Assembly (NCBI GenBank): GCA_016866355.1
Contig: VGMN01000005.1
Coordinates: 1 to 64,000 of the forward strand
Origin: Bacteroidota bacterium
GTDB taxonomy: Bacteria; Bacteroidota; Bacteroidia; Chitinophagales; Chitinophagaceae
DNA: 64,000 nt
Direction: 5' to 3'
Positions 1 through 64,000 of the stretch are shown one piece after another (positions within the stretch are counted from its first letter, which is position 1; each line of letters starts with the position of its first letter). A program made the position numbers and the translations under genes. Below the pieces are notes generated by a model. It was not told the origin of the DNA. It did not search any database and saw nothing but the letters and a program-made list of their open reading frames with translations.

Positions 1-1502
1 AAACCCCAGTTTTGACCAATGGCAGTAAAGTCATCTGGAGGAGCACCCGCTTGCCAATCCATATTGTATAAGCTAGGATCAACCCAAGCGTCTACCCCAT
101 ATCTATAAATTCCAATTGGAATATCCCCTTTCAAAACCAAGCCCTTTTTATGTGTGTAAGTAACCGCCTCTTTTAATTGTTGATCCAGATGATACTGTAC
201 ATATGCATAAAAATAGACTTGTGTGCGAGTAGCAACACTTTTGAAAAGTTGATCAGTATCGGCAGCATCATATGTTGATGCGTTTGGCCAATTCTCAAAC
301 CGAGTGGTGCCATATTGATCTCGATAGTAACAGAAAGCAGCGTATGGTTTAAGCCAATGTTTATTTTGTTGAAAAAAAGAAAGAAAAGCTGGATCATCTA
401 AAGTAGCAGAAGCCTGCACAGCGTAAAGCTTTCGAAGGATTTCCAGTTTTACGCTGATTACAGCTTCGTAGTCAATTACATTTTTATTATTTAGCTGCTC
501 TTGCACTTTACGAAGTGGTCTTAACAAAACCGCCTGCTTGGTTCCTGCGACCTGCGCAAGATTGATATAGATCGGATGTAATGCAAAAGCAGAAATGGCA
601 GCATAGGGATAAGAATCTTGCCAGGTCTGTGTGGCAATGGTATCATTGATAGGCAGTAACTGAATTAATCGTAATCCAGCAGCTTGAGCCCAATCCGCCA
701 ATTTTTTAATATCTGTAAATTCTCCGATACCAAAGCTTTGCTTGGTTCGTAAGCTAAAAACAGGAATCGAAACCCCTGCTCCACGCCAGGTGTTGTTGGG
801 CAATTTGATGAACCCATCATGAAAATAAAAACAGCTACTTGATTTTTTTATTGAAACAGGCAACACTCGATTTTCGCCCTCCTCAAAATATTCAAACTTC
901 TTCTCTGCATTGTTCCAAACACCATATTTATAATTGACAGGGAATGAGGCCTCATCTAAGTCCAATGAAATCTCCCACCAATTTTTTCTTTTTTGCAATA
1001 AAAGTGGTTGGTCGGTTGACCAGCTGTTTAATACCGGAGAATCACCCAACAAACAAACTTGTTGTTCAGCTTGTAACAAAGGGGCTTTTATACGAAATAC
1101 ACATGACCCTGTCCCTGTTTTTTTAGGAGTAACTTTTCTTTTTGAAAGGAGAACTTCTTGAAAAGGAGTTGTGAAAAAAGCATTCTCATAGTCTCCAGCA
1201 TGATTCCAGGTGTCAATTACAACATAAGACTGCAATGAGCCTGTTAATGATATAGCTCGGTCATTCCCCCACTCTGTAGTTATGGAACCATCTTGGTTTT
1301 TTAATACATACTTGTATTGTAGTTGTGTAATTTTTCCACGCAAGGGTATATCTACTTCCAGTTGCCAGGTTTCTTGATCAAGAAAAAACATGGGAATAGC
1401 CTCTTCCTGCTTTAATTGGCCCAAAGAAGGGGTGTTTCCCATCACAAGGAGCTGCTGCCCAAATTGGGTGCGAAATCGGATATTGAATTGCAGGCGGGGC
1501 AC
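1..1502 (-). CDS. malQ: 4-alpha-glucanotransferase with tandem CBM20 domains (5' part, runs off the left edge)
   Basis: GH77 amylomaltase, which transfers alpha-1,4-glucan segments between maltodextrins. About 500 N-terminal residues are present and the gene continues beyond base 1. Reading the minus strand gives one open frame with two starch-binding CBM20-like domains: residues about 1-110 (begins VPRLQFNIRFRTQFGQQLLV) and about 125-235 (VCLLGDSPVLNSW). The GH77 domain follows (GAGVSIPVFSLRTKQSFGIGEF, then LIQLLPINDT), and the last visible residues are PPDDFTAIGQNWGF, typical of the family. A TAA lies three codons upstream, so GTG at 1502 is the most upstream usable start. Bacteroidota MalQ proteins commonly carry this double CBM20 N-terminus. 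With the pullulanase at 21-23 kb it would serve starch or glycogen turnover. Confidence 0.9.
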   Translation of the reverse strand, partial: MPRLQFNIRFRTQFGQQLLVMGNTPSLGQLKQEEAIPMFFLDQETWQLEVDIPLRGKITQLQYKYVLKNQDGSITTEWGNDRAISLTGSLQSYVVIDTWNHAGDYENAFFTTPFQEVLLSKRKVTPKKTGTGSCVFRIKAPLLQAEQQVCLLGDSPVLNSWSTDQPLLLQKRKNWWEISLDLDEASFPVNYKYGVWNNAEKKFEYFEEGENRVLPVSIKKSSSCFYFHDGFIKLPNNTWRGAGVSIPVFSLRTKQSFGIGEFTDIKKLADWAQAAGLRLIQLLPINDTIATQTWQDSYPYAAISAFALHPIYINLAQVAGTKQAVLLRPLRKVQEQLNNKNVIDYEAVISVKLEILRKLYAVQASATLDDPAFLSFFQQNKHWLKPYAAFCYYRDQYGTTRFENWPNASTYDAADTDQLFKSVATRTQVYFYAYVQYHLDQQLKEAVTYTHKKGLVLKGDIPIGIYRYGVDAWVDPSLYNMDWQAGAPPDDFTAIGQNWG

Positions 1503-1593
1503 AATCGTTTAAACAATCAAGCTAATGTGTGTACGAAACACATTACGAAAATAGTGAAAATCAACAATTCAAGTAGTGTTTTTGAGGTTTGAT

Positions 1594-1624
1594 TTTAGTA
1601 ATTCAGGTATAGACTTTAATTTTG
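1594..1624 (+). promoter_or_regulatory. Bacteroidota-type promoter of the micro-ORF/yqaE pair
   Basis: TTTA at 1594-1597, a 19-base spacer, then TAATTTTG at 1617-1624, which fits TAnnTTTG. Transcription would start near 1630, about 10 bases before the ATG at 1640. Confidence 0.6.
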
Positions 1625-1639
1625 CGGAAAATTGTACAA

Positions 1640-1795
1640 ATGGAACAGACTAAAAAGAATAAAGGAATTTGGTGGTTGGTTTTCTTCGCATCAACAGCGG
1701 CTCTTATTTGGGCTATTGCCACGCATTGGGAATGGTTAACGCTGATTCTTCCCTTCCAAACCACCGCGTTTGTAAAGGCCATGGACATCATGTAA
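1640..1795 (+). CDS. 51-residue membrane micro-protein, unrecognised
   Basis: Short ORF of 51 codons from ATG 1640 to TAA 1793-1795. It begins MEQTKKNKGIWWLVFF and continues with a hydrophobic stretch of about 20 residues (roughly 10-30), then an aromatic-rich tail ending AFVKAMDIM. One transmembrane helix with a lysine-rich N-terminus on the inside is the simplest reading. Support for it being real: a good promoter just upstream, a start about 10 bases after the expected transcription start, and a stop only one base before the ATG of the next gene, which suggests translational coupling to the YqaE-like protein. I do not recognise a family, and function is unknown. A partner or leader peptide role is inference. 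Confidence 0.6.
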   Translation: MEQTKKNKGIWWLVFFASTAALIWAIATHWEWLTLILPFQTTAFVKAMDIM

Positions 1796-1796
1796 T

Positions 1797-2156
1797 ATGC
1801 CCATGCGCTATCTTTTTCTAGGTTTATTTCTTTTTTCCCTCCATAACGTGGTTTTTGCCTCTTACCCCGTTCCATTAATGGAACCAGTTACAAAAGAAAA
1901 AAGCAACAACAACACTTTTGGTAGCTCAAGGTATCATTTCAAAAAAATTAAAAAAGCTATTCTACAGCAAGTTGCTACAGAAGATACAGGGCTAGCCTTA
2001 TTAGTAGTGTTGGCAGTATTATTACCTCCAGTAGCAGTTTTGCTTAAAGAAGGAAAAATAAATTCAAGGTTTTGGATAAGCCTTTTATTAACGCTTTTAT
2101 TCTGGCTACCAGGAGTTATTTACACGATTCTAGTGATCTTTTCCCCAAATAAATAA
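1797..2156 (+). CDS. YqaE/Pmp3-family membrane protein with N-terminal extension
   Basis: 119 residues. The C-terminal half (about 66-116) is a clear Pmp3/YqaE (UPF0057) module: two hydrophobic helices around LLPPVAVLLKEG and SRFWISLLLTLLFWLPGVIY. Family members are typically 50-60 residues; this one has about 60 extra N-terminal residues that begin like a signal peptide (MPMRYLFLGLFLFSLHNVVFA) followed by a polar basic linker. Pmp3 proteins are small membrane proteins linked to salt and membrane-potential stress in yeast and plants; the bacterial role is poorly defined. It starts one base after the stop of the 51-codon ORF, so the two are probably one transcript. It faces rplT across a bidirectional terminator. 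Confidence 0.8.
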   Translation: MPMRYLFLGLFLFSLHNVVFASYPVPLMEPVTKEKSNNNTFGSSRYHFKKIKKAILQQVATEDTGLALLVVLAVLLPPVAVLLKEGKINSRFWISLLLTLLFWLPGVIYTILVIFSPNK

Positions 2157-2160
2157 TAAA

Positions 2161-2186
2161 AAAAAGGGCCATCTGGCCCTTTTAAT
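2161..2186 (-). terminator. Bidirectional intrinsic terminator between the YqaE gene and rplT
   Basis: Perfect 9-bp stem AAAAGGGCC/GGCCCTTTT (2162-2170 with 2175-2183) and a 4-base loop. On the minus strand the stem is followed by a long T-run, so it chiefly ends the rpmI-rplT transcript. The plus-strand T-run is shorter but may also serve the YqaE gene. Confidence 0.8.
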
Positions 2187-2204
2187 ATTAATATGAGTGA
2201 GAAC

Positions 2205-2549
2205 TTACTTTACAGAACTCACTAACCCTTTAAATGTTTCAGGATTGTTCATGGCTAAATCAGCAAGAACCTTTCGATCTAGCTCAATCCCTTTTTCCTG
2301 TAATTTCTTGATAAAAACAGAATAAGTAAGTCCTTCTTCACGAACGGCAGCATTGATACGAGCAATCCATAATGATCGGTATTCACGCTTTTTTAATTTA
2401 CGCCCTACAAACATGTAGGTCATACCTTTTTCAACAACGTTTTTTGCTACAGTTAAAACATTCTTTCTTTTGCCATAAAAACCTTTGGCTTGCTTTAATA
2501 TTTTTTTACGTCTGGCTTTAGAAGCGACGGCATTTTTTGAACGTGGCAT
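2205..2549 (-). CDS. rplT: 50S ribosomal protein L20
   Basis: 114 residues, the usual length. Starts [16 protein letters not shown] and carries the family core ([41 protein letters not shown] near the end). L20 binds 23S rRNA early in 50S assembly and in several bacteria represses its own operon. It lies 34 bases downstream of rpmI and is the last gene of the unit, ending at a strong hairpin terminator. The very basic N-terminus and the globular C-terminal domain are both intact. Confidence 0.97.
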
Positions 2550-2583
2550 ATTTCAGAAATTAATTTTGAATAAAAGAGTTTAC

Positions 2584-2781
2584 TTACTTAAGTCTAAGAA
2601 GACGTTTTACAAAATCAACATGTGATTTTGCAACGGTTCCATCTAAACGCATGTTCCGCTTTCTTTTCTTAGACTTTTTAGTTAGGATGTGACGTTTGAA
2701 ACTCTTTTGGTGCGTGATTTTTCCAGTACCAGTCACTTTAAAGCGTTTTTTGGCACTAGAATTGGTTTTTACCTTTGGCAT
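2584..2781 (-). CDS. rpmI: 50S ribosomal protein L35
   Basis: 65 residues, a standard length. The N-terminus [22 protein letters not shown] and the basic [11 protein letters not shown] region are characteristic. Part of the large subunit. It is the first gene after a near-consensus promoter at 2860-2889 and is followed by rplT. In most bacteria infC lies directly upstream; here a 2.5-kb metalloprotease gene and a terminator separate them, so rpmI-rplT is transcribed at least partly on its own. Confidence 0.97.
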
Positions 2782-2859
2782 CGGTAATAGTATTAATGTT
2801 TAACCCTTGAGGCATTCCCCACAGGGGGACCTTTTTCGAACCTCTTCGGTAATGGGTCG

Positions 2860-2889
2860 CAAAGTTAAGCTAATATGGCTTATGAGCAA
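2860..2889 (-). promoter_or_regulatory. Near-consensus promoter for rpmI-rplT
   Basis: On the minus strand TTG (2887-2889), exactly 19 bases, then TAACTTTG (2860-2867). This matches the Bacteroidota housekeeping consensus (TTG, N19, TAnnTTTG). The predicted start near 2854 leaves a leader of about 70 bases containing short inverted repeats (CCCC/GGGG at 2817-2828, CGAA/TTCG at 2837-2848). Confidence 0.8.
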
Positions 2890-2890
2890 C

Positions 2891-2927
2891 AAAAAACCAG
2901 GCTCTTTTGGATTAAGCCTGGTTTTTA
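2891..2927 (-). terminator. Intrinsic terminator after the metalloprotease gene
   Basis: 12-bp stem AAAAACCAGGCT/AGCCTGGTTTTT (2892-2903 with 2915-2926), 11-base loop, T-run on the minus strand. It sits between the protease stop and the rpmI promoter, so it should end the thrS-infC-protease transcript. Confidence 0.8.
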
Positions 2928-2947
2928 AATGTAATTGAGCGTAGTAA

Positions 2948-5506
2948 TTATTTAGGATCCAACGCTTTAGTGATTCTGTCACTAATATCTTGAAGATGAA
3001 TTTTACTCATGGTATCCGTATAAATAACTGCAGCACTGTTTGCGTCAGCTTTTAAGCGTTGCAAATGAGCCTTCACCACTGTTCTAACATCAGATTTTTC
3101 AGCACTTACAAGACTTGGAGCCGCAGGACCAAATCCACCTCCAAAAGATACTGTTGCAGGCGGATTTAAAATATTAATTAAGGCGTTCACGTATGTTTTT
3201 TGGAGGTTTCTACGATACACATCAATTGGTTTTTTAGTAGCAAGTTCAGACCAAACACCTGCTTTTACGTCTCCCATATACTCCAAGATGCCATATGCCT
3301 TTTTACTTGCTGCAGCCTCAGCTTCTACCAACTTAGTAAGCGTACGGTTACTCATGATTCTATTAAGAATGTTATCCTGAACAGAACCAATAATTGCCAA
3401 TCCACTCTGCCCAGTTTTATCAAAAATTTGCTGATCCAGCAACCAGGTAGGCGTACTAAACAATTGTTTTTGCAAAAATTCCAACGCTTCTTTCTGCTTT
3501 GCCTTGCTTACTAATTCATATACAGGGCCTGTTTGCTCTTGCGTTTTAGGTGTTTCCATAATACCACCAATGTATTTGGCAACATGCCCATTATAACGTG
3601 CAAACTGTGAAACAACTTCCTGGTAAATTGTTTTCATTCCTTCAAAATCTTCATTTGCTTCACGAGTCCAGCTCTGGATATTTGGAACAATTCTTTGCAG
3701 GTTTTTAATGCCATAGTAACTTCCTTTCATTGCATCATCCCCAACCTGCTCACTTTGAGAGCGAGGATCATCAGGATTTGTTTCCGTACCAAACCACAGC
3801 CTATTATCCTTTAATTTTTCGATTACCCAACTATTTAATTTTGCTTGTTCCGCATCGGGACTTTTATAAGCTGGGAATTGGCGATACCCCCACTCAATGG
3901 CCCACTTGTCATAATCCCCTATACGAGGAAATAAACCAGCTGTAGAAATATTATCCTCCGGTTGTGCCACATAATTGAAACGAGCATAATCCATGATGGA
4001 AGGCGTATGACCATTGGCTTCAACCCATGCTTTATTACGCAAATTCTCAACGGGTACGCTTGAGCTTGAACCATAGTTATGACGCAAACCTAATGTATGC
4101 CCCACTTCGTGTGATGAAACAAAACGTATCAATTCTCCCATCAAAGAATCAGGAAATTGTAGTTGACGTGCTCTGGGATCATTGGGAGCACACTGAATCA
4201 TATACCAATTACGCAACAATTGCATAACGTTATGATACCAGTTGATATGACTCTCCATGATCTCACCACTACGTGGATCTGAAATGCTAGGACCACTGGC
4301 ATTAGGTATATCAGATGGTTTATATACTACAGCAGAATTTCTGGCATCATCAAGGCTCCAGGTACTATCCTCAGCCTTTGAAGGCGCTCTTTTGCCAATG
4401 ATCGCATTCTTGAAACCTGCTTTCTCAAAAGCAACCTGCCAATCATTTACTCCTTGTATCAAATAAGGTACCCATTTTTCTGGAGTTGCCGGATCAATGT
4501 AAAAAATGATGGGTTTGGCAGGCTCTACCAATTCGCCCTTATTATATTTTTCTAAGTCACCAGGTTTGGGTTCTAATCTCCAACGTTTAACCAGGGAAAT
4601 GTTTTTTACACCTTGCGGATTTGCATCGAAGTCAGTGTATCCAATTGCAAAAAATCCTACACGAGGATCAAAATAACGTGCCTGCATAGGTGTTTTTGGA
4701 AGAATCACTATTGAACTATTTAGTTCCATAGTCATGTTTCCACCACCACCACCTTGCATCATTCCTCCCCCAGGACCAGTTGGTAAAGCAGGACCTCTTC
4801 CGTATGTTTTGATAGCTTTAATTTCGACATTGATTGGATACGCTTTTACCGCAACCACATATGATTTATCAGCTTGCAGGGCTGCAATACGTAAAGAGGA
4901 TTTTAAGGACGAACTAAAATGCAATACATCATTATCGCCACTAATAAAATCAGTTATATCAATCACCGAACTAGAGGAGTCTTTACCAAATGCTTTTATA
5001 TCAAAAGACTGTACAATTGGTTGCACATTTGATTTTGAGACAGTCGTAAACATAGGAGAAGAAGAATCCTTAGCATATTCCGCATAGGAAATAGTGCGAA
5101 GGAAAATTCTGTTACGAGGACCTTTTTCAAAACGAACAACATTTTGCCCAATTTGATCTCCAGCGTATCCAAAAAAACTACCTCCACTTCTCAAACCAGC
5201 TGGGGCTTGAGAAATTCTGTTTACAACAAGCATATCGCGTTGCAATAGAGAATCTGAAATCTCAAAGTAAAAACGATCCTCCACTTTATGTACCCAGAAA
5301 AGTCCTTTACTAGTTTCAGTCTTAGCTGTTATCACTTCTTTGTATGGCTTGGGCGCTGTGGAAATGGCTGGAGGCGCACCAGGTATACGTCTTGTTGTAT
5401 CAGGACGTTGCGCGTTGGCAGGTGACGGAGCTGGCTGCTGTGCATGTAAGGTAACAAGAAAGAAACTACATACACAAAGCAATAGCTTTGATTTGAGATT
5501 TTGCAT
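2948..5506 (-). CDS. Secreted zinc metalloprotease, DUF5117/DUF4953 type
   Basis: 852 residues. Signal peptide (MQNLKSKLLLCVCSFFLVTLHA, cleavage expected before QQPAPSP), then a Pro/Thr-rich linker. The catalytic site HEVGHTLGLRHN at about residues 464-475 is HExxHxxGxxH, the metzincin-type zinc motif, and SIMDYA about 30 residues later is the Met-turn. Upstream are a DUF5117-like domain and a glycine-rich insert near residue 250. Family members are large exported peptidases of Bacteroidota with unknown substrates. The start lies 12 bases after the infC stop, so it is co-transcribed with thrS and infC, an unusual place for an exported protease. A strong terminator follows it. Confidence 0.85.
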   Translation of the reverse strand: MQNLKSKLLLCVCSFFLVTLHAQQPAPSPANAQRPDTTRRIPGAPPAISTAPKPYKEVITAKTETSKGLFWVHKVEDRFYFEISDSLLQRDMLVVNRISQAPAGLRSGGSFFGYAGDQIGQNVVRFEKGPRNRIFLRTISYAEYAKDSSSPMFTTVSKSNVQPIVQSFDIKAFGKDSSSSVIDITDFISGDNDVLHFSSSLKSSLRIAALQADKSYVVAVKAYPINVEIKAIKTYGRGPALPTGPGGGMMQGGGGGNMTMELNSSIVILPKTPMQARYFDPRVGFFAIGYTDFDANPQGVKNISLVKRWRLEPKPGDLEKYNKGELVEPAKPIIFYIDPATPEKWVPYLIQGVNDWQVAFEKAGFKNAIIGKRAPSKAEDSTWSLDDARNSAVVYKPSDIPNASGPSISDPRSGEIMESHINWYHNVMQLLRNWYMIQCAPNDPRARQLQFPDSLMGELIRFVSSHEVGHTLGLRHNYGSSSSVPVENLRNKAWVEANGHTPSIMDYARFNYVAQPEDNISTAGLFPRIGDYDKWAIEWGYRQFPAYKSPDAEQAKLNSWVIEKLKDNRLWFGTETNPDDPRSQSEQVGDDAMKGSYYGIKNLQRIVPNIQSWTREANEDFEGMKTIYQEVVSQFARYNGHVAKYIGGIMETPKTQEQTGPVYELVSKAKQKEALEFLQKQLFSTPTWLLDQQIFDKTGQSGLAIIGSVQDNILNRIMSNRTLTKLVEAEAAASKKAYGILEYMGDVKAGVWSELATKKPIDVYRRNLQKTYVNALINILNPPATVSFGGGFGPAAPSLVSAEKSDVRTVVKAHLQRLKADANSAAVIYTDTMSKIHLQDISDRITKALDPK

Positions 5507-5518
5507 ATGGGGGTGATT

Positions 5519-6145
5519 TTATTTTTTCTTTCCTTTTGGAGCAAACATGGCAAGCATTCTTCTGCCTTCCATCTTTGGCATATTTTCAAGTATACCAATT
5601 TCTGCAAGTCGTTCAGCAAACTTCAATAATAGTAATTGCCCTCTGTCTTGGAATTGGATGGAACGACCTTTAAATTGAACATATGCTTTCACCTTATTTC
5701 CTTCTTTTAAGAATTCAATGGCGTGTTTAGCTTTGAAATCAAAATCATGGTCATCGGTATTGGGAGTAAAGCGGATTTCTTTTACCTCGGAGGCCTTACT
5801 CTTGGCCTTCATTTCTTTCTCTTTCTTCTTCTTATCGTAAAGAAATTTATTGTAGTCAATGATCTTACATACAGGTGGATCTACATTGGGAGAAATTTCT
5901 ACTAAATCCAATCCCTGCTCTTGTGATTGACGCAAGGCATCCTGAAGAGAATAAATTCCCACTTCAACATTGTCCCCTACCAATCTAACTTGTTGTGCTC
6001 TTATGAAATGATTAATACGATGTTCTGCTTCTTTTCTAGGAGGCATTTTACCTCTGAAACGATTTCCTCCCGGTCCTTGAAAAGGTCTTGGACCGCTTCC
6101 GGGTGGGCGATTAAATCCGCCTCCGGGTTTCTGTGGTGCTGTCAT
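5519..6145 (-). CDS. infC: Translation initiation factor IF-3
   Basis: 208 residues, longer than the usual ~180 because of a Pro/Gly/Arg-rich N-terminal extension of about 35 residues (GGGFNRPPGSGPRPFQGPGG). The IF3 core follows: EHRINHFIRAQQVRLVG, LDLVEISPNVDPPVCKIIDY, a lysine-rich interdomain helix, then the C-terminal domain with VKEIRFTPNTDDHDF and MEGRRMLAMF. IF-3 keeps the subunits apart and checks start-codon pairing. It uses ATG rather than the rare ATT of enterobacterial infC. It lies 31 bases after thrS and 12 bases before the metalloprotease. Confidence 0.97.
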   Translation of the reverse strand: MTAPQKPGGGFNRPPGSGPRPFQGPGGNRFRGKMPPRKEAEHRINHFIRAQQVRLVGDNVEVGIYSLQDALRQSQEQGLDLVEISPNVDPPVCKIIDYNKFLYDKKKKEKEMKAKSKASEVKEIRFTPNTDDHDFDFKAKHAIEFLKEGNKVKAYVQFKGRSIQFQDRGQLLLLKFAERLAEIGILENMPKMEGRRMLAMFAPKGKKK

Positions 6146-6176
6146 TGAAGGGTTTTAGGTGACTAAATTAAAATTT

Positions 6177-8108
6177 TTAACCTTTCCGAGACTGAATTTC
6201 GTCCCTTATTTGGTTTTTAAAATTATCGAGGGTTTGCATTCCTTGATCTCCCAGTCCTTGTCTTCGAACTGAAACGCTATTTTCTAACATCTCTTTTTCG
6301 CCTACAACTAGCATAAATGGAGTTCTGGAAAGTTCTGTATCTCTGATTTTTTTACCAATTTTCTCATTCCGATCGTCTACTGCTACTCGGACTCCATTTT
6401 CGATCAAAACTTGTTCTACCTGTTTGGCATAAGGTAAAAATTTGTCGCTTATGGGAAGAACTTTTACTTGTAAAGGAGACAACCAGAGTGGAAAACGACC
6501 AGCATAATGCTCCAATAAAAAGCCGATAAATCTTTCATGTGTGCCCAAAGGAGCTCTATGTATAATCAAAGGAACCTCGGCCTCGTTGCTACTATTGGTA
6601 TAGGAAAGTTTGAATTTTAAACCAGAGTTAAAATCAACTTGATTAGTAGCTAGTGTGAATTCTCGTCCGATAGTACTCCAAATTTGCACGTCTATTTTAG
6701 GACCATAAAAAGCGGCTTCATCCTGAACTTCTACAAATGGCGTACCCGTGTCAATAAGCACTTTTCTAACCATTGCCTCCGTTTCTTGCCACAGGGCTGG
6801 CTCGTCTACATACTTCTGGCCTAATTTAGAAGGATCATGCAAGCTTAAACGCATCACATATTTCTGGATTCCAAAAATTTGAAAATACTTAAGGTACATC
6901 TCGTTAACTGCACGGAACTCCTCAAAAAATTGGTCTTTGCTGCAATATATATGCGCATCATTCATGTGTAGACAACGGACACGCATGAGGCCAAATAACT
7001 CGCCACTTTGCTCATAGCGATAACAAGTACCATATTCCGCAATACGAAAAGGAAGGTCCTTATAGCTTTTTGGTTCAGCATCAAAAATCTTATGATGATG
7101 CGGACAATTCATGGCTTTTAGATAATACTTTTCTCCATCCATTTCCATAGGAGGAAACATACTATCAGCATAATACGGCAGATGTCCACTAGTCAGGTAC
7201 ATGCTCTCTTTAGCAATATGAGGCGTTACTACTCTTTTATAGCCCGCTGCTTGTTCAGTTTCTTTCGCTAATTTTTCTAGCTCCTCAATAATGATGGTAC
7301 CATTAGGTAGCCAAAGAGGCAGGCCGGGACCAACATCATCATCCATCGTGTAGATGCCAAGTTCCTTTCCAAGCTTACGATGATCTCTTTTTTTTGCTTC
7401 CTCAAGCAGCGTCAAGTATTCATCTAACTCTTTTTGAGAGGGAAACGTAATCCCATAAACACGCGTGAGCATTTTGTTTTTCTCATTCCCTTTCCAATAA
7501 GCACCCGCAATACTGGTTAACTTAATGGCTTTTATAAAAGAAGTGTTGGGAATATGTGGTCCTCTGCACAAATCAGTAAAATCTCCTTGCGTGTAAAAAG
7601 TTATTTCTCCATCTTGAAGCCCTTCTAATAAATCTAATTTGTATTCATCTCCTTTCTCAGTGAAATACTGAATAGCCGCTGATTTTGATATTTTTTTTCG
7701 AACAAAGGCGCTGTTGTTCTTAGCCAATTCGTTCATCCTTTTTTCTAGGGATAATAAATCTTCCTCTGTCATTTTACGATCCCCTAAATCCATATCATAA
7801 TAAAAACCATTTTCAACAGCAGGACCCACCCAGAATTTAACTCCAGGAAATACTGATTCAACAGCTTCAGCCATAAGGTGAGCTGAAGAATGCCAAAATG
7901 TGGATTTACCAGCATTGTCATTCCAGGTCAATAATTGCAAGGTTGCATCCTGTTCAATAGGAACATTGGCGTCAGTAACGGAACCATTTACTTGAGCGGC
8001 CAACACCTTTTTTGAAAGCCCTTCAGCAATACTTCGGGCAATTTCAAAAGGCGTCACACCCTGGTCATAAGAGCGTACGGCACCGTCTGGGAAGGTTATT
8101 TTTATCAT
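6177..8108 (-). CDS. thrS: Threonyl-tRNA synthetase
   Basis: 643 residues, full length. Domains in order: TGS (about 1-60), editing domain (about 65-225), class II catalytic core (about 240-535) and HGTP anticodon-binding domain (about 540-640). Visible motifs are the zinc-site cysteine in MNCPHHH (near residue 333), motif 2 in the EYGTCYRYEQSGELFGLMR region, and motif 3 near HRAPLGTHERF. It charges tRNA-Thr and leads the thrS-infC transcript. The upstream TACTTTTG element leaves a leader of only about 20 bases, too short for a T-box or the E. coli-type autogenous operator. Confidence 0.97.
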   Translation of the reverse strand: MIKITFPDGAVRSYDQGVTPFEIARSIAEGLSKKVLAAQVNGSVTDANVPIEQDATLQLLTWNDNAGKSTFWHSSAHLMAEAVESVFPGVKFWVGPAVENGFYYDMDLGDRKMTEEDLLSLEKRMNELAKNNSAFVRKKISKSAAIQYFTEKGDEYKLDLLEGLQDGEITFYTQGDFTDLCRGPHIPNTSFIKAIKLTSIAGAYWKGNEKNKMLTRVYGITFPSQKELDEYLTLLEEAKKRDHRKLGKELGIYTMDDDVGPGLPLWLPNGTIIIEELEKLAKETEQAAGYKRVVTPHIAKESMYLTSGHLPYYADSMFPPMEMDGEKYYLKAMNCPHHHKIFDAEPKSYKDLPFRIAEYGTCYRYEQSGELFGLMRVRCLHMNDAHIYCSKDQFFEEFRAVNEMYLKYFQIFGIQKYVMRLSLHDPSKLGQKYVDEPALWQETEAMVRKVLIDTGTPFVEVQDEAAFYGPKIDVQIWSTIGREFTLATNQVDFNSGLKFKLSYTNSSNEAEVPLIIHRAPLGTHERFIGFLLEHYAGRFPLWLSPLQVKVLPISDKFLPYAKQVEQVLIENGVRVAVDDRNEKIGKKIRDTELSRTPFMLVVGEKEMLENSVSVRRQGLGDQGMQTLDNFKNQIRDEIQSRKG

Positions 8109-8131
8109 TTCTTAAAATGGAAAAAAGAGTT

Positions 8132-8139
8132 CAAAAGTA
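8132..8139 (-). promoter_or_regulatory. -7 element of the thrS promoter
   Basis: TACTTTTG on the minus strand fits TAnnTTTG and lies 23 bases before the thrS ATG. No TTG is seen at the ideal -33 position. Confidence 0.5.
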
Positions 8140-8228
8140 ACACATTTTAAGGGTAAAGCGTAGGGTAAAATAGGATGTTAAAATTACCCCCTAAAAACCT
8201 CCAATTCTCAAGGGATGCCCTCAATTTT

Positions 8229-8236
8229 TATATTTG
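8229..8236 (+). promoter_or_regulatory. -7 element deciding the start of the first tandem paralogue
   Basis: TATATTTG lies 8 bases before ATG 8245. It places the transcript start at about 8241-8243, so ATG 8245 is the first usable codon and the in-frame ATG at 8215 lies upstream of the mRNA. Confidence 0.6.
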
Positions 8237-8244
8237 CATGGCGT

Positions 8245-9270
8245 ATGCTGACCAAATTCATAAACCCATTTATCTTATTTGCCATTTTGCTGTGCGGTAC
8301 CAGCAGCGGTCAAGATCTAACAGGCATTTGGAAAGGATATTTTGTAACAAAGGATTTTAGCCAGTATAAGGTTGAGTTTCAGATAAAGAAAGATGGCTCT
8401 TCGGTAAGAGGGTTTTCCTATTCTTACCAGAGCACCGTTTTTTATGCTAAATCTAGCATGAATGGACGCTGGGATAACCTGAATAAATTTCTTCAAATTA
8501 GAGAATTAAAAACTATTGAAATTAAAAACACTGAAGAGTCTGTTACATGCTTGATGGATTACAATTTGTCCTATTCAAGATCAGGTCGTGAGGAATACCT
8601 GGAGGGAAGCTTTAGCAGTATTCATGAATTTAATGCAGAGGGCTTCAAAAAGGGACAGGACTGTGGAGGTGGAAAAGTTTATCTCAGACGTGTCAACTCC
8701 TCCGATTTTTACCCAGAACCTTTTTTACAGAAATCAGTTGCCAAAAAAGTAATAGTGAACGAGGCTCCCACAACGCGGAGAGCTTCAAACATACCAACTG
8801 TCTCCAAAGCAGATTCAATTAAAAGTGATGTGGGTCTTTCCGCTGCTTCTAAAAATGACGATGCAGTTTCTGAAAAGAGTGCTAAAAATGAGCTGCGAGA
8901 ACCTCTTTCTATTCCCATAGTTAGCAATTATCGCTACAATGATCTGATACAAGTTATTACTGTAAAAAACCCTCAAGTCCAGATTTATTTATTTGATAAT
9001 GGAGAGATTGATGGGGATACCATTACAGTCTATTTGAATAACAAACTAGCGTTGTCGAAAAAAAGATTGTCCACCACTCCCCTTACCTTAACATTAAACA
9101 TGGATCAACAATATGAAGTTCAAGAATTGACAATGGTGGCAGATAATTTAGGAAAAATACCCCCCAATACAGCCTTGATGATTGTAGAAGCCGGAAGTCA
9201 ACGCTTTCGAGTTCAACTCACTTCTACCGAACAAAAGAATGCAGTTGTTCGATTTAGATATGAAAAATAG
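8245..9270 (+). CDS. Secreted protein of unknown function, first of two tandem paralogues
   Basis: 341 residues from ATG 8245 (MLTKFINPFILFAILLCGTSSG, a signal peptide). Mature start QDLTGIWKGYF, then a beta-rich domain of about 125 residues with conserved cysteines (TCLMDYNLSYSRSG, GQDCGGGKVYLRR), a Ser/Lys-rich linker of about 90 residues, and a C-terminal domain (about 245-341) with FDNGEIDGDTITVYLNN and IPPNTALMIVEAGSQRF. The next gene has the same architecture and a very similar C-terminal domain. The N-terminal module resembles lipocalin-like 'GxWxG' domains, but I do not recognise a characterised family. Export to periplasm or surface is likely. The longer start at 8215 is rejected because it precedes the promoter element. 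Confidence 0.7.
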   Translation: MLTKFINPFILFAILLCGTSSGQDLTGIWKGYFVTKDFSQYKVEFQIKKDGSSVRGFSYSYQSTVFYAKSSMNGRWDNLNKFLQIRELKTIEIKNTEESVTCLMDYNLSYSRSGREEYLEGSFSSIHEFNAEGFKKGQDCGGGKVYLRRVNSSDFYPEPFLQKSVAKKVIVNEAPTTRRASNIPTVSKADSIKSDVGLSAASKNDDAVSEKSAKNELREPLSIPIVSNYRYNDLIQVITVKNPQVQIYLFDNGEIDGDTITVYLNNKLALSKKRLSTTPLTLTLNMDQQYEVQELTMVADNLGKIPPNTALMIVEAGSQRFRVQLTSTEQKNAVVRFRYEK

Positions 9271-9291
9271 GTAGCCCTTTTTAATAAACCT

Positions 9292-9299
9292 TACCTTCG
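9292..9299 (+). promoter_or_regulatory. Weak -7 element before the second paralogue
   Basis: TACCTTCG, one mismatch to TAnnTTTG, 7 bases before ATG 9307, the same geometry as in front of the first paralogue. The gap between the two genes is only 36 bases, so read-through is also possible. Confidence 0.35.
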
Positions 9300-9306
9300 G
9301 CTACAG

Positions 9307-10149
9307 ATGTTAATCCGTGTTTTAATTGCATTGTTACTGTTGCCTCTCCTATCCGCCGGACAAGATCTAAATGGTAAGTGGGCTGGCAGATTAGTCATGG
9401 CGCCAAGTGGTTGTTTTCCTATTTATAACATTCAATTTGAACTTTCAGATTCAGCAGGAATTATTACTGGAACTGCTTTGCATTTTTCAGATTCTTTTAA
9501 TTATGTAAAAAAAAGAATTACTGGGACATTTGCAAAAGACAGCAATAGTTTGCTGCTTGCCGAGGGCGCTATCTTAGATTTTAAAATAAAGCAAGACTGC
9601 GTACCCTGCTTAAAAAGATATTCCCTAACCTACCATAGAGGAGGAAATGCAGTTGCTGATGAACAAATTCGAGGAACCTGGATATCCCCGTCAGACAAAG
9701 CAACCGATGGTAAAACAACTTGTGATCCTGGCACCATCGTATTAAATAGACTTACCAGGCTGGAAAAAAAGAACAACCCAATTCCTACCACGCAAAATAA
9801 AACCAATGTATTGGTTCGTGAACTTAGATTAGACAGTTGTACAGCTGAGATTGAATTTTTTGATAATGGACAAATTGATGGAGATACGATATCAGTATAC
9901 GTCAATAATCGTCCAATAGTTCACCGTCAAATGTTGAGAGCGCAAGCGATCCCAATGCGGTTATCGGTAGATGCAAAAAGAACAGTACAGGAAGTTGTGA
10001 TGGTAGGAGAAAACCTAGGAACAATTCCTCCTAATACAGCCTTAATGATCATTAAGGCTGGTAATGAGCGGTATCAATTATACCTCACCGCAGATGAAAA
10101 ACGTAACGCACTGGTGCGATTTATTTACGCACCTCCTTCTAAATTATAA
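9307..10149 (+). CDS. Secreted protein of unknown function, second tandem paralogue
   Basis: 280 residues: signal peptide (MLIRVLIALLLLPLLSAG), mature start QDLNGKWAGRL, an N-terminal beta-rich domain of about 130 residues with paired cysteines (QDCVPCLKRYSLTYHRGG, TTCDPGTIVLNRL), a short linker and a C-terminal domain (about 175-275). That last domain has FDNGQIDGDTISVYVNN and IPPNTALMIIKAGNERY, nearly the same as in the upstream gene. The linker is about 60 residues shorter. The N-terminal domains are clearly related but far more diverged, as if they bind different ligands (inference). The last 6 bases overlap the convergent TonB-dependent receptor gene. No function is known to me. Confidence 0.7.
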   Translation: MLIRVLIALLLLPLLSAGQDLNGKWAGRLVMAPSGCFPIYNIQFELSDSAGIITGTALHFSDSFNYVKKRITGTFAKDSNSLLLAEGAILDFKIKQDCVPCLKRYSLTYHRGGNAVADEQIRGTWISPSDKATDGKTTCDPGTIVLNRLTRLEKKNNPIPTTQNKTNVLVRELRLDSCTAEIEFFDNGQIDGDTISVYVNNRPIVHRQMLRAQAIPMRLSVDAKRTVQEVVMVGENLGTIPPNTALMIIKAGNERYQLYLTADEKRNALVRFIYAPPSKL

Positions 10150-12498
10150 TTTGTAGTTCCAGGTAATGGCAGGAATAACTGGGAAAAGAGAAACTTGCTT
10201 AGCTGTTATATTCAGGTTCCCATTTTGAATACTACCCTCTTGATCGTAATAAATAAAATAAGGGTTAAGTCTGCTGTACATATTATAGAAACTGAATACC
10301 CATTGGCTTTTTAACTTACTCCCTACTTTATTAACTGGCTGGTAGGTGAAAGAAATATCCATCCGATGATAAGACCGCATCCGATATTGATTAATCCGAC
10401 TAAACTCTTGTGTCAACACACCGTTCATGACATAAAATCGTTCAGGTAAGGTCATGGCATTTCCCGTGCCAAAGACAAAAACGCTTCCCAATTGCCATTT
10501 TTTTGATAATACTCGATTTAGGACAAAAGATAAATCATGTCTTCTATCGTAACGAGCCGGATAACGCATCCCCTGATTAATAGAAGGAAATCTTCTCCAG
10601 GTCCATGAAAGCGTGTATCCAAACCATCCTGTTGTTTGACCCCTGACTTTATTAATGAAGAATTCAGCACCATAACTCCAACCTCTTCCAAATACAAATT
10701 CTGTTTCAGGGTCTGATAATGAAGGCGTGTACCCTTCTTGATATTCAATTTGCCGACGCATGTTTTTATAGTATACTTCTACGGAGGTCTCAAATTGATT
10801 ATCTGCAAAATTTCTGAAAAGGCCTACTGTAGCCAACCAACTTAATTGCGGTTTCACATAGAAGGTACTAGGCACCCATAAATCTGTTGGCAAGGTAGAA
10901 CCGGCATTCGAAACCAGGTGTATGTATTGAATATTTCTTGAGAGCGAGCTCTTAATTGAAAAATTATCCGAAAGCAAAAAACGCGCCGATAACCTTGGCT
11001 CAAAACCTTGATAGGAAATGACAGTTTGATCTTTCCGATAGACAACGCTATCAGTACGGTTTCCAAATACATCCGTATCATATTTTGTGAAAGGGCCTAG
11101 TTGGGTAAATTGACTCCATCTAAGACCCAGGTGAATTTGCAATTTAGTAGAAGCCTGCCAATCATCTTGAAAGTAAACAGCTTTTTCCAGCGCGTATTTT
11201 TTTGGCTGTGTATTTGGATTAAACTGAACAGAATCTTGACTACCTGAAAATACATTAGGCAAAAATCGATGATGTGTAACCAAAAAACCGGTTTTGATTC
11301 GATGATTAGCGGTTGGATAATAATCAAAATCTGATTTAATACCCAAATCACGGATACCTGATCGGAGTGAAAGATTGAATCTTTCCTGGGTGGCGTTAAA
11401 CTGAAAACGGTAGTCGTTTAAAACTACGGTTGTGTTTGCAAAAAGTCGAGGTCCAAATACATGATTCCACCGAATCGAACCGGTTGCATTTCCCCAAGGC
11501 ACATTGGTACTAAATGACCTTTTTGCATTGGCAAAATCAAAAACATCTCTTCCAAAATAGCTACTAATGAACAGCCGATCCTTTTTTGAAAATCGGTGAT
11601 TAACCTTGGCATTTAGATCATAGAAATAATATCCTGAGCCGTAGAAACTACTTTTCGTTGAAACAAATGGCTTCAATAAGGCATCAATGTAAGTACGCCT
11701 ACCTGATAACATAAAAGATGAAACTCCTTTTTTAAGGGGTCCCTCAGCTGAAAAACGAGAAGCAATCAAACCAATTCCTCCCTCAAATTGATCCTTATAA
11801 AGATTCCCCTCTTTCATGGAGATATCTAACACAGCGGAAAGTCTACCCCCATATTGGGCAGGCATTCCGCCTTTGATCAAAGTAGCATTTCGAATAGCAT
11901 CTCCATTAAACACAGAAAAAAAACCAAACAAATGGCCTGTGTTATAGACTACTGCATCGTCTAACAGAATAAGATTTTGATCAGGCCCACCCCCCCTTAC
12001 GTAAAACCCAGTGTTTCCTTCTCCTGCATTACGAACCCCAGGCATTAACTGAAATGTTTTTAAAATATCCACCTCACCAAAAATGGCTGGTACTTTTTTG
12101 ATTTGCTGTATAGACAAATCGATTCTTCCCGTTTGGCTTGAGCGAACATGCTGATCTCGTTTCTTACTGAAAATAATAACCTCCTGCATACCTGCATTAC
12201 GCGGAGAAAGCAAAATATTGAAAGAAAGTTCTTTATTCAGTTGTAACTGAAAATTTGCAGCTAGATAGGAAACATGTGAAACCGCAAACTCATAGGATCC
12301 ACTGGGTAGGGTTATGGAGTAAAAGCCATAAGAATTGCTTATCGTTGCTGCTTCCACCCCATTTACTTTAATACTAACACCACTTATTGATTCTCCCGTG
12401 ATAGAATCCCTTACATATCCATTCAAAGTAAATCGCTGCTGTGCAAATCCAAAAAAAGGCAGCCAGAAGAAAATTAAAACAAGTAAAAAACGAAACAT
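10144..12498 (-). CDS. TonB-dependent outer-membrane receptor
   Basis: 784 residues. Signal peptide (MFRFLLVLIFFWLPFFGFA), then a carboxypeptidase-regulatory-like beta-sandwich at about 22-105 (LNGYVRDSITGESISGVSI), the plug domain at about 115-235 (GFYVRGGGPDQNLILLDD, GGMPAQYGGRLSAVLDI) and a beta-barrel to the C-terminus. Such receptors import siderophores, oligosaccharides, peptides or vitamins with TonB-ExbBD energy. No SusD partner is adjacent and it is shorter than SusC proteins, so a classical glycan-uptake pair is unlikely; the substrate cannot be read from context. A TAATTTTG element lies 11 bases before the ATG. Its 3' end overlaps the second secreted paralogue. Confidence 0.88.
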   Translation of the reverse strand: MFRFLLVLIFFWLPFFGFAQQRFTLNGYVRDSITGESISGVSIKVNGVEAATISNSYGFYSITLPSGSYEFAVSHVSYLAANFQLQLNKELSFNILLSPRNAGMQEVIIFSKKRDQHVRSSQTGRIDLSIQQIKKVPAIFGEVDILKTFQLMPGVRNAGEGNTGFYVRGGGPDQNLILLDDAVVYNTGHLFGFFSVFNGDAIRNATLIKGGMPAQYGGRLSAVLDISMKEGNLYKDQFEGGIGLIASRFSAEGPLKKGVSSFMLSGRRTYIDALLKPFVSTKSSFYGSGYYFYDLNAKVNHRFSKKDRLFISSYFGRDVFDFANAKRSFSTNVPWGNATGSIRWNHVFGPRLFANTTVVLNDYRFQFNATQERFNLSLRSGIRDLGIKSDFDYYPTANHRIKTGFLVTHHRFLPNVFSGSQDSVQFNPNTQPKKYALEKAVYFQDDWQASTKLQIHLGLRWSQFTQLGPFTKYDTDVFGNRTDSVVYRKDQTVISYQGFEPRLSARFLLSDNFSIKSSLSRNIQYIHLVSNAGSTLPTDLWVPSTFYVKPQLSWLATVGLFRNFADNQFETSVEVYYKNMRRQIEYQEGYTPSLSDPETEFVFGRGWSYGAEFFINKVRGQTTGWFGYTLSWTWRRFPSINQGMRYPARYDRRHDLSFVLNRVLSKKWQLGSVFVFGTGNAMTLPERFYVMNGVLTQEFSRINQYRMRSYHRMDISFTYQPVNKVGSKLKSQWVFSFYNMYSRLNPYFIYYDQEGSIQNGNLNITAKQVSLFPVIPAITWNYKL

Positions 12499-12509
12499 AT
12501 TGTAATTAA

Positions 12510-12517
12510 CAAAATTA
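12510..12517 (-). promoter_or_regulatory. -7 element of the TonB-dependent receptor gene
   Basis: TAATTTTG on the minus strand, 11 bases upstream of the ATG. It is back to back with the ABC-F promoter in a 68-base divergent spacer. Confidence 0.55.
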
Positions 12518-12527
12518 GATTAAAATA

Positions 12528-12557
12528 GTTGGCTACCCACCTTATGTCCTACATTTG
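12528..12557 (+). promoter_or_regulatory. Promoter of the ABC-F gene
   Basis: GTTG (12528-12531), an 18-base spacer, TACATTTG (12550-12557). The predicted start is near 12563, so ATG 12567 is almost leaderless. The in-frame TTG at 12555 lies inside the element and cannot be the start. Confidence 0.65.
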
Positions 12558-12566
12558 CGCGGATTT

Positions 12567-14504
12567 ATGTTAGCAGGTTTACAACAAGTAACATTTGAGT
12601 TTGGCGCTCGTTTAATTGTAGCTGATGCTACCTGGCATATTCAACCAGGCGAGAGAATTGGCTTGATTGGTTATAACGGAACCGGAAAGTCCACACTGCT
12701 TAAACTTTTAGTAGGTGACTACCAACCCACTGCAGGTAGTATTGAGCGGAGCCGGGCCACCAGCATTGGGTATTTGCATCAAGACTTATTGAGTTTTAAT
12801 TCGCAGGATAGTATAGTAAAAGTTGCCTTACAAGCGTTTGAGAATATTCTAAAACTTGAACAAGAAATAGAGTTAATAGGGAAAGAACTAGAACAAACTG
12901 GAGATGAAAAATTACTAGAAGCTTACACGGATAAATTACATCAGCTGGAAACAGCAGATGGATACACTATTCATCATAGAACAGCAGAAGTTTTACAAGG
13001 TTTAGGATTTTCGCCAACAGATCTAGAAAGACCTTACCAAGAATTTAGTGGGGGTTGGAGAATGAGGGTTTTACTTGCAAAAATGATTTTGGCAAAACCC
13101 GACCTCCTCTTGTTAGACGAACCTACTAACCACCTTGACTTACCCTCCATTGAATGGCTTGAAAAATATTTATCACATTATGCTGGCGCAGTTGTAATTG
13201 TCAGCCATGACAAGTATTTCCTTAACCGAATGGTAACAAAAATTGTGGAGCTTTATCAAGAGGAATTACACTTTTATACTGGGAACTATGATTTTTACCA
13301 AAAGGAAAAATCAGTTCGAATGGAGCTGCAGCAAAAAGCCTACGAAAACCAGCAAGATTATATTCGGCAGCAAGAAAGATTAGTAGAACGATTTCGCGCC
13401 AAGGCAAGCAAAGCCGCAATGGCACAAAGCTTATTGAAGAAATTGGACAAGCTGGAACGGGTAGACCCTGCACAATTAGTTCGTCCTAACTTAAAAATAA
13501 ACTTTAGCGTAGATAGAACGCCTGGAAAGATCATTGCTACCTTAAAAAATGTAAAAAAGTCTTTTGGCCAATTGGAAGTGATGCAAGAAGCCACCGCTGA
13601 AATTAATCGCGGTGACAAAATTGCACTTATTGGGGCCAATGGAAAAGGGAAATCTACCCTGCTTCGAATCCTAGCAGGAACGGAGCCCATTGATTTGGGT
13701 GAAAAAACAGATGGGCACAATGTAGTGCAGAGTTTTTATGCACAGCACCAGCTTGAATCGCTTACATTGTCGCACACGTTATTAGAAGAAATGGCTAGCA
13801 GCGGTTCTCAGCTATCTGACCTTGAGATTCGGTCTTTGTTGGGATGCTTTTTGTTTAGTGGAGATGACGTTGACAAAAAGATAAAAGTGCTAAGTGGGGG
13901 TGAAAAAGCTCGTGTAGCATTAGCAAAAGTCATCACAAGCCGTGCCAATTTTTTATTACTTGATGAACCTACTAACCATTTGGATCTTCATAGCTGTGAA
14001 TTATTGATTGAGGCACTTCAAAAATATGAGGGCACCCTTATTTTAGTTAGCCATGACCGCTATTTTATCTCAAAGACTGCCAATAAAATTTGGGAAATAG
14101 AAGACGGTATTTTAAAGGAATTTAAAGGCGGATATGAAGAATGGGTCAGTTGGAAAGAAAGAATGGAGAAGCAGCGTAATAACAACACATCTAAAGCGGC
14201 TCCTATATTAAAAACTAATACAACCACTACGCCACCAGCTAATACATCGCAGCCAATTTCTAAAGAAAAAAAGAAAGAATATCAAAAAGCACAAAAACAG
14301 TTTCAGCAAGCTGAACAAGATTTAGCAGCTGCTACCTTACTACAAAAAGAGTTGGAAAAAAAGCTGGCAGATCCTCGCCTCTATTCAAATAGAGAGGATT
14401 TTTTAAAACTTGAGATCGCTTACCAAGAATGCATACAATCCATTAAGCTTCACACTGAAAATTATGAGCAACTGTTTGAAGCCATAATGAAACTTGAAGA
14501 ATAG
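12567..14504 (+). CDS. ABC-F family ATPase (Uup/EttA-like)
   Basis: 645 residues from ATG 12567. Two ABC cassettes in one chain and no membrane segments. Cassette 1: Walker A GYNGTGKST (about 37-45), signature FSGGWRMRV, Walker B LLLLDEPTNHLDL. Cassette 2: Walker A GANGKGKST (about 355), signature LSGGEKARV, Walker B LLLDEPTNHLDL. Between them is the P-site tRNA interaction linker (about 235-310, basic and Gln-rich), and the last ~90 residues are a lysine/glutamine-rich coiled coil as in Uup. ABC-F proteins act on the ribosome, either relieving stalls or giving antibiotic protection; the Uup-like C-terminus favours a housekeeping role. Ends 5 bases before the convergent FTCD gene. Confidence 0.9.
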   Translation: MLAGLQQVTFEFGARLIVADATWHIQPGERIGLIGYNGTGKSTLLKLLVGDYQPTAGSIERSRATSIGYLHQDLLSFNSQDSIVKVALQAFENILKLEQEIELIGKELEQTGDEKLLEAYTDKLHQLETADGYTIHHRTAEVLQGLGFSPTDLERPYQEFSGGWRMRVLLAKMILAKPDLLLLDEPTNHLDLPSIEWLEKYLSHYAGAVVIVSHDKYFLNRMVTKIVELYQEELHFYTGNYDFYQKEKSVRMELQQKAYENQQDYIRQQERLVERFRAKASKAAMAQSLLKKLDKLERVDPAQLVRPNLKINFSVDRTPGKIIATLKNVKKSFGQLEVMQEATAEINRGDKIALIGANGKGKSTLLRILAGTEPIDLGEKTDGHNVVQSFYAQHQLESLTLSHTLLEEMASSGSQLSDLEIRSLLGCFLFSGDDVDKKIKVLSGGEKARVALAKVITSRANFLLLDEPTNHLDLHSCELLIEALQKYEGTLILVSHDRYFISKTANKIWEIEDGILKEFKGGYEEWVSWKERMEKQRNNNTSKAAPILKTNTTTTPPANTSQPISKEKKKEYQKAQKQFQQAEQDLAAATLLQKELEKKLADPRLYSNREDFLKLEIAYQECIQSIKLHTENYEQLFEAIMKLEE

Positions 14505-14509
14505 TATTA

Positions 14510-16192
14510 TTACTTTATCTTACTATTTACAATAGACAAAATCTCCTGCTCTGCTTGTAAAGCGGCTTGCTCAATTGCCGATCCTTTAGCTAACATATTT
14601 TTTACATAGCTCGCGTCTTCACAACCAGCACAATTTATTTTAACATTCAAAAAAGCACCTGAAATGGCACTTCTTGCACAGAGTGCTCCTACGCCTGCAT
14701 CAGAAACTGAATTAGGATTACCAGTTTCAGCCATAGACTTAATCAATGTCATACTCTCAAAACTAACAACCATTACTTCCATGGGTACTTCTATAGCCTT
14801 TTTTGTAGCATCCTGAATGGCCTTACCTCGGATGGCTGCTTCTTCGGGAGTTGATTTTGGAAGAGAAAAGGCGTTCATTATTTCATTAAAAGATTCGGTA
14901 TCGGCATCAACCAACTTCAATAATTTCTCTTTGAGATATTGTCCTATTTCCGCTTGATCACTAAATTCCTTCCATCTATGATCCCAACCCTTTTTGTGGG
15001 AAGAAAGATTAGCAACCATGGTGGCTAGTGAAACACCCAAAACACCTAAATAGGCTGCCACAGATCCTCCACCTGGAGCAGGGGATTCACTTGCTGTTAT
15101 ATCAGCAAAACCGCGCAACGTATTGTTAATAAGCTTTTTACTATTGTTTTCTTCAAGCATATATTCAATTATTCTCTCATTTGGATTAAAGAGGGAAAGT
15201 TCATTCAACCCCATAGATCTTACTGCAATATCAATCAATTCTTTTTCAGAAACGCCAGTTGAGCGATTCTGTTTCAACAGAAAATACTTTCCGGCATCTA
15301 GAATGGACTTTAAAGGCACTAAACCCACCAGTTCGCTTCCCGTTACACGTAGCCCACGCTCAGCAGCTTTTTTGCAGGCTTCATCAAATGCAATATGAAG
15401 AGGAGTTATATTAATATTGGTAAGATTCATTGAAATCTGAGCAATCCCATATTCTTCAATAAACCATCCAATTGCTTTAACTGCTTTCAATGTACCAGGA
15501 ACACTAACAGGATTTCCTGCAGCGTCTGTCACTTTTTTCCCATTTTCAACTTTCACTCGCCCAGCCTCCCTGATATCAAAAGCTACAGCGTTGGCGCGAC
15601 GTGTAGAGGTTGTATTGAGGTTGACATTATAGGCAATCAGAAAATCTCTTGTACCTATGACTGTAGCTCCACGCTTAGCATCAAACTCCACGGGTCCAAA
15701 GTCAGGCTTCCAACGCGGGTCCGTAATTTTTTTAAAAAATCCCTCATATTCACCTGCTCGTATTACCGATAAATTGCTTCGGTTCTTGTCTGGCTGTGCT
15801 GCCTCATAGCAATAAACAGGGATAGACAACTCTTCTCCTACTCTTTTAGCCAATTGTTTTGCAAAAACTGCTGTTTCCTCCAGCGTAATTCCAGCAATAG
15901 GGATGAGAGGACAAACATCGGTAGCTCCCATCCTGGGGTGCTCACCTTTATGTTGGCGCATATCAATTAATTCTCCTGCTTTAGCTATGGCATTGAAAGC
16001 CGCTTCAACAACTGCTGCTGGTGGGCCTACGAAAGTAACTACAGTCCGATTGGTGGCTTTCCCTGGATCTACATTTAATAAACGTACGCCCTCTACTAAC
16101 TGTATGACATCGGTGATTTGATTAATCACGGCCATATCCCTGCCTTCACTAAAGTTAGGTACGCACTCGATTAGTTGAAGATTGTTGTGCAT
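14510..16192 (-). CDS. Glutamate formimidoyltransferase-cyclodeaminase (bifunctional FTCD)
   Basis: 560 residues from ATG 16192 (MHNNLQLIECVPNFSEGRD). N-terminal formimidoyltransferase domains at about 5-320, with HKGEHPRMGATDVCPLIP holding the catalytic-histidine region. A linker is followed by the cyclodeaminase domain at about 355-555 (ASESPAPGGGSVAAYLGVLG, AETGNPNSVSDAGVGAL). It transfers the formimino group of formiminoglutamate to tetrahydrofolate and releases ammonia to give 5,10-methenyl-THF, finishing histidine catabolism by the animal-type route. The start is 4 bases after the hutI stop, so the two are co-transcribed. A longer start at 16237 would overlap hutI by 41 bases and is not needed. 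No hutG-type hydrolase is visible. Confidence 0.93.
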   Translation of the reverse strand: MHNNLQLIECVPNFSEGRDMAVINQITDVIQLVEGVRLLNVDPGKATNRTVVTFVGPPAAVVEAAFNAIAKAGELIDMRQHKGEHPRMGATDVCPLIPIAGITLEETAVFAKQLAKRVGEELSIPVYCYEAAQPDKNRSNLSVIRAGEYEGFFKKITDPRWKPDFGPVEFDAKRGATVIGTRDFLIAYNVNLNTTSTRRANAVAFDIREAGRVKVENGKKVTDAAGNPVSVPGTLKAVKAIGWFIEEYGIAQISMNLTNINITPLHIAFDEACKKAAERGLRVTGSELVGLVPLKSILDAGKYFLLKQNRSTGVSEKELIDIAVRSMGLNELSLFNPNERIIEYMLEENNSKKLINNTLRGFADITASESPAPGGGSVAAYLGVLGVSLATMVANLSSHKKGWDHRWKEFSDQAEIGQYLKEKLLKLVDADTESFNEIMNAFSLPKSTPEEAAIRGKAIQDATKKAIEVPMEVMVVSFESMTLIKSMAETGNPNSVSDAGVGALCARSAISGAFLNVKINCAGCEDASYVKNMLAKGSAIEQAALQAEQEILSIVNSKIK

Positions 16193-16196
16193 GATA

Positions 16197-17450
16197 TCAA
16201 AATGAAGAGTGATGAATTTCCTTTCCTTGCAATACAACTTTAGTGATCAAGTTTGATCCAAAGGCGTAAGGATAATATGCAAGTGAGGGTATTGGTTTAG
16301 TAATAAAAAAATTTGCAATTTTTCCAACTTGAATACTTCCACATTGATTTTCTAATTCCATTGCACAGGCTCCATTAATAGTAGCAGCGTTAAAAGCTTC
16401 CTCTGGTAACATACGCATGCGTATACATGCTTGGGCCACTACACCATTCATGTTGCCAGAGGGTGCGGAACCAGGGTTAAAATCAGATGCCAGCGCAATG
16501 ATGGAGCCATTATCGATTAGCTTTCTAGCTGGAGCATCTTGCATTCGCAAGAAATAAGAGGCGTTTGGTAACAAGGTACCAATAGTAGATGAACTACTTA
16601 ATGCTTTCATAGCTGCCTCATCCATAGACTCCAGATGATCTACACTAATGGCTCCAAGAGTAACACCCACTTGGACTCCACCGGAAATTGCAAGTTGATT
16701 AGCGTGAATACGAGGTCGTAAACCTGCTTTTATGCCAGCCTCACATATTAGCGCTGTTTGGGCAGGCGAAAAAAAACCTTCCTCACAAAAAACATCTATA
16801 TATTCTGCTAAATCTTCTTTTACTATAGCAGGAATCATTTCTGTCAAAAGGAGTTTGATATATCCATCAGGATTGTTTTTGTAAATAGTGGGAAAGGCAT
16901 GTGCCCCTAAAAAAGTAGCCCTTATAAGCACGGGCGTATTTTCTTTTAATCTCTTGATAACTCGCAACATTTTCAATTCTGCCTCCAAGGTCAATCCATA
17001 ACCACTTTTAATTTCAATGGCACCGGTTCCTGCTTGCACTACCTCTCTAACTCTTTCAAGTGCTAATTCATATAATTCTTGCGAATCTGTTTGTTGTAAT
17101 TTTATGGCTGAGTTTAGTATTCCTCCCCCTTTTGCTGCAATTTCCGCATAGCTTAATCCTTTTATTTTATCTACGAACTCATTTTCACGGCTGCCAGCAA
17201 ATACTATATGGGTATGACTATCACACCAAGAAGGCAATAACGCCCCCTTATTAACATCTACACGGTGAGTAATTGAATAATTGGCTGGTGAAAAATCTTG
17301 CATGCTACCATAGGCCATAATCTTATTGCCTTCAGTAATCAGATAAGCATCATTGATTGAAGGGTAAACAGCAAGTTCTGCGCCTCTTAAAGGAGTATTC
17401 AATGGATGTAATCCTCCTAAAAAACCTATGTTATAATACAGACAAGTCAT
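16197..17450 (-). CDS. hutI: Imidazolonepropionase
   Basis: 417 residues, normal length. An amidohydrolase-fold enzyme converting imidazolone-5-propionate to N-formimino-L-glutamate. Metal-binding DSHTHIVFAGSRENEF (near residue 78) is the HxH motif at the end of strand 1; HANQLAISGG and the DHLESMD region carry further active-site histidines, and ASDFNPGSAPSGNMN holds the conserved Asp. It lies between a thiolase gene (5-base gap upstream) and FTCD (4-base gap downstream), so the three look like one transcript. The urocanate-forming steps (hutH, hutU) are about 40 kb away. Confidence 0.95.
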   Translation of the reverse strand: MTCLYYNIGFLGGLHPLNTPLRGAELAVYPSINDAYLITEGNKIMAYGSMQDFSPANYSITHRVDVNKGALLPSWCDSHTHIVFAGSRENEFVDKIKGLSYAEIAAKGGGILNSAIKLQQTDSQELYELALERVREVVQAGTGAIEIKSGYGLTLEAELKMLRVIKRLKENTPVLIRATFLGAHAFPTIYKNNPDGYIKLLLTEMIPAIVKEDLAEYIDVFCEEGFFSPAQTALICEAGIKAGLRPRIHANQLAISGGVQVGVTLGAISVDHLESMDEAAMKALSSSSTIGTLLPNASYFLRMQDAPARKLIDNGSIIALASDFNPGSAPSGNMNGVVAQACIRMRMLPEEAFNAATINGACAMELENQCGSIQVGKIANFFITKPIPSLAYYPYAFGSNLITKVVLQGKEIHHSSF

Positions 17451-17455
17451 GGTAT

Positions 17456-18637
17456 CTAAATAAACCGCTCTACTACCATTGCACTAGCTCCACCTCCACC
17501 ATTGCAGATACCCGCTGCACCATAGCGTGCATTTTTTTGTTTTAGTATATGCACGAGGGTTGTAATAATTCTTGCGCCAGAGCAACCCAATGGATGACCT
17601 AATGAAACAGCTCCTCCATTTACATTTAGAAATGCGGGGTTGATGCCAAGCCGTTTCGCATTTTCAATACCCACAACAGAAAAAGCCTCATTTAGCTCCC
17701 AATAATTTATATCCTCTTTTTTCAATCCTGCTTTATTGATTGCTGCAGGTAGCGCTACAGATGGGCTGGTTGTGAACCAAAGTGGGGCTTGTTCTGCATC
17801 AGCATAGCTTCGAATGTAAGCAAGTGGTTCTAAACCCAATGAAAGTGCTTTATCCTTTGTCATCAATAATACGGCAGCTGCTCCATCATTCATTGTGGAG
17901 GCATTAGCGGCAGTAATAGTTCCATCTTTTATAAATGCAGGAGATAAAGTGGGTATTTTTTCAAATTTCACTGAAAAGGGTTCTTCATCCTTTGCTATCA
18001 ATAATGGGTCTCCCTTTCGTTGGGGAATGGCTACCGGAACAACTTCCTCGTTAAAAAGCCCATTATCCCAAGCCTGTTGAGATCGTTTGTAGCTTTCAAT
18101 TGCAAATTCATCTTGCATATTTCTAGAAATACCACATTCACTAGCACAATGTTCAGCAGCAATACCCATCGCTTTACCATCATATACATCGGTAAGACCA
18201 TCTTTAGCAAGTCCGTCTATCAATGAAGTATTACCATATTTATTTCCCCATCGCATGGAGTCGATATAAAAAGGAACACTGCTCATACTTTCCATACCAC
18301 CTGCCACAACTACTTCAGCATCTCCTAGTAAAATATGCTGTACTCCCATTGAAATTGCCTTCATCCCACTGGCACAAACCTTGTTCACCGTTGTACAGTT
18401 CACCTCATCAGAAAGACCAGCAAATTTTGCAGCCTGTCTGGCAGGAGCTTGTCCAAGGTTAGCCTGCAAAACACAACCCATAAATACATCAGTGATCAGC
18501 GATGCATCCAGTTTTGTTTTAGTTAGTAATCCTTTAATGGCAACAGCTCCTAAATGTGGAGCTGATATAGTTTTTAGCGCGCCTCCAAAACTACCCATTG
18601 GCGTTCGCACAGCAGCAACTATTACAACTTCTTTCAT
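17456..18637 (-). CDS. Acetyl-CoA C-acetyltransferase (thiolase)
   Basis: 393 residues, full-length thiolase II fold. Nucleophile Cys88 in NKVCASGMK, conserved NEAF, GHPLGCSGAR (His near 350) and CNGGGGASAM (second active-site Cys near 378). It catalyses condensation of two acetyl-CoA or thiolysis of acetoacetyl-CoA. The short-chain biosynthetic/degradative type fits the length and sequence better than FadA. It lies immediately upstream of hutI (5 bases), which suggests an amino-acid catabolism transcript and could also link with the HMG-CoA lyase at 35 kb in ketone-body metabolism (inference). Confidence 0.92.
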   Translation of the reverse strand: MKEVVIVAAVRTPMGSFGGALKTISAPHLGAVAIKGLLTKTKLDASLITDVFMGCVLQANLGQAPARQAAKFAGLSDEVNCTTVNKVCASGMKAISMGVQHILLGDAEVVVAGGMESMSSVPFYIDSMRWGNKYGNTSLIDGLAKDGLTDVYDGKAMGIAAEHCASECGISRNMQDEFAIESYKRSQQAWDNGLFNEEVVPVAIPQRKGDPLLIAKDEEPFSVKFEKIPTLSPAFIKDGTITAANASTMNDGAAAVLLMTKDKALSLGLEPLAYIRSYADAEQAPLWFTTSPSVALPAAINKAGLKKEDINYWELNEAFSVVGIENAKRLGINPAFLNVNGGAVSLGHPLGCSGARIITTLVHILKQKNARYGAAGICNGGGGASAMVVERFI

Positions 18638-18670
18638 GGCAAGAGTTTATGTGTAAAGATACTATTGTTT

Positions 18671-20587
18671 TTACCAGGCAATACCATAGTCCTCCCCATG
18701 ATTACTGCTTCCACCCCAAAGCGTTCGATATCGTTTATCAAAGAGTATTGCGTTTATAGGTCCACTGGTTCGTTCTTCAGTTTTTATCTTATATCCTTTT
18801 TGTTTTAAAGCATCAATCGTGGAAGCTGGTGTGTTTCTGTTAAGTACAAGTTGACCGGGTCTCGGTTTTCTATCCTGCAACGTAGATCCTCCCAAGGATA
18901 ACCAAAGTTGGTTGGTATTAAAATTAGCCGCCTCAGCAGCTTGTTGAACCGTCATTCCAAACTCAACAATATTTAGAAAAAATTGAACAAGGTTTTGGTC
19001 TTGTGTATCACCTCCCTGCACACCAAATGCCATAAAGGGTTCTCCCTCTTTTAGTGCCATCGTTGGTGTCAATGTTACTCTTGGTCTTTTACCAGGTTCT
19101 ACAATATTAAAAGGATTGATAGTGCTATCTAAAACAAAACTTTGCATGCGTTGACTAAGTCCTATCCCCGTATTTCCTGCAATTACCGCAGGTATCCATC
19201 CACCACTAGGTGTTATTGAAATAAACCATCCCTCTTTATCCGCAGCCTCCACGGTAGTAGTACCACGCCAAAGTCGATCTTGATAAGCCTGATCATGTAC
19301 AAGGGTTGAAGCATCCAGCGAAGCAATACCTTGATCATGGGAAGGTATCACTTGGCGAAAGCTACCGGAATCTTGTATCAATCTAAGTTTTTCAATAAAC
19401 TGTTTGTAAGGATTTGTTTCACCTTGAAATGGATAAGGATCGCCAGGGCCAATAGAGGCAGCATTTTTAAGTGTATCAAGTTGGGCTATTCTTTCTCTAG
19501 CATATTCTCGACTTAATAGACCTGCAATCGGTTCTTTAGGAAGTTTATAGGGATCACCATAGTAAAAATCTCTATCAGCAAAAGCCATACTCAACACTTG
19601 ATAAAGTGTGTGGATGTATTTAGGACTATTATAACCTAGTTTTTTTACATCAAGTTGTTCAAGCATCAATAACGCTTGTAAAAAAGAAGGGCCTTGTGTC
19701 CATTGCGATAATTTATAAACTTCAACACCTTTATAATTTATTTTCAAGGGCTCCTCCTCAATGGGTTTCCAAGCAGCAAGGTCTTCTAGGGTTATCAATC
19801 CACCTTGTTCTTGCACACCTTTTACAAAAGCGGCAGCAATATCACCTTTGTAAAAACGATCGTAAGCAGCCATAATTGCGTCTTTTCTGCTTTTGCCGGC
19901 GCGTAGTGCTACTGTTTCAGCCTCCACCATTTTAGATAGCGTATTCAACAGGTCTTCTTGCTTAAAAATCTCTCCTGGATATGGGGCCTCTCTTTTTTCT
20001 CCTAGATGGGGCAATAATACTTGTCTGCTATATTTCCATTGCTTTATACGCTCCTTAGCCCGCTCAATACTATTAGCCGTTTGTGCTTCGATTGGATAAC
20101 CAGCTGCTAAATCCATTGCAGGTGCTAAAACTTCTTTTAAACTTTTGGTTCCAAAATTTGCCAGTAGATAACATATACCACCAGGGGTTCCAGGCGTTGT
20201 GGCAGCTAATGGCCCATACTCAGGTGGAAAAGCATAGCCCTTTTCTTTAAAAAAAGTAGCCGTTGCACCAGTAGGAGCCACTCCCATCGCATTTATTGCA
20301 ATTACTTTTTTTAATCTAGGGTGATAAAGTAATGCCTGTGTTTCCCCACCCCAACTTAGTACATCCCACATGGTGCATGTTGCGGCCAGCATGGCACAAG
20401 CCGCGTCTACAGCATTCCCACCGGATTGGAATAGCATAGAGCCCGCTGTTGCAGCCAATGGCTTCCCAGTAATTGCCATCCAATTTTTTCCATGTAATGG
20501 TGGTTTTTGCGTTGGGGCATTTTGTGCTTCCAAAAAATTAAAAAAAATGAAGGGGAGAAAAAGAAATGTAAGTAGAAAGCGCCTCAT
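18671..20587 (-). CDS. Gamma-glutamyltranspeptidase family protein
   Basis: 638 residues with signal peptide (MRRFLLTFLFLPFIFFNFLEA). An Ntn-hydrolase precursor with family blocks GNAVDAACAMLAATCTMWD, GPLAATTPGTPGG, TQGPSFLQALLMLEQ and, at the autoprocessing site, RGTTTVEAADKEGW. The Thr that begins the small subunit aligns with the Thr-Thr-His of classical enzymes, but the His is Thr here. GGTs cleave gamma-glutamyl bonds of glutathione and related peptides in the periplasm; this diverged subgroup may have another amide substrate. The gene is 33 bases upstream of the thiolase gene on the same strand and divergent from the RRM gene. Confidence 0.85.
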   Translation of the reverse strand: MRRFLLTFLFLPFIFFNFLEAQNAPTQKPPLHGKNWMAITGKPLAATAGSMLFQSGGNAVDAACAMLAATCTMWDVLSWGGETQALLYHPRLKKVIAINAMGVAPTGATATFFKEKGYAFPPEYGPLAATTPGTPGGICYLLANFGTKSLKEVLAPAMDLAAGYPIEAQTANSIERAKERIKQWKYSRQVLLPHLGEKREAPYPGEIFKQEDLLNTLSKMVEAETVALRAGKSRKDAIMAAYDRFYKGDIAAAFVKGVQEQGGLITLEDLAAWKPIEEEPLKINYKGVEVYKLSQWTQGPSFLQALLMLEQLDVKKLGYNSPKYIHTLYQVLSMAFADRDFYYGDPYKLPKEPIAGLLSREYARERIAQLDTLKNAASIGPGDPYPFQGETNPYKQFIEKLRLIQDSGSFRQVIPSHDQGIASLDASTLVHDQAYQDRLWRGTTTVEAADKEGWFISITPSGGWIPAVIAGNTGIGLSQRMQSFVLDSTINPFNIVEPGKRPRVTLTPTMALKEGEPFMAFGVQGGDTQDQNLVQFFLNIVEFGMTVQQAAEAANFNTNQLWLSLGGSTLQDRKPRPGQLVLNRNTPASTIDALKQKGYKIKTEERTSGPINAILFDKRYRTLWGGSSNHGEDYGIAW

Positions 20588-20713
20588 ATATGTTTGTTTA
20601 TTCCAGATTGATTAAAATCATTGCCAAAAGATAATGCAAACCAAATCTTTACAAAAAGATGACAAGAACCAGCATTGCAATATCCTAATTTTACCACTCC
20701 TACAACACACATT

Positions 20714-20950
20714 ATGAAATTATTTGTCGCTGGCCTCCCAGCTGATATGGATGAAGCTGAATTGGAAGAGTTTTTTGAAAAATATGGCCCTGTAAAAACA
20801 GTAAGCATCGCCCGCGACCGTGCCACAAAACGCACAAAGGGATTTGGGTTTGTAGAAATGGAAAATTCACTTCATGCAAAAACAGCCATTCAAACACTAA
20901 ATGGGCTTGGAATCGGAACAAAAAAATTATTGGTTAAAGAGGCACAATAG
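20714..20950 (+). CDS. Small RRM-domain RNA-binding protein
   Basis: 78 residues from ATG 20714, essentially one RNA-recognition motif. RNP2 is KLFVAGL near the start and RNP1 is KGFGFVEM near residue 43, with the last aromatic of the eukaryotic consensus replaced by Met, as is common in bacterial forms. The family is common in Cyanobacteria and Bacteroidota, where members bind single-stranded RNA and some respond to cold. An upstream in-frame start at 20675 would add 13 residues with no RRM match. The stop abuts the stop of the convergent pullulanase with no spacer, so its mRNA must end inside the opposing gene. Confidence 0.9.
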   Translation: MKLFVAGLPADMDEAELEEFFEKYGPVKTVSIARDRATKRTKGFGFVEMENSLHAKTAIQTLNGLGIGTKKLLVKEAQ

Positions 20951-22951
20951 CTACTTCTCTTTAACCAGAATAAGCGACTGATGAGGAGGCAACTTTACTA
21001 TTTCACCTTCGCCGATAGGCTTTAATCCATCAAAGAACTGGTAATTAGCTAGTAGCGTTTTCCATCCTTTTTCATTACTAAGTTGTGAAGGAGATAATTC
21101 AATTTCATGAGCTGTGGGATTGAACCAGATTTGCCACTGCTGATACGAATCACTTGTAAAACGAGCATCTATATAGTAGCCAAGCAATCCCATTTTATTA
21201 TCGATATAAAATTTCACCCTATCCTTCCAATTAGTTAGTTGGAAAGCAGGATGACTTTTTTTCAATGCAATTAACCGTTTTACATATGCAAAGACATCTT
21301 GGTGATAATACTTCAAATCCCAGTTTATTGCATTGATACTATCTGGGGATTCAAAAGAGTTCTCAACTCCATTCTTTGATCGTAAAAACTCCGTTCCGGC
21401 CTGAATAAAAGAAGGGCTTTGCGATAATAAAACAGCTGTTAGAGCTTGTTTATGCATATCAGTGCGCGTTTTTTCTGAAAGACTAGCATGCGTTAAGGAT
21501 AGGCGGTCCCAAAGTGTATGATTATCGTGACAATCCGCGTAGGCAATTAACTGTGCAGGGGTAATTGCTATGGGTTGTTTACTATAGTTTACTTGCTGAT
21601 AGTCGATTGCCGGGTGGTTTATTCCTCCCACCAACCCATATAGAATGGAATGTAGCTGGGTTACATCACCTCCTAACCATCCTTTTTCAGCCACATTGAA
21701 AACACTTCCTTTTAAACCATCTCTGAACTCATCACCAAAAACGGCGATTCCAGCTAAATTGGCAACGTTCTTCTTAAGTGCCCGCGCACTATCAGGCAAA
21801 GGGGAGGTACCCGCTGTCCATCCTTCGCCATATAATAAAATACCTGGGTTAACTTTTCTAAGAGAATCTGCCAAATAATTCATAGTGGCTATATCATGTA
21901 TCCCCATTAGGTCAAAACGAAAACCATCAATATGATATTCACGTACCCAATGTAATAGAGATTGTAACATGAATTGTCGAAACATCGGTTGCTCACTAGC
22001 CGTCTCGTTTCCGCAAGCGGAAGCATTAGAAAACTCACCATTGTTTTTTTTCCGGTAATAATATCCAGGTACAATTTGCTCAAATGAAGAGGTCTCTGTT
22101 AGCGCCGTATGATTATATACTACATCCATGACAACACGCATACCGGATTGATGTAAAGACTGTACCAATTTTCTAAATTCTCGAATCCGTGTACCCGGAT
22201 TTTTATTCTCACTGGCAAATGATCCTTCTGGTGTATTATAATGCAAAGGATCGTACCCCCAATTATAGGGTGGAACGGAATCGATTTCATTACTAGAATT
22301 AAAGTCAAAAACAGGTAATAAATGCACATGCGTGACACCTAGTTCAATCAAATGATCTAAGCCGGTAGATTGCCCAAATGAATTTACCCTACCCTTTTCT
22401 GTAAGACCAAGGTATTTTCTTTTATTGAGCACACCTGAACTATTGTGAGCTGAGGCGTCTCTAACCTGCAGCTCATAGATGACTATTGCAGAACTACGCA
22501 AAGGAGGCATTACGCTGTCTTGATCCCAACCAGCAGGCTTTTCGCTATTTAGGTTAACGATGGCAGCATGTGTTCCATTAGGAGAAACTGCAATTGCATA
22601 AGGATCACTAACAGGTTTACTCCATTTTGAAACAGACCCAATCTTATTTTTTATAACAAATTTGTAATAACTATTTTCTACGGCTTGATTTAACGCAATA
22701 GCCCAACTTCCAGCAATCCCCTTCTTCATTGCCAACACATTCACTGGGTTTTCTAAATCAGTGTTGAATAATTGAACAAGGACGCTATCAGCAAAAGGAG
22801 CCCATACTCTCAAAACGGGAATACTATTATGCCAGCTTAGTCCCAAATTAGACGCTGTATACACAGGTAAAGCAGCTGGCTTTTGTGCATTTGCAGCAAA
22901 AGGTAAAGCACAACAGCAAAAGAGTAAAATCTTTATAAATTTTGGCATCAT
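20951..22951 (-). CDS. pulA: Type I pullulanase (GH13_14 alpha-1,6-glucan debranching enzyme)
   Basis: 666 residues. Signal peptide (MPKFIKILLFCCCALPFAANA) then a CBM48-like domain (about 25-140), then the GH13 barrel. Signature YNWGYDP marks pullulanase I. The four catalytic regions are visible: DVVYNHT, DGFRFDLMGI (nucleophile Asp), LLYGEGW (acid/base Glu) and YADCHDNHTLWD. It hydrolyses alpha-1,6 branches in pullulan, starch or limit dextrin, probably in the periplasm or at the surface. ATG 22951 or 22948 can be the start; the TTG at 22954 lies inside a TATATTTG element. It should feed linear dextrins to the MalQ-type enzyme at the window start. Confidence 0.92.
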   Translation of the reverse strand: MMPKFIKILLFCCCALPFAANAQKPAALPVYTASNLGLSWHNSIPVLRVWAPFADSVLVQLFNTDLENPVNVLAMKKGIAGSWAIALNQAVENSYYKFVIKNKIGSVSKWSKPVSDPYAIAVSPNGTHAAIVNLNSEKPAGWDQDSVMPPLRSSAIVIYELQVRDASAHNSSGVLNKRKYLGLTEKGRVNSFGQSTGLDHLIELGVTHVHLLPVFDFNSSNEIDSVPPYNWGYDPLHYNTPEGSFASENKNPGTRIREFRKLVQSLHQSGMRVVMDVVYNHTALTETSSFEQIVPGYYYRKKNNGEFSNASACGNETASEQPMFRQFMLQSLLHWVREYHIDGFRFDLMGIHDIATMNYLADSLRKVNPGILLYGEGWTAGTSPLPDSARALKKNVANLAGIAVFGDEFRDGLKGSVFNVAEKGWLGGDVTQLHSILYGLVGGINHPAIDYQQVNYSKQPIAITPAQLIAYADCHDNHTLWDRLSLTHASLSEKTRTDMHKQALTAVLLSQSPSFIQAGTEFLRSKNGVENSFESPDSINAINWDLKYYHQDVFAYVKRLIALKKSHPAFQLTNWKDRVKFYIDNKMGLLGYYIDARFTSDSYQQWQIWFNPTAHEIELSPSQLSNEKGWKTLLANYQFFDGLKPIGEGEIVKLPPHQSLILVKEK

Positions 22952-22965
22952 CAAATATACATTTG
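22952..22965. promoter_or_regulatory. Overlapping divergent -7 elements of pulA and the GMC dehydrogenase
   Basis: CAAATATACATTTG reads TACATTTG on the plus strand (22958-22965) and TATATTTG on the minus strand (22952-22959). The two elements share two bases, so polymerase could not occupy both at once. Confidence 0.45.
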
Positions 22966-22995
22966 AAGTATCTTGAAGCCATCAATTAAAAATGC

Positions 22996-24744
22996 ATGGC
23001 AGAGCTACAAATTAAAAAAAGTCCCACTATTTATGATGCAGTAATAGTAGGATCTGGTGCAGGCGGTGGAATGTCTGCCTATGTACTTGCAAAAGCTGGT
23101 CTTAAAGTTTGTTTACTCGAGGCAGGACACCATTATGATCCACAGAAAAATATAACACAATTAAAGAATCCCTGGGACTCCCCGAGAAGAGGAGCAAGCA
23201 CTAACTACAGGCCTTTTGGTGATTTTGACGCCTGCTATGCAGGCTGGACAGTAGAAGGTGAACCTTTTAGCAAAGAAGAGGGTACTGATTTCATGTGGTG
23301 GCGTGCCAGAATGCTTGGCGGGCGAACCAATCACTGGGGGCGCATTTCGCTTCGGTTTGGCCCAAAAGATTTCAAAAGAAGAAGCATCGATGGTTTAGGG
23401 GATGATTGGCCTATTGGATATGAAGATATTAAACCATACTATGATAAAATAGATCAACTAATTGGAGTATTTGGAACTAATGAGGGTTTAGAAAATGATC
23501 CGGATGGGTATTTTTTACCTCCCCCTAAGCCGCGTTTACATGAATTGATGATTCGAAAAGGTGCAGAAAATAGTAGAGTTCGCGTAATACCATCAAGACT
23601 TTCCATACTAACCAAAGCCATTAAAAATGATGCGGGAAGAGGTGTATGTTTTTATTGTGGACAATGTAACCGTAATTGCAGCTATGCCAAAGCAGACTTT
23701 TCTTCAACAAATGTTTTAATATATCCTGCGCTGGCAACTGGTAATGTAGACCTGGTCACGAATGCAATGGTTCGGGAAGTTTTGACTAATAAAGAAGGGC
23801 TGGCAACTGGCGTTTCCTATGTAAATAAAATTGACTTGTCAGAACATCAAGTACGTGGACGTGTTGTGATTTTAGGCGCCAGTGCTTGCGAAAGTGCAAG
23901 ATTACTTTTAAATTCAGTTTCAGACAGACATCCTAATGGACTTGCCAACAGTAGTAATGTGGTTGGCAAATATTTACATGATTCAACAGGCGCTGCTATG
24001 GGTGGAATTTTGCCATCCTTATTTGGAAGGAAGCGCTATAATGAAGACGGCGTAGGTGGATCGCATATTTACTCACCCTGGTGGCTAGATAATAAAAAAT
24101 TAGACTTTCCAAGGGGTTATCATATAGAATATTGGGGGGGAATGAGCCAACCTAGTTATGGTTTTAACTGGGGTATAGAAAGTTTAAATGGAAAATACCT
24201 GGTTAAAGGTGTAAAAAAAGAAGCGGGTGGATATGGGGCGTCTCTAAAAGAAGATTATCGTTATTTCTATGGTTGTGGTGTAGGAATGGCTGGTCGCGGT
24301 GAAGCTATTCCTTTAGCAACTAATTATTGCGCAATTGATCCACAGAAAGTTGACCGATATGGTATACCCGTTTTAAAATTTCATGTGAAATGGAGTGAGC
24401 ACGAAATCAATCAGGCCCGACACATGAAAGAAACCTTCAAAGAAATTATGCATAACATGGGTGCAGTTGTTACGTGGGGGGCTGATGATGGGCCCCACAA
24501 CAATTGGGGATTGAGTAAACCTGGTGAAATTATTCATGAAGCTGGTACAGTACGTATGGGGAATGATCCTAAACATGCCGTATTAAATAAATGGAGCCAA
24601 GCACACGATTGCAAAAACTTATTTTGTGTAGATGGCGGACAATTTGTGTCACAAGCAGACAAGAATATTACCTGGACAATACTTGCATTATCAATGCGCT
24701 CTGCTGAGTATATTATTGACCAACTTAAAAAAAATAAATTATAA
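22996..24744 (+). CDS. GMC-family FAD sugar/alcohol dehydrogenase, large subunit
   Basis: 582 residues. The N-terminal Rossmann FAD site is DAVIVGSGAGGGMSAYVLAKAG (about 15-36). Family blocks include RMLGGRTNHWGRISLRF and the C-terminal AGTVRMGNDPKHAVLNKW and VDGGQFVSQADKNITWTILA (FAD/active-site end). Near residue 218 is CFYCGQCNRNC, spaced CX2CX2CX3C, a Fe-S-like arrangement reminiscent of the cluster in the catalytic subunit of bacterial FAD glucose dehydrogenases. It has no signal peptide; the next gene overlaps it by one base (TAATG) and encodes the small subunit with an export signal. Substrate (glucose, gluconate, glycoside C3) cannot be told from sequence. No cytochrome subunit follows. 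Confidence 0.88.
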   Translation: MAELQIKKSPTIYDAVIVGSGAGGGMSAYVLAKAGLKVCLLEAGHHYDPQKNITQLKNPWDSPRRGASTNYRPFGDFDACYAGWTVEGEPFSKEEGTDFMWWRARMLGGRTNHWGRISLRFGPKDFKRRSIDGLGDDWPIGYEDIKPYYDKIDQLIGVFGTNEGLENDPDGYFLPPPKPRLHELMIRKGAENSRVRVIPSRLSILTKAIKNDAGRGVCFYCGQCNRNCSYAKADFSSTNVLIYPALATGNVDLVTNAMVREVLTNKEGLATGVSYVNKIDLSEHQVRGRVVILGASACESARLLLNSVSDRHPNGLANSSNVVGKYLHDSTGAAMGGILPSLFGRKRYNEDGVGGSHIYSPWWLDNKKLDFPRGYHIEYWGGMSQPSYGFNWGIESLNGKYLVKGVKKEAGGYGASLKEDYRYFYGCGVGMAGRGEAIPLATNYCAIDPQKVDRYGIPVLKFHVKWSEHEINQARHMKETFKEIMHNMGAVVTWGADDGPHNNWGLSKPGEIIHEAGTVRMGNDPKHAVLNKWSQAHDCKNLFCVDGGQFVSQADKNITWTILALSMRSAEYIIDQLKKNKL

Positions 24745-25409
24745 TGGATCGTAGAAAATCATTAAAACTAATTGCTACCGGAGCTATCGCCTCTCCCCTT
24801 GCATTAGAAAGTTGTAAAAACCCAACAAGCCCAAACGATAAGCAACAGGCTGCTGCTTTTAATTTAGACAGGAGTCCGGATGAATTAGTATTGGAAAAAA
24901 ATATCTTAGCTCTTGGAAACTTTTTTACATCGCATGAAATGGCTACACTGACAGTGCTTGTTGATATAATTATTCCGGCTGACGCAACCAGCGAAAGCGC
25001 TAGCAAAGCCGGCGTACCCGCCTTTCTAGATTTCATAGTTAGAGACATGCCAAGTCATCAAATTCCAATACGAGGGGGATTACGTTGGTTGGATATGCAT
25101 TGCATGAAAGCATATAACCAACCTTTTGTTAATTGCAAGGCTGCAGAACAATTAGCTGTAGTGGATCAAATAGCATACCCCAAAAAAGCGGCAAAAGCGG
25201 TTCAGCAAGGGGTAAGTTTTTTCACCTTGCTTCGAAATCTGACGGCCACAGGATTTTATACTTCTGCTATTGGCATAAAAGACCTTGGATATCTTGGTAA
25301 CCAACCAAACCAATGGAATGGTGTTCCGCAAGAAGTGTTACAAACACATGGTCTATCCTACTCAGATAAAGACAACAATGATTGTATCACCTACGACAAT
25401 CCCGCATAG
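24744..25409 (+). CDS. Gluconate 2-dehydrogenase subunit 3-type small subunit, Tat-exported
   Basis: 221 residues. The N-terminus MDRRKSLKLIATGAIASPLA has a twin-arginine motif (RRKSLK) and is followed by LESC, a possible lipobox. The remainder is helical and matches the gluconate 2-dehydrogenase subunit 3 / glucose dehydrogenase gamma family (TLTVLVDIIIPADATSESASKAGVPAFLDFIVRD). In characterised systems this subunit folds with the FAD subunit in the cytoplasm and carries it through the Tat pore. Its ATG overlaps the GMC stop codon, giving tight translational coupling and equal output. dnaG follows after 31 bases, with no third (cytochrome c) subunit. Confidence 0.88.
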   Translation: MDRRKSLKLIATGAIASPLALESCKNPTSPNDKQQAAAFNLDRSPDELVLEKNILALGNFFTSHEMATLTVLVDIIIPADATSESASKAGVPAFLDFIVRDMPSHQIPIRGGLRWLDMHCMKAYNQPFVNCKAAEQLAVVDQIAYPKKAAKAVQQGVSFFTLLRNLTATGFYTSAIGIKDLGYLGNQPNQWNGVPQEVLQTHGLSYSDKDNNDCITYDNPA

Positions 25410-25440
25410 TCCTGCGATATAATTTATTTAACTTGCCTTC

Positions 25441-27471
25441 ATGATTTCACCCGCTAGCGTACAACAGATAATGGCACGTGCAGACATCACTGATGTGGTG
25501 GGTAGTTTTGTCAAATTAAAAAAACGCGGAACAAATTTATTAGGCCTCTGCCCATTTCACAATGAAAAAACTCCCTCTTTTACCGTTTCACCCGCCAAAG
25601 AAATTTACAAATGCTTTGGCTGTGGGAAAAGCGGAAATGTAGTGAGTTTTGTGATGGAGCATGAGAAATATAGTTACCCTGAAACATTAAAATGGCTTGC
25701 ACAACGCTACCAGATTGAAATAGAAGAAACGCAGTTAAATGAAGAACAACAACAAGCGTTGCAAGCGGCTGACAGTTTGTTTGCCCTAAATCAATTTGCA
25801 CAACAGTTTTTTTCGCAGCAACTTTTAGAGACAGAGGAAGGAAAGGCTATTGGCTTGAGCTATTTTGAGGAGCGAGGTTTCAGTAAAGACACCATCCACA
25901 AGTTTCAATTGGGATACAACCCTGAGTCAAAGGATACTTTTACAAAAGCTGCCTTACAGCAACAGTTCAACCCTACGTTACTTCAAAAAGCAGGCTTGGT
26001 TGCAAATCGGTATGATCAATTACAAGATAATTACCGCGGCAGAGTCATTTTTCCAATACATAATCATAGCGGAAAAGTAGTAGGATTTGGCGCACGCATT
26101 CTGAAATCATCCGAGAAAGCTCCAAAATATATAAACTCGCCTGAAAATGAAATCTATGTAAAGAGTAAGATTTTATATGGTTCATATTACGCCAAACAGA
26201 CCATTGATAAATTAAATGAGTGCTTATTGGTTGAGGGATACACGGATGTGCTTTCCTTGCATCAGGCTGGTATTGAAAATGTAGTTGCCTCCGGTGGAAC
26301 TGCCCTCACTATTGACCAAATACGATCCATAAAAAAATACACGAAAAATCTCACCATTGTATACGATGGAGACCAGGCTGGTATAAAAGCGGCCCTACGA
26401 GGTTTAGACCTTGCATTAGAAGAAGGAATGACCGTGAAGTTGGTATTGATTCCGGATGGGGATGATCCTGATAGCTATGTAAACAAAGTTGGCGCAACTG
26501 CTTTTCGTGATTTTGTAAATAAAAATAAAAAGGATGTAATCCTTTTTCAGTTAGATGTGGCACTGCGAGAAGCGGGTTCAGACACGGGTCAAAAAGCAGC
26601 GGTAGTTAATAGAATTGCTGAGTCAATCTCTAAAATAAATAAAGCGGAAGACTTTACTAAGCAACAAGATTATATAAAGGAGTGTGCGGCACTTCTCAAA
26701 ATTGAAGAAGCAGGTTTACATCACTTGGTAAACAAGTTTATCAGAGATCGTATTGCACAACAAGAAAAAAAATTAACATTTGAGGAGGCTAAACAGTTTG
26801 AAGAAAATGCTAAACAGTCCGCTGCGGCTGGATATGATGACGCAACTTTCTCACTGTTATTCAAAGACGATTTACAAGAAAAAGAAGTAGCTAGAATACT
26901 ATTGGAATTTGGGTTTCTACCTTGGCTAAACGGCCAGTCTGTTGCTGACTATGTTTTTGAGGAAATTGATGAAAACTTATTGGAAAATGAAGAGGTTAAA
27001 AAAATATTTCACACGTATCGTACAGCAGTACAACATGGAAACCCTCCACAAGGACCTCAGCTATTTGTTCATCACCCAGATCAGCAAGTAAGTGCTTTTG
27101 CTGTGTCATTATTACATTTCCCACACGAAGAAAGCGGTCGCTGGAGGCAGGATTTTAGTCAGACACAGGGCTATCAATCTAGCCTGTTTGAAAAAGAATA
27201 CGAAGAATTTATTGCTACGCTAGCACCTGAAAAGAAAGAGAGTTTGCTAAATTATTTACAATCAGAGGAAGATAAATCCCCGAATGCTATTCGATCAGCT
27301 ATTCACTATTTAAAGCTCCGAAAAATTAAGCGAATGTTGCTTGAAAATCAACGAGACCTAGAAAACGAAAAGAACCAGCAGGAGATTACCATCATGCTGC
27401 AAACACATGAACACCTAAAAAAAGTTGAAAAAAGCCTAGCTGCCAGCGTAGGCTCTGTAATTATCCGTTAG
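25441..27471 (+). CDS. dnaG: DNA primase
   Basis: 676 residues. CHC2 zinc finger CPFHNEKTPSFTV..CFGCGKSGN (about 38-65), RNA polymerase/TOPRIM domain with LLVEGYTD and VASGGTALT (about 262-290) and YDGDQAG (about 308), then a C-terminal helicase-binding region (from about 450). It makes RNA primers for lagging-strand synthesis. There is no rpsU or rpoD beside it, unlike in many Proteobacteria. The last 11 bases overlap the 3' end of the convergent DUF3052-like gene. Confidence 0.96.
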   Translation: MISPASVQQIMARADITDVVGSFVKLKKRGTNLLGLCPFHNEKTPSFTVSPAKEIYKCFGCGKSGNVVSFVMEHEKYSYPETLKWLAQRYQIEIEETQLNEEQQQALQAADSLFALNQFAQQFFSQQLLETEEGKAIGLSYFEERGFSKDTIHKFQLGYNPESKDTFTKAALQQQFNPTLLQKAGLVANRYDQLQDNYRGRVIFPIHNHSGKVVGFGARILKSSEKAPKYINSPENEIYVKSKILYGSYYAKQTIDKLNECLLVEGYTDVLSLHQAGIENVVASGGTALTIDQIRSIKKYTKNLTIVYDGDQAGIKAALRGLDLALEEGMTVKLVLIPDGDDPDSYVNKVGATAFRDFVNKNKKDVILFQLDVALREAGSDTGQKAAVVNRIAESISKINKAEDFTKQQDYIKECAALLKIEEAGLHHLVNKFIRDRIAQQEKKLTFEEAKQFEENAKQSAAAGYDDATFSLLFKDDLQEKEVARILLEFGFLPWLNGQSVADYVFEEIDENLLENEEVKKIFHTYRTAVQHGNPPQGPQLFVHHPDQQVSAFAVSLLHFPHEESGRWRQDFSQTQGYQSSLFEKEYEEFIATLAPEKKESLLNYLQSEEDKSPNAIRSAIHYLKLRKIKRMLLENQRDLENEKNQQEITIMLQTHEHLKKVEKSLAASVGSVIIR

Positions 27472-27871
27472 CCACTACAGCCCCTACTTCACAGCGAGTA
27501 AAGCGGAGAGCGCTCCACACATGATCCAGCTCAATCCTATCAATACTCTCGTAACCGCCACCAGTCAGCTGATTCCAACTAGATTCACGATTTAAGTCTG
27601 TAACTATCTTAGAAGTTGCTTTAGGATAAGCTACCCAAAATTTAGAATTTTTCTTTAGGGAAGGCATCACATCTCTCAGAATACCATTTAGTTGCACTTC
27701 ATTAACTGCAAAAATTAAAGCAAAATCAATTTTACGGCTTTTTAGCAAGGGCGTGACATTCTTTGCAAAAGAAAGCTTGCTAAATTGTTTTTCGATAGAA
27801 GAGGGTAAGCCCTGAATAAGTAAGTTTTTCTCGTCGTTCAGCTGCAATTTTTCAAAAAGGGACTGGGACAT
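27461..27871 (-). CDS. DUF3052-like protein
   Basis: 136 residues, acidic N-terminal half, no signal peptide. It resembles the DUF3052 family: opening LQLNDEKNLLIQGLPSSIEKQF, an internal DFALIFAVNEVQL strand and KFWVAYPKATSKIVTDLNRESSW, which corresponds to the family's most conserved 'W-V-AyPK..S....D.n' block. The function of the family is unknown. It is probably monocistronic, with 126 bases between its ATG and the plsY stop; that spacer holds only a weak promoter-like TAACTTTA. It overlaps dnaG tail to tail by 11 bases. Confidence 0.6.
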   Translation of the reverse strand: MSQSLFEKLQLNDEKNLLIQGLPSSIEKQFSKLSFAKNVTPLLKSRKIDFALIFAVNEVQLNGILRDVMPSLKKNSKFWVAYPKATSKIVTDLNRESSWNQLTGGGYESIDRIELDHVWSALRFTRCEVGAVVANG

Positions 27872-27997
27872 AGGTAAACTTTAAGAGGGATGTAAAGTTA
27901 CCAAAAAATGATGGATTTTAGCGATCAAATGGACAATTCTAGGGATGAATATCCAGTATTATTTCTTATAACAATGATAATCAGTGTTTTAATGGAA

Positions 27998-28666
27998 TCA
28001 TCCGCGCTGTTTCTTCCTTTCTAAACGTTCTTGTTTTTTTCGACCCCTGCCCTTTAAAATGGAGGCTTTTGTTTCTTCCCCTCTAATCAGCCTCCCTATA
28101 TTTTTTTGATGGGTTAGCACAACCATCAAAGCAACTGCTATAGCAAAAACTCTGTACAAAGGGTTCTCCACATTGAATACAACAAGAATAAAAATTGGGA
28201 AAGCGATACTTGCTAAAATTGAGCTCAATGATACAAATCGGGTAAGGTAAAGCACCAGTAAAAATATGCCTGCACAACTTACAGCAGTAATTGGCGAGAT
28301 GCCTAATACCATGCCAAAGACTGTAGCCACTCCTTTCCCACCCTTGAATTCAGCCCATAGGGGAAATATATGCCCAAGTACAGCCGCCATCCCCAAACCG
28401 GTCTGCAGGTTTTGAAATTGAATCTCTATATCCAGGTATTCAGGAAGTAACCATGCTAACTGTACAGCTAGTACTCCCTTCAACATATCTATTAACATAA
28501 CAAAAGTGCCCCATCTAGAACCTAATACGCGATATACATTAGTGGCACCCGCATTGCCACTTCCATAGTCACGAATATCAATGTTAAAAAAACGTTTACT
28601 CACCCACACAGAGGTAGGAACACTCCCTATCAGATAGGCCAATAATATGAGTAGCAGCTCATTCAT
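27998..28666 (-). CDS. plsY: Glycerol-3-phosphate acyltransferase PlsY
   Basis: 222 residues with several membrane helices. Conserved blocks are LAYLIGSVPTSVWVSK (first helix and motif 1 serine), DIRDYGSGNAGATNVYRVLG (motif 2, phosphate loop) and HIFPLWAEFKGGKGVATVFG (motif 3). It acylates glycerol-3-phosphate from acyl-phosphate, the first committed step of phospholipid synthesis. The plsC-type second acyltransferase is at 63 kb. The C-terminal ~25 residues are unusually rich in Lys/Arg (GRGRKKQERLERKKQRG) and would lie in the cytoplasm. Confidence 0.95.
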   Translation of the reverse strand: MNELLLILLAYLIGSVPTSVWVSKRFFNIDIRDYGSGNAGATNVYRVLGSRWGTFVMLIDMLKGVLAVQLAWLLPEYLDIEIQFQNLQTGLGMAAVLGHIFPLWAEFKGGKGVATVFGMVLGISPITAVSCAGIFLLVLYLTRFVSLSSILASIAFPIFILVVFNVENPLYRVFAIAVALMVVLTHQKNIGRLIRGEETKASILKGRGRKKQERLERKKQRG

Positions 28667-28724
28667 GCTTTAAGAGGTGCCCAAAAATATAATAATTAGG
28701 TAACACACTGAAAAAAAGCCGAAA

Positions 28725-29549
28725 CTACACCCCTGCTTTATTAAACAAAATTGACAGCCATTCATCTTTATGTAAAATGGTGACCATCGATAGGTTGGCA
28801 TCTTTGGCAGCTTGAATTAATAAGTCCTGGTCCTCTTTTAAAAAACCACTAATTAAAACACTGCCAGCAACGCTTAAATTTTTGGATAGTGTGGGTATAA
28901 ATTTTAGCAACACGGAGCGATTAATATTTGCAAATATCAAGTCAAATTGTACATTGTCAGGCGGATATGCTGCTGTTTCTAGTTGTACACCTGCAGTATG
29001 ATTTAGTAATAAATTTTCTTTGGCATTTTCAATACTCCATCTATCATTATCAATTGCCAACGTATAAGAGGCACCCATTTTATCAGCCAATATGGCTAAT
29101 ATACCGGTGCCAGTACCAAAATCTAATACCCTTTTATTTCTAAGCTCAAGCTTTTGCATTTGTTGGATCATCAAAAATGTAGTAGCGTGATGACCTGTGC
29201 CAAAACTCATTTTTGGGTTAATAATAATTTCATGTGTTACTTCTTTCACCGGAGCATGAAATGTTGCTCTGATCACAGCAAAATTTTCAACATAAACTGG
29301 ATGGAATGAAGATTCCCACCTTTCATTCCAATTGGTTGGTTCAATGTGTTTGATTGAAAAAGAACAACCTTGACTGCTACATAGCTCGGCTACCACAACG
29401 GGTTGAAAATTGGCAGCTGGTATATAAGCCTTTAAGCAATTTATCTCCTCCAAGAATCCAGTATACCCATTCTTATCCAATGTAGCAATAAAAAAAGAGG
29501 ATTGCTCTTGACCGCTACTCTCAATTAACACTTCGATGTATGTTTCCAT
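28725..29549 (-). CDS. prmA: Ribosomal protein L11 methyltransferase
   Basis: 274 residues from ATG 29549 (METYIEVLIESSG). N-terminal L11-recognition domain (about 1-90), then a class I SAM methyltransferase core: MSFGTGHHATT, VLDFGTGTGILAILA (SAM motif I, near 148), AIDNDRWSIENAKEN and FDLIFANIN (motif IV). It trimethylates L11. The start is a real choice: the in-frame ATG at 29573 would put MTRKGHFF in front, but that sequence is the stem of the pnp terminator. From 29549 the start codon directly follows the terminator's T-run. Confidence 0.93.
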   Translation of the reverse strand: METYIEVLIESSGQEQSSFFIATLDKNGYTGFLEEINCLKAYIPAANFQPVVVAELCSSQGCSFSIKHIEPTNWNERWESSFHPVYVENFAVIRATFHAPVKEVTHEIIINPKMSFGTGHHATTFLMIQQMQKLELRNKRVLDFGTGTGILAILADKMGASYTLAIDNDRWSIENAKENLLLNHTAGVQLETAAYPPDNVQFDLIFANINRSVLLKFIPTLSKNLSVAGSVLISGFLKEDQDLLIQAAKDANLSMVTILHKDEWLSILFNKAGV

Positions 29550-29575
29550 AAAAAAATGACCCTTGCGGGTCATTT
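29550..29575 (-). terminator. Intrinsic terminator of pnp, ending at the prmA start codon
   Basis: 9-bp stem AAATGACCC/GGGTCATTT (29554-29562 with 29567-29575), a GCAA tetraloop on the transcript and a T-run of 7 bases. It begins three bases after the pnp stop, and the T-run ends immediately before prmA ATG 29549. Confidence 0.85.
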
Positions 29576-29578
29576 AAA

Positions 29579-31750
29579 TTATTCATTTGTTTCACCAGAA
29601 TCAGAAGCTGTTCGCTCAGGTTTTGGAAGTAACGCTTTTCTTGATAATTTAAATTTACCTGATTTTGGATCTGTTCCAATTAGTTTAACCTTCATAAGAT
29701 CGCCCTCTTTTACGAGACCGTCCAGTGTTTCCAGTCTTTTCCAACTTACTTCACTAATGTGAACCAATCCTTGTTTTCCGGGTAAAAACTCAACAAATGC
29801 ACCAAATGGCATAATTGATTTAACCACTGCATCATAGGTATCACCAATTTGAGGGACAGCCACAATACCTTTAATCCAGGCTACGGCTTTATCTACACTT
29901 TCTTTGTTGGTGCTGAATATACTTACCTCACCACGATTATTAACCTCTTCAAGATTAATAGTAGTTCCGGTTTCTCGTTGAATTTCCTGTATTACTTTAC
30001 CACCGGGCCCGATTACAGCACCAATAAATTCTTTATCGATAAATAATTTGACCATTCTTGGCGCATGCGGCTTCACATCCTCTCTAGCGGCAGGTATACA
30101 AGCATACATCGCATCCAGGATATGTAAACGTCCACGGCGAGCTTGATCAAGGGCCTGACGCATCACCTTCATTTTTAATCCATCAACCTTGATATCCATC
30201 TGAACACCACAAATTCCATCTCTAGTCCCCGTTACTTTAAAATCCATATCACCCAAGTGATCCTCATCCCCTAAAATATCTGTAAGAATTGCGTACTTAT
30301 CCCCTTTTGTAATCAATCCCATAGCAACTCCAGATACGTGTTTGGGTATGCCAACACCCGCATCCATCAAAGCAAGAGAACCAGCACAAACTGTAGCCAT
30401 AGAAGAAGAACCATTTGATTCCAGGATATCACTTACCACACGTACTGTATATGGAAAATCGCCTGAAGGCATCATTTGCTTTAATGACCGCTGAGCTAGA
30501 TTTCCATGGCCTACTTCACGACGGCTTTGTCCACGCATCATTTTGACTTCACCGGTAGAAAAGGGAGGAAAATTATAATGCAAATAGAATTTTGAATCCA
30601 CAGATTTTGCAGCACTCTCCACTAATAATTCATCCAAAGGAGTTCCCAGTGTTACTGTGGTTAAGGATTGTGTCTCACCACGTGTAAACAAGGATGAGCC
30701 ATGTGGTGAAGGAAGCACATCTACTTCCATATCGAGCGGACGAACAGTCTCCAATGCTCTGCCATCCAGCCGAACGCGTTCGTCCAAAATCATATCACGA
30801 ACTACATCATATTGCAGATCGCCATAATAAGTGTTCGCTAACTTCTTTGTAAGATCTGGCAAACTGTCCGTTTCCGCGAGCCCTGCATCCTGCTTCAGAT
30901 AGGCGATTAGCTCTTGCTTAATGGTATCAAAGCGCTCACTACGTTCATGCTTACTGAAAGCACCTTTTGCCACCTCATATACTTTTAGTTGCGCAAATGC
31001 ATAAATCTTATCTCTAAGTGCTATATCTGAAGCCGGTTTTGTATACGTTCTCTTCTCAGATACACCAGCCAATTTACCTAACTCGTGTTGCGCCTTGATT
31101 TGAATTCGAATGGCATCGTGTGCTAATTCCAACACCTTACACAAATCTTCTTCACTACACTCCTGCGCCTCTCCTTCCACCATCATCAAATTCTTTTCAG
31201 TTGCAGCAATGATAAAGTCCATATCAGAACTTTCCATTTGCGTACGGGTTGGGTTGATAATAAACTCACCACTTACCCTTGAAACGCGAACTTCGGAAAT
31301 CACCTCTTTAATTGGAATATCAGAAACGGCCAACGCTGCAGAGGCTGCCAGACATGCTAACGCATCAGGCATGATTTCAGGATCACTTGAAACCAGTGTT
31401 ACTAATACTTGTACATCACAAAAATAATCTTCAGGGAAAAGTGGACGCAGCGCGCGGTCAATTAAGCGGCTGGTTAATACCTCGTAATCATTTAGTTTGG
31501 CTTCACGCTTGAAAAAAGAACCCGGGATACGACCAGCGGCCGCAAATTTTTCTTGATAATCTACCGTCAGTGGAAAGAAACTTTGTCCTTCTTTGGGTTC
31601 CTTATTTGCCACCGCTGTTGCTAAGATTACACAATTTCCCATGCTTACTGTTACAGCTCCATCAGCTTGACGAGCTAAGCGGCCAGTTTCTAAAGTGATT
31701 TCACGTCCTTCACCTAATTTAAAGGTGGTACGAATTGGTTGTTTTAACAT
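29579..31750 (-). CDS. pnp: Polyribonucleotide nucleotidyltransferase (PNPase)
   Basis: 723 residues. Two RNase PH domains (about 10-235 and 310-545) around a helical domain. The second has FSTGEVKMMRGQSRREVGHGNLA and the catalytic region around GDEDHLGDMDFKVTGT. Then KH (FIGAVIGPGGKVIQEIQRETGTTI, about 560-620) and S1 (GDTYDAVVKSIMPFGAFVEFLPGKQGLVHISE, about 630-700) RNA-binding domains. A 3'-5' phosphorolytic exonuclease in mRNA decay. It lies downstream of rpsO, the classical order, with a 10-bp hairpin in the spacer that may be an RNA processing or autoregulation site. Confidence 0.97.
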   Translation of the reverse strand: MLKQPIRTTFKLGEGREITLETGRLARQADGAVTVSMGNCVILATAVANKEPKEGQSFFPLTVDYQEKFAAAGRIPGSFFKREAKLNDYEVLTSRLIDRALRPLFPEDYFCDVQVLVTLVSSDPEIMPDALACLAASAALAVSDIPIKEVISEVRVSRVSGEFIINPTRTQMESSDMDFIIAATEKNLMMVEGEAQECSEEDLCKVLELAHDAIRIQIKAQHELGKLAGVSEKRTYTKPASDIALRDKIYAFAQLKVYEVAKGAFSKHERSERFDTIKQELIAYLKQDAGLAETDSLPDLTKKLANTYYGDLQYDVVRDMILDERVRLDGRALETVRPLDMEVDVLPSPHGSSLFTRGETQSLTTVTLGTPLDELLVESAAKSVDSKFYLHYNFPPFSTGEVKMMRGQSRREVGHGNLAQRSLKQMMPSGDFPYTVRVVSDILESNGSSSMATVCAGSLALMDAGVGIPKHVSGVAMGLITKGDKYAILTDILGDEDHLGDMDFKVTGTRDGICGVQMDIKVDGLKMKVMRQALDQARRGRLHILDAMYACIPAAREDVKPHAPRMVKLFIDKEFIGAVIGPGGKVIQEIQRETGTTINLEEVNNRGEVSIFSTNKESVDKAVAWIKGIVAVPQIGDTYDAVVKSIMPFGAFVEFLPGKQGLVHISEVSWKRLETLDGLVKEGDLMKVKLIGTDPKSGKFKLSRKALLPKPERTASDSGETNE

Positions 31751-31817
31751 ATAATTTTTTTTAGGCTAGCAGTTTTCCTTCTTCTTAAACAGAAATGATG
31801 GAATGACTTAAAACGGA

Positions 31818-31846
31818 TTTGCCAATACCTAGCGGATATTGGCAAA
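31818..31846 (-). other. Hairpin in the rpsO-pnp spacer
   Basis: Perfect 10-bp inverted repeat TTTGCCAATA/TATTGGCAAA with a 9-base loop, midway between the rpsO stop and the pnp ATG. No T-run follows immediately on the minus strand, so it is a poor terminator and a better candidate for an RNase site or attenuating structure, as known for pnp leaders elsewhere. Confidence 0.6.
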
Positions 31847-31870
31847 AACAAAAACTAACCAGTGAATGAT

Positions 31871-32140
31871 TTATTTACGGATTCCCAACTTCTCAATCAA
31901 TTGGCGATAGCCAGTCAGGTTATGCTTTTGCAAATAATTTAGTAAGCGTTTACGCTTTCCAACAAGTTGCATCAGTCCACGGTGGGTAGAGAAGTCTTTT
32001 TTGTTGGCCTGTAAATGACCACTAATGTGTGTAATACGCTCAGTAAGTAGGGCAATTTGACCCTCAATAGAGCCTGTGTTTTTTGCAGATCCTGCAAATT
32101 GAGTAACAATGCTTGTTTTCTTTTCTTTTGTAAGAGGCAT
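31871..32140 (-). CDS. rpsO: 30S ribosomal protein S15
   Basis: 89 residues, standard length. Family blocks GSIEGQIALLTERITHISGHLQANKKDFSTHRGLMQLVGKRKRLLNYL are all present. S15 binds the central domain of 16S rRNA and helps join the subunits. The start MPLTKEKKTSIVTQF is conventional. The transcript should begin at the near-consensus promoter at 32195-32224, leaving a leader of about 50 bases that carries a repeated TCGGATGAA. pnp follows. Confidence 0.97.
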   Translation of the reverse strand: MPLTKEKKTSIVTQFAGSAKNTGSIEGQIALLTERITHISGHLQANKKDFSTHRGLMQLVGKRKRLLNYLQKHNLTGYRQLIEKLGIRK

Positions 32141-32194
32141 CTTAAAAGTTTTAATTTTTCATCCGATTAGCCGATTCATCCGACATCAGGGGTG

Positions 32195-32224
32195 CAAAGT
32201 TAAAAATATTACCCTGAATTACAA
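32195..32224 (-). promoter_or_regulatory. Near-consensus promoter of rpsO-pnp
   Basis: On the minus strand TTG (32222-32224), exactly 19 bases, TAACTTTG (32195-32202). The -7 sequence and spacing are identical to the rpmI promoter at 2860-2889. The leader contains TCGGATGAA twice, 8 bases apart. Confidence 0.8.
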
Positions 32225-32287
32225 GGAAATAGGGTGGATTTTTTAACCTCCTTATCTTCATTTTAGATTGATTTTCAATCAAATGTT

Positions 32288-32295
32288 TAGATTTG
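32288..32295 (+). promoter_or_regulatory. -7 element overlapping a false start of miaE
   Basis: TAGATTTG, with TTG at 32268-32270 (17-base spacer). Transcription should start at or beside ATG 32299, so the mRNA is leaderless. The in-frame TTG at 32293 is part of the element. Confidence 0.55.
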
Positions 32296-32298
32296 GGC

Positions 32299-32907
32299 AT
32301 GGAATTAACGGCGGATACTCGAAGTATTTTGGGGTTGGCCCTGCCAACTGACCCGCGTTGGGTTAATCTGGCAGAAATATCTCTAGAGGAGATTTTGTCA
32401 GACCATGCCTTTTGTGAACAAAAAGCAGCCATAACCTGCATTAGTTTAATTCAACGATATGCAATCCATGAAAAGCTAGTTCAATCACTGGCACCCATGG
32501 TAACTGAGGAATGGGGTCATTTCAGACTGGTACTAGCGGAAATTAAAAAGAGAGGCCTAAAACTGGGAAAACAAAGAAAGGATCAATACGTGAACGCATT
32601 ACTCAGTTTTCAGCAAAAGGGTGGCGATCCTGAGGGAAGAATGTTAGACCAATTGCTAACGATGGCTTTAATAGAGGCAAGGAGTTGTGAACGATTCAAA
32701 ATGCTTAGCGAGGGGTTGTCCGATCCAAGCTTACGTAAATTTTACAGACGCTTTATGGAAAGTGAAGCTGGGCATTACACACTTTTTATTGAATTGGCAG
32801 AAACCTACATTGACAAAAAAAGAGTACGTAAAAGATGGAGAGAATGGCTAGCTTTCGAAAAACAAACCATAAAAACGCTTGAGGTAAGAGGAGATAGAAT
32901 TCATTGA
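32299..32907 (+). CDS. miaE: tRNA-(ms2io6A)-hydroxylase
   Basis: 202 residues from ATG 32299 (MELTADTRSILGLALPTDPRW). A ferritin-like diiron protein of the MiaE family: metal-ligand glutamates/histidines lie in DHAFCEQKAA, VTEEWGHFRLVL, ALIEARSCERF and ESEAGHYTLFIELAE, the paired ExxH pattern of diiron monooxygenases. It hydroxylates the isopentenyl group of 2-methylthio-N6-isopentenyladenosine at tRNA position 37, using O2. MiaA and MiaB, which make the substrate, are not in the window. The NahK-like kinase begins two bases after its stop, so they are co-transcribed. Confidence 0.92.
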   Translation: MELTADTRSILGLALPTDPRWVNLAEISLEEILSDHAFCEQKAAITCISLIQRYAIHEKLVQSLAPMVTEEWGHFRLVLAEIKKRGLKLGKQRKDQYVNALLSFQQKGGDPEGRMLDQLLTMALIEARSCERFKMLSEGLSDPSLRKFYRRFMESEAGHYTLFIELAETYIDKKRVRKRWREWLAFEKQTIKTLEVRGDRIH

Positions 32908-32908
32908 T

Positions 32909-33988
32909 ATGAATCCAGCTATTCCCATATCGCTACTTAGAAGCCTACAGATTACCAATCAAAAGGAAGCCTGTCAATTATTGCCAAACGGATTAATCAA
33001 CCAAACATGGTTTTGTAAATCCCCCTTGTACCCTTCCCCTATTGTGCTGCAACAAATAAATACGGATGTATTTAAAAACCCATTAGCGGTAATTAATAAT
33101 CATCGTGTCATCCATGAAACTTGGCTAGCAAACCATGCTACTCACTCATTTAAAATTGCAGCTCCACTACCCTTTCCCGATAATAAAATGCTATACCTGG
33201 ATTCAATAGGGAGTACATGGAGACTGCAAGAATTTATTGACAATACGTATAGTTTAACCAAGCCCTCCACCTCAACACAGCTATATAATGCAGCTAGTTG
33301 TTTTGGAGAATTTGGGAAAATTATGCAGGCAATAAATTGTCAAGCACTATCCCAAACACTTGAAAATTTTCATAATCTCCGTTATCGATATCAACAATTT
33401 CAAACGGCCTTAGCAACGGGAAATACTATTCGCATTCAAGAGGCAGCTATTTTAGTCAAGCATTTAAAAAATAGAATTAGCTATGTGGAGAAATTTGATA
33501 GCATTACGGGTTCGCCCCAAGATTTCCCCCTTCGGATCAGACATCATGATGCAAAAACAGCCAATTTGCTCTTTGAAAAATCTTCAAATAAAATAGCAGC
33601 AATTCTTGATCTGGACACCACTATGCCTGGTTATTTTTTTTCTGACCTGGGAGATATGATTCGATCCATGGCTGGAAAAACTGACGAGAATCATACTAAC
33701 TGGGAAGAGATTGTAATTGACGAGGATGCCTATAATGCCATACTAAATGGCTACCAATCGGCCATGGAGAATTACGCTACCAAAAGTGAAAACGCCTTTA
33801 TTCATTGGTCAGGAGTCTGGATTATATACATGCAGTGCCTTCGATTTATCACAGACTATTTCTTAGATGATACGTATTATAAAATAGCGTATGCTCGTCA
33901 AAATTGGGACCGAGCTTGGAACCAATTTTATTTGCTAACTGCCTTAGAAGAACACCTTCAAAATAAATTCAATTTTATTTTTCCTTAA
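32909..33988 (+). CDS. Phosphotransferase of the APH/N-acetylhexosamine kinase-like family
   Basis: 359 residues. APH-fold kinase: an N-terminal lobe with NGLINQTWFC and PIVLQQINTDVF, and a catalytic loop RIRHHDAKTANLLF (family consensus HxDxxxxN; catalytic Asp near residue 214, metal-binding Asn six later). DLDTTMPGYFFSDLGDMIRS follows as the DFG-like metal site. The best resemblance is to N-acetylhexosamine 1-kinase (NahK)-like proteins, which phosphorylate GlcNAc/GalNAc; the substrate is inferred. It starts two bases after miaE and overlaps the convergent GSCFA gene by 14 bases. There is no sugar transporter next to it. Confidence 0.75.
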   Translation: MNPAIPISLLRSLQITNQKEACQLLPNGLINQTWFCKSPLYPSPIVLQQINTDVFKNPLAVINNHRVIHETWLANHATHSFKIAAPLPFPDNKMLYLDSIGSTWRLQEFIDNTYSLTKPSTSTQLYNAASCFGEFGKIMQAINCQALSQTLENFHNLRYRYQQFQTALATGNTIRIQEAAILVKHLKNRISYVEKFDSITGSPQDFPLRIRHHDAKTANLLFEKSSNKIAAILDLDTTMPGYFFSDLGDMIRSMAGKTDENHTNWEEIVIDEDAYNAILNGYQSAMENYATKSENAFIHWSGVWIIYMQCLRFITDYFLDDTYYKIAYARQNWDRAWNQFYLLTALEEHLQNKFNFIFP

Positions 33989-34994
33989 AGGTTAGTTGTT
34001 GCTCAAAATAATGGCGTTCAGCAGTAAGATTCAAAAAAGGATAATTCGTTTGCAAAGCCACTACTTTTTCAAACGAATGAGTCAGGAATTGCTGATGCGG
34101 CAGACTAGTGGGATGTTGTGGTCGGTGCCTGCATGCTAGCTGGATTTTTTTAACCTGTTCTGCAATATCCTGTGCTTTTGTAGTTAAGCAGGCTTTTAAA
34201 AAATGATTAATTACAAATTCGGTAGCTGCATAATTTGGATGAACGAGATCCACATCATAAAATCGATAATCTCTCAGCACATCTACTACTAGTTCATAGG
34301 CTGGAAAATAATAAACTGCCTCATCCTTCTCCTCTAGTCGTTGTATTGTTTCAAAAAGTCTCGCCTTGCTTCGATTATTGTCTTGCACACCATCTCGTAT
34401 ATGTCTAACCGGGCTAATAGTAAAAAAAATAGAAATAGCTGGATTAAGCTGCCTTAGCAACTGAATCATATGTGTAAATATTTCAACCATGTGATCAATA
34501 GTCATTAACTCCTTGTTAAACCAACTACCAGGCGCTCTATGACAATTAGCTACCGGATCATTGACTCCCTTTGAAGCTAGCAATGCCTTTTCTGTAAGCC
34601 TATAGGAAAAGGCAGAACCAAGGGTTATGATTAGAAAGTTAGTCTGCTTCATGAAGGCATTTGCTTGCTGGACAGCAGCATTGATCTTTTCTAATACAAC
34701 AGCTGGGTTCAAGTCTGAAAAGCGAGAATGATGATTCCAGCTATACCAAATACCTTCTGATTGAAAGAGATCTTGCTTATAATAAACCCTACCATCAATA
34801 TAGTCTTGCAATGCCTGCGTAATAGCATCTGGGGCAAACAAAATTCCATGTGGATTTTGCTGCACCTCAAATTTTAGATCGGAAAGCCCCGTTCCAATAT
34901 GTTCAGAAAAACAAGACCCCAATAACATTAATTTACTCGGATAGTCAATTAATGATGTAGGAGGCTTTATTTGTATTGGCAAAGACCACTGCAT
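33975..34994 (-). CDS. GSCFA-domain protein
   Basis: 339 residues from ATG 34994 (MQWSLPIQIKPP). The family motif LMLLGSCFSEHIG lies near residue 25. Further blocks: NPHGILFAPDAI, ITLGSAFSYRL, ISPVRHIRDG and DVDLVHPNYAATEF near 245. The GSCF serine and the late DxxH (DLVH) resemble blocks I and V of SGNH hydrolases, so an esterase or acetyltransferase-like reaction is plausible, but no activity is established. No signal peptide. It is the last gene of rlmB-mvaB-GSCFA; its ATG is two bases from the mvaB stop, which favours this start over the TTG at 35027 that would overlap mvaB. Confidence 0.85.
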   Translation of the reverse strand: MQWSLPIQIKPPTSLIDYPSKLMLLGSCFSEHIGTGLSDLKFEVQQNPHGILFAPDAITQALQDYIDGRVYYKQDLFQSEGIWYSWNHHSRFSDLNPAVVLEKINAAVQQANAFMKQTNFLIITLGSAFSYRLTEKALLASKGVNDPVANCHRAPGSWFNKELMTIDHMVEIFTHMIQLLRQLNPAISIFFTISPVRHIRDGVQDNNRSKARLFETIQRLEEKDEAVYYFPAYELVVDVLRDYRFYDVDLVHPNYAATEFVINHFLKACLTTKAQDIAEQVKKIQLACRHRPQHPTSLPHQQFLTHSFEKVVALQTNYPFLNLTAERHYFEQQLTFKEK

Positions 34995-34995
34995 A

Positions 34996-35856
34996 TCAAG
35001 AAAATATTTTTTTCGCGATAGTTGCACAGCTTGCTAGCTGAGCAGCATCGATATTTGTGGGTATTTGCTGGTGTTCAAACCATTTTATCAACTGTAGGGT
35101 GTCTAGGTTACCCACCCGCTCACTACCGGTAAATGGACATCCGCCAAATCCACCCAAGGCCCCATCAAACCTAACACAGCCAGCCTCAAATCCAGCTTTT
35201 ACTTTCTGCTCCCAGTTATTCTTATCGCCATGTAAATGGAGTCCAATAGTTGCTTCCGGAAACGTTTTTATAGCTATTGAAGTGAGTGCATACACTTGTT
35301 GGGGGGATGCCAAACCCACTGTATCTGCTATGGCAATTGTTGTTGTTCCCAATTTTAATTGTGCTTCAATTTGATCTAAAACAATTGTATGATTGTAAGG
35401 ATCGCCATAAGGATTACCAAATGACATAGATAAATAAACTACCAACTCCTTTTGGGCATCCAGACACGCTTTTTTAATTAAGGAAACGGTTTCAAAAGAA
35501 TCGACCAGGTTTTGGCGGGTATTCTTAAGTTGAAAGGTGGACGAAATAGAAAAGGGATATCCCAAAATATCAATCATTTTATAATTAAGTGCTTCTTTTG
35601 CACCACTGAAACCTGCCACAATTACTAATAGCTTTGTAGCGCTCCCTTCTCTATTCAGTTGATTAACCAAATCTGGTGTATCTGCCATTTGTGGCACGGC
35701 CTTCTTTGAAACAAAACTTCCAAAATCAAGTGTATGAAACCCAACCTGCAAAAGTGCATTGTAATAGGCGATCTTACGCTGCGTAGGAATTAATGTGGCT
35801 ACCCCTTGCATGGCATCACGCGGGCATTCCACAATTTGTAAAGCAGGTACTGTCAT
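34996..35856 (-). CDS. mvaB: Hydroxymethylglutaryl-CoA lyase
   Basis: 286 residues, a DRE-TIM-metallolyase barrel. Visible are VECPRDAMQG (the substrate/metal Arg-Asp, usually 'ECPRDGxQ'), DFGSFVSKKAVPQMAD, MSFGNPYGDPYN, ADTVGLASPQQV, GLHLHGD (metal histidines) and the glycine-rich GALGGFGGCPFTG, whose Cys is the catalytic residue. It splits HMG-CoA to acetyl-CoA and acetoacetate in leucine degradation. Its ATG overlaps the rlmB stop (ATGA), so translation is coupled. With the thiolase at 17 kb it could finish leucine carbon flow to acetyl-CoA. Confidence 0.93.
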   Translation of the reverse strand: MTVPALQIVECPRDAMQGVATLIPTQRKIAYYNALLQVGFHTLDFGSFVSKKAVPQMADTPDLVNQLNREGSATKLLVIVAGFSGAKEALNYKMIDILGYPFSISSTFQLKNTRQNLVDSFETVSLIKKACLDAQKELVVYLSMSFGNPYGDPYNHTIVLDQIEAQLKLGTTTIAIADTVGLASPQQVYALTSIAIKTFPEATIGLHLHGDKNNWEQKVKAGFEAGCVRFDGALGGFGGCPFTGSERVGNLDTLQLIKWFEHQQIPTNIDAAQLASCATIAKKIFS

Positions 35857-36626
35857 ATGTGTTGCATGCGCTGTTTCATAGCTTCATATAATAGGATTCC
35901 TGCAGAAACAGAAACATTCAATGAATCAAAATCTCCCCGCATTGGGATATACACCGTTGCATCGGCTCCTTTAAGCAAAGCTGGATAAATACCCTTCTCC
36001 TCGCTTCCTAAAATAATACAACAGGGTATTTCAAAATTCACTTTTCCTAATGAGGTAATTCCTTTCATTTGGGTGGCATATACTTGTACACCATTTAAAT
36101 GAAGCGTGTCAATAGCTTTCAATAAAGAATCAACCCGGCAAACTGCAATTTTTTCAAGTGCACCAGCCGATGTCAGCACTGCATCATCCTGTAAAGCGCC
36201 TACTCCTTTGTCAGGGATGATGATTGCATCAACACCTGTACAATAGGCTGTACGAGCAATTCCTCCAATATTCCTAACATCTGTGATGCCGTCCAACATT
36301 AAAAACAACGGTGCTCTACCCGCATCAACTACCCAATCTATTACTGATTGTAATGACTGATAAGTAATCCGGGATTTTAAAGCTACACATCCATCATGGT
36401 TGCCAGCATTGAATGCATCTAATTTAACCGTAGGCACAACTTGCACAGGTACAATGGCCAATGCAGCTGCTTTTTTTAATTGCCCAATTAGAGTTGAAGA
36501 AAGTGCATTACTGACAAAGATTTTATCTAATGCTTGTCCATCTTCCAATGCCTTTATAACCGCACTTGTACTAAGAATTAGTTTATTCTTTTTGGGCCTT
36601 GCTTGTTTATTTCTAAAAGGTTTCAC
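35853..36626 (-). CDS. rlmB: 23S rRNA (guanosine-2'-O-)-methyltransferase-like, SpoU/TrmH family
   Basis: 257 residues. A short N-terminal substrate-binding domain (about 15-95; LILSTSAVIKALEDG, NHDGCVAL) and a SPOUT knotted methyltransferase domain: LMLDGITDVRNIGGIARTA (motif 1), IILGSEEKGI (motif 2) and IPMRGDFDSLNVSVSAGILLYE (motif 3). It probably 2'-O-methylates 23S rRNA; TrmH-family paralogues acting on other rRNA/tRNA sites cannot be excluded. The basic start MKPFRNKQARPKK follows the metK terminator by 15 bases. First gene of the rlmB-mvaB-GSCFA unit. Confidence 0.85.
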   Translation of the reverse strand: MKPFRNKQARPKKNKLILSTSAVIKALEDGQALDKIFVSNALSSTLIGQLKKAAALAIVPVQVVPTVKLDAFNAGNHDGCVALKSRITYQSLQSVIDWVVDAGRAPLFLMLDGITDVRNIGGIARTAYCTGVDAIIIPDKGVGALQDDAVLTSAGALEKIAVCRVDSLLKAIDTLHLNGVQVYATQMKGITSLGKVNFEIPCCIILGSEEKGIYPALLKGADATVYIPMRGDFDSLNVSVSAGILLYEAMKQRMQHI

Positions 36627-36640
36627 TTGGCAAAGAAAGG

Positions 36641-36672
36641 AAAAAAAAGACCCGCCGTAAAATCAGCAGGTC
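36641..36672 (-). terminator. Intrinsic terminator after metK
   Basis: Hairpin GACCTGC/GCGGGTC (36666-36672 with 36649-36655, one internal mismatch) followed on the minus strand by an 8-base T-run. It lies 20 bases after the metK stop and 15 bases before the rlmB start. Confidence 0.75.
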
Positions 36673-36692
36673 TGCAAAGCTTTTAGGGTGTA

Positions 36693-37949
36693 TTATTTAA
36701 GCTGAAAGGCTTTTTTAACTTTGCCAACGTAATCCAGCTTTTCCCAAGTAAACAACTCAACCTTTTTCTTTATTTGTTTACCATTTGGCCCATTGAATAC
36801 TTTTTCTACAATCGTTGGCACACGACCCATATGACCATAGGCAGCCGTTTCAGCGTACATTGGATTACGCAATTTCAAGCGTTGCTCAATGAAGTAAGGC
36901 CGCATATCAAATACCTGCTCTACGATTTTTCCAATTTGCCCATCAGTTAAATTAACTTTTGCTGTTCCATAAGTGTTGACATTGATACTGGTAGGTTTGG
37001 CCACACCGATGGCATAAGATACTTGTACCAGTACTTCATCAGCAACCCCAGCTGCTACTAAATTTTTGGCAATATGCCTTGTTGCATAGGCGGCTGAACG
37101 ATCTACTTTAGAAGGATCTTTTCCGCTAAAAGCACCTCCACCATGTGCACCTTTACCACCATATGTATCTACAATTATTTTTCTTCCTGTTAGACCTGTG
37201 TCACCATGTGGACCACCAATTACAAACTTTCCGGTGGGGTTGATATGATATTTGATATTGTCATTAAACAACTTAGCGTATTTCTTATACTTACTCTTGA
37301 TACGAGGAATCAAAATATTAATTACATCAGTTTTAATACGTGCTAACATTTTAGCCTCCGCATCAAAATCATCATGCTGGGTGGAGATTACAATAGCATC
37401 AATACGAACTGGTTTATTATTGTCATCGTACTCAAGCGTAACCTGACTTTTTGCATCAGGGCGCAGATAAGGCATCTTTGAATTCTTTTCTCTGCGGATT
37501 GCTGCTAATTCAATCAACAAATTATGCGCTAGGTCAAGCGCCAAAGGCATGTAATGTTCCGTTTCATTAGTGGCATATCCAAACATCATACCTTGATCAC
37601 CTGCACCTTGCTCTTCTTTTTTCTTACGATCTACTCCTTGGTTTATGTCTGCAGATTGCTCATGAATAGCTGATAAAATGCCACAACTGTTAGCTTCAAA
37701 CATATACTCACTCTTGGTGTAACCGATTTTGCTGACTACGCCACGAGCAATTTCTTGTACGTCCAAGTAAGCTTTTGATTTCACCTCTCCAGCCAGTACA
37801 ACCTGTCCTGTGGTAACTAACGTTTCACAAGCTACTTTTGACTGAGGGTCAAAGGCGAGGAAATTATCAATTAATGCGTCTGAAATTTGATCGGCCACTT
37901 TATCAGGATGACCTTCGCTGACAGATTCAGAAGTAAAGAGATAGGGCAT
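36693..37949 (-). CDS. metK: S-adenosylmethionine synthetase
   Basis: 418 residues from ATG 37949 ([24 protein letters not shown], with the ATP-site histidine in GHPDK). Other signatures: [33 protein letters not shown] and [20 protein letters not shown] (P-loop-like motif). It makes SAM from methionine and ATP. It is longer than the ~385-400 of most enzymes because of an insertion near residue 120-135 and a C-terminal extension, as in other Bacteroidota. TATCTTTG (37970-37977) starts transcription close to the ATG, and the in-frame GTG at 37970 is inside that element. Confidence 0.97.
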
Positions 37950-37969
37950 AGAATATTGGTTTAGGCCCA

Positions 37970-37977
37970 CAAAGATA
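37970..37977 (-). promoter_or_regulatory. -7 element of metK
   Basis: TATCTTTG on the minus strand, 20 bases before ATG 37949. It leaves a leader of about 15 bases, far too short for a SAM riboswitch. Confidence 0.55.
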
Positions 37978-37998
37978 AGAGGAGTAAAGATTGAATGA

Positions 37999-39435
37999 TT
38001 AAGGCTTGGAATAAATTATCCGAAGTCTTAATCTTTTTGAAGGATTGAGATAATTCCCTCCAGCAAAAACAGCACGTCCATAAGCAACCAAGTCATTCAC
38101 ATAGACTGCACCCCAATAGCGATACAATGGTGAAAAGAGATTAGTTCTGCCGGGAGCATAAACACGTAATTTATAATTAGCAGAATCGTTAGTCACAATT
38201 TTTTGAACATAGCGGGTGATATCAAACCGATAAGTACTATCTCCTAATAAATTGCCTCCAAAACGACCATTATCATAGGTAAAGGATCCGTAATTATCCC
38301 GGATTCCCATATCAAGGTCAAAAGTCAATGCGGTATCCCCTCTTGCATTTACTCTGTCAAGTAGCAAACGTTGTGGGAATACAAAAGCGGACTGTTGAGG
38401 CGTAGGCAAAGGTGTTAAAATCAACTCAGCCTTGTGAACAATCACGTTACTAAGAGTGTCTAACCCTGGAATGGCAATGGTTGCAAAAGAGCCAGGAGTG
38501 GCGGCAATAAAAACTTTGTCGTCACGGGTCTGGTTATTGGCCAGGTAGGTGGCCCACTCCCCTCCAGGCGTTCGTTTTACTAAATTAGCTTGCGTAGTTT
38601 TATTTTGGAAGAACTCAGTAAAAGTTGTATCCAAATTTCCATTTTTTCTTACTCGATAGTAGACAATCAACTTAGTGTTGGCATCGGTAGGGTTGATATA
38701 GGTAAGCCCATTACCTACCTGATCAGCTTTTATTGCAAACCCACGAAATAATTTTTTAAAAATTGAATCATTTCTGTAACCACCATTAGCAGTAGCACTG
38801 GTATCATAATTGGTTAAGCGAACGCCAAAAGCATTGGTAAGCGGAATACGCAATACATTTACCAGTTTAGTGGTATCCCTTCTCCTAATTATTGTAACTG
38901 TATCCTTCAACTTTTTTAAGGTGAAAGACTTGCTTCCCAATTCTGTAGGATTTATTAAAAAGTCTGGATGGTCGTACCTATAAAGAGTAGTATCCGAATA
39001 ACCTGCCTGTTGTGCAATCTCAAAAACTCGAAGCCTAGAAGTTGAATTGGTATCTCCATACACTCCTAGATAAGACAAAGAGAGAATTACAGAGTCAACA
39101 GCCACTAATGAATCCTTTTGATAGAAAGGATAAATCATGTTGTTGGGAGGAAGTACGGAGAAATAACCATCCGCTTTTACTTGTCCAAAAGCATCATCCT
39201 GACTTATAAAGCCTAAAGCCATAAAATCAGTAGAAAGAACTCGGGAAGAATCAGGTAAAATAAAGTTATCGGTTTCAGTAGACAATACAGTCTCAAAAGT
39301 AGATATGTTGTCAACCGGCGGTATCAATCCGTTTCCAAGTGAGGTTGCGTCATTTATTTTAGTACAACCCTGTAAAAGAGCTATAACTACTATCACACAG
39401 AAAAAAGTATAAGAGTAGAATTTACGCAACTGCAT
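37999..39435 (-). CDS. DUF4270 family lipoprotein
   Basis: 478 residues from ATG 39435. The signal ends in LLQGC, a good lipobox, so it is probably an outer-membrane lipoprotein. The rest matches the DUF4270 family of Bacteroidota: [37 protein letters not shown] region, repeated beta-rich segments and a C-terminal [29 protein letters not shown]-like end. Function is unknown. It follows the half-length glycogen synthase gene by 19 bases, a neighbourhood often seen in Bacteroidota, which hints at a surface or envelope role tied to that cluster (inference). The TTG at 39468 would overlap glgA. Confidence 0.85.
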
Positions 39436-39454
39436 TAGTAATGGGTGTTGAGTT

Positions 39455-40270
39455 TTACTTGGACGCAAGGTCGGTGTAGAGTTGTAAATACTCTGTTAAA
39501 TCCCCTTCTTCATTATAAGGAAGTGTTTTTTTACCTCTCACCTTGCCAAACTCCTCTGAAAGTTTCTTTTCAATTTTATCAGCACCAAATGTGATAGCAT
39601 CTGCAAAGCTGGCACCACCCCGCTGTAAGGCTGTGTTGGTACCCTCTTTGAAAACCTCAAGGTCCTTGTCTTTTAAAGAAGGATGAATGAGTGCTTTTTT
39701 CAAGAAACCAGCGCCAAGTTTCTCTTTGAATGTATTTTGGCCGATTGTATAAACTACCTTACTGTGGGCAAATACAGGTTCTTTCTTGTAAAGTGTCTTT
39801 AAATAAGCGGGGATTAAACCTGTCATCCAGCCACTACAATGAATGATATCCGGTGGCCAACCAAACTTTTTCACAGTTTCCATAGCACCTTTACAAAAGA
39901 AAATAGTGCGTAAATCGTTATCCTCAAACCATTTTTCATTCTCGTCATGAAAAACGAACTTGCGTCTGAAAAGCTCCTCATTGTCTAAAAAATAAACTTG
40001 TAAACGAGCGCTTGGAAGAGAAGCTACTTTAATTTGTAGCGGCAAGTCATCGTTATCGACTGAAACATTAATGCCGGATAAACGTACTACTTCATGCAAC
40101 CGATGACGTCTTTCATTGATAACCCCAAAACGAGGCATAATACAACGCACCTCAAATTGACTGTCATTAGCCTTGATTGCCAGCTTATTGACCATTTCTG
40201 CAAACTCGGTAAGCTCCAAGTAGGGAGACATCTCATTTGCAATGAACAGAATTCGCTTTTTTGCTGTCAT
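39455..40270 (-). CDS. Glycogen/starch synthase, N-terminal (GT5) half only
   Basis: 271 residues; full bacterial GlgA is about 480. The start KKRILFIANEMSPYLELTEFAEM is the GT5 N-terminal Rossmann opening, but the usual KTGGL ADP-glucose loop is replaced by ELTEFAE. Later IPRFG-like CIMPRFGVINERRH, DIIHCSGWMTGLIPAYL and a region like KVVYTIGQNTFKEK are recognisable. The chain then ends, with no GT1-type C-terminal domain holding the nucleotide-binding and catalytic residues. This is intact in frame, not a frameshift: the next gene starts 19 bases later. Whether it synthesises glycan, needs a partner or is regulatory is unknown. Confidence 0.8.
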   Translation of the reverse strand: MTAKKRILFIANEMSPYLELTEFAEMVNKLAIKANDSQFEVRCIMPRFGVINERRHRLHEVVRLSGINVSVDNDDLPLQIKVASLPSARLQVYFLDNEELFRRKFVFHDENEKWFEDNDLRTIFFCKGAMETVKKFGWPPDIIHCSGWMTGLIPAYLKTLYKKEPVFAHSKVVYTIGQNTFKEKLGAGFLKKALIHPSLKDKDLEVFKEGTNTALQRGGASFADAITFGADKIEKKLSEEFGKVRGKKTLPYNEEGDLTEYLQLYTDLASK

Positions 40271-40278
40271 AAGGTTTG

Positions 40279-40286
40279 CAAAGTTA
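40279..40286 (-). promoter_or_regulatory. -7 element of the glgA-like gene
   Basis: TAACTTTG on the minus strand, the same octamer as at rpmI and rpsO, 8 bases before ATG 40270. Near-leaderless start; no well-placed TTG. Confidence 0.55.
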
Positions 40287-40325
40287 ACAAATTAATCGGT
40301 CAACCACACTAATTTGCAAGCTGAA

Positions 40326-41330
40326 ATGTCTAAACGTCTCATAACCACCGGCCTACAATACTTAGCCTTTTTAGGGATTGGACTGCTCTTTGCCTGGTTA
40401 TCATTGAGAGAACTGGATCGGGAAAAATGGCAACAATTGAGCTCCTCGGTACAAAATGCCAAATTATGGTTGGTTATACCCGTCTCATTTTTACTGTTAC
40501 TCAGTCATTATCTGCGAGGGATACGTTGGAAATTGCTGATTGACCCCTTGGGCTATAAAATAAAGCCAATCAATTCTTTTCTAACCGTACTAATCGGGTA
40601 TTTAGTAAACCTTGGCGTTCCCAGACTTGGAGAATTTATTCGTTGCACGTTTCTATCACGCTATGAGAAGGTGGAAGTTGAAAAGCTAGTGGGGACCGTT
40701 ATTGTAGAAAGGCTATTTGATGCCGTTTGCTTATTAATTGTATTTGGTCTTACATGGGGTCTACAGCCAGATTTATATGAAAGATTTAGCAGTGTGCTTA
40801 CTTCTAATTCCCAGACAGCAACAGCTGGAAATCCATATTTCAATTGGCTTATATTAGCATTTTTGCTACTATTCACAGGCTGGATCATTTGGAAGAAAAA
40901 AAAATTAACTGATTTAGTTGATCAAGTCCTAATTGTTTTCAATCGTGTTTTGAATGGATTACTTTCCGTCAGAAAACTAAAAAAGCCTCGTAGTTTCTTG
41001 CTGTTGACCCTCGCAATTTGGGTTTTATACTTGTTATCTGGCTATATCGGGTTCATGGCATTTGATGCCACTCGCGTCTATGGGATAACCGAGGCGCTCA
41101 CTATTCTCTCTGTTGGTAGCATTGGAATGATCATTTCACCTGGGGGTATAGGCATCTACGCCTATTTAATTTTACAGACCATGCAAGCATACGGGCTTGA
41201 TTATACCAACGCGTTGGCATTTGGATGGATTTTATGGCTGGTACAAACCGCAGTGATTCTTTGTGGCGGAGTACTTAGTTTTGGAGTATTACCTTGGATT
41301 AACGCTGATAAAGAAAAAAATAATCAATAA
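40326..41330 (+). CDS. UPF0104/lysylphosphatidylglycerol synthase TM-region-like membrane protein
   Basis: 334 residues from ATG 40326 (MSKRLITTGLQYLAFLGIGLL). Eight or so transmembrane helices. Conserved family blocks: SHYLRGIRWKLLI (near 65), GYLVNLGVPRLGEFIRC (near 90), VERLFDAVCLL and the late SVGSIGMIISPGGIGIYAYLI. It matches the flippase-like domain of MprF/UPF0104 (AglD-like) without the synthetase domain, so lipid translocation is the usual guess; no substrate is established. It is divergent from the glgA-like gene across 55 bases. A TTG at 40314 would add four residues and lies in the promoter region. Confidence 0.85.
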   Translation: MSKRLITTGLQYLAFLGIGLLFAWLSLRELDREKWQQLSSSVQNAKLWLVIPVSFLLLLSHYLRGIRWKLLIDPLGYKIKPINSFLTVLIGYLVNLGVPRLGEFIRCTFLSRYEKVEVEKLVGTVIVERLFDAVCLLIVFGLTWGLQPDLYERFSSVLTSNSQTATAGNPYFNWLILAFLLLFTGWIIWKKKKLTDLVDQVLIVFNRVLNGLLSVRKLKKPRSFLLLTLAIWVLYLLSGYIGFMAFDATRVYGITEALTILSVGSIGMIISPGGIGIYAYLILQTMQAYGLDYTNALAFGWILWLVQTAVILCGGVLSFGVLPWINADKEKNNQ

Positions 41331-41340
41331 AATTTTTACA

Positions 41341-42864
41341 ATGAATTTTTCAAATTGGTTCACCCCTTCTTTACCCCACCCAGGAGTTAGCACAGGATTA
41401 GAATGGATAGAATCAAACCAGCCCCCACTTATCTCCCACTCCCCTGTTGATGGAAAAATGATTGGCGCTGTTACCCCCTCAGCAAAATTGGAATACGAAC
41501 GCGCTATGCAAGCTGCTGCAAAAGCCTTTAGTAGCTGGCGAATGATCCCTGCCCCCAAAAGAGGAGAAATTGTTCGACAATTTGGAGATGCTTTTAGACG
41601 AAACAAACAGCAACTGGGTGAGTTGGTTTCTTATGAAATGGGAAAAAGCTTACAAGAGGGCTTGGGAGAGGTCCAAGAAATGATTGACATCTGTGATTTT
41701 GCTGTAGGACTATCTAGACAACTGCACGGATTGACCATGCATAGTGAAAGACCAGGCCATAGAATGTATGAGCAATATCATCCTCTTGGTATAGTAGGCA
41801 TCATTTCTGCATTTAATTTTCCAGTTGCAGTTTGGAGCTGGAACAGTATGCTAGCCTGGGTATGTGGAGATGTTTGTGTATGGAAGCCTTCTGAGAAAAC
41901 GCCATTATGTGCAATTGCCTGTCAAAAAATTATTGCTGAGGTTCTTGAGAAAAATAATCTTCCTGAAGGAATTAGTGTACTAGTAAATGGAGGCCGAGAG
42001 GTAGGTGAATGGTTGGCGGCTGACAATCGAATACCCCTCCTTTCCGCTACGGGCTCTACCCGTATGGGGAAGCAAGTGGCCTCGGTAGTGGGTGCCCGCT
42101 TGGGTAGGACATTGCTGGAATTAGGCGGCAACAATGCTATTATAATTACGGCTGAGGCTGATTTAGATATAGCAATTCGTGGTGCACTTTTTGGTGCAGT
42201 AGGAACTGCTGGCCAGCGTTGTACTACTACCAGAAGATTGATAATACATGAAAGCGTTTATGAAAAAGTAAAAGAAAAACTAGTTGCTGCTTACAAACAA
42301 ATTAGAATTGGAGATCCATTAAATAGTAATAATCTCATGGGTCCATTAATTGACAAAGCGGCCGTAGCGCAATACCTTAACGCTATTGAGCAATGCAAAA
42401 AAGCAGGTGGACAATTTATAGTAGAAGGGGGCGTACTTGAGGGAGAAGCGTATAAAAGTGGTTGTTACGTCAAACCATGTATCGCAGAAGTAAAACATGA
42501 TCTCCCTATTGTTCATCATGAGACGTTCGCCCCTATCTTATACCTAATCAGGTATCAAAAGTTCGAAGAGGCCATCGCGATTCAAAATGAAGTGCCACAA
42601 GGATTATCCTCGTCGATTATGACATTAAATATTAGAGAAGCTGAGCAGTTCTTGAGTGCGGCTGGAAGCGATTGTGGTATTGCAAATGTTAATATCGGCA
42701 CTAGTGGGGCTGAAATTGGAGGGGCATTTGGGGGCGAAAAAGAAACAGGAGGAGGACGAGAAAGTGGTAGTGACGCTTGGAAAATATATATGAGAAGACA
42801 AACTAACACTATCAATTATAGTAATGAAATTCCATTAGCTCAAGGCATAAAATTTGATCTTTAA
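41341..42864 (+). CDS. Aldehyde dehydrogenase, ALDH7 (antiquitin/alpha-aminoadipic semialdehyde dehydrogenase) type
   Basis: 507 residues from ATG 41341. NAD-binding SAFNFPVAVWSWNSMLAW and VWKPSEKTPL, catalytic Glu in LELGGNN (near 263), catalytic Cys in GTAGQRCTTTRRL (near 297), and the family-specific tail ETGGGRESGSDAWKIYMRRQ, which carries the carboxylate-binding residues of ALDH7. It oxidises alpha-aminoadipate semialdehyde in lysine degradation, or similar omega-semialdehydes. It starts 10 bases after the UPF0104 stop, so is likely co-transcribed. The long upstream extension to 41263 lies inside the preceding gene and is rejected. Confidence 0.92.
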   Translation: MNFSNWFTPSLPHPGVSTGLEWIESNQPPLISHSPVDGKMIGAVTPSAKLEYERAMQAAAKAFSSWRMIPAPKRGEIVRQFGDAFRRNKQQLGELVSYEMGKSLQEGLGEVQEMIDICDFAVGLSRQLHGLTMHSERPGHRMYEQYHPLGIVGIISAFNFPVAVWSWNSMLAWVCGDVCVWKPSEKTPLCAIACQKIIAEVLEKNNLPEGISVLVNGGREVGEWLAADNRIPLLSATGSTRMGKQVASVVGARLGRTLLELGGNNAIIITAEADLDIAIRGALFGAVGTAGQRCTTTRRLIIHESVYEKVKEKLVAAYKQIRIGDPLNSNNLMGPLIDKAAVAQYLNAIEQCKKAGGQFIVEGGVLEGEAYKSGCYVKPCIAEVKHDLPIVHHETFAPILYLIRYQKFEEAIAIQNEVPQGLSSSIMTLNIREAEQFLSAAGSDCGIANVNIGTSGAEIGGAFGGEKETGGGRESGSDAWKIYMRRQTNTINYSNEIPLAQGIKFDL

Positions 42865-42873
42865 ACACTAAGT

Positions 42874-44574
42874 ATGAAAAGAGTATTTATTGCAACGCTA
42901 TTTTTAATTACACTAATTAATCAGCGAATTACGGCACAAGAAACTCCTGTGCCTTCTCAAGCAAAAGAAGTCCCCAAGGGATGGCATCTTCTCGACAAAA
43001 CCAATAATGGGTTTTGGGGAATAAGCCTCGATAAAGCCTACTCTTTTTTAAAAGAAACAAATAAAAAAAGTAAGCGAGTAATAGTTGCGGTTATAGACTC
43101 TGGCATTGACACCTTACATGAAGATTTAAAGCCTGTACTATGGAAAAACCCAGGTGAAATTGCTGGCAATGGGAAAGATGATGACAAAAATGGCTATATA
43201 GACGATCTGTACGGGTGGAATTTCATTGGAGGAAAAGGGGGAGAAAATGTAACAAAAGACTCTTATGAAGCCGCAAGAGTTTATCATCGATTTAAACAAG
43301 CCTATGATAGTGTTGATCCAACTGTTGTAAAATTTAATGCAGAGGGATTTGCCCGTTATGAAATGTGGCGTAGAGCAAAACAAGAAGTAGTGCAAGGAAG
43401 CGAAAGTGGAGCAGAATTAATCATGTTAAAAAGAATCTATGCAAACCTGCTGAAAAGTGACAGCATCCTTAGAAAATCCATGGGTAAAGACACTTTCTTA
43501 GGTAAAGAATTAGCCAACTTGACTGTCACTGAAGCAGATCAGAAAAAAGCAAAAAATGCATTATACAGCTTAATGTCCAACAATGATGCACTGGAATCAA
43601 CCAATACAAGTTTTATTGGTGAACTACGCGCATATGTAGAGGGGTTGGAATCCAAGGCTAAAGCTGCAGACCAGGCACCTTTTCCCTACCGAGCATCCAT
43701 TGTCAATGACAACTATGAGGATATCAATGACAAATACTATGGTAACAATAACGTAATGGCCAGCTTAGATGCCGCCTTACATGGTACGCACGTGAGTGGT
43801 ATCATTGGAGCTATGCGGGGTAATGAAAAAGGAGGAGACGGAGTAGCAGATAATGTTAGCATCATGACTATCCGAGCAGTACCCGATGGGGACGAACACG
43901 ATAAAGATATTGCCCTAGCTATTCGTTATGCAGTGGATAATGGCGCACAAATAATCAATATGAGTTTTGGAAAAAGTTTCTCGCCAGAAAAGAAGTGGAT
44001 TGATGAAGCAGTTGCTTATGCTGCCGCAAAAGATGTTTTGCTGGTACATGCGGCAGGGAACGATGGAAAAAACCTAGATACCAGCTACAATTATCCTAGT
44101 TCGTTGTTTTTAGACCAAAAACGTGCAACAAATTGGATTACTGTTGGGGCCAGTGGTGATCCCCTTGCAGGTGGTATTACTGCCGGCTTTTCTAACTATG
44201 GGAAAAAAGAAGTAGATGTTTTTGCACCTGGTGTAAAAATTTATTCTACGGTACCTGGTGGAGATACCTACCAATTTTTGCAAGGCACTAGTATGGCCTC
44301 CCCTGTTGTTGCAGGACTTGCAGCTCTTCTATTGGAATACTACCCAACGCTGAGTGCCAAACAGATAAAGGAAGTAATTGAGCGCTCGGCAGTCCCACTC
44401 ACGGATTCTGTTAGGACTCCAGGTACCGGTACACTCACCACACTTGATAACCTTTCAAAAACAGGAGGACTTGTTAATGCATTTGAAGCGGTAAAGTTAG
44501 CTGCCACCATTAAAGGAGAAAGGAAAGGGATCAGTAGTTTGCCAGCCACCCCAAAGAAAACCAAAGGTTTTTAG
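42874..44574 (+). CDS. Secreted S8 (subtilisin-like) serine protease
   Basis: 566 residues with signal peptide (MKRVFIATLFLITLINQRITA). Catalytic triad Asp75 (VAVIDSGID), His306 (LHGTHVSGI) and Ser473 (GTSMASPVVAG), plus the oxyanion Asn in HAAGNDG. The Asp-His spacing of about 230 residues is far above the ~30-40 of subtilisins: an insertion of about 190 residues, rich in Lys/Glu/Ala and probably helical, lies between them. No classical inhibitor prodomain is seen before Asp75, and no type IX secretion C-terminal domain is evident. It follows the ALDH7 gene by 9 bases. Confidence 0.92.
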   Translation: MKRVFIATLFLITLINQRITAQETPVPSQAKEVPKGWHLLDKTNNGFWGISLDKAYSFLKETNKKSKRVIVAVIDSGIDTLHEDLKPVLWKNPGEIAGNGKDDDKNGYIDDLYGWNFIGGKGGENVTKDSYEAARVYHRFKQAYDSVDPTVVKFNAEGFARYEMWRRAKQEVVQGSESGAELIMLKRIYANLLKSDSILRKSMGKDTFLGKELANLTVTEADQKKAKNALYSLMSNNDALESTNTSFIGELRAYVEGLESKAKAADQAPFPYRASIVNDNYEDINDKYYGNNNVMASLDAALHGTHVSGIIGAMRGNEKGGDGVADNVSIMTIRAVPDGDEHDKDIALAIRYAVDNGAQIINMSFGKSFSPEKKWIDEAVAYAAAKDVLLVHAAGNDGKNLDTSYNYPSSLFLDQKRATNWITVGASGDPLAGGITAGFSNYGKKEVDVFAPGVKIYSTVPGGDTYQFLQGTSMASPVVAGLAALLLEYYPTLSAKQIKEVIERSAVPLTDSVRTPGTGTLTTLDNLSKTGGLVNAFEAVKLAATIKGERKGISSLPATPKKTKGF

Positions 44575-44602
44575 TCCTACATGTCAGCAAAGTAGCGTTT
44601 CT

Positions 44603-44610
44603 TATATTTG
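44603..44610 (+). promoter_or_regulatory. -7 element of accD-smpB
   Basis: TATATTTG with a 19-base spacer to a poor -33 (CATG). It places the transcript start near 44616. The in-frame GTG at 44610 overlaps the element, so ATG 44628 is the start. Confidence 0.55.
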
Positions 44611-44627
44611 TGAATCAAGCTAGACTC

Positions 44628-45542
44628 ATGGCGAAGAAAATTGAAGATGTAGACGCAAATTTAACTGGTGACGGCATTAAGTTCGAAGAGGTTAAATCCA
44701 GTTGGTTTCGTCGAATTAAAAAAGGTATCGATACCAAAACTTCTGAAAAGAAAGAAACACCAGAAGGACTTTGGAATAAATGTCCTGAATGCAGCCTAAT
44801 TACAGTTGCGCTTGAATTAGAAGAAAATCTGCATGTTTGTCCTAAATGCAATTATCATTTTAGAATTACCAGTGAGGATTATTTCCAGCTGCTATTTGAT
44901 CAACATGCTTACACGGAATTATTTACTTCTATTCGAAGTAAGGATAAATTAAGCTTTACCGACTTAAAGCCTTACCAAAAACGTCTAGAAGATATTTGGA
45001 GCAAAACTGATCTTAAAGACTCCATGCGAGTGGCTACAGGACTCGTTAATGGAAAAGGGCTTGTAGTAGCTTGTATGGATTTTGAATTTATTGGTGGTTC
45101 GCTAGGAAGTGTAATGGGAGAAAAATTTGCACGTGCAGTTGATTATTGCATTGCAAATAAATTGCCCTACATGGTAATTTCTAAAAGTGGAGGTGCTCGA
45201 ATGATGGAGAGTGCCTTTTCATTGATGCAACTTGCAAAAACAAGCGGCAAGCTGTCCCAGCTTAGTGATGCCCAGCTTCCTTATATTTCATTATTAACAG
45301 ATCCAACCTTTGGAGGAATTTCGGCCTCATTTGGTATGTTGGGCGATCTTAATATTGCAGAACCTGGCGCCTTAATTGGTTTTGCCGGCCCGCGCGTAAT
45401 TAAAGAAACAATTAAAAGAGATTTGCCTGAGGGCTTTCAACGCAGTGAATTTATTTTGGAGCATGGTTTTTTAGATTTCATAGTACATCGAAAGGAATTA
45501 AAATATAGAATCGCTCAATTGATTTCACTATTTCAATCATAA
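44628..45542 (+). CDS. accD: Acetyl-CoA carboxylase carboxyltransferase subunit beta
   Basis: 304 residues from ATG 44628 (MAKKIEDVDANL). The zinc ribbon CPECSLITVALELEENLHVCPKC (about 50-75) is characteristic of AccD. The crotonase-like carboxyltransferase core follows: MDFEFIGGSLGSVMGEKFARA, SKSGGARMMES and LTDPTFGGISASFGMLGD, the acyl-CoA/oxyanion elements. With AccA it transfers the carboxyl group from biotin to acetyl-CoA, the first step of fatty-acid synthesis. The stop overlaps the smpB ATG (TAATG). Confidence 0.96.
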   Translation: MAKKIEDVDANLTGDGIKFEEVKSSWFRRIKKGIDTKTSEKKETPEGLWNKCPECSLITVALELEENLHVCPKCNYHFRITSEDYFQLLFDQHAYTELFTSIRSKDKLSFTDLKPYQKRLEDIWSKTDLKDSMRVATGLVNGKGLVVACMDFEFIGGSLGSVMGEKFARAVDYCIANKLPYMVISKSGGARMMESAFSLMQLAKTSGKLSQLSDAQLPYISLLTDPTFGGISASFGMLGDLNIAEPGALIGFAGPRVIKETIKRDLPEGFQRSEFILEHGFLDFIVHRKELKYRIAQLISLFQS

Positions 45543-45985
45543 TGGCCGCTCTACTTAATCGGCAAGCTACCTTTAACTACTTCATTGAGGATAGATTTGA
45601 AGCGGGATTACAATTAGTGGGGACTGAAGTGAAATCATTACGAGAAGGGAAAGCTAGTTTTAATGATGCGTATTGTTTGATTGAGGAGGGAGAAATTTGG
45701 ATCAAATCCCTTCATATTGCCCCCTATACGCATGGGACTCATTCCAACCATGATCCGATTCGTGCCAGAAAACTACTACTACAAAAAAGAGAAATAAAGA
45801 AAATAGCCTCACAGCTCAAAGAGAGAGGATTCACCCTAATTCCCTTGAAAATCTTTTTTAAGACCAACGGGTTTGCTAAAATTGAAATTGGGCTTGCAAG
45901 AGGGAAAAAACAAGCTGACAAACGAGAGTCACTAAAAAAGAAACAAGCTGAAAGAGAAATGAAAAGAGACCAGTCGGTAGATTAA
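45542..45985 (+). CDS. smpB: SsrA-binding protein SmpB
   Basis: 147 residues, standard length. Blocks NRQATFNYFIEDRFEAGLQLVGTEVKSLREGKA, LHIAPYTHGTHSNHDPIRARKLLLQKREI, and a basic C-terminal tail (GKKQADKRESLKKKQAEREMKRD) that inserts in the decoding site with tmRNA. It rescues stalled ribosomes in trans-translation. Coupled to accD by a one-base overlap, and ends 5 bases before the convergent parC stop. tmRNA (ssrA) is not nearby. Confidence 0.97.
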   Translation: MAALLNRQATFNYFIEDRFEAGLQLVGTEVKSLREGKASFNDAYCLIEEGEIWIKSLHIAPYTHGTHSNHDPIRARKLLLQKREIKKIASQLKERGFTLIPLKIFFKTNGFAKIEIGLARGKKQADKRESLKKKQAEREMKRDQSVD

Positions 45986-45990
45986 GCGCT

Positions 45991-48516
45991 TTAGAATAAT
46001 TCAGGCTGCCCTTCGCCACTTAGTTTTGTTTTAACCCACTCCATTTCAGTTGACTTACTATAATCCGCCAATTTTGTTCCAACCGTTTTCCAACCAGTTA
46101 CCTCAGCGATTTTATTGATTTTTAACTTTGCCTTTCTTACTTGTGTACCTCTTCCCTGCTGGATAGCTAACACAGGCTCTGCCGCAGTAGTCACCGCTTC
46201 CACATAGTTTTCCAACCCTTCTTTTATGAAAAGAAACTTAGTTTTCAAGGTACTGGTTTCAATTAAGAAGCGCTTAACCATATATTGCTTTTTATCCATA
46301 TCAGCATATATGGCTGTAATGGTAGATGAAGGGTTAAATTTCTCAATCAGGAGCACCTTCTCAGGATCAAATTTTTGTGACAATTCTTGATCACAAATTT
46401 CATAAATGCCATCCGTGTAAATAAGAAGAATCTTTTCCTCGGGTTCAAAGCCACCTATGAGTACGCCCTTGCCCTCAGTATTTAATCGACCAAATTTATC
46501 ATCAAACCAGATCTGTTTAGCGGTAGATATACTGGCTTTGCCTGCCTCCTTAAATTTTACAGATCGAATAGAATACTTGGTTACCTGATTCCCAAGACTG
46601 CTCCTGCCCTTAATGGCTAATTCCTCAAAATAAAAATCAAATTCCTTTATTCGAGCAGTACAACCCGCGGATAAGAGAATCTTCACCACTTCCGCTTCCC
46701 CATTAGGATTGACGCTTAAATAATGAACCTTACTTTTATCGTCACCTTTTGTCAAGTCATATTCCTTATCTCTTGTGACACCGGTAACATTAAATCGTTT
46801 TGCATAACTCATGCCTCCCTTGCCATCTGCATAAATCAAATTATAGGTGGTACGTTCATCGTTTTTATGAAATAATGCTATATGTAAAATGTCTTTCCCA
46901 ATAAATGACTTTTCAGCCACTTTGACCACCTTAAGGATCCCCCTCCTGGTAATAGCAAGAATATCATCTAGATCAGAACAGTCAAACAAATACTCGTCTT
47001 TCCGGAGTCCTGTCCCTATAAATCCTTCCTCCCGATTAACATAGAGCTTTGTATTTGCTATAGCAACTTGCTTAGCCTGAATTACTTCAAATTGCTTTAT
47101 TTCGGTTTTCCGCTCTCTGCCTTTTCCATATTTTTTTTGAAGGTTTTCATAATAAGCAATTGTGTAGTCAACCAAATTGTCTAAATCATGTTTCACTTGC
47201 TTTAAGTCCGCCTCCAATTGCTTGATTTGCGCATCCAACTCTGCAATATCCAACCGATATATCCTACGAACCGGCTTTTCTGTTAATTTAATTATATCCT
47301 CACGAGATATAGCCCTTTTTAATTTTTTCTTAAAGGGATTAAATGCGCCGTCAATTGCTTTTAAAACCTTTTCCCAATCCTCATGCTTTTTTTCTAATTC
47401 CTTATATATCTTTTCTTCAAAAAATATTTTTTCTAACGATGAATAATGCCATTTCTCTAATAATTCAGCTTGTCGGATACGTAATTCTTGATCTAAGAGC
47501 CCTTTTGTGTGGTCCACCGATTGTTTTAAAAGATCTTGTACACTAAGAAATTGAGGACGCTGTTCTGTAATGACACAAGCGTTAGGAGATAATGAAACTT
47601 CACAATCAGTAAACTTGTATAGCGCATCAATAGTTATATCAGGGGAGATTCCTGCTACTAAATCAACTTGTACCTCTACCTCAGCAGCCGTATTATCGGT
47701 AACTTTTTTAATTTTTATTTTACCCTGCTCATTCGCTTTCACTATTGACTCCATCAATTGCGTAGTAGTCACTCCATATGGCACACTTCGAATAGCCAAC
47801 GTTTTTTTATCTAATTCCTCAATATGTGCTCGCACTTTTACACGACCGCCCCGTTTTCCCTGGTCATAATCTGCAATATCAACCATCCCGCCAGTTTGAA
47901 AATCAGGAAACAATTCAAAACGCTTTCCACGCAAATGTTTTATGGCAGCATCTATTAATTCGTTGAAATTATGCGGTAATATTTTTGTCGATAACCCCAC
48001 TGCAATCCCCTCTGCTCCTTGTGCCAGCAACAATGGAAACTTCATCGGCAATGCAACCGGTTCATTTTTCCGACCATCGTAGCTGAGCTGCCATGTTGTT
48101 GTCTTGGGATTAAAGGCAACTTCAAGTGCAAACTTACTCAGACGTGCCTCTATGTAACGTGAAGCGGCAGCATCATCCCCTGTGCGGACATCACCCCAAT
48201 TTCCCTGCGTATCAATCAATAAATCCTTTTGGCCTATGTTAACCAATGCATCCCCAATACTAGCATCCCCATGCGGATGATATTGCATGGCCTGACCTAT
48301 CACATTGGCAACTTTGTTAAAACGCCCATCATCCATTTCCTTCATGGCATGAAGAATACGACGCTGTACGGGCTTTAGTCCATCATCAATGGCAGGCACG
48401 GCTCTTTCCAAAATAACATAAGAGGCATAATCCAGGAACCAGTTTTTGTATTGGCCAAGAATTGAATTTTCTTTTCCAGCCTCAACAGATACTATTTTAT
48501 TCTTAGCAGTAGCCAT
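45991..48516 (-). CDS. parC: DNA topoisomerase IV subunit A
   Basis: 841 residues, type IIA. Winged-helix and tower blocks are VPAIDDGLKPVQRRILHAM, QAMQYHPHGDASIGDAL and GDVRTGDDAAASRYIEARLSK (catalytic Tyr in SRYIEARL, near residue 121). A long coiled coil (about 375-475, QIKQLEADLKQVKHDLDNL) precedes a C-terminal beta-propeller-like domain. The GyrA-box QRRGGKG is not seen, which supports topoisomerase IV over gyrase. It is the last gene of the parE-methyltransferase-DUF1835-parC unit, 11 bases after the DUF1835 gene. Confidence 0.92.
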   Translation of the reverse strand: MATAKNKIVSVEAGKENSILGQYKNWFLDYASYVILERAVPAIDDGLKPVQRRILHAMKEMDDGRFNKVANVIGQAMQYHPHGDASIGDALVNIGQKDLLIDTQGNWGDVRTGDDAAASRYIEARLSKFALEVAFNPKTTTWQLSYDGRKNEPVALPMKFPLLLAQGAEGIAVGLSTKILPHNFNELIDAAIKHLRGKRFELFPDFQTGGMVDIADYDQGKRGGRVKVRAHIEELDKKTLAIRSVPYGVTTTQLMESIVKANEQGKIKIKKVTDNTAAEVEVQVDLVAGISPDITIDALYKFTDCEVSLSPNACVITEQRPQFLSVQDLLKQSVDHTKGLLDQELRIRQAELLEKWHYSSLEKIFFEEKIYKELEKKHEDWEKVLKAIDGAFNPFKKKLKRAISREDIIKLTEKPVRRIYRLDIAELDAQIKQLEADLKQVKHDLDNLVDYTIAYYENLQKKYGKGRERKTEIKQFEVIQAKQVAIANTKLYVNREEGFIGTGLRKDEYLFDCSDLDDILAITRRGILKVVKVAEKSFIGKDILHIALFHKNDERTTYNLIYADGKGGMSYAKRFNVTGVTRDKEYDLTKGDDKSKVHYLSVNPNGEAEVVKILLSAGCTARIKEFDFYFEELAIKGRSSLGNQVTKYSIRSVKFKEAGKASISTAKQIWFDDKFGRLNTEGKGVLIGGFEPEEKILLIYTDGIYEICDQELSQKFDPEKVLLIEKFNPSSTITAIYADMDKKQYMVKRFLIETSTLKTKFLFIKEGLENYVEAVTTAAEPVLAIQQGRGTQVRKAKLKINKIAEVTGWKTVGTKLADYSKSTEMEWVKTKLSGEGQPELF

Positions 48517-48527
48517 GTTTCACAAAT

Positions 48528-49373
48528 TTACTGATCCTGTTGCCCCAATGAACTATTATCTCCAACCAATAGTCGAATATCCAGCTCCTTCCACCCCTTC
48601 TCCCACTTTCCATTAGATTCAATCAGTCCTTCCGTAGCTAACTGCGCTAGTCGCCACTGAAGAAATACGTCACCAGTTTTAACTTTCATTTTTGCTTGCG
48701 TCTGTGCTATAACGCGAAGTGCACGCTGCCATTCTTTTGAAAGTAGCCGCTTTATATCTGCATCAAAATAGGTAAAATCTTTTCCTAGTAACTTCTTCCC
48801 TCCTTCTAGTATTCGCACGCCTGCATTATCAATCATCAATTTATTCCATTCATCCGGGTCAATTTCAAATTCACTAGGTGTAACGGGGCGTGCTAATTTT
48901 TTGGCTTTTAGGAATTCACGAGCCGGGATTTCTTCCAGCCAATTAGGGTAAAATAATTGTCCCTTTTCGTTGATAAATGGCAAATTGTTTAAATAAAGAA
49001 TATGAATGCGTCCTTGCCAATTTTTTAATTGTGAAATCAACCAATAATAACCAGCAACATCATGTTGATTTTGCGCCATCCAAATCCAACACTCCCCTGA
49101 CAAGTCATTCTCCAGCCATTCTTGGATAGCGGCAACTTCTTGTGCATCGTTAACAATCGGTACAGATGGAATAGCACCAAAAGCTGTTTTTTCAAAGCAA
49201 GATTTCCACCAATCTAAGCGGGATTGCTGACCCGCTGGGGTATCTAAAGCGTGCAGCGGCCCAACGGCATAGTCATCGCGTATTAAAACAATTGGCCCAT
49301 CTAAAGCAGGGTCTAACGCCTGCACTTCTTTTAATCTTGTACTATCGGACTCATTAAATAAAACATGTAACAT
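48528..49373 (-). CDS. DUF1835 domain protein
   Basis: 281 residues, cytoplasmic. The N-terminal DUF1835 domain (about 1-125) starts MLHVLFNESDSTRLKEV and has IVLIRDDYAVGPL and WIWMAQNQHDVAGYYWL; a DUF3658-like C-terminal part has SEFEIDPDEWNKL and VFLQWRLAQLATEGLIE. Function is unknown; the fold is Rossmann-like by family. The gene sits between a methyltransferase gene (7-base gap) and parC (11 bases) on the parE-parC transcript. I see no catalytic motif. Confidence 0.8.
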   Translation of the reverse strand: MLHVLFNESDSTRLKEVQALDPALDGPIVLIRDDYAVGPLHALDTPAGQQSRLDWWKSCFEKTAFGAIPSVPIVNDAQEVAAIQEWLENDLSGECWIWMAQNQHDVAGYYWLISQLKNWQGRIHILYLNNLPFINEKGQLFYPNWLEEIPAREFLKAKKLARPVTPSEFEIDPDEWNKLMIDNAGVRILEGGKKLLGKDFTYFDADIKRLLSKEWQRALRVIAQTQAKMKVKTGDVFLQWRLAQLATEGLIESNGKWEKGWKELDIRLLVGDNSSLGQQDQ

Positions 49374-49380
49374 GTAAAAC

Positions 49381-50166
49381 TTATTTAGCAGGCTTAATTA
49401 AATAATAAACACAGGTTGTAAAATAATTTCGAATCCAGGGAATAGCAGAGAGCCAAAAAAATTGTTTACGGGGTTTCCACCCAAATTTCCACTGGTATAT
49501 AGGATTGATTAGATAATGAATCTTCTGTATGATACTATAATTAGTTTCAACGCAAATGGACTCAAATTTTTCAATAGAGATATGGGTTTGTCTTATCTCA
49601 AGTAAATCCGCTACAGGTTCGTTATTAAGCTGCAATAGTGATTTGTATACTACCAGGGGCAGTAAATGAATATAGGGCAAACGAGAAATAAATGAACGCG
49701 CAATTTGCTGGTGTCCGCCAAAAGGCATTTGCCAAGGTGGAAATCCAAAAAATACTACCCCTTCCTTTTTTAGAAGCGAGTGTAAAAGTCGAAAAAGTCT
49801 AGGTTGATCGTGTATATGCTCAATTACATCCTTTAGGAGTATCAAATCAAATCCTCCTTTTAAATCTGCGGTAATATCAGTATCATAAATATTCTTCTCA
49901 ATATAAAATAATTGACCTCTACCAATTTCTTCCCATAAAAAACCACATGCCCACTCCACACGTAACGGATCTAGCTCCACACCTACTGCGCTACATCCTC
50001 GTTCCGTAAAGGCGCGCAGTACCCCTCCTTCACCAGCACCAATTTCAAGTACGCGCATGTGACTTCGGATAGGAACAGATTGTTCAATAAACGGCAATAC
50101 ATACTTGACCGCATTTTGATATTGAATTTGGAAATACTGATTACGATCCTGATGAAACTCAAACAT
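49381..50166 (-). CDS. Class I SAM-dependent methyltransferase
   Basis: 261 residues. Motif I VLEIGAGEGGVLRAF (near 42-56), acidic GVELDPLRVEWA, FDLILLKDVIEHIHD (motif IV-like) and LKKEGVVFFGFPPWQMPFGGHQQ. The methyltransferase type is clear; the substrate is not. The last third (KFGWKPRKQFFWLSAIPWIRNYF) is aromatic and basic, with a hydrophobic tail that could touch the membrane. It starts 3 bases after the parE stop, so is translated from the same message as topoisomerase IV. A role on a small molecule, sugar or lipid is equally possible. Confidence 0.85.
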   Translation of the reverse strand: MFEFHQDRNQYFQIQYQNAVKYVLPFIEQSVPIRSHMRVLEIGAGEGGVLRAFTERGCSAVGVELDPLRVEWACGFLWEEIGRGQLFYIEKNIYDTDITADLKGGFDLILLKDVIEHIHDQPRLFRLLHSLLKKEGVVFFGFPPWQMPFGGHQQIARSFISRLPYIHLLPLVVYKSLLQLNNEPVADLLEIRQTHISIEKFESICVETNYSIIQKIHYLINPIYQWKFGWKPRKQFFWLSAIPWIRNYFTTCVYYLIKPAK

Positions 50167-50169
50167 GCA

Positions 50170-52071
50170 TTAGAGATTAACAGCGTCTTCTACTTTATCA
50201 AGCTCAAAACGAAGATTTTGAATAATAAAATCCTGCCGATCGGGTGTGTTTTTACCCATGTAATATTCCAATAATTGTTGAATGTGATCGCCCTGCTCTA
50301 GTCGCATTAATTGCTTTCGCATGCCAGTACCAATGAATTGGGCAAACTCATCCGGGCTGATTTCACCTAATCCTTTAAACCGCGTAACCTCTGGCTTTGC
50401 CCCCAACTTTTTCATTGCTATCTGTTTTTCGGACTCACTGTAACAATAAATGGTTTCTTGTTTATTTCGAACACGAAAGAGTGGCGTGTCCAGCACATAT
50501 ACTTTTTCATGCTTGACTAAATCAGGAAAAAATTGTAAGAAAAATGTCATTAGCAACAACCGAATATGCATGCCGTCAACGTCGGCATCAGTGGCAATAA
50601 CAATATTATTAAAGCGCAGCCCATCTAGGCCCTCTTCAATATTAAGTGCATGCTGTAAAAGATTGAATTCCTCATTTTCATATACCACTTTTTTAGTTAG
50701 GCCGTAGCAATTCAATGGTTTTCCACGTAAGCTAAATACAGCTTGTGTTTCCACATTTCTAGCTTTGGTGATTGAACCACTGGCACTATCACCTTCTGTT
50801 ATAAAAATGGTAGTTTCTTGTTGCTTTGCCAGAAACTCTTCTTTTCCTCTTGAAGGCGCCTCTTCATTCAGGTGAAAGCGACAATCGCGTAGTTTCCGAT
50901 TATGTAAATTGGCTTTTTTAGCTCGTTCATTTGCTAATTTTTTGATTCCTGCCAATTCTTTGCGCTCTCGCTCACTTTGTTCAATTCTTTTTTTAAGTGA
51001 TTCAGCAATTGCAACATTTTTATGTAAGAAGTTATCGAGTTCTTTGGAAAGAAAATCACCCACAAATTGACGCATGGTTGGCCCCTCTATATCTACATTT
51101 AAGGAGCCTAGCTTTGTCTTTGTTTGCGATTCAAATACAGGTTCAACTACACGAACTGAGATAGCCGCCACAATACCTGTCCGAATATCTGAGGCATCAT
51201 AGTCTTTTTTATAAAAATCACGTATGGTTTTTACATAGGCTTCTCTAAATGCTTGCTGGTGTGTACCTCCTTGTGTAGTATGTTGTCCATTTACAAAACT
51301 ATAAATATCCTCTCCGTAGTCATTAGTATGCGAAATGGCAACTTCAATATCAGCACCCGTCAAATGAATAACCGGATATCGGAGTTCGTCCTCATTAGTC
51401 TTACGCTGCAATAAATCCAATAACCCGTTCTTGCTAAGAAAGGTCTTCCCATTGAAATTAATTTTTAGACCCGCATTCAAGAAAGCGTAATTCCATAATT
51501 GATTCTCAATAAATTCATATAAAAAGCGAAATCCCTTGAAAACGGTTTCATCAGGCGTGAAACTCACTAATGTGCCATTTGGTTGATCTGTCTTAGCTTC
51601 CTTATATTCTTTTGTCAACTCCCCTCTGGAAAATTCAGCCGTTTTTTCTTTACCCTCCCGAAATGCTGAAACTTTAAAATAATTACTGAGTGCATTTACA
51701 GCCTTTGTTCCCACTCCATTTAGCCCCACTGCTTTCTGGAAAGCCTTGCTATCATACTTTGCTCCTGTATTAATCTTACTAACTACATCTACTACTTTTC
51801 CCAGTGGAATACCACGACCAAAGTCTCGTACAGTAACCGTTTTATCTTCGATAGACAAATCAACTGCTTTTCCATACCCCATGGTATATTCATCTATTGC
51901 ATTATCTATTACCTCTTTTATCAGTACATAAATTCCGTCGTCTGGAGAGGCGCCATCTCCTAGTTTACCGATATACATGCCCGGACGCAACCGTATGTGT
52001 TGCTTCCAATCTAGGGACTGTATACTATCCTCTGTATACGCTACTTCCTTTTTTTCTTTTTCTGCTGCCAT
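50170..52071 (-). CDS. parE: DNA topoisomerase IV subunit B
   Basis: 633 residues. GHKL ATPase blocks: [18 protein letters not shown] (Mg-binding Asn), DFGRGIPLG and [14 protein letters not shown]. The transducer domain follows, then TOPRIM with [20 protein letters not shown] and [12 protein letters not shown], the metal-binding DxD. It supplies ATPase and TOPRIM functions to ParC for decatenation. TATATTTG at 52085-52092 lies 14 bases before the ATG. First gene of the four-gene unit that ends in parC. Confidence 0.93.
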
Positions 52072-52084
52072 GAGTTAGTGTTGG

Positions 52085-52092
52085 CAAATATA
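52085..52092 (-). promoter_or_regulatory. -7 element of the parE operon
   Basis: TATATTTG on the minus strand between the peroxiredoxin-like stop and the parE ATG (13 bases away). The -33 region is not recognisable. Confidence 0.5.
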
Positions 52093-52111
52093 ACGAATCA
52101 GCACTCCCTTT

Positions 52112-52708
52112 TTATTGGAACAATGCCAGTAATTCGGCTACGTTAGTTCGCCTCTTATGATCGGGGTCAAAAAAACGGTAAGTAATGGAATAATCTTTGC
52201 CAATAACAAATACGGAAGGAACCGGAAGCACTGCAGGATTTGGATAATTAATTTTCAATATGTCAATAGCGCCACTTCGATAACGAGCTAACTGATTATC
52301 GGAAAGGATATAGGCAACATCAAATTGTTTGGAAATTAAATAAGCAGAATCATGAATCAATGAAAATCCAGCCTGGGTTTTCTCAAGTGTTTTTACCCTA
52401 CTTTCTTTTGACTCTGGGGATACGGCTAACACAGAAACCCCTTTTTCCGTAAAGAAAGATAAAGAATCCTGTAAACGAGCAAGCAACCGGGTGCAATACG
52501 GGCACCAATACCCCCTGTAAAAAACTAACAAAACAGGTTTTTTCTTGGCTAACTCACGCAACTGCACAGGACGATCAAACTGATCAATTCCTTTAAAAGC
52601 GGGCACTTTGGCACCCAAAAACAAACCTTCAGGCTGGCCCTGAGCTATACACCATAAACTAGCAAAGGAGAGAAATAGAGGAAACAATCCATTTTTTAAC
52701 ATAAGCAT
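52112..52708 (-). CDS. Secreted AhpC/TSA-type thioredoxin-fold protein
   Basis: 198 residues with a signal peptide (MLMLKNGLFPLFLSFASLWCIA). Thioredoxin/peroxiredoxin fold: GAKVPAFKGIDQFDRPVQL, VLLVFYRGYWCPYCTRLLARL (active-site CPYC, near residue 86), LAVSPESKESRVK and PSVFVIGKDYSITY. Peroxiredoxins of this AhpC-TSA group reduce peroxides, but the CPYC pair could equally make a periplasmic disulfide reductase. The start codon lies inside a 9-bp inverted repeat that also contains the smc stop, 9 bases upstream. Probably co-transcribed with smc. Confidence 0.82.
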   Translation of the reverse strand: MLMLKNGLFPLFLSFASLWCIAQGQPEGLFLGAKVPAFKGIDQFDRPVQLRELAKKKPVLLVFYRGYWCPYCTRLLARLQDSLSFFTEKGVSVLAVSPESKESRVKTLEKTQAGFSLIHDSAYLISKQFDVAYILSDNQLARYRSGAIDILKINYPNPAVLPVPSVFVIGKDYSITYRFFDPDHKRRTNVAELLALFQ

Positions 52709-52721
52709 ATTTTATGCTTAT
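52701..52721. repeat. Perfect inverted repeat across the smc stop and the next start codon
   Basis: ATAAGCATA at 52701-52709 and TATGCTTAT at 52713-52721, 3-base loop. In the minus-strand message the left arm holds the smc TAA and the right arm the ATG of the peroxiredoxin-like gene. Confidence 0.6.
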
Positions 52722-55700
52722 TGCAAGTTTCTAAAGTCAACTGTTACTAACCTACTTACGCCAGGTTCTTGCATGGTAACACCGTAAATAACATCAACTG
52801 TACTCATGGTCATTTTATTGTGTGTAACAATTATAAATTGTGAATTATCACTGAACTGGCGTATCATATTTGTGAATTTTCCAACATTGGCGTCATCCAG
52901 CGGAGCATCTACCTCATCCAGAATACAGAAGGGTGCAGGTTTGATTAAATAAATTGCAAAAAGTAGGGCCGTTGCTGTCAATGCTCGTTCTCCACCACTC
53001 AACTGCGTTAGAGAAGTGGGGCGTTTCCCTTTTGGTTTGGCTATTACATCAATCCCACTTTCAGCAATATTAGTGGGGTCTTCCAAAACCAGATCACATT
53101 GATCATCCTCGGTAAATAATGCTTTAAATACTTTTTGGAAATGAGAACGAACTTGTTCAAATGTATCTTGGAATTTTTGGTTGGCGGTAAGTTCCACCTC
53201 CTCGATAGTTTTCAATAAACTATCCTTTGCTGTCACAAGATCTGTCTTCTGATCCAAAATAAAGTCATACCGCTTTTTCATCTCAGTAAAGGCCTCAATT
53301 GCTGTAGGATTGACTTCTCCCAAATTCTCCAATCTCCTTTTCATGCGATCCACTGATGCCTGTAACTCTTCTAATGGAGTTTCGGTAATTCTAGACTCCC
53401 CAAGAATAGATTCCAAATCCAGGCGAAACTCAACACTCATTCGCTCTTTCATTCCAGCTAACTGAAGCTTTACATCATTTAGCTTGTCTTTGATAGCAGC
53501 TAACAGAAACTGGACTTGTTCTTTCTCCTTAATCTGAAGACGAATAGCACTTTCCTTTTCAGCTAATTGATTTCGCATATTGTAATAGGCTTGGTCTGCC
53601 GCATTCAATAACTTTTCCTGTTGCCCTTTTTCTTTTAGGAATTCGGCCAATGACTTTTCAATCTCGCCTAACGCAACTGTTGATTCTTCTTTAAACTGCA
53701 AAGCCTCTTTGATCTGTGTTGCGCTATCAGAAATTTGAGCCTGCAAATCAGTCAGCTGACTGATTTTGAAATCAAATTCCTGTCGGAGCGAAGCAATTTT
53801 GTTTTGTTGGCGAGACACTCCAAGATTAAACTCATTAAATTGACGAGAGGCATCCTGGAAGGCAGCCTCTCCTACTCGAAAAGTCTCTTCAAATAGCTGC
53901 AACTGCTGTGCATTATCCTGTAACGCTGCTGTTAAGCTGGTCAATGCTGTACGTACCGTTTCAACCGACTGTAATGTCTGATCAATTTGAGCGCGAAGCT
54001 CAGCTTGCTTTTGCTCACCAATTTGTTGAGATGCAGCAATATTTTCAAGCTTATTCTGTAATGCAAAAACCTCATTGGTAAATTGCAGGATTTCTTTTTC
54101 TGTTTGACGCAAGGCCGTTTCTCTCAAATCCTCGTTAAAAGCAATCACTTCATTATGACGAACTTGGATGGCAGCACGCAATTGTTCTACTTTTTCTCCT
54201 TGTGTTTGCACCAAAGCCAGTAATTTCTCTAAATTTTTAACACGTCCAATCTTGTTACCTTCAAATACACCAATACTACCTCCGGACAAAGAAACTTTCC
54301 CTTTGACATATCTACCACTCTTCTCAATAACAATATGGCCCTGGCTATTTTTTAAAATTTCCTGATTATCCGTGATGTAAACACTGCCTAGCAGATGAGA
54401 AGCTAAGTTTTTATAACGCTCTTCAACTTCAATTACGTCAAGTGCTGCAATAGCACCCTCCAGCGTTGAAGTAGAGTTACTTGCAAGGGCATTAATTTGA
54501 TCTAATAAGAAAAAATTAGCCTTCCCCTTTTTATTGGCGTCCAATAGCGCAATCGCAGACAATCCATCTGCTAAATTATCAACCACATAGTAACTCAAGT
54601 AGGGTTCTAACACATTCTCAAGTGCTTGACGATATTCCTCATTGACATATAGCACATCAGATAAAATGGGAACGTTTGCTTTCCAAGCTGGATTATTATG
54701 CAAATACTTAACCGACTCGGGATAACCTTCCATTGAGTCAATCATGTTCTTGAGCAAATCGTACTCATTTTTCTTAGCATCCAACTTACGACTCTCATCA
54801 GCCAATTCGCCTCTAAGCTGCTCTAATATGGCTTGCGTTTGGAGTATTTGATCTTTAGTTCTATCCTGATGTTGTTGAAGCTGCTCTAGATCAGTTTTTT
54901 TAATTTCAAGCGACTTCTCCTTCAGCTCCCGATCAGCCGTCAGTTGTACACTTTGAGCATCCCGTTGTTGCTGCTCGGTTTCCAACTGTTGCAAGGCCCT
55001 TTGCAAGTTTGCCACAGAGGTGTCAGCAACAGCTACAGTTTTTTCCGCATCAAATTGCTTACGTTGCGTTTGTTGATATAACTGTCGAGCCGTTTCTACT
55101 TGTAAACGTGCTTGCTCAAGGGCTGCCGTTTTTTCTAGTACTGCTTGCTCTAACTGCTGATGCTCTTTTTGAAGTTGTACCAGCGTTTGCTCTTCCTCAC
55201 TAATTTGTTGGCTGGTAAAAGACATGCTTTCCTGCATACCTTTTTGTTGGCCATCTGCACGATCTAAAAACTGCTGTAAGGATAATAGCTTCTCCTTTAG
55301 ATGCTCGATTCGTTGCGCTGCCAGATTTCGCTCATTTTCTTTTATCCGGTAAGACTGTTGCAGCTCATTAAATGCTTGTTGCTGCTGTTGAAGCCCTTTC
55401 TCCATTTCAAGAAAATGAAGTTTTTCGGACTCAAGTGCGGCTTCTTGTGTAGCGATAGCAGCTTCTAATTGGTGCTTACGATCTATTTCTTTTTCCTGCT
55501 GCTCGTTTAAATCCTTGTAGGAAAGATTAAATCCTTCTAAAGAAGCTTTTGCTAATTCAATGCTGACTTCACGATATTCATTTTTTATCTCATGATATTT
55601 TTCAGCTTTTTTCGCTTGACTCTCCAGCGATTTTAATTGATTATTGATCTCAAAAAGCAGATCCTCAATACGAGCTAAATCCTGCTCGGTAGCATCTAAT

Positions 55701-56239
55701 TTTGATTTAGCTTCTTTCTTTCTCGTTTTATAAATTGAAATACCCGCAGCCTGCTCTAACATTTTGCGTCGGCTATTATCCTTGTCCTTGATAAGGTCAT
55801 CCACCATGTCCAATGCAATAATAGCATAGCTGTCAGTGCTAATACCTGTATCCATGAAAAGATTCTGAATATCCTTTAGTCTGCATTGCACATCATTCAA
55901 ACGATACTCGCTTTCTCCGCTCTTATAAAACTTGCGCGTTATGGTTACCGTACTAAACTCCGTTGGTAATAAATTTCTGGTATTCTCAAACGTTAGACTA
56001 ACTTCAGCCAGGCCACTTGCAGAGCGGGTTTTTGAGCCATTGAATACTAGACTATCTAGGTTTTCACTTCTTAGGTGGCTAATCTTTTGTTCACCAATTA
56101 CCCATCTTATACTATCTACAATGTTAGATTTTCCGCATCCATTAGGCCCAACTATACCTGTTACGCTTTCATCAAAATTTATGACAGTCTTATCGGCAAA
56201 ACTCTTGAATCCCTTGATTTCTAATGTCTTTAATCGCAC
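52718..56239 (-). CDS. smc: Chromosome segregation protein SMC
   Basis: 1173 residues, full length. N-terminal Walker A GPNGCGKSNIVDSIRWVIGEQ (about 32-52), two long coiled coils rich in Glu/Gln/Lys (about 165-500 and 670-1000), a hinge between them (EGYPESVKYL, then GAIAALDVIEVEERY; about 505-665), and the C-terminal head with LSGGERALTATALLFAIYLIKP and the Walker B FCILDEVDAPLDDANV. It organises and segregates chromosomes with ScpAB. The start is GTG 56239; MRLKTLEIKGFKSFADKT matches the family N-terminus exactly, so no upstream extension is needed. Confidence 0.97.
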   Translation of the reverse strand: MRLKTLEIKGFKSFADKTVINFDESVTGIVGPNGCGKSNIVDSIRWVIGEQKISHLRSENLDSLVFNGSKTRSASGLAEVSLTFENTRNLLPTEFSTVTITRKFYKSGESEYRLNDVQCRLKDIQNLFMDTGISTDSYAIIALDMVDDLIKDKDNSRRKMLEQAAGISIYKTRKKEAKSKLDATEQDLARIEDLLFEINNQLKSLESQAKKAEKYHEIKNEYREVSIELAKASLEGFNLSYKDLNEQQEKEIDRKHQLEAAIATQEAALESEKLHFLEMEKGLQQQQQAFNELQQSYRIKENERNLAAQRIEHLKEKLLSLQQFLDRADGQQKGMQESMSFTSQQISEEEQTLVQLQKEHQQLEQAVLEKTAALEQARLQVETARQLYQQTQRKQFDAEKTVAVADTSVANLQRALQQLETEQQQRDAQSVQLTADRELKEKSLEIKKTDLEQLQQHQDRTKDQILQTQAILEQLRGELADESRKLDAKKNEYDLLKNMIDSMEGYPESVKYLHNNPAWKANVPILSDVLYVNEEYRQALENVLEPYLSYYVVDNLADGLSAIALLDANKKGKANFFLLDQINALASNSTSTLEGAIAALDVIEVEERYKNLASHLLGSVYITDNQEILKNSQGHIVIEKSGRYVKGKVSLSGGSIGVFEGNKIGRVKNLEKLLALVQTQGEKVEQLRAAIQVRHNEVIAFNEDLRETALRQTEKEILQFTNEVFALQNKLENIAASQQIGEQKQAELRAQIDQTLQSVETVRTALTSLTAALQDNAQQLQLFEETFRVGEAAFQDASRQFNEFNLGVSRQQNKIASLRQEFDFKISQLTDLQAQISDSATQIKEALQFKEESTVALGEIEKSLAEFLKEKGQQEKLLNAADQAYYNMRNQLAEKESAIRLQIKEKEQVQFLLAAIKDKLNDVKLQLAGMKERMSVEFRLDLESILGESRITETPLEELQASVDRMKRRLENLGEVNPTAIEAFTEMKKRYDFILDQKTDLVTAKDSLLKTIEEVELTANQKFQDTFEQVRSHFQKVFKALFTEDDQCDLVLEDPTNIAESGIDVIAKPKGKRPTSLTQLSGGERALTATALLFAIYLIKPAPFCILDEVDAPLDDANVGKFTNMIRQFSDNSQFIIVTHNKMTMSTVDVIYGVTMQEPGVSRLVTVDFRNLQ

Positions 56240-56346
56240 AGTTCAAACTTTTTTTCTTAATAGCGAATTTAGCAGGAAATACCCAAAATGATAGTTCTCC
56301 ACAGAGTCCAGTTATTCACATGACCGCTCAAAAATTGTGAGAAGTT

Positions 56347-57321
56347 TTAAAGTGACTGAAGTAATGATACCCAGACCCTTGAGCCAGGCATGGGGGGTGC
56401 TTTAACTGACTGCACCGTAATCAACTTTTCAACGATAAGTACCTGAACTAACCAATACCCCCCCATAAAAGAAGATTTACAAATAGTTGCTAGTACTCCT
56501 GCCTGATCATGGATTGCTAGTGTCAATTGAGAAGGCCTCAGAATTATTGGGAAGCTGGCAGGAAGATTTTTTAAAAAAATGGGTTTTAACAAAATAAAAT
56601 CAGCTTCATCAATCCGATTAAAAGGCCCCAAAAGTCCGGCAGTATACGTATCAGCAGGATTACTAAACAGCGCTTCGGGAGTTCCCCTTTGTACAATTTT
56701 TCCTTTTTGTATCACTATTAAATCATCAGCCCAGGATAATAAATCTGACCCATCATGAGATACTAATATCATCGTAATTGAAAGAGTAGACGCTAGTTCA
56801 CATAGCACATCTTTCATTTGCGACTTATGAGCAGGATCTAGGTTTGAAAAAGGTTCATCTAATAGCAAAAGGGAGGGCTTTTTCACTAGTGTTTTAGCAA
56901 GTACAATACGTTGTCGCTCGCCACCAGATAGCGCGTTAGTTTTTCGCTTTAATAGGTGGGAAATTTTACAAATCGATACAATTCGTGAGGTTTCACTTGC
57001 ATCCATGTTGCTAGCCATCTCCAATTCCTCTTCCACCCTATAATTGTTCCTTAGTTCAAAATGTTGGCTCAGATACCCGATTGCGGGGTGCCCAGGCAAT
57101 AACCGGTCCTCAGGACCCTCTACTTTGACTTCGTTCAAAAAAATTTGCCCACTATCAGGCTGCAGTAGTCCCGCAATAAGCTTTAAAACAGTGGTCTTTG
57201 CCGCTCCTGTCTCACCAGCTATACCCAACTTTATACCCTTTTCAATGGTGAAACTTATTTGATCAACAACCTTTTCCTCGTTGTATATTTTAGTAAGATT
57301 TGTAATCGATAAATAAGACAT
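56347..57321 (-). CDS. Orphan ABC-transporter ATP-binding protein with altered Walker A
   Basis: 324 residues. An ABC cassette (about 1-225) with Q-loop YLSQHFELRNN, signature LSGGERQRIVLAKTL, Walker B LLLLDEPFSNLDP and switch histidine LVSHDG. The Walker A reads GETGAAKTT: the glycine just before the catalytic lysine (GxxGxGK) is alanine, confirmed at the codon level (GCA, near 57200). A C-terminal extension of about 95 residues resembles the accessory domain of PotA/MalK-type importers. No permease or binding-protein gene is adjacent, so the partner and substrate are unknown. Confidence 0.85.
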   Translation of the reverse strand: MSYLSITNLTKIYNEEKVVDQISFTIEKGIKLGIAGETGAAKTTVLKLIAGLLQPDSGQIFLNEVKVEGPEDRLLPGHPAIGYLSQHFELRNNYRVEEELEMASNMDASETSRIVSICKISHLLKRKTNALSGGERQRIVLAKTLVKKPSLLLLDEPFSNLDPAHKSQMKDVLCELASTLSITMILVSHDGSDLLSWADDLIVIQKGKIVQRGTPEALFSNPADTYTAGLLGPFNRIDEADFILLKPIFLKNLPASFPIILRPSQLTLAIHDQAGVLATICKSSFMGGYWLVQVLIVEKLITVQSVKAPPMPGSRVWVSLLQSL

Positions 57322-57382
57322 GGTTCGAAAATAAAGCTTAGTTTTTGATATAACTTTTCTGTTTATTAACTGTTATTAAAAC

Positions 57383-58003
57383 ATGGAAAAGATTTCAATA
57401 GACCAAATAAAAACCTGGGACCGGTTTTATCGCGGAAATTTTATCAATTCACTTAGTGGTTTTAAAAGTGTAAGCCTAATTGGCACTATTAATGCGGAAG
57501 GAATTCCAAACTTGGCAATATTCAGCAATATTGTTCATCTTGGAGCAGATCCTGCATTGATTGGCTTTGTAAACAGACCTATTGAAGCGGCTCCTCATAC
57601 GTTGGCAAATATTCAAGAAACAAAATCCTTTACTATAAATCACATTCACACTACCATTTACCAACAGGCTCATCAAACAAGTGCTAAATATCCGGCTGGA
57701 TGTAGCGAGTTTGAAAAAACGGGACTTACCCCCTATTTTCATCCCACTATTCTTAGTCCATTTGTAGAAGAGAGTAAAATCAAATACGCGCTTTCCTTGG
57801 AAGAAATAATTCCCATTAAGCAGAATAGTACATTTTTTGTGATTGGTGCCATACACACAGTTTTTTTAGACAAATCGATTGTTGATGAGGATGGATTCAT
57901 CTATATAGACCGCGCAAACAGCTTGACCTCCCTAGGGTTGGATGGATATTATAAAACTGAAAAAATAGAGCGCTTACCTTACGCAAAAACAAATCGAAAC
58001 TAA
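57383..58003 (+). CDS. Flavin reductase-like FMN-binding protein
   Basis: 206 residues, no signal peptide. Flavin_Reduct-type split barrel: [39 protein letters not shown] near the N-terminus is the FMN-binding strand-turn-strand, followed by [17 protein letters not shown] and [12 protein letters not shown]. Family members use FMN in reductase or oxygenase-component roles; the substrate cannot be told. It is transcribed divergently from the orphan ABC ATPase (61-base spacer with a TAACTTTT element), and its stop overlaps the convergent hutU stop. Confidence 0.82.
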
Positions 58004-59691
58004 AGTCTGCCCTGTATATCTAACTCTTTTTCTTTTGCCATTTGCTGAGCCTTTTCATACCCAGCATCAGCATGACGAATTACACCCATTCCGGGATCAT
58101 TACGTAAAACACGAGCTAATCGAGCGGCTGCTTCAGGTGTTCCATCTGCCACTATAACCATTCCGGAATGGATACTAAAACCCATTCCTACACCGCCACC
58201 ATGATGAAGGCTCACCCAACTTGCACCACCCGCAGTGTTAACCAACGCATTTAAAATTGGCCAATCAGCCACGGCATCGCTGCCATCCAACATGGCTTCT
58301 GTTTCTCTGTTTGGACTAGCTACACTTCCTGTATCTAAATGATCTCTCCCTATCACAATTGGCGCCTTGACTTTGCCCGTACGTACTAACTCGTTAAAGG
58401 CTTGTCCAGCTAATTCTCTTTCGCCTTGCCCTAACCAACATATACGGGCAGGGAGACCTTGAAAAGCAATTTTTTCTTTTGCCATTCGCATCCACCGAAT
58501 TAACCCATTATTCTTTGGAAATAATGAAAGAATCACTTCATCTGTAATGGCAATATCAGCGGGATCTCCACTGAGTGCAGCCCAACGAAAAGGCCCTTTC
58601 CCTTGACAGAATAAGGGACGAATGTACGCTGGCACAAAACCAGGAAATGAGAAACAATCAATGTTAGAGGAAGAATCAAACTGCTGCTGGTACTCCTTTG
58701 CTCTTGCCCGAATATTATTTCCATAATCAAATGTAATAGCCCCTTTCTTTTGCAATTGTACCAATAAACAGACATGATGATACATGGTTTGGTAGGAAAG
58801 CTTTGTGTACTGGTCCGGGTTAGTCTCTCTAAGAACTTTTGCCTGCAGCGCGGACATGTTCTCTGGCCAGTAGCCTATCAACGGGTCATGCGCACTTGTC
58901 TGGTCAGTTAGGGTATCAGGAATAATATCCAGCGCTACTAATCGTTCGAGCAAGTCTACTGCATTGCATAGCACTCCAATGCTTTTTGCTTCCCCTTTTT
59001 TCTTATAGTTTAGTGCCTGCTGAATGGCAAGATCAATATCCGTAAATTTTTCATCTAAATATCGAGTTTGAATTCTTTTATCAATTCGCCACTCCTCCAC
59101 TTCTGCAATGAGCGCAACTCCACCATTCATGGTAATAGCTAAAGGTTGTGCACCTCCCATACCTCCTAAACCAGCAGTAACATTAAGAGTGCCTTGCAAC
59201 GTCCCCCCAAAATGTTTTTCTGCTGCCGCGGCATAGGTTTCATACGTTCCTTGAACAATACCTTGAGAACCGATATAGATCCAACTACCAGCCGTCATCT
59301 GACCATACATCATCAGTCCTTTTCTCTCCAACTCTTCAAAGTGTTGCCAATTTGCCCAATTTGGAACTAACTGAGAGTTACTAATCAAAACACGAGGTGC
59401 GTCAGCATGTGTTTTCAGTATGGCAACAGGCTTTCCACTCTGAATCAATAAAGATTCGTCATTTTCCAAAACTTTCAATGCAGCAATAATATCTTGTAAG
59501 GCTTTACTATTTCGAGCAGCCTTCCCTCTACCTCCATAAACAATTAATTGATCAGGACACTCTGCTACTGCAGGGTCTAGATTATTTAATAGCATACGAA
59601 GCGCAGCTTCCTGAACCCACCCCTTACAGGTAAGTACGTTTCCAGTGGGGGTTTTAGGTATTGTAAAGGCAGCATCGGCAAGCTTAGTCAT
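58000..59691 (-). CDS. hutU: Urocanate hydratase
   Basis: 563 residues, full length. Conserved blocks are [48 protein letters not shown] region, [15 protein letters not shown] (NAD+ loop), [14 protein letters not shown] (conserved Cys near 417) and the C-terminal [19 protein letters not shown]. Tightly bound NAD+ acts as an electrophile to hydrate urocanate to imidazolonepropionate. It shares its region with hutH, but deoD lies between them on the other strand, so hutU is not in one operon with hutH. The next enzyme, HutI, is 40 kb away. Confidence 0.96.
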
Positions 59692-59744
59692 GTGAAAACT
59701 TTTCTAGTCACAAAAATACATATCTTGAAGTGCAACTTGTAAAA

Positions 59745-60452
59745 ATGAGTATACATATCAATGCAAATAATGGAGAAATTGCTTCCACCTTGCTTATGCC
59801 TGGAGACCCCTTACGCGCAAAATTCATTGCTGAAAATTATCTAACAGATGCTGTTAAAGTGAGTCAGACGCGTAATATCCTTTTCTACACCGGTTTCTAT
59901 AACAATACACGTATTACGGTTGGTGCTAGCGGAATGGGTTGCCCTTCTATTGGCATTTATTCCTACGAACTATTTACTGAATTCAAGGTAGACAACATTA
60001 TTCGAATTGGCACATGTGGTGCCTATACTACTGAACTTCGATTTTATGATCTAATCAATGTAAAAGGGGCTGTCAGCGAGTCAACATTTGCTAAAAATGC
60101 CTGGGGATTTGAGGAAGAATTGCAAGAATGTCAGGGACCTATTTTTGCATCTATTAATAAAGTAGCTGCTGCTTGTGGCACACCACTCCAAATTGGAAAT
60201 ATCCACTCTACAGATGTTTTCTATAGTAAAAACCAAGGCACCCCCTCAATAGCTGTAAAGTATGACTGTCGTGCAGTAGAAATGGAATCCTTTGCACTCT
60301 TTGCCAATGCCAACTATTTAAAAAAGAATGCGGCTTGCCTGCTAACTGTTACAGATATTATTCCTACGCATGAAAGGCTGTCAGCTGCAGAGAGAGAACA
60401 GGCGCTACATCCAATGATGAAAGTCGCTTTAGATACTGCTTGCGTGCTATAA
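59745..60452 (+). CDS. deoD: Purine nucleoside phosphorylase, DeoD type
   Basis: 235 residues from ATG 59745 (MSIHINANNGEIASTLLMPGDP). Hexameric NP-I family: MPGDPLRAKFIAENYL (phosphate site), GASGMGCPSIGIYSYEL, GTCGAYTTELRF and AVEMESFALFANANY (ribose-binding Glu). It phosphorolyses purine (deoxy)nucleosides. The in-frame GTG at 59730 would add five residues next to a TATCTTGA element, so ATG 59745 is preferred. It lies between hutU and hutH on the opposite strand and ends one base from the hutH stop. Confidence 0.93.
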   Translation: MSIHINANNGEIASTLLMPGDPLRAKFIAENYLTDAVKVSQTRNILFYTGFYNNTRITVGASGMGCPSIGIYSYELFTEFKVDNIIRIGTCGAYTTELRFYDLINVKGAVSESTFAKNAWGFEEELQECQGPIFASINKVAAACGTPLQIGNIHSTDVFYSKNQGTPSIAVKYDCRAVEMESFALFANANYLKKNAACLLTVTDIIPTHERLSAAEREQALHPMMKVALDTACVL

Positions 60453-60453
60453 T

Positions 60454-62037
60454 TCAATACGTAGCAAAAGAGGGAAACCCTTTATTTAGTTCAACCCCAT
60501 TTGTTACCGTTTGCTGAGAGCAGTGATGCAGAAACGAGGGATCACGAAAAAGCGATACAGCCATTTCGATATCGGTTGCAAAGACCCGGTCCTCCTTGGC
60601 AAATCCAATTTTAGATCGAATCAAGGAATGCATGTGTTCAATAAGGGATGAACTTTTTAATGGCCTTCTGAATTCTAATGCTTGGGCAGCCAGCAACATC
60701 TCAATAGATAATATATATTCTAAATTATCTATCACCTGATTAAATTTTCGACCACTGATACTTCCCATTGATACATGATCCTCTTGTCCAAGTGAGGTAG
60801 GAATACTATCTGCACTTGCAGGGAAACAAAGCGTTTTATTTTCTGTGACTAATGCAGCCGTCGTATACTGTGGAATCATAAAACCACTATCTAAACCAAC
60901 CTTATCCATCAAAAGTGTTGGCAAACCCCATTTACCGTCAATCAATAGGTAAGACCTCCGATCACTGATGTTACCTAGTTCTGCCGCTGCAAAACAGGCA
61001 TAATCCAATGGAAGTGCTAAAGGCTGACCATGAAAGTTACCGCCACTGATAGATTCATTTTCATTAAGAACGATAGGATTATCAGTTACAGCATTCAGTT
61101 CAATTTCTACCAGTTCCTTCAAATGAAGCCAAGCATTTCTACTTGCTCCGTGAACCTGCGGCATACATCGAAGAGAGTAAGGGTCTTGTACCCTTTCACA
61201 ATTAGCATGACTTTCCAGTATGGCAGACCCCTGCAATAATTTTTTTAAACGCTGTGCAACTAACTGACATCCTTCAAAAGGCCTTAATTCGTGTAACCGA
61301 GCATCAAATGGAGAAGCAGATCCCATTAACGCCTCTAAACTCATGGCACCAACCCAATCCGCCAACTCTAAGCACCTAAAAAATCGATCTAGACCAATAG
61401 TTGCAAAAGCAAGAATAAATTGCGTGCCATTTATTAAGGCTAATCCTTCTTTGGGTCCAAGCTGTAACGATGAGAGCTGATGACGCTCAAAAATAGTATC
61501 AACACTTTCTTCTTTCCACTCATTCCCATGCTGCAAATTGGTCTGAACGGTGCCTAATCCAATTAAAGGCAAAAACAAATGTGCAAGGGGGGCTAAATCC
61601 CCGGAGGCACCCACACTTCCCTTTTCAGGTACAACAGGAATACAGTCATTGTCTATATGCCAAATAATCCTTTCTAATGTTGATAATTGTACACCACTAA
61701 AACCCTTGGCCAATGCATGTACTTTAGTAATCAACATCAACTTTGCTACCTGGGAAGGAACCTTGTTGCCCACACCCACACTATGACTCTGCAGTATTTT
61801 CTCCTGCAAAACTTTGGTGTCCTCTTTTGAAATTCTTGTATTAGCTAAAATTCCAAATCCGGTATTGATACCATAGACAGTGGAGCCATTTTCAATAATC
61901 TTGCTGACGCACTGTGCTCCCTTTACAATTGTTTCCTTAGTTAAATCACTCAAAATACCCTTTCTAGTCCCGTTAACCAGTTCGAGGGCAATTGAAACAG
62001 TGAGGATTCCCTCCCCATATAAAAAAGCTGATGGCAT
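60454..62037 (-). CDS. hutH: Histidine ammonia-lyase
   Basis: 527 residues. MIO-forming Ala-Ser-Gly in GSVGASGDLAPLAHLFLP (near residue 145), upstream YGINTGFGILAN (catalytic Tyr loop), NGTQFILAF, QDPYSLRCMPQVHGASRNAW and GGNFHGQPLALPLDY, all typical of HAL. It removes ammonia from histidine to make urocanate. HAL is favoured over PAL/TAL by the full Hut set in the window. It is divergent from tRNA-Arg across a 62-base spacer and convergent with deoD. Confidence 0.93.
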   Translation of the reverse strand: MPSAFLYGEGILTVSIALELVNGTRKGILSDLTKETIVKGAQCVSKIIENGSTVYGINTGFGILANTRISKEDTKVLQEKILQSHSVGVGNKVPSQVAKLMLITKVHALAKGFSGVQLSTLERIIWHIDNDCIPVVPEKGSVGASGDLAPLAHLFLPLIGLGTVQTNLQHGNEWKEESVDTIFERHQLSSLQLGPKEGLALINGTQFILAFATIGLDRFFRCLELADWVGAMSLEALMGSASPFDARLHELRPFEGCQLVAQRLKKLLQGSAILESHANCERVQDPYSLRCMPQVHGASRNAWLHLKELVEIELNAVTDNPIVLNENESISGGNFHGQPLALPLDYACFAAAELGNISDRRSYLLIDGKWGLPTLLMDKVGLDSGFMIPQYTTAALVTENKTLCFPASADSIPTSLGQEDHVSMGSISGRKFNQVIDNLEYILSIEMLLAAQALEFRRPLKSSSLIEHMHSLIRSKIGFAKEDRVFATDIEMAVSLFRDPSFLHHCSQQTVTNGVELNKGFPSFATY

Positions 62038-62045
62038 GCATTTGG

Positions 62046-62077
62046 TTTGTCCCGCAATTTAAAGAAATGTAAATTTG
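62046..62077 (+). promoter_or_regulatory. Promoter of tRNA-Arg
   Basis: TTTG (62046-62049), 20-base spacer, TAAATTTG (62070-62077). Predicted start near 62083, about 17 bases before the mature tRNA end. Confidence 0.7.
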
Positions 62078-62099
62078 CACCTCGTTGGCAACCCAAGTA

Positions 62100-62173
62100 G
62101 GTCCGGTAGCTCAGTTGAATAGAGCAACTGCCTTCTAAGCAGTAGGTCATTGGTTTGAATCCAATCCGGATCA
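62100..62173 (+). tRNA. tRNA-Arg (anticodon UCU)
   Basis: 74 bases that fold as a full cloverleaf. Acceptor GGTCCGG/CCGGATC (one G-T pair), D-arm GCTC/GAGC, anticodon stem ACTGC/GCAGT with loop CTTCTAA giving anticodon TCT, T-arm ATTGG/CCAAT with loop TTTGAAT, discriminator A. CCA is not encoded (CAA follows). It reads AGA codons, and AGA is common in the genes here. Followed two bases later by a strong terminator. Confidence 0.97.
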
Positions 62174-62174
62174 C

Positions 62175-62213
62175 AAAGCCCCCTCCCGATGGAATTTGGA
62201 GGGGGCTTTTTTT
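62175..62213 (+). terminator. Intrinsic terminator of tRNA-Arg
   Basis: 12-bp perfect stem AAAGCCCCCTCC/GGAGGGGGCTTT (62175-62186 with 62198-62209), 11-base loop, T-run through 62213. Confidence 0.9.
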
Positions 62214-62250
62214 CAATGAAGAATAAGCCTAATTACCTGCATCTATTAGG

Positions 62251-62258
62251 TAAATTTG
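62251..62258 (+). promoter_or_regulatory. -7 element of ung
   Basis: TAAATTTG, only 4 bases before ATG 62263. Transcription should start at or beside the A of the ATG, giving a leaderless mRNA. Confidence 0.55.
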
Positions 62259-62262
62259 ATAA

Positions 62263-62946
62263 ATGAGTAAAATCAAAATTAGCATAGAGGAATCCTGGAA
62301 AGCCGCATTAAAAGAAGAGTTCAACAAGCCCTACTTCTTACAATTAGTCAATCACATTAAAACGGAAAAAGAGTTAGGAAATAAAATTTATCCCAAGGGC
62401 TCTTTACTATTCAACGCCTTTAATACTACCCCTTTAAACAAGGTCAAAGTAGTAATATTGGGACAAGACCCTTACCACGGACCTGGTCAGGCACACGGAC
62501 TAAGCTTTTCTGTGCAAAACGGAATGGCTATCCCCCCCTCACTTCAGAATATTTTTAAAGAGCTACAGCAAGACATTGGGATCGCCTACCCAAAAAGTGG
62601 TGATTTAACTTGTTGGGCCAAGCAGGGTGTTTTTTTATTAAATGCCTCCCTCACAGTTAGGGAAGGTGAGCCCATGAGCCATGCTCAAATTGGATGGGCC
62701 AATTTTACTGATGCTGTTATTCAAACAATTTCACAACAACAATCATCGATAGTATTTATGCTCTGGGGAAAGTTTGCTCAAGAAAAACAGCAATTAATTG
62801 ATGCCTCAAAACACTTGATCCTAAAAGCGCCTCATCCATCTCCATTATCAGCGCATCAAGGTTTTTTGGGATGTAAACATTTTTCCTCCTGTAACCAATA
62901 TTTAGTAAAAATGGGCATAGATCCCATTGATTGGCATATCAACTGA
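62263..62946 (+). CDS. ung: Uracil-DNA glycosylase
   Basis: 227 residues, family 1 UDG. Water-activating motif GQDPYHGPGQAHGLSFSV (near residue 66), SLQNIFKELQQDI, LLNASLTVREGEP and the DNA-intercalation motif HPSPLSAHQGFLG (near 190) are all present. It removes uracil from DNA. Starts ATG 62263 just after a -7 element. plsC follows after 6 bases, so both are on one transcript. Confidence 0.97.
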   Translation: MSKIKISIEESWKAALKEEFNKPYFLQLVNHIKTEKELGNKIYPKGSLLFNAFNTTPLNKVKVVILGQDPYHGPGQAHGLSFSVQNGMAIPPSLQNIFKELQQDIGIAYPKSGDLTCWAKQGVFLLNASLTVREGEPMSHAQIGWANFTDAVIQTISQQQSSIVFMLWGKFAQEKQQLIDASKHLILKAPHPSPLSAHQGFLGCKHFSSCNQYLVKMGIDPIDWHIN

Positions 62947-62952
62947 TTCAGC

Positions 62953-63699
62953 ATGAAGTGGTATAAAATTATTTTAGGAAGAGTATGGGCCCTTTGGGCC
63001 TTAACAACATTTGTGGTCAGCTTTCTGATAATTTTATTGCCCTCCTTATCTACTGGTTTAATACCGGATCCAAAAGGACAGGACTACTTTATAAAAATTG
63101 CTAGGAAATGGATTCGAATGTGGCTATTTATTATTGGATGCAGGTTAGTAGTGAAAGGGACAACGCACTTTGAATCAGGTAAAGCCTATATTATCACTTG
63201 CAATCATAATTCATTCATGGATCCCCCTCTTTCTTCTCCCTTTATCCTGGGGCCTAATAAAACAATTGCAAAATCAACCTTTACCAACGTACCCTTATTT
63301 GGCTGGTACTATAAAAGAGGAGGTGTAATGGTTGATAGAAAAAGTGACGAAAGCAGGCGTAAAAGTTATGAGCAAATGAAAAAGGTGCTCCAGTCTGGTA
63401 TGCACATGTGTGTATATCCTGAAGGTACTCGAAACAGAACAACAGCTCCTCTTAAAGCATTTTATAATGGAGCTTTTAAATTAGCAACGGAAACAAATCA
63501 TGCTATCATGCCCGCCGTGTTATTCAATACAAAAAAAGTACTTCCACCAGGCAAATTTCTATATGGTTGGCCAGGGAAGATGGAAATACATTTTTTATCC
63601 CCTATACCAGCTACTGGTTTATCAGCTGAGGAGCTAAAGGAAGTTGTATTTAAAACAATGAGCGATTATTACCAGAAAAATGCAACTAGTAACCGGTAA
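62953..63699 (+). CDS. plsC: 1-acyl-sn-glycerol-3-phosphate acyltransferase-like protein
   Basis: 248 residues. An N-terminal membrane helix (VWALWALTTFVVSFLIILLPSL), then the acyltransferase motif HX4D in CNHNSFMDPP (near residue 84), the FTNVPLFGWYYKRGGVMVDR block, the phosphate-binding YPEGTRNR (near 156) and PAVLFNT. It would make phosphatidic acid from lysophosphatidic acid, after PlsY at 28 kb. Other PlsC-family acyltransferases acting on ornithine or other lipids have the same motifs. Overlaps the convergent lptD-like gene by 14 bases. Confidence 0.9.
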   Translation: MKWYKIILGRVWALWALTTFVVSFLIILLPSLSTGLIPDPKGQDYFIKIARKWIRMWLFIIGCRLVVKGTTHFESGKAYIITCNHNSFMDPPLSSPFILGPNKTIAKSTFTNVPLFGWYYKRGGVMVDRKSDESRRKSYEQMKKVLQSGMHMCVYPEGTRNRTTAPLKAFYNGAFKLATETNHAIMPAVLFNTKKVLPPGKFLYGWPGKMEIHFLSPIPATGLSAEELKEVVFKTMSDYYQKNATSNR

Positions 63700-64000
63700 A
63701 GAATCTAGTTCGATTGATTCGAAGGTCTTGTAACAATCCTGCTTTAGGCGAAACGGTAAAGTTAAAGGAGCGGGTAAATCCAACCGGTATTACATTGATA
63801 GATAGTTGCCAGCAATGTAAGTCTCTGTTTACCGATACCGTCATATACTGAATATCCATTTTTTTAACATCCACACTGGCACTTCCAGATAACTTCCATT
63901 TGGGAGTCAAATTGAAACTACCATTAAGGTTCAATCCATTAGTAAATTCAGTATCAAAGCCACTAAAATCAGAACGCAACCTACTGTAAAAGGAAAGAGA
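63686..64000 (-). CDS. LptD-like outer-membrane protein (C-terminal end, runs off the right edge)
   Basis: Only the last ~105 residues are in the window; the frame stays open to base 64000. The alternating beta-strand pattern (LNLNGSFNLTPKWKLSGSASVDV) and the segment VSVNRDLHCWQLSINVIPVGF with a terminal FTVSPKAGLLQDLRINR are what the C-terminal strands of the Bacteroidota LptD-like (LPS assembly) barrel look like. The call rests on a partial sequence; another outer-membrane barrel is possible. A TTG at 63979 is an internal codon, not a start. Tail-to-tail overlap of 14 bases with plsC. Confidence 0.65.
   Translation of the reverse strand, partial: SLSFYSRLRSDFSGFDTEFTNGLNLNGSFNLTPKWKLSGSASVDVKKMDIQYMTVSVNRDLHCWQLSINVIPVGFTRSFNFTVSPKAGLLQDLRINRTRFFTGY

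Follow-up and report, generated by a model that had tools for sequence, protein, structure and literature searches.

The window analysed here, a stretch of 64,000 nucleotides from a Chitinophagaceae genome of the Bacteroidota (contig VGMN01000005.1), carries on its minus strand four genes in the order rpsO, pnp, prmA and plsY. The rpsO gene (31871-32140) encodes ribosomal protein S15 and lies upstream of pnp (29579-31750), which encodes polyribonucleotide nucleotidyltransferase (NCBIfam TIGR03591, scoring 911.5 bits where the cut-off is 525). Next comes prmA (28725-29549, with its ATG at 29549), the gene for the ribosomal protein L11 methyltransferase (NF001785, 291 bits against 188), followed by plsY (27998-28666), which encodes a glycerol-3-phosphate acyltransferase (TIGR00023, 186.6 bits against 137.2). 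Exact copies of the promoter element considered below are found on the same strand before rpsO (TAACTTTG, 32202-32195) and 23 nt before the plsY ATG (TATTTTTG, 28682-28689), the latter serving as a control promoter. Other minus-strand features of the region include a 12-pair hairpin with a poor U-run between rpsO and pnp (31818-31846), a weak match to the Rfam S15 leader at the rpsO start (32084-32190; 21.3 bits, gathering score 39.5, E 0.12), and, 3' of plsY, an ORF of 136 amino acids (27461-27871) without a Pfam or NCBIfam match.

Between the pnp stop codon (TAA, 29581-29579) and the prmA ATG (29549-29547) lie 29 bases, and within them is a terminator hairpin of 9 bp with a GCAA loop (29554-29575), as read directly and by folding. 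Three T residues (29578-29576) follow the stop; then come the first arm AAATGACCC (29575-29567), the loop (29566-29563) and the second arm GGGTCATTT (29562-29554), and a run of seven T (29556-29550), which occupies positions -1 to -7 of prmA, abuts the start codon. Four of the nine stem pairs are G-C. Because three of the T residues also take part in the outermost A-T pairs of the stem, the structure is to be counted either as 9 bp followed by four T or as 6 bp followed by seven. The initial annotation had described a 9-bp stem, a GCAA tetraloop and seven T; its placement of the hairpin three bases past the pnp stop, with the T-run reaching the ATG, is borne out, but the stem and T-run it counted separately overlap by three T. 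The full stem thus begins 3 nt after the stop codon, or 5 nt by the scoring of the terminator scanner, and the alternative in-frame ATG reported inside the stem is indeed present, at 29573-29571.

The predicted energy of the hairpin is -12.4 kcal/mol alone and -12.9 with its flanks, which makes it the third weakest of 32 post-gene terminators (median -16.8) in a genome sample of 461,793 bases, or 26% of the 1.76-Mb genome, with background genes taken from a simple ORF rule. Under a strict definition of a terminator (seven Watson-Crick pairs, at least four of them G-C, then TTTTTT), this hairpin alone was found on the minus strand of 12 kb, and none in 200 Markov resamplings; a looser scan of the same 12 kb gave no excess (10 found, 10.4 expected). 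A shuffle test was moderate (z -1.9, with 7 of 200 shuffles folding equally well) and was run on a 71-nt plus-strand copy, the complement of the transcript; the transcribed strand was folded without shuffles. A repeat element was considered and rejected, the 14-nt core occurring once in the genome and, even with two mismatches allowed, a single time in the window. Between 27000 and 33000 no Rfam family was hit at its gathering score (the best match at the junction reached 24.5 bits against 64), and no competing fold common to seven related species was seen by eye in single-sequence folds.

Conservation is stronger evidence for a real hairpin than the folding score. Across the seven related species the 12-nt core TGACCC/GGGTCA is identical, and the loops read GCAA, GCAA, GCGA, GAAA, GTGA, GCAT and a 5-nt CTAGC, of the GNRA type in five of the seven; the comparison among relatives that had been proposed from the sequence has thus found a constant stem core and a variable loop. 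The bases next to the pnp stop vary as well, and pairwise comparisons over 20-codon windows of pnp put the divergence at fourfold sites at 39-69% (five of the seven species). In one species (L005) a stem A-T pair has become G-U, with pairing retained and the in-stem ATG lost. The distance from stop to stem is 5-7 nt as scored in the seven species, the window having 3 nt (5 as scored).

The junction is unusually tight. In the genome sample a terminator lies within 15 of 233 codirectional gene pairs, and the pnp-prmA hairpin is the nearest to the following ATG, at 6 nt, the next nearest being at 20, 23 and 31 nt (one of the 15 pairs lacking a usable distance). Its stop-to-stem distance of 5 nt as scored is the second smallest of the 32 terminators, whose median is 22 nt; when stems are extended by A-U pairs, three other terminators of the 32 lie at 5 nt or less from the stop, one of them entering its gene. 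A relative, G023, has terminators in 24 of 130 codirectional pairs, and in three of these, pnp-prmA included, the terminator stops no more than 15 nt short of the following ATG. Such tight junctions therefore occur elsewhere, but are rare. Within the genus the hairpin lies no more than 15 nt from the ATG at 29 of 37 prmA junctions versus 2 of 36 other codirectional terminator junctions (Fisher p 8e-11, the test being made on non-independent genomes and the background being drawn from samples of two genomes).

The genus comprises 42 genomes, of which 40 gave a match and 39 were examined (G002 and G005 had no match and G016 a single weak hit of 35%). The pnp gene lies upstream of prmA at all 39 loci, a terminator was detected between the two in 37, and at 29 of these 37 a spacing of 6-15 nt separates the end of the hairpin from the prmA ATG. 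No terminator was detected at the other two of the 39. At L013 (G021) the prmA frame has no ATG, GTG or TTG from the last upstream stop to 40 nt past the start of the match, which indicates an error in the sequence or a start codon of non-standard type; at L248 (G031) 21 nt separate the stop of pnp from the prmA ATG, a layout like that of a simple operon. Counts of junctions with no terminator are upper bounds, since the scanner is blind to stems with mismatches or several G-U pairs, of which L124 looks to be a case.

In the wider family (194 genomes, 188 with a match) 89 loci from other genera were examined: the 29 best-scoring, 58 intended as one per uncovered genus, and L161 and L162, with some genera repeated. 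Upstream of prmA, pnp was found at 59 of the 89, a terminator was detected at 46 of these 59, and 18 of the 46 lie within 15 nt of the ATG. The 30 loci where pnp was not found are explained in part by short stretches (1726, 930 and 201 bases at L220, L231 and L238); the stretch at L213 is only 787 bases, yet pnp is present. A further 80 named loci, labelled mostly Chitinophagaceae or Bacteroidetes, were scanned and kept out of the counts because several are identical contigs (L031 and L002, for example). Among the family's 47 compact loci there are 21 different inner stem arms, so that position is conserved more than sequence. These loci have a median stop-to-stem distance of 11 nt (range 4 to 64), versus 22 nt at the 29 loci where hairpin and ATG are at least 40 nt apart (p 3e-6, uncorrected), and their hairpins are slightly weaker than the other 36 (-12.4 versus -13.9 kcal/mol; p 0.02). 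At L006, L007 and L011 the gap between pnp and prmA extends to about 500-800 nt and contains ORF-like sequence; at L006 and L011 the terminator remains near pnp. At 27 class-level loci from outside the family the prmA flank showed no pnp, which suggests that the linkage of pnp and prmA is characteristic of the family. The upstream ORF at 19 of these 27 (L163-L189) has a TpiA-like C-terminal sequence, and all three tested by NCBIfam are TpiA, such that prmA seems to have switched neighbours in the family of the window.

Transcription of prmA was addressed through the -7 box of Bacteroidota, TAnnTTTG (PMC9723704), which was used in place of an E. coli-type sigma-70 scan, uninformative for this phylum. 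In this genome the motif is about eight times denser before genes preceded by a gap of 100 nt or more than in the sense strand of coding sequence, at 2.66 versus 0.33 per kb, but the exact form is present in only 27% of such upstream regions, so a prmA promoter may have been missed. At loci with both genes a box lies within 80 nt upstream of plsY in 54 of 59 and of prmA in 4 of 59; the corresponding values are 29 and 1 of 30 for the genus subset and 25 and 1 of 26 for compact loci. Where pnp was not found upstream, prmA has a box at 12 of 28 loci, versus 7 of 97 behind pnp (p 3e-5, uncorrected; L161, L162 and L238 were left out of this comparison). Behind pnp the motif was found at 3 of 53 compact loci (30 nt or less), 2 of 29 wide ones and 2 of 15 with no terminator found; prmA genes with a wide gap, too, mostly lack it, and the lack of a recognisable promoter thus tracks position behind pnp and not compactness. 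There is no exact box within 400 nt 5' of prmA at any of 18 hand-picked compact loci (L038, L049 and L071 of the named set among them), nor in the examined 3' part of pnp (538-1486 nt) at 27 of 30 genus loci, and the boxes at the other three sit 745-1366 nt before the stop. The sole exact TAnnTTTG between 28725 and 32200 of the window is inside pnp on the minus strand (31419-31426), some 320 nt past its start.

The initial annotation had offered three routes to prmA: read-through, a promoter within pnp, or initiation on a message whose 5' end is a terminator stem. Read-through is now favoured, the promoter-in-pnp route being without an exact motif at the same 27 genus loci; the strong promoter inside pnp that was named as counter-evidence could not be recognised in the pnp 3' part, where promoters of other types may exist. 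With no visible promoter of its own, prmA is probably supplied by transcription leaking through the pnp terminator, and read-through from the rpsO-pnp side would be the simplest source. The arrangement itself is real, conserved and unusually tight. The reading we consider likely, on the genomic comparisons, is that the intrinsic terminator of pnp acts as a weak, partial terminator within a pnp-prmA unit, and that polymerases passing the weak hairpin would go on to transcribe a promoterless-looking prmA.

The start region of prmA bears on how much protein such a message might yield. Bacteroidota rarely use Shine-Dalgarno pairing. In Flavobacterium johnsoniae initiation is favoured by A at positions -3, -6, -12 and -13 and by low structure from -20 to +20 (PMC6847099). 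The corresponding prmA positions are U, U, G and G, but the absence of A from all four is shared by 64 of 328 genes in this genome. Read-through mRNA would carry the hairpin and U-run in the prmA initiation region, which may keep PrmA below the level of PNPase. Low PrmA output is plausible for the clade of the window and is no rule for the whole group: in the 9-15 nt class 19 of 30 loci have A at -3, and in the class with 8 nt or less 15 of 17 have T. The "low, regulated" prmA level that had been suggested would fit a weak stem and structure beside the AUG. PrmA is 60.6-72.2% identical to its four nearest homologues (L002-L005), and PNPase and PlsY of the same loci are 94.7-98.0% and 90-96% identical; the faster divergence of PrmA fits low expression, among other explanations.

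A further step, which we put forward tentatively, would make the terminator gated by translation. The footprint of the ribosome extends about 10 nt beyond the A site. A ribosome finishing pnp, with its stop codon 3-5 nt before the stem, would cover the 5' arm and hinder its folding, so that read-through may depend on pnp translation, rising when pnp is closely translated and falling when ribosomes lag; the terminating ribosome would set hairpin folding, and prmA would be transcribed mainly when a ribosome closely follows the polymerase. There is precedent in E. coli, where shortening the distance between a stop codon and the terminator behind it from 28 to 5 bp lowered termination from about 90% to less than 10%, and where uncoupled translation abolished terminator repression (PMC4824070). 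Stop-to-stem distances of 4 to 64 nt among compact loci mean that such blocking cannot be equally strong everywhere. Median distances of 22 nt for the 32 terminators of this genome and 20.5 nt for 28 of G023 would, as a proxy, fit transcription-translation coupling, and Bacteroidota do not figure among the phyla that PMC13323073, in the text available, classes as runaway.

A plainer account, short of probable and yet a serious contender, holds that the hairpin has no function beyond forming the 3' end of pnp, that prmA drifted close to it, and that read-through has no regulatory role. It overlaps with the partial-terminator reading on read-through itself and differs from it solely on function, and the likelihoods given here accordingly do not sum to one. 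The terminator stays behind pnp at every distance from prmA, from 6 to more than 1000 nt, which indicates that it belongs to pnp, as plain compaction would have it; the genome is also small, although genus members of up to 5.5 Mb have the same synteny. Compaction accounts less readily for the rarity of such tightness at other codirectional terminator junctions (the 2 of 36 above), or for a prmA without a recognisable promoter even at wide-gap loci with room for one. If prmA were instead served by a promoter towards the 3' end of pnp, either weak or of a type not recognised here, the hairpin would lie in the 5' leader of its transcripts and would be expected to end those as well. The modest reach of the -7 box in this genome leaves space for this, and among 16 windows of pnp the one that covers its last 20 codons diverges least at fourfold sites (0.39, the next being 0.42); we nevertheless think it unlikely, given that the same motif detects plsY so regularly and is missing from the 400 nt before prmA at the 18 hand-picked compact loci and from 27 of the 30 pnp 3' parts examined in the genus.

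Two other readings place the start of the message or of the protein at the hairpin. A leaderless prmA mRNA beginning at 29549, from a promoter overlapping the hairpin, has a parallel in the 5.5% of flavobacterial mRNAs with mapped starts that are leaderless (PMC9723704), but needs a -7 box about 5-12 nt before the ATG, where the window has no TAnnTTTG match; with the motif within 80 nt of prmA at a single one of the 26 compact loci, this reading is hardly credible. That the in-stem ATG at 29573 is the true PrmA start, and the hairpin coding sequence, seems very improbable, although the codon is in frame and 24 nt upstream in six of the seven clade species. L252 retains this spacing despite changed lengths of loop and T-run. 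L005 has GTG there, out of frame; loci outside the clade carry unrelated stems; and changes fall in the loop, as expected of an RNA hairpin. The conserved N-terminus at 29573 that was held to speak against the junction is, by the same observations, absent, and a conserved N-terminal extension of PrmA was rejected, L005 losing both frame and ATG. In the PrmA alignment (A1) homologues align from the METYIEV position, but the starts of the other 26 proteins had been set at whichever ATG lay closest to the match, and the seven-species clade is thus the better test of the N-terminus. Within that clade (loci L252, L256 and L005), the spacing kept in L252 and the joint loss of frame and ATG in L005 may reflect a tendency to avoid an AUG that is out of frame.

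Partial terminators inside operons, which fix the ratios between genes, are already known from clostridial ABC importer operons (PMC9045158) and from operons of Methanococcus maripaludis (PMC10450193). The partial-terminator reading of pnp-prmA shares with these, as the cited accounts present them, a terminator between codirectional genes and a downstream gene dependent on read-through. It differs in that its hairpin touches both the upstream stop and the downstream start, in a phylum poor in Shine-Dalgarno sequences, and in that we infer the read-through. As in the E. coli tR2 reporter of PMC4824070, the stem begins a few nt past a stop codon; unlike the reporter, described there as having a 79-bp insulator between terminator and RBS, the site is natural and conserved, and a start codon follows at once. 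The short stop-to-stem distance at pnp-prmA also recalls genomes with runaway transcription, in which terminators lie close to stop codons (Johnson et al. 2020, as cited in PMC7858274 and PMC13323073), from which the present genomes are set apart by their sample medians and by the place of Bacteroidota outside the runaway list as given in PMC13323073. No account of the pnp-prmA terminator junction was found in the literature searched; the kind of arrangement is known, and this variant differs in that the footprint at the stop codon, the terminator and the start region all three overlap.

The pnp-prmA junction offers a small, natural test of ribosome control over intrinsic termination in Bacteroidota, with plsY as an adjacent control that has a promoter. 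If the partial-terminator reading is true, operon predictions that take terminators as boundaries would break up units of the pnp-prmA type, and a promoterless gene would have been retained behind a terminator across the genus, its stems replaced and its place kept. If gating by translation is true as well, the U-run would double as the prmA initiation region, and a junction of 29 nt would link methylation of L11 both to the coupling of transcription with translation and, by way of pnp control, to the level of PNPase.
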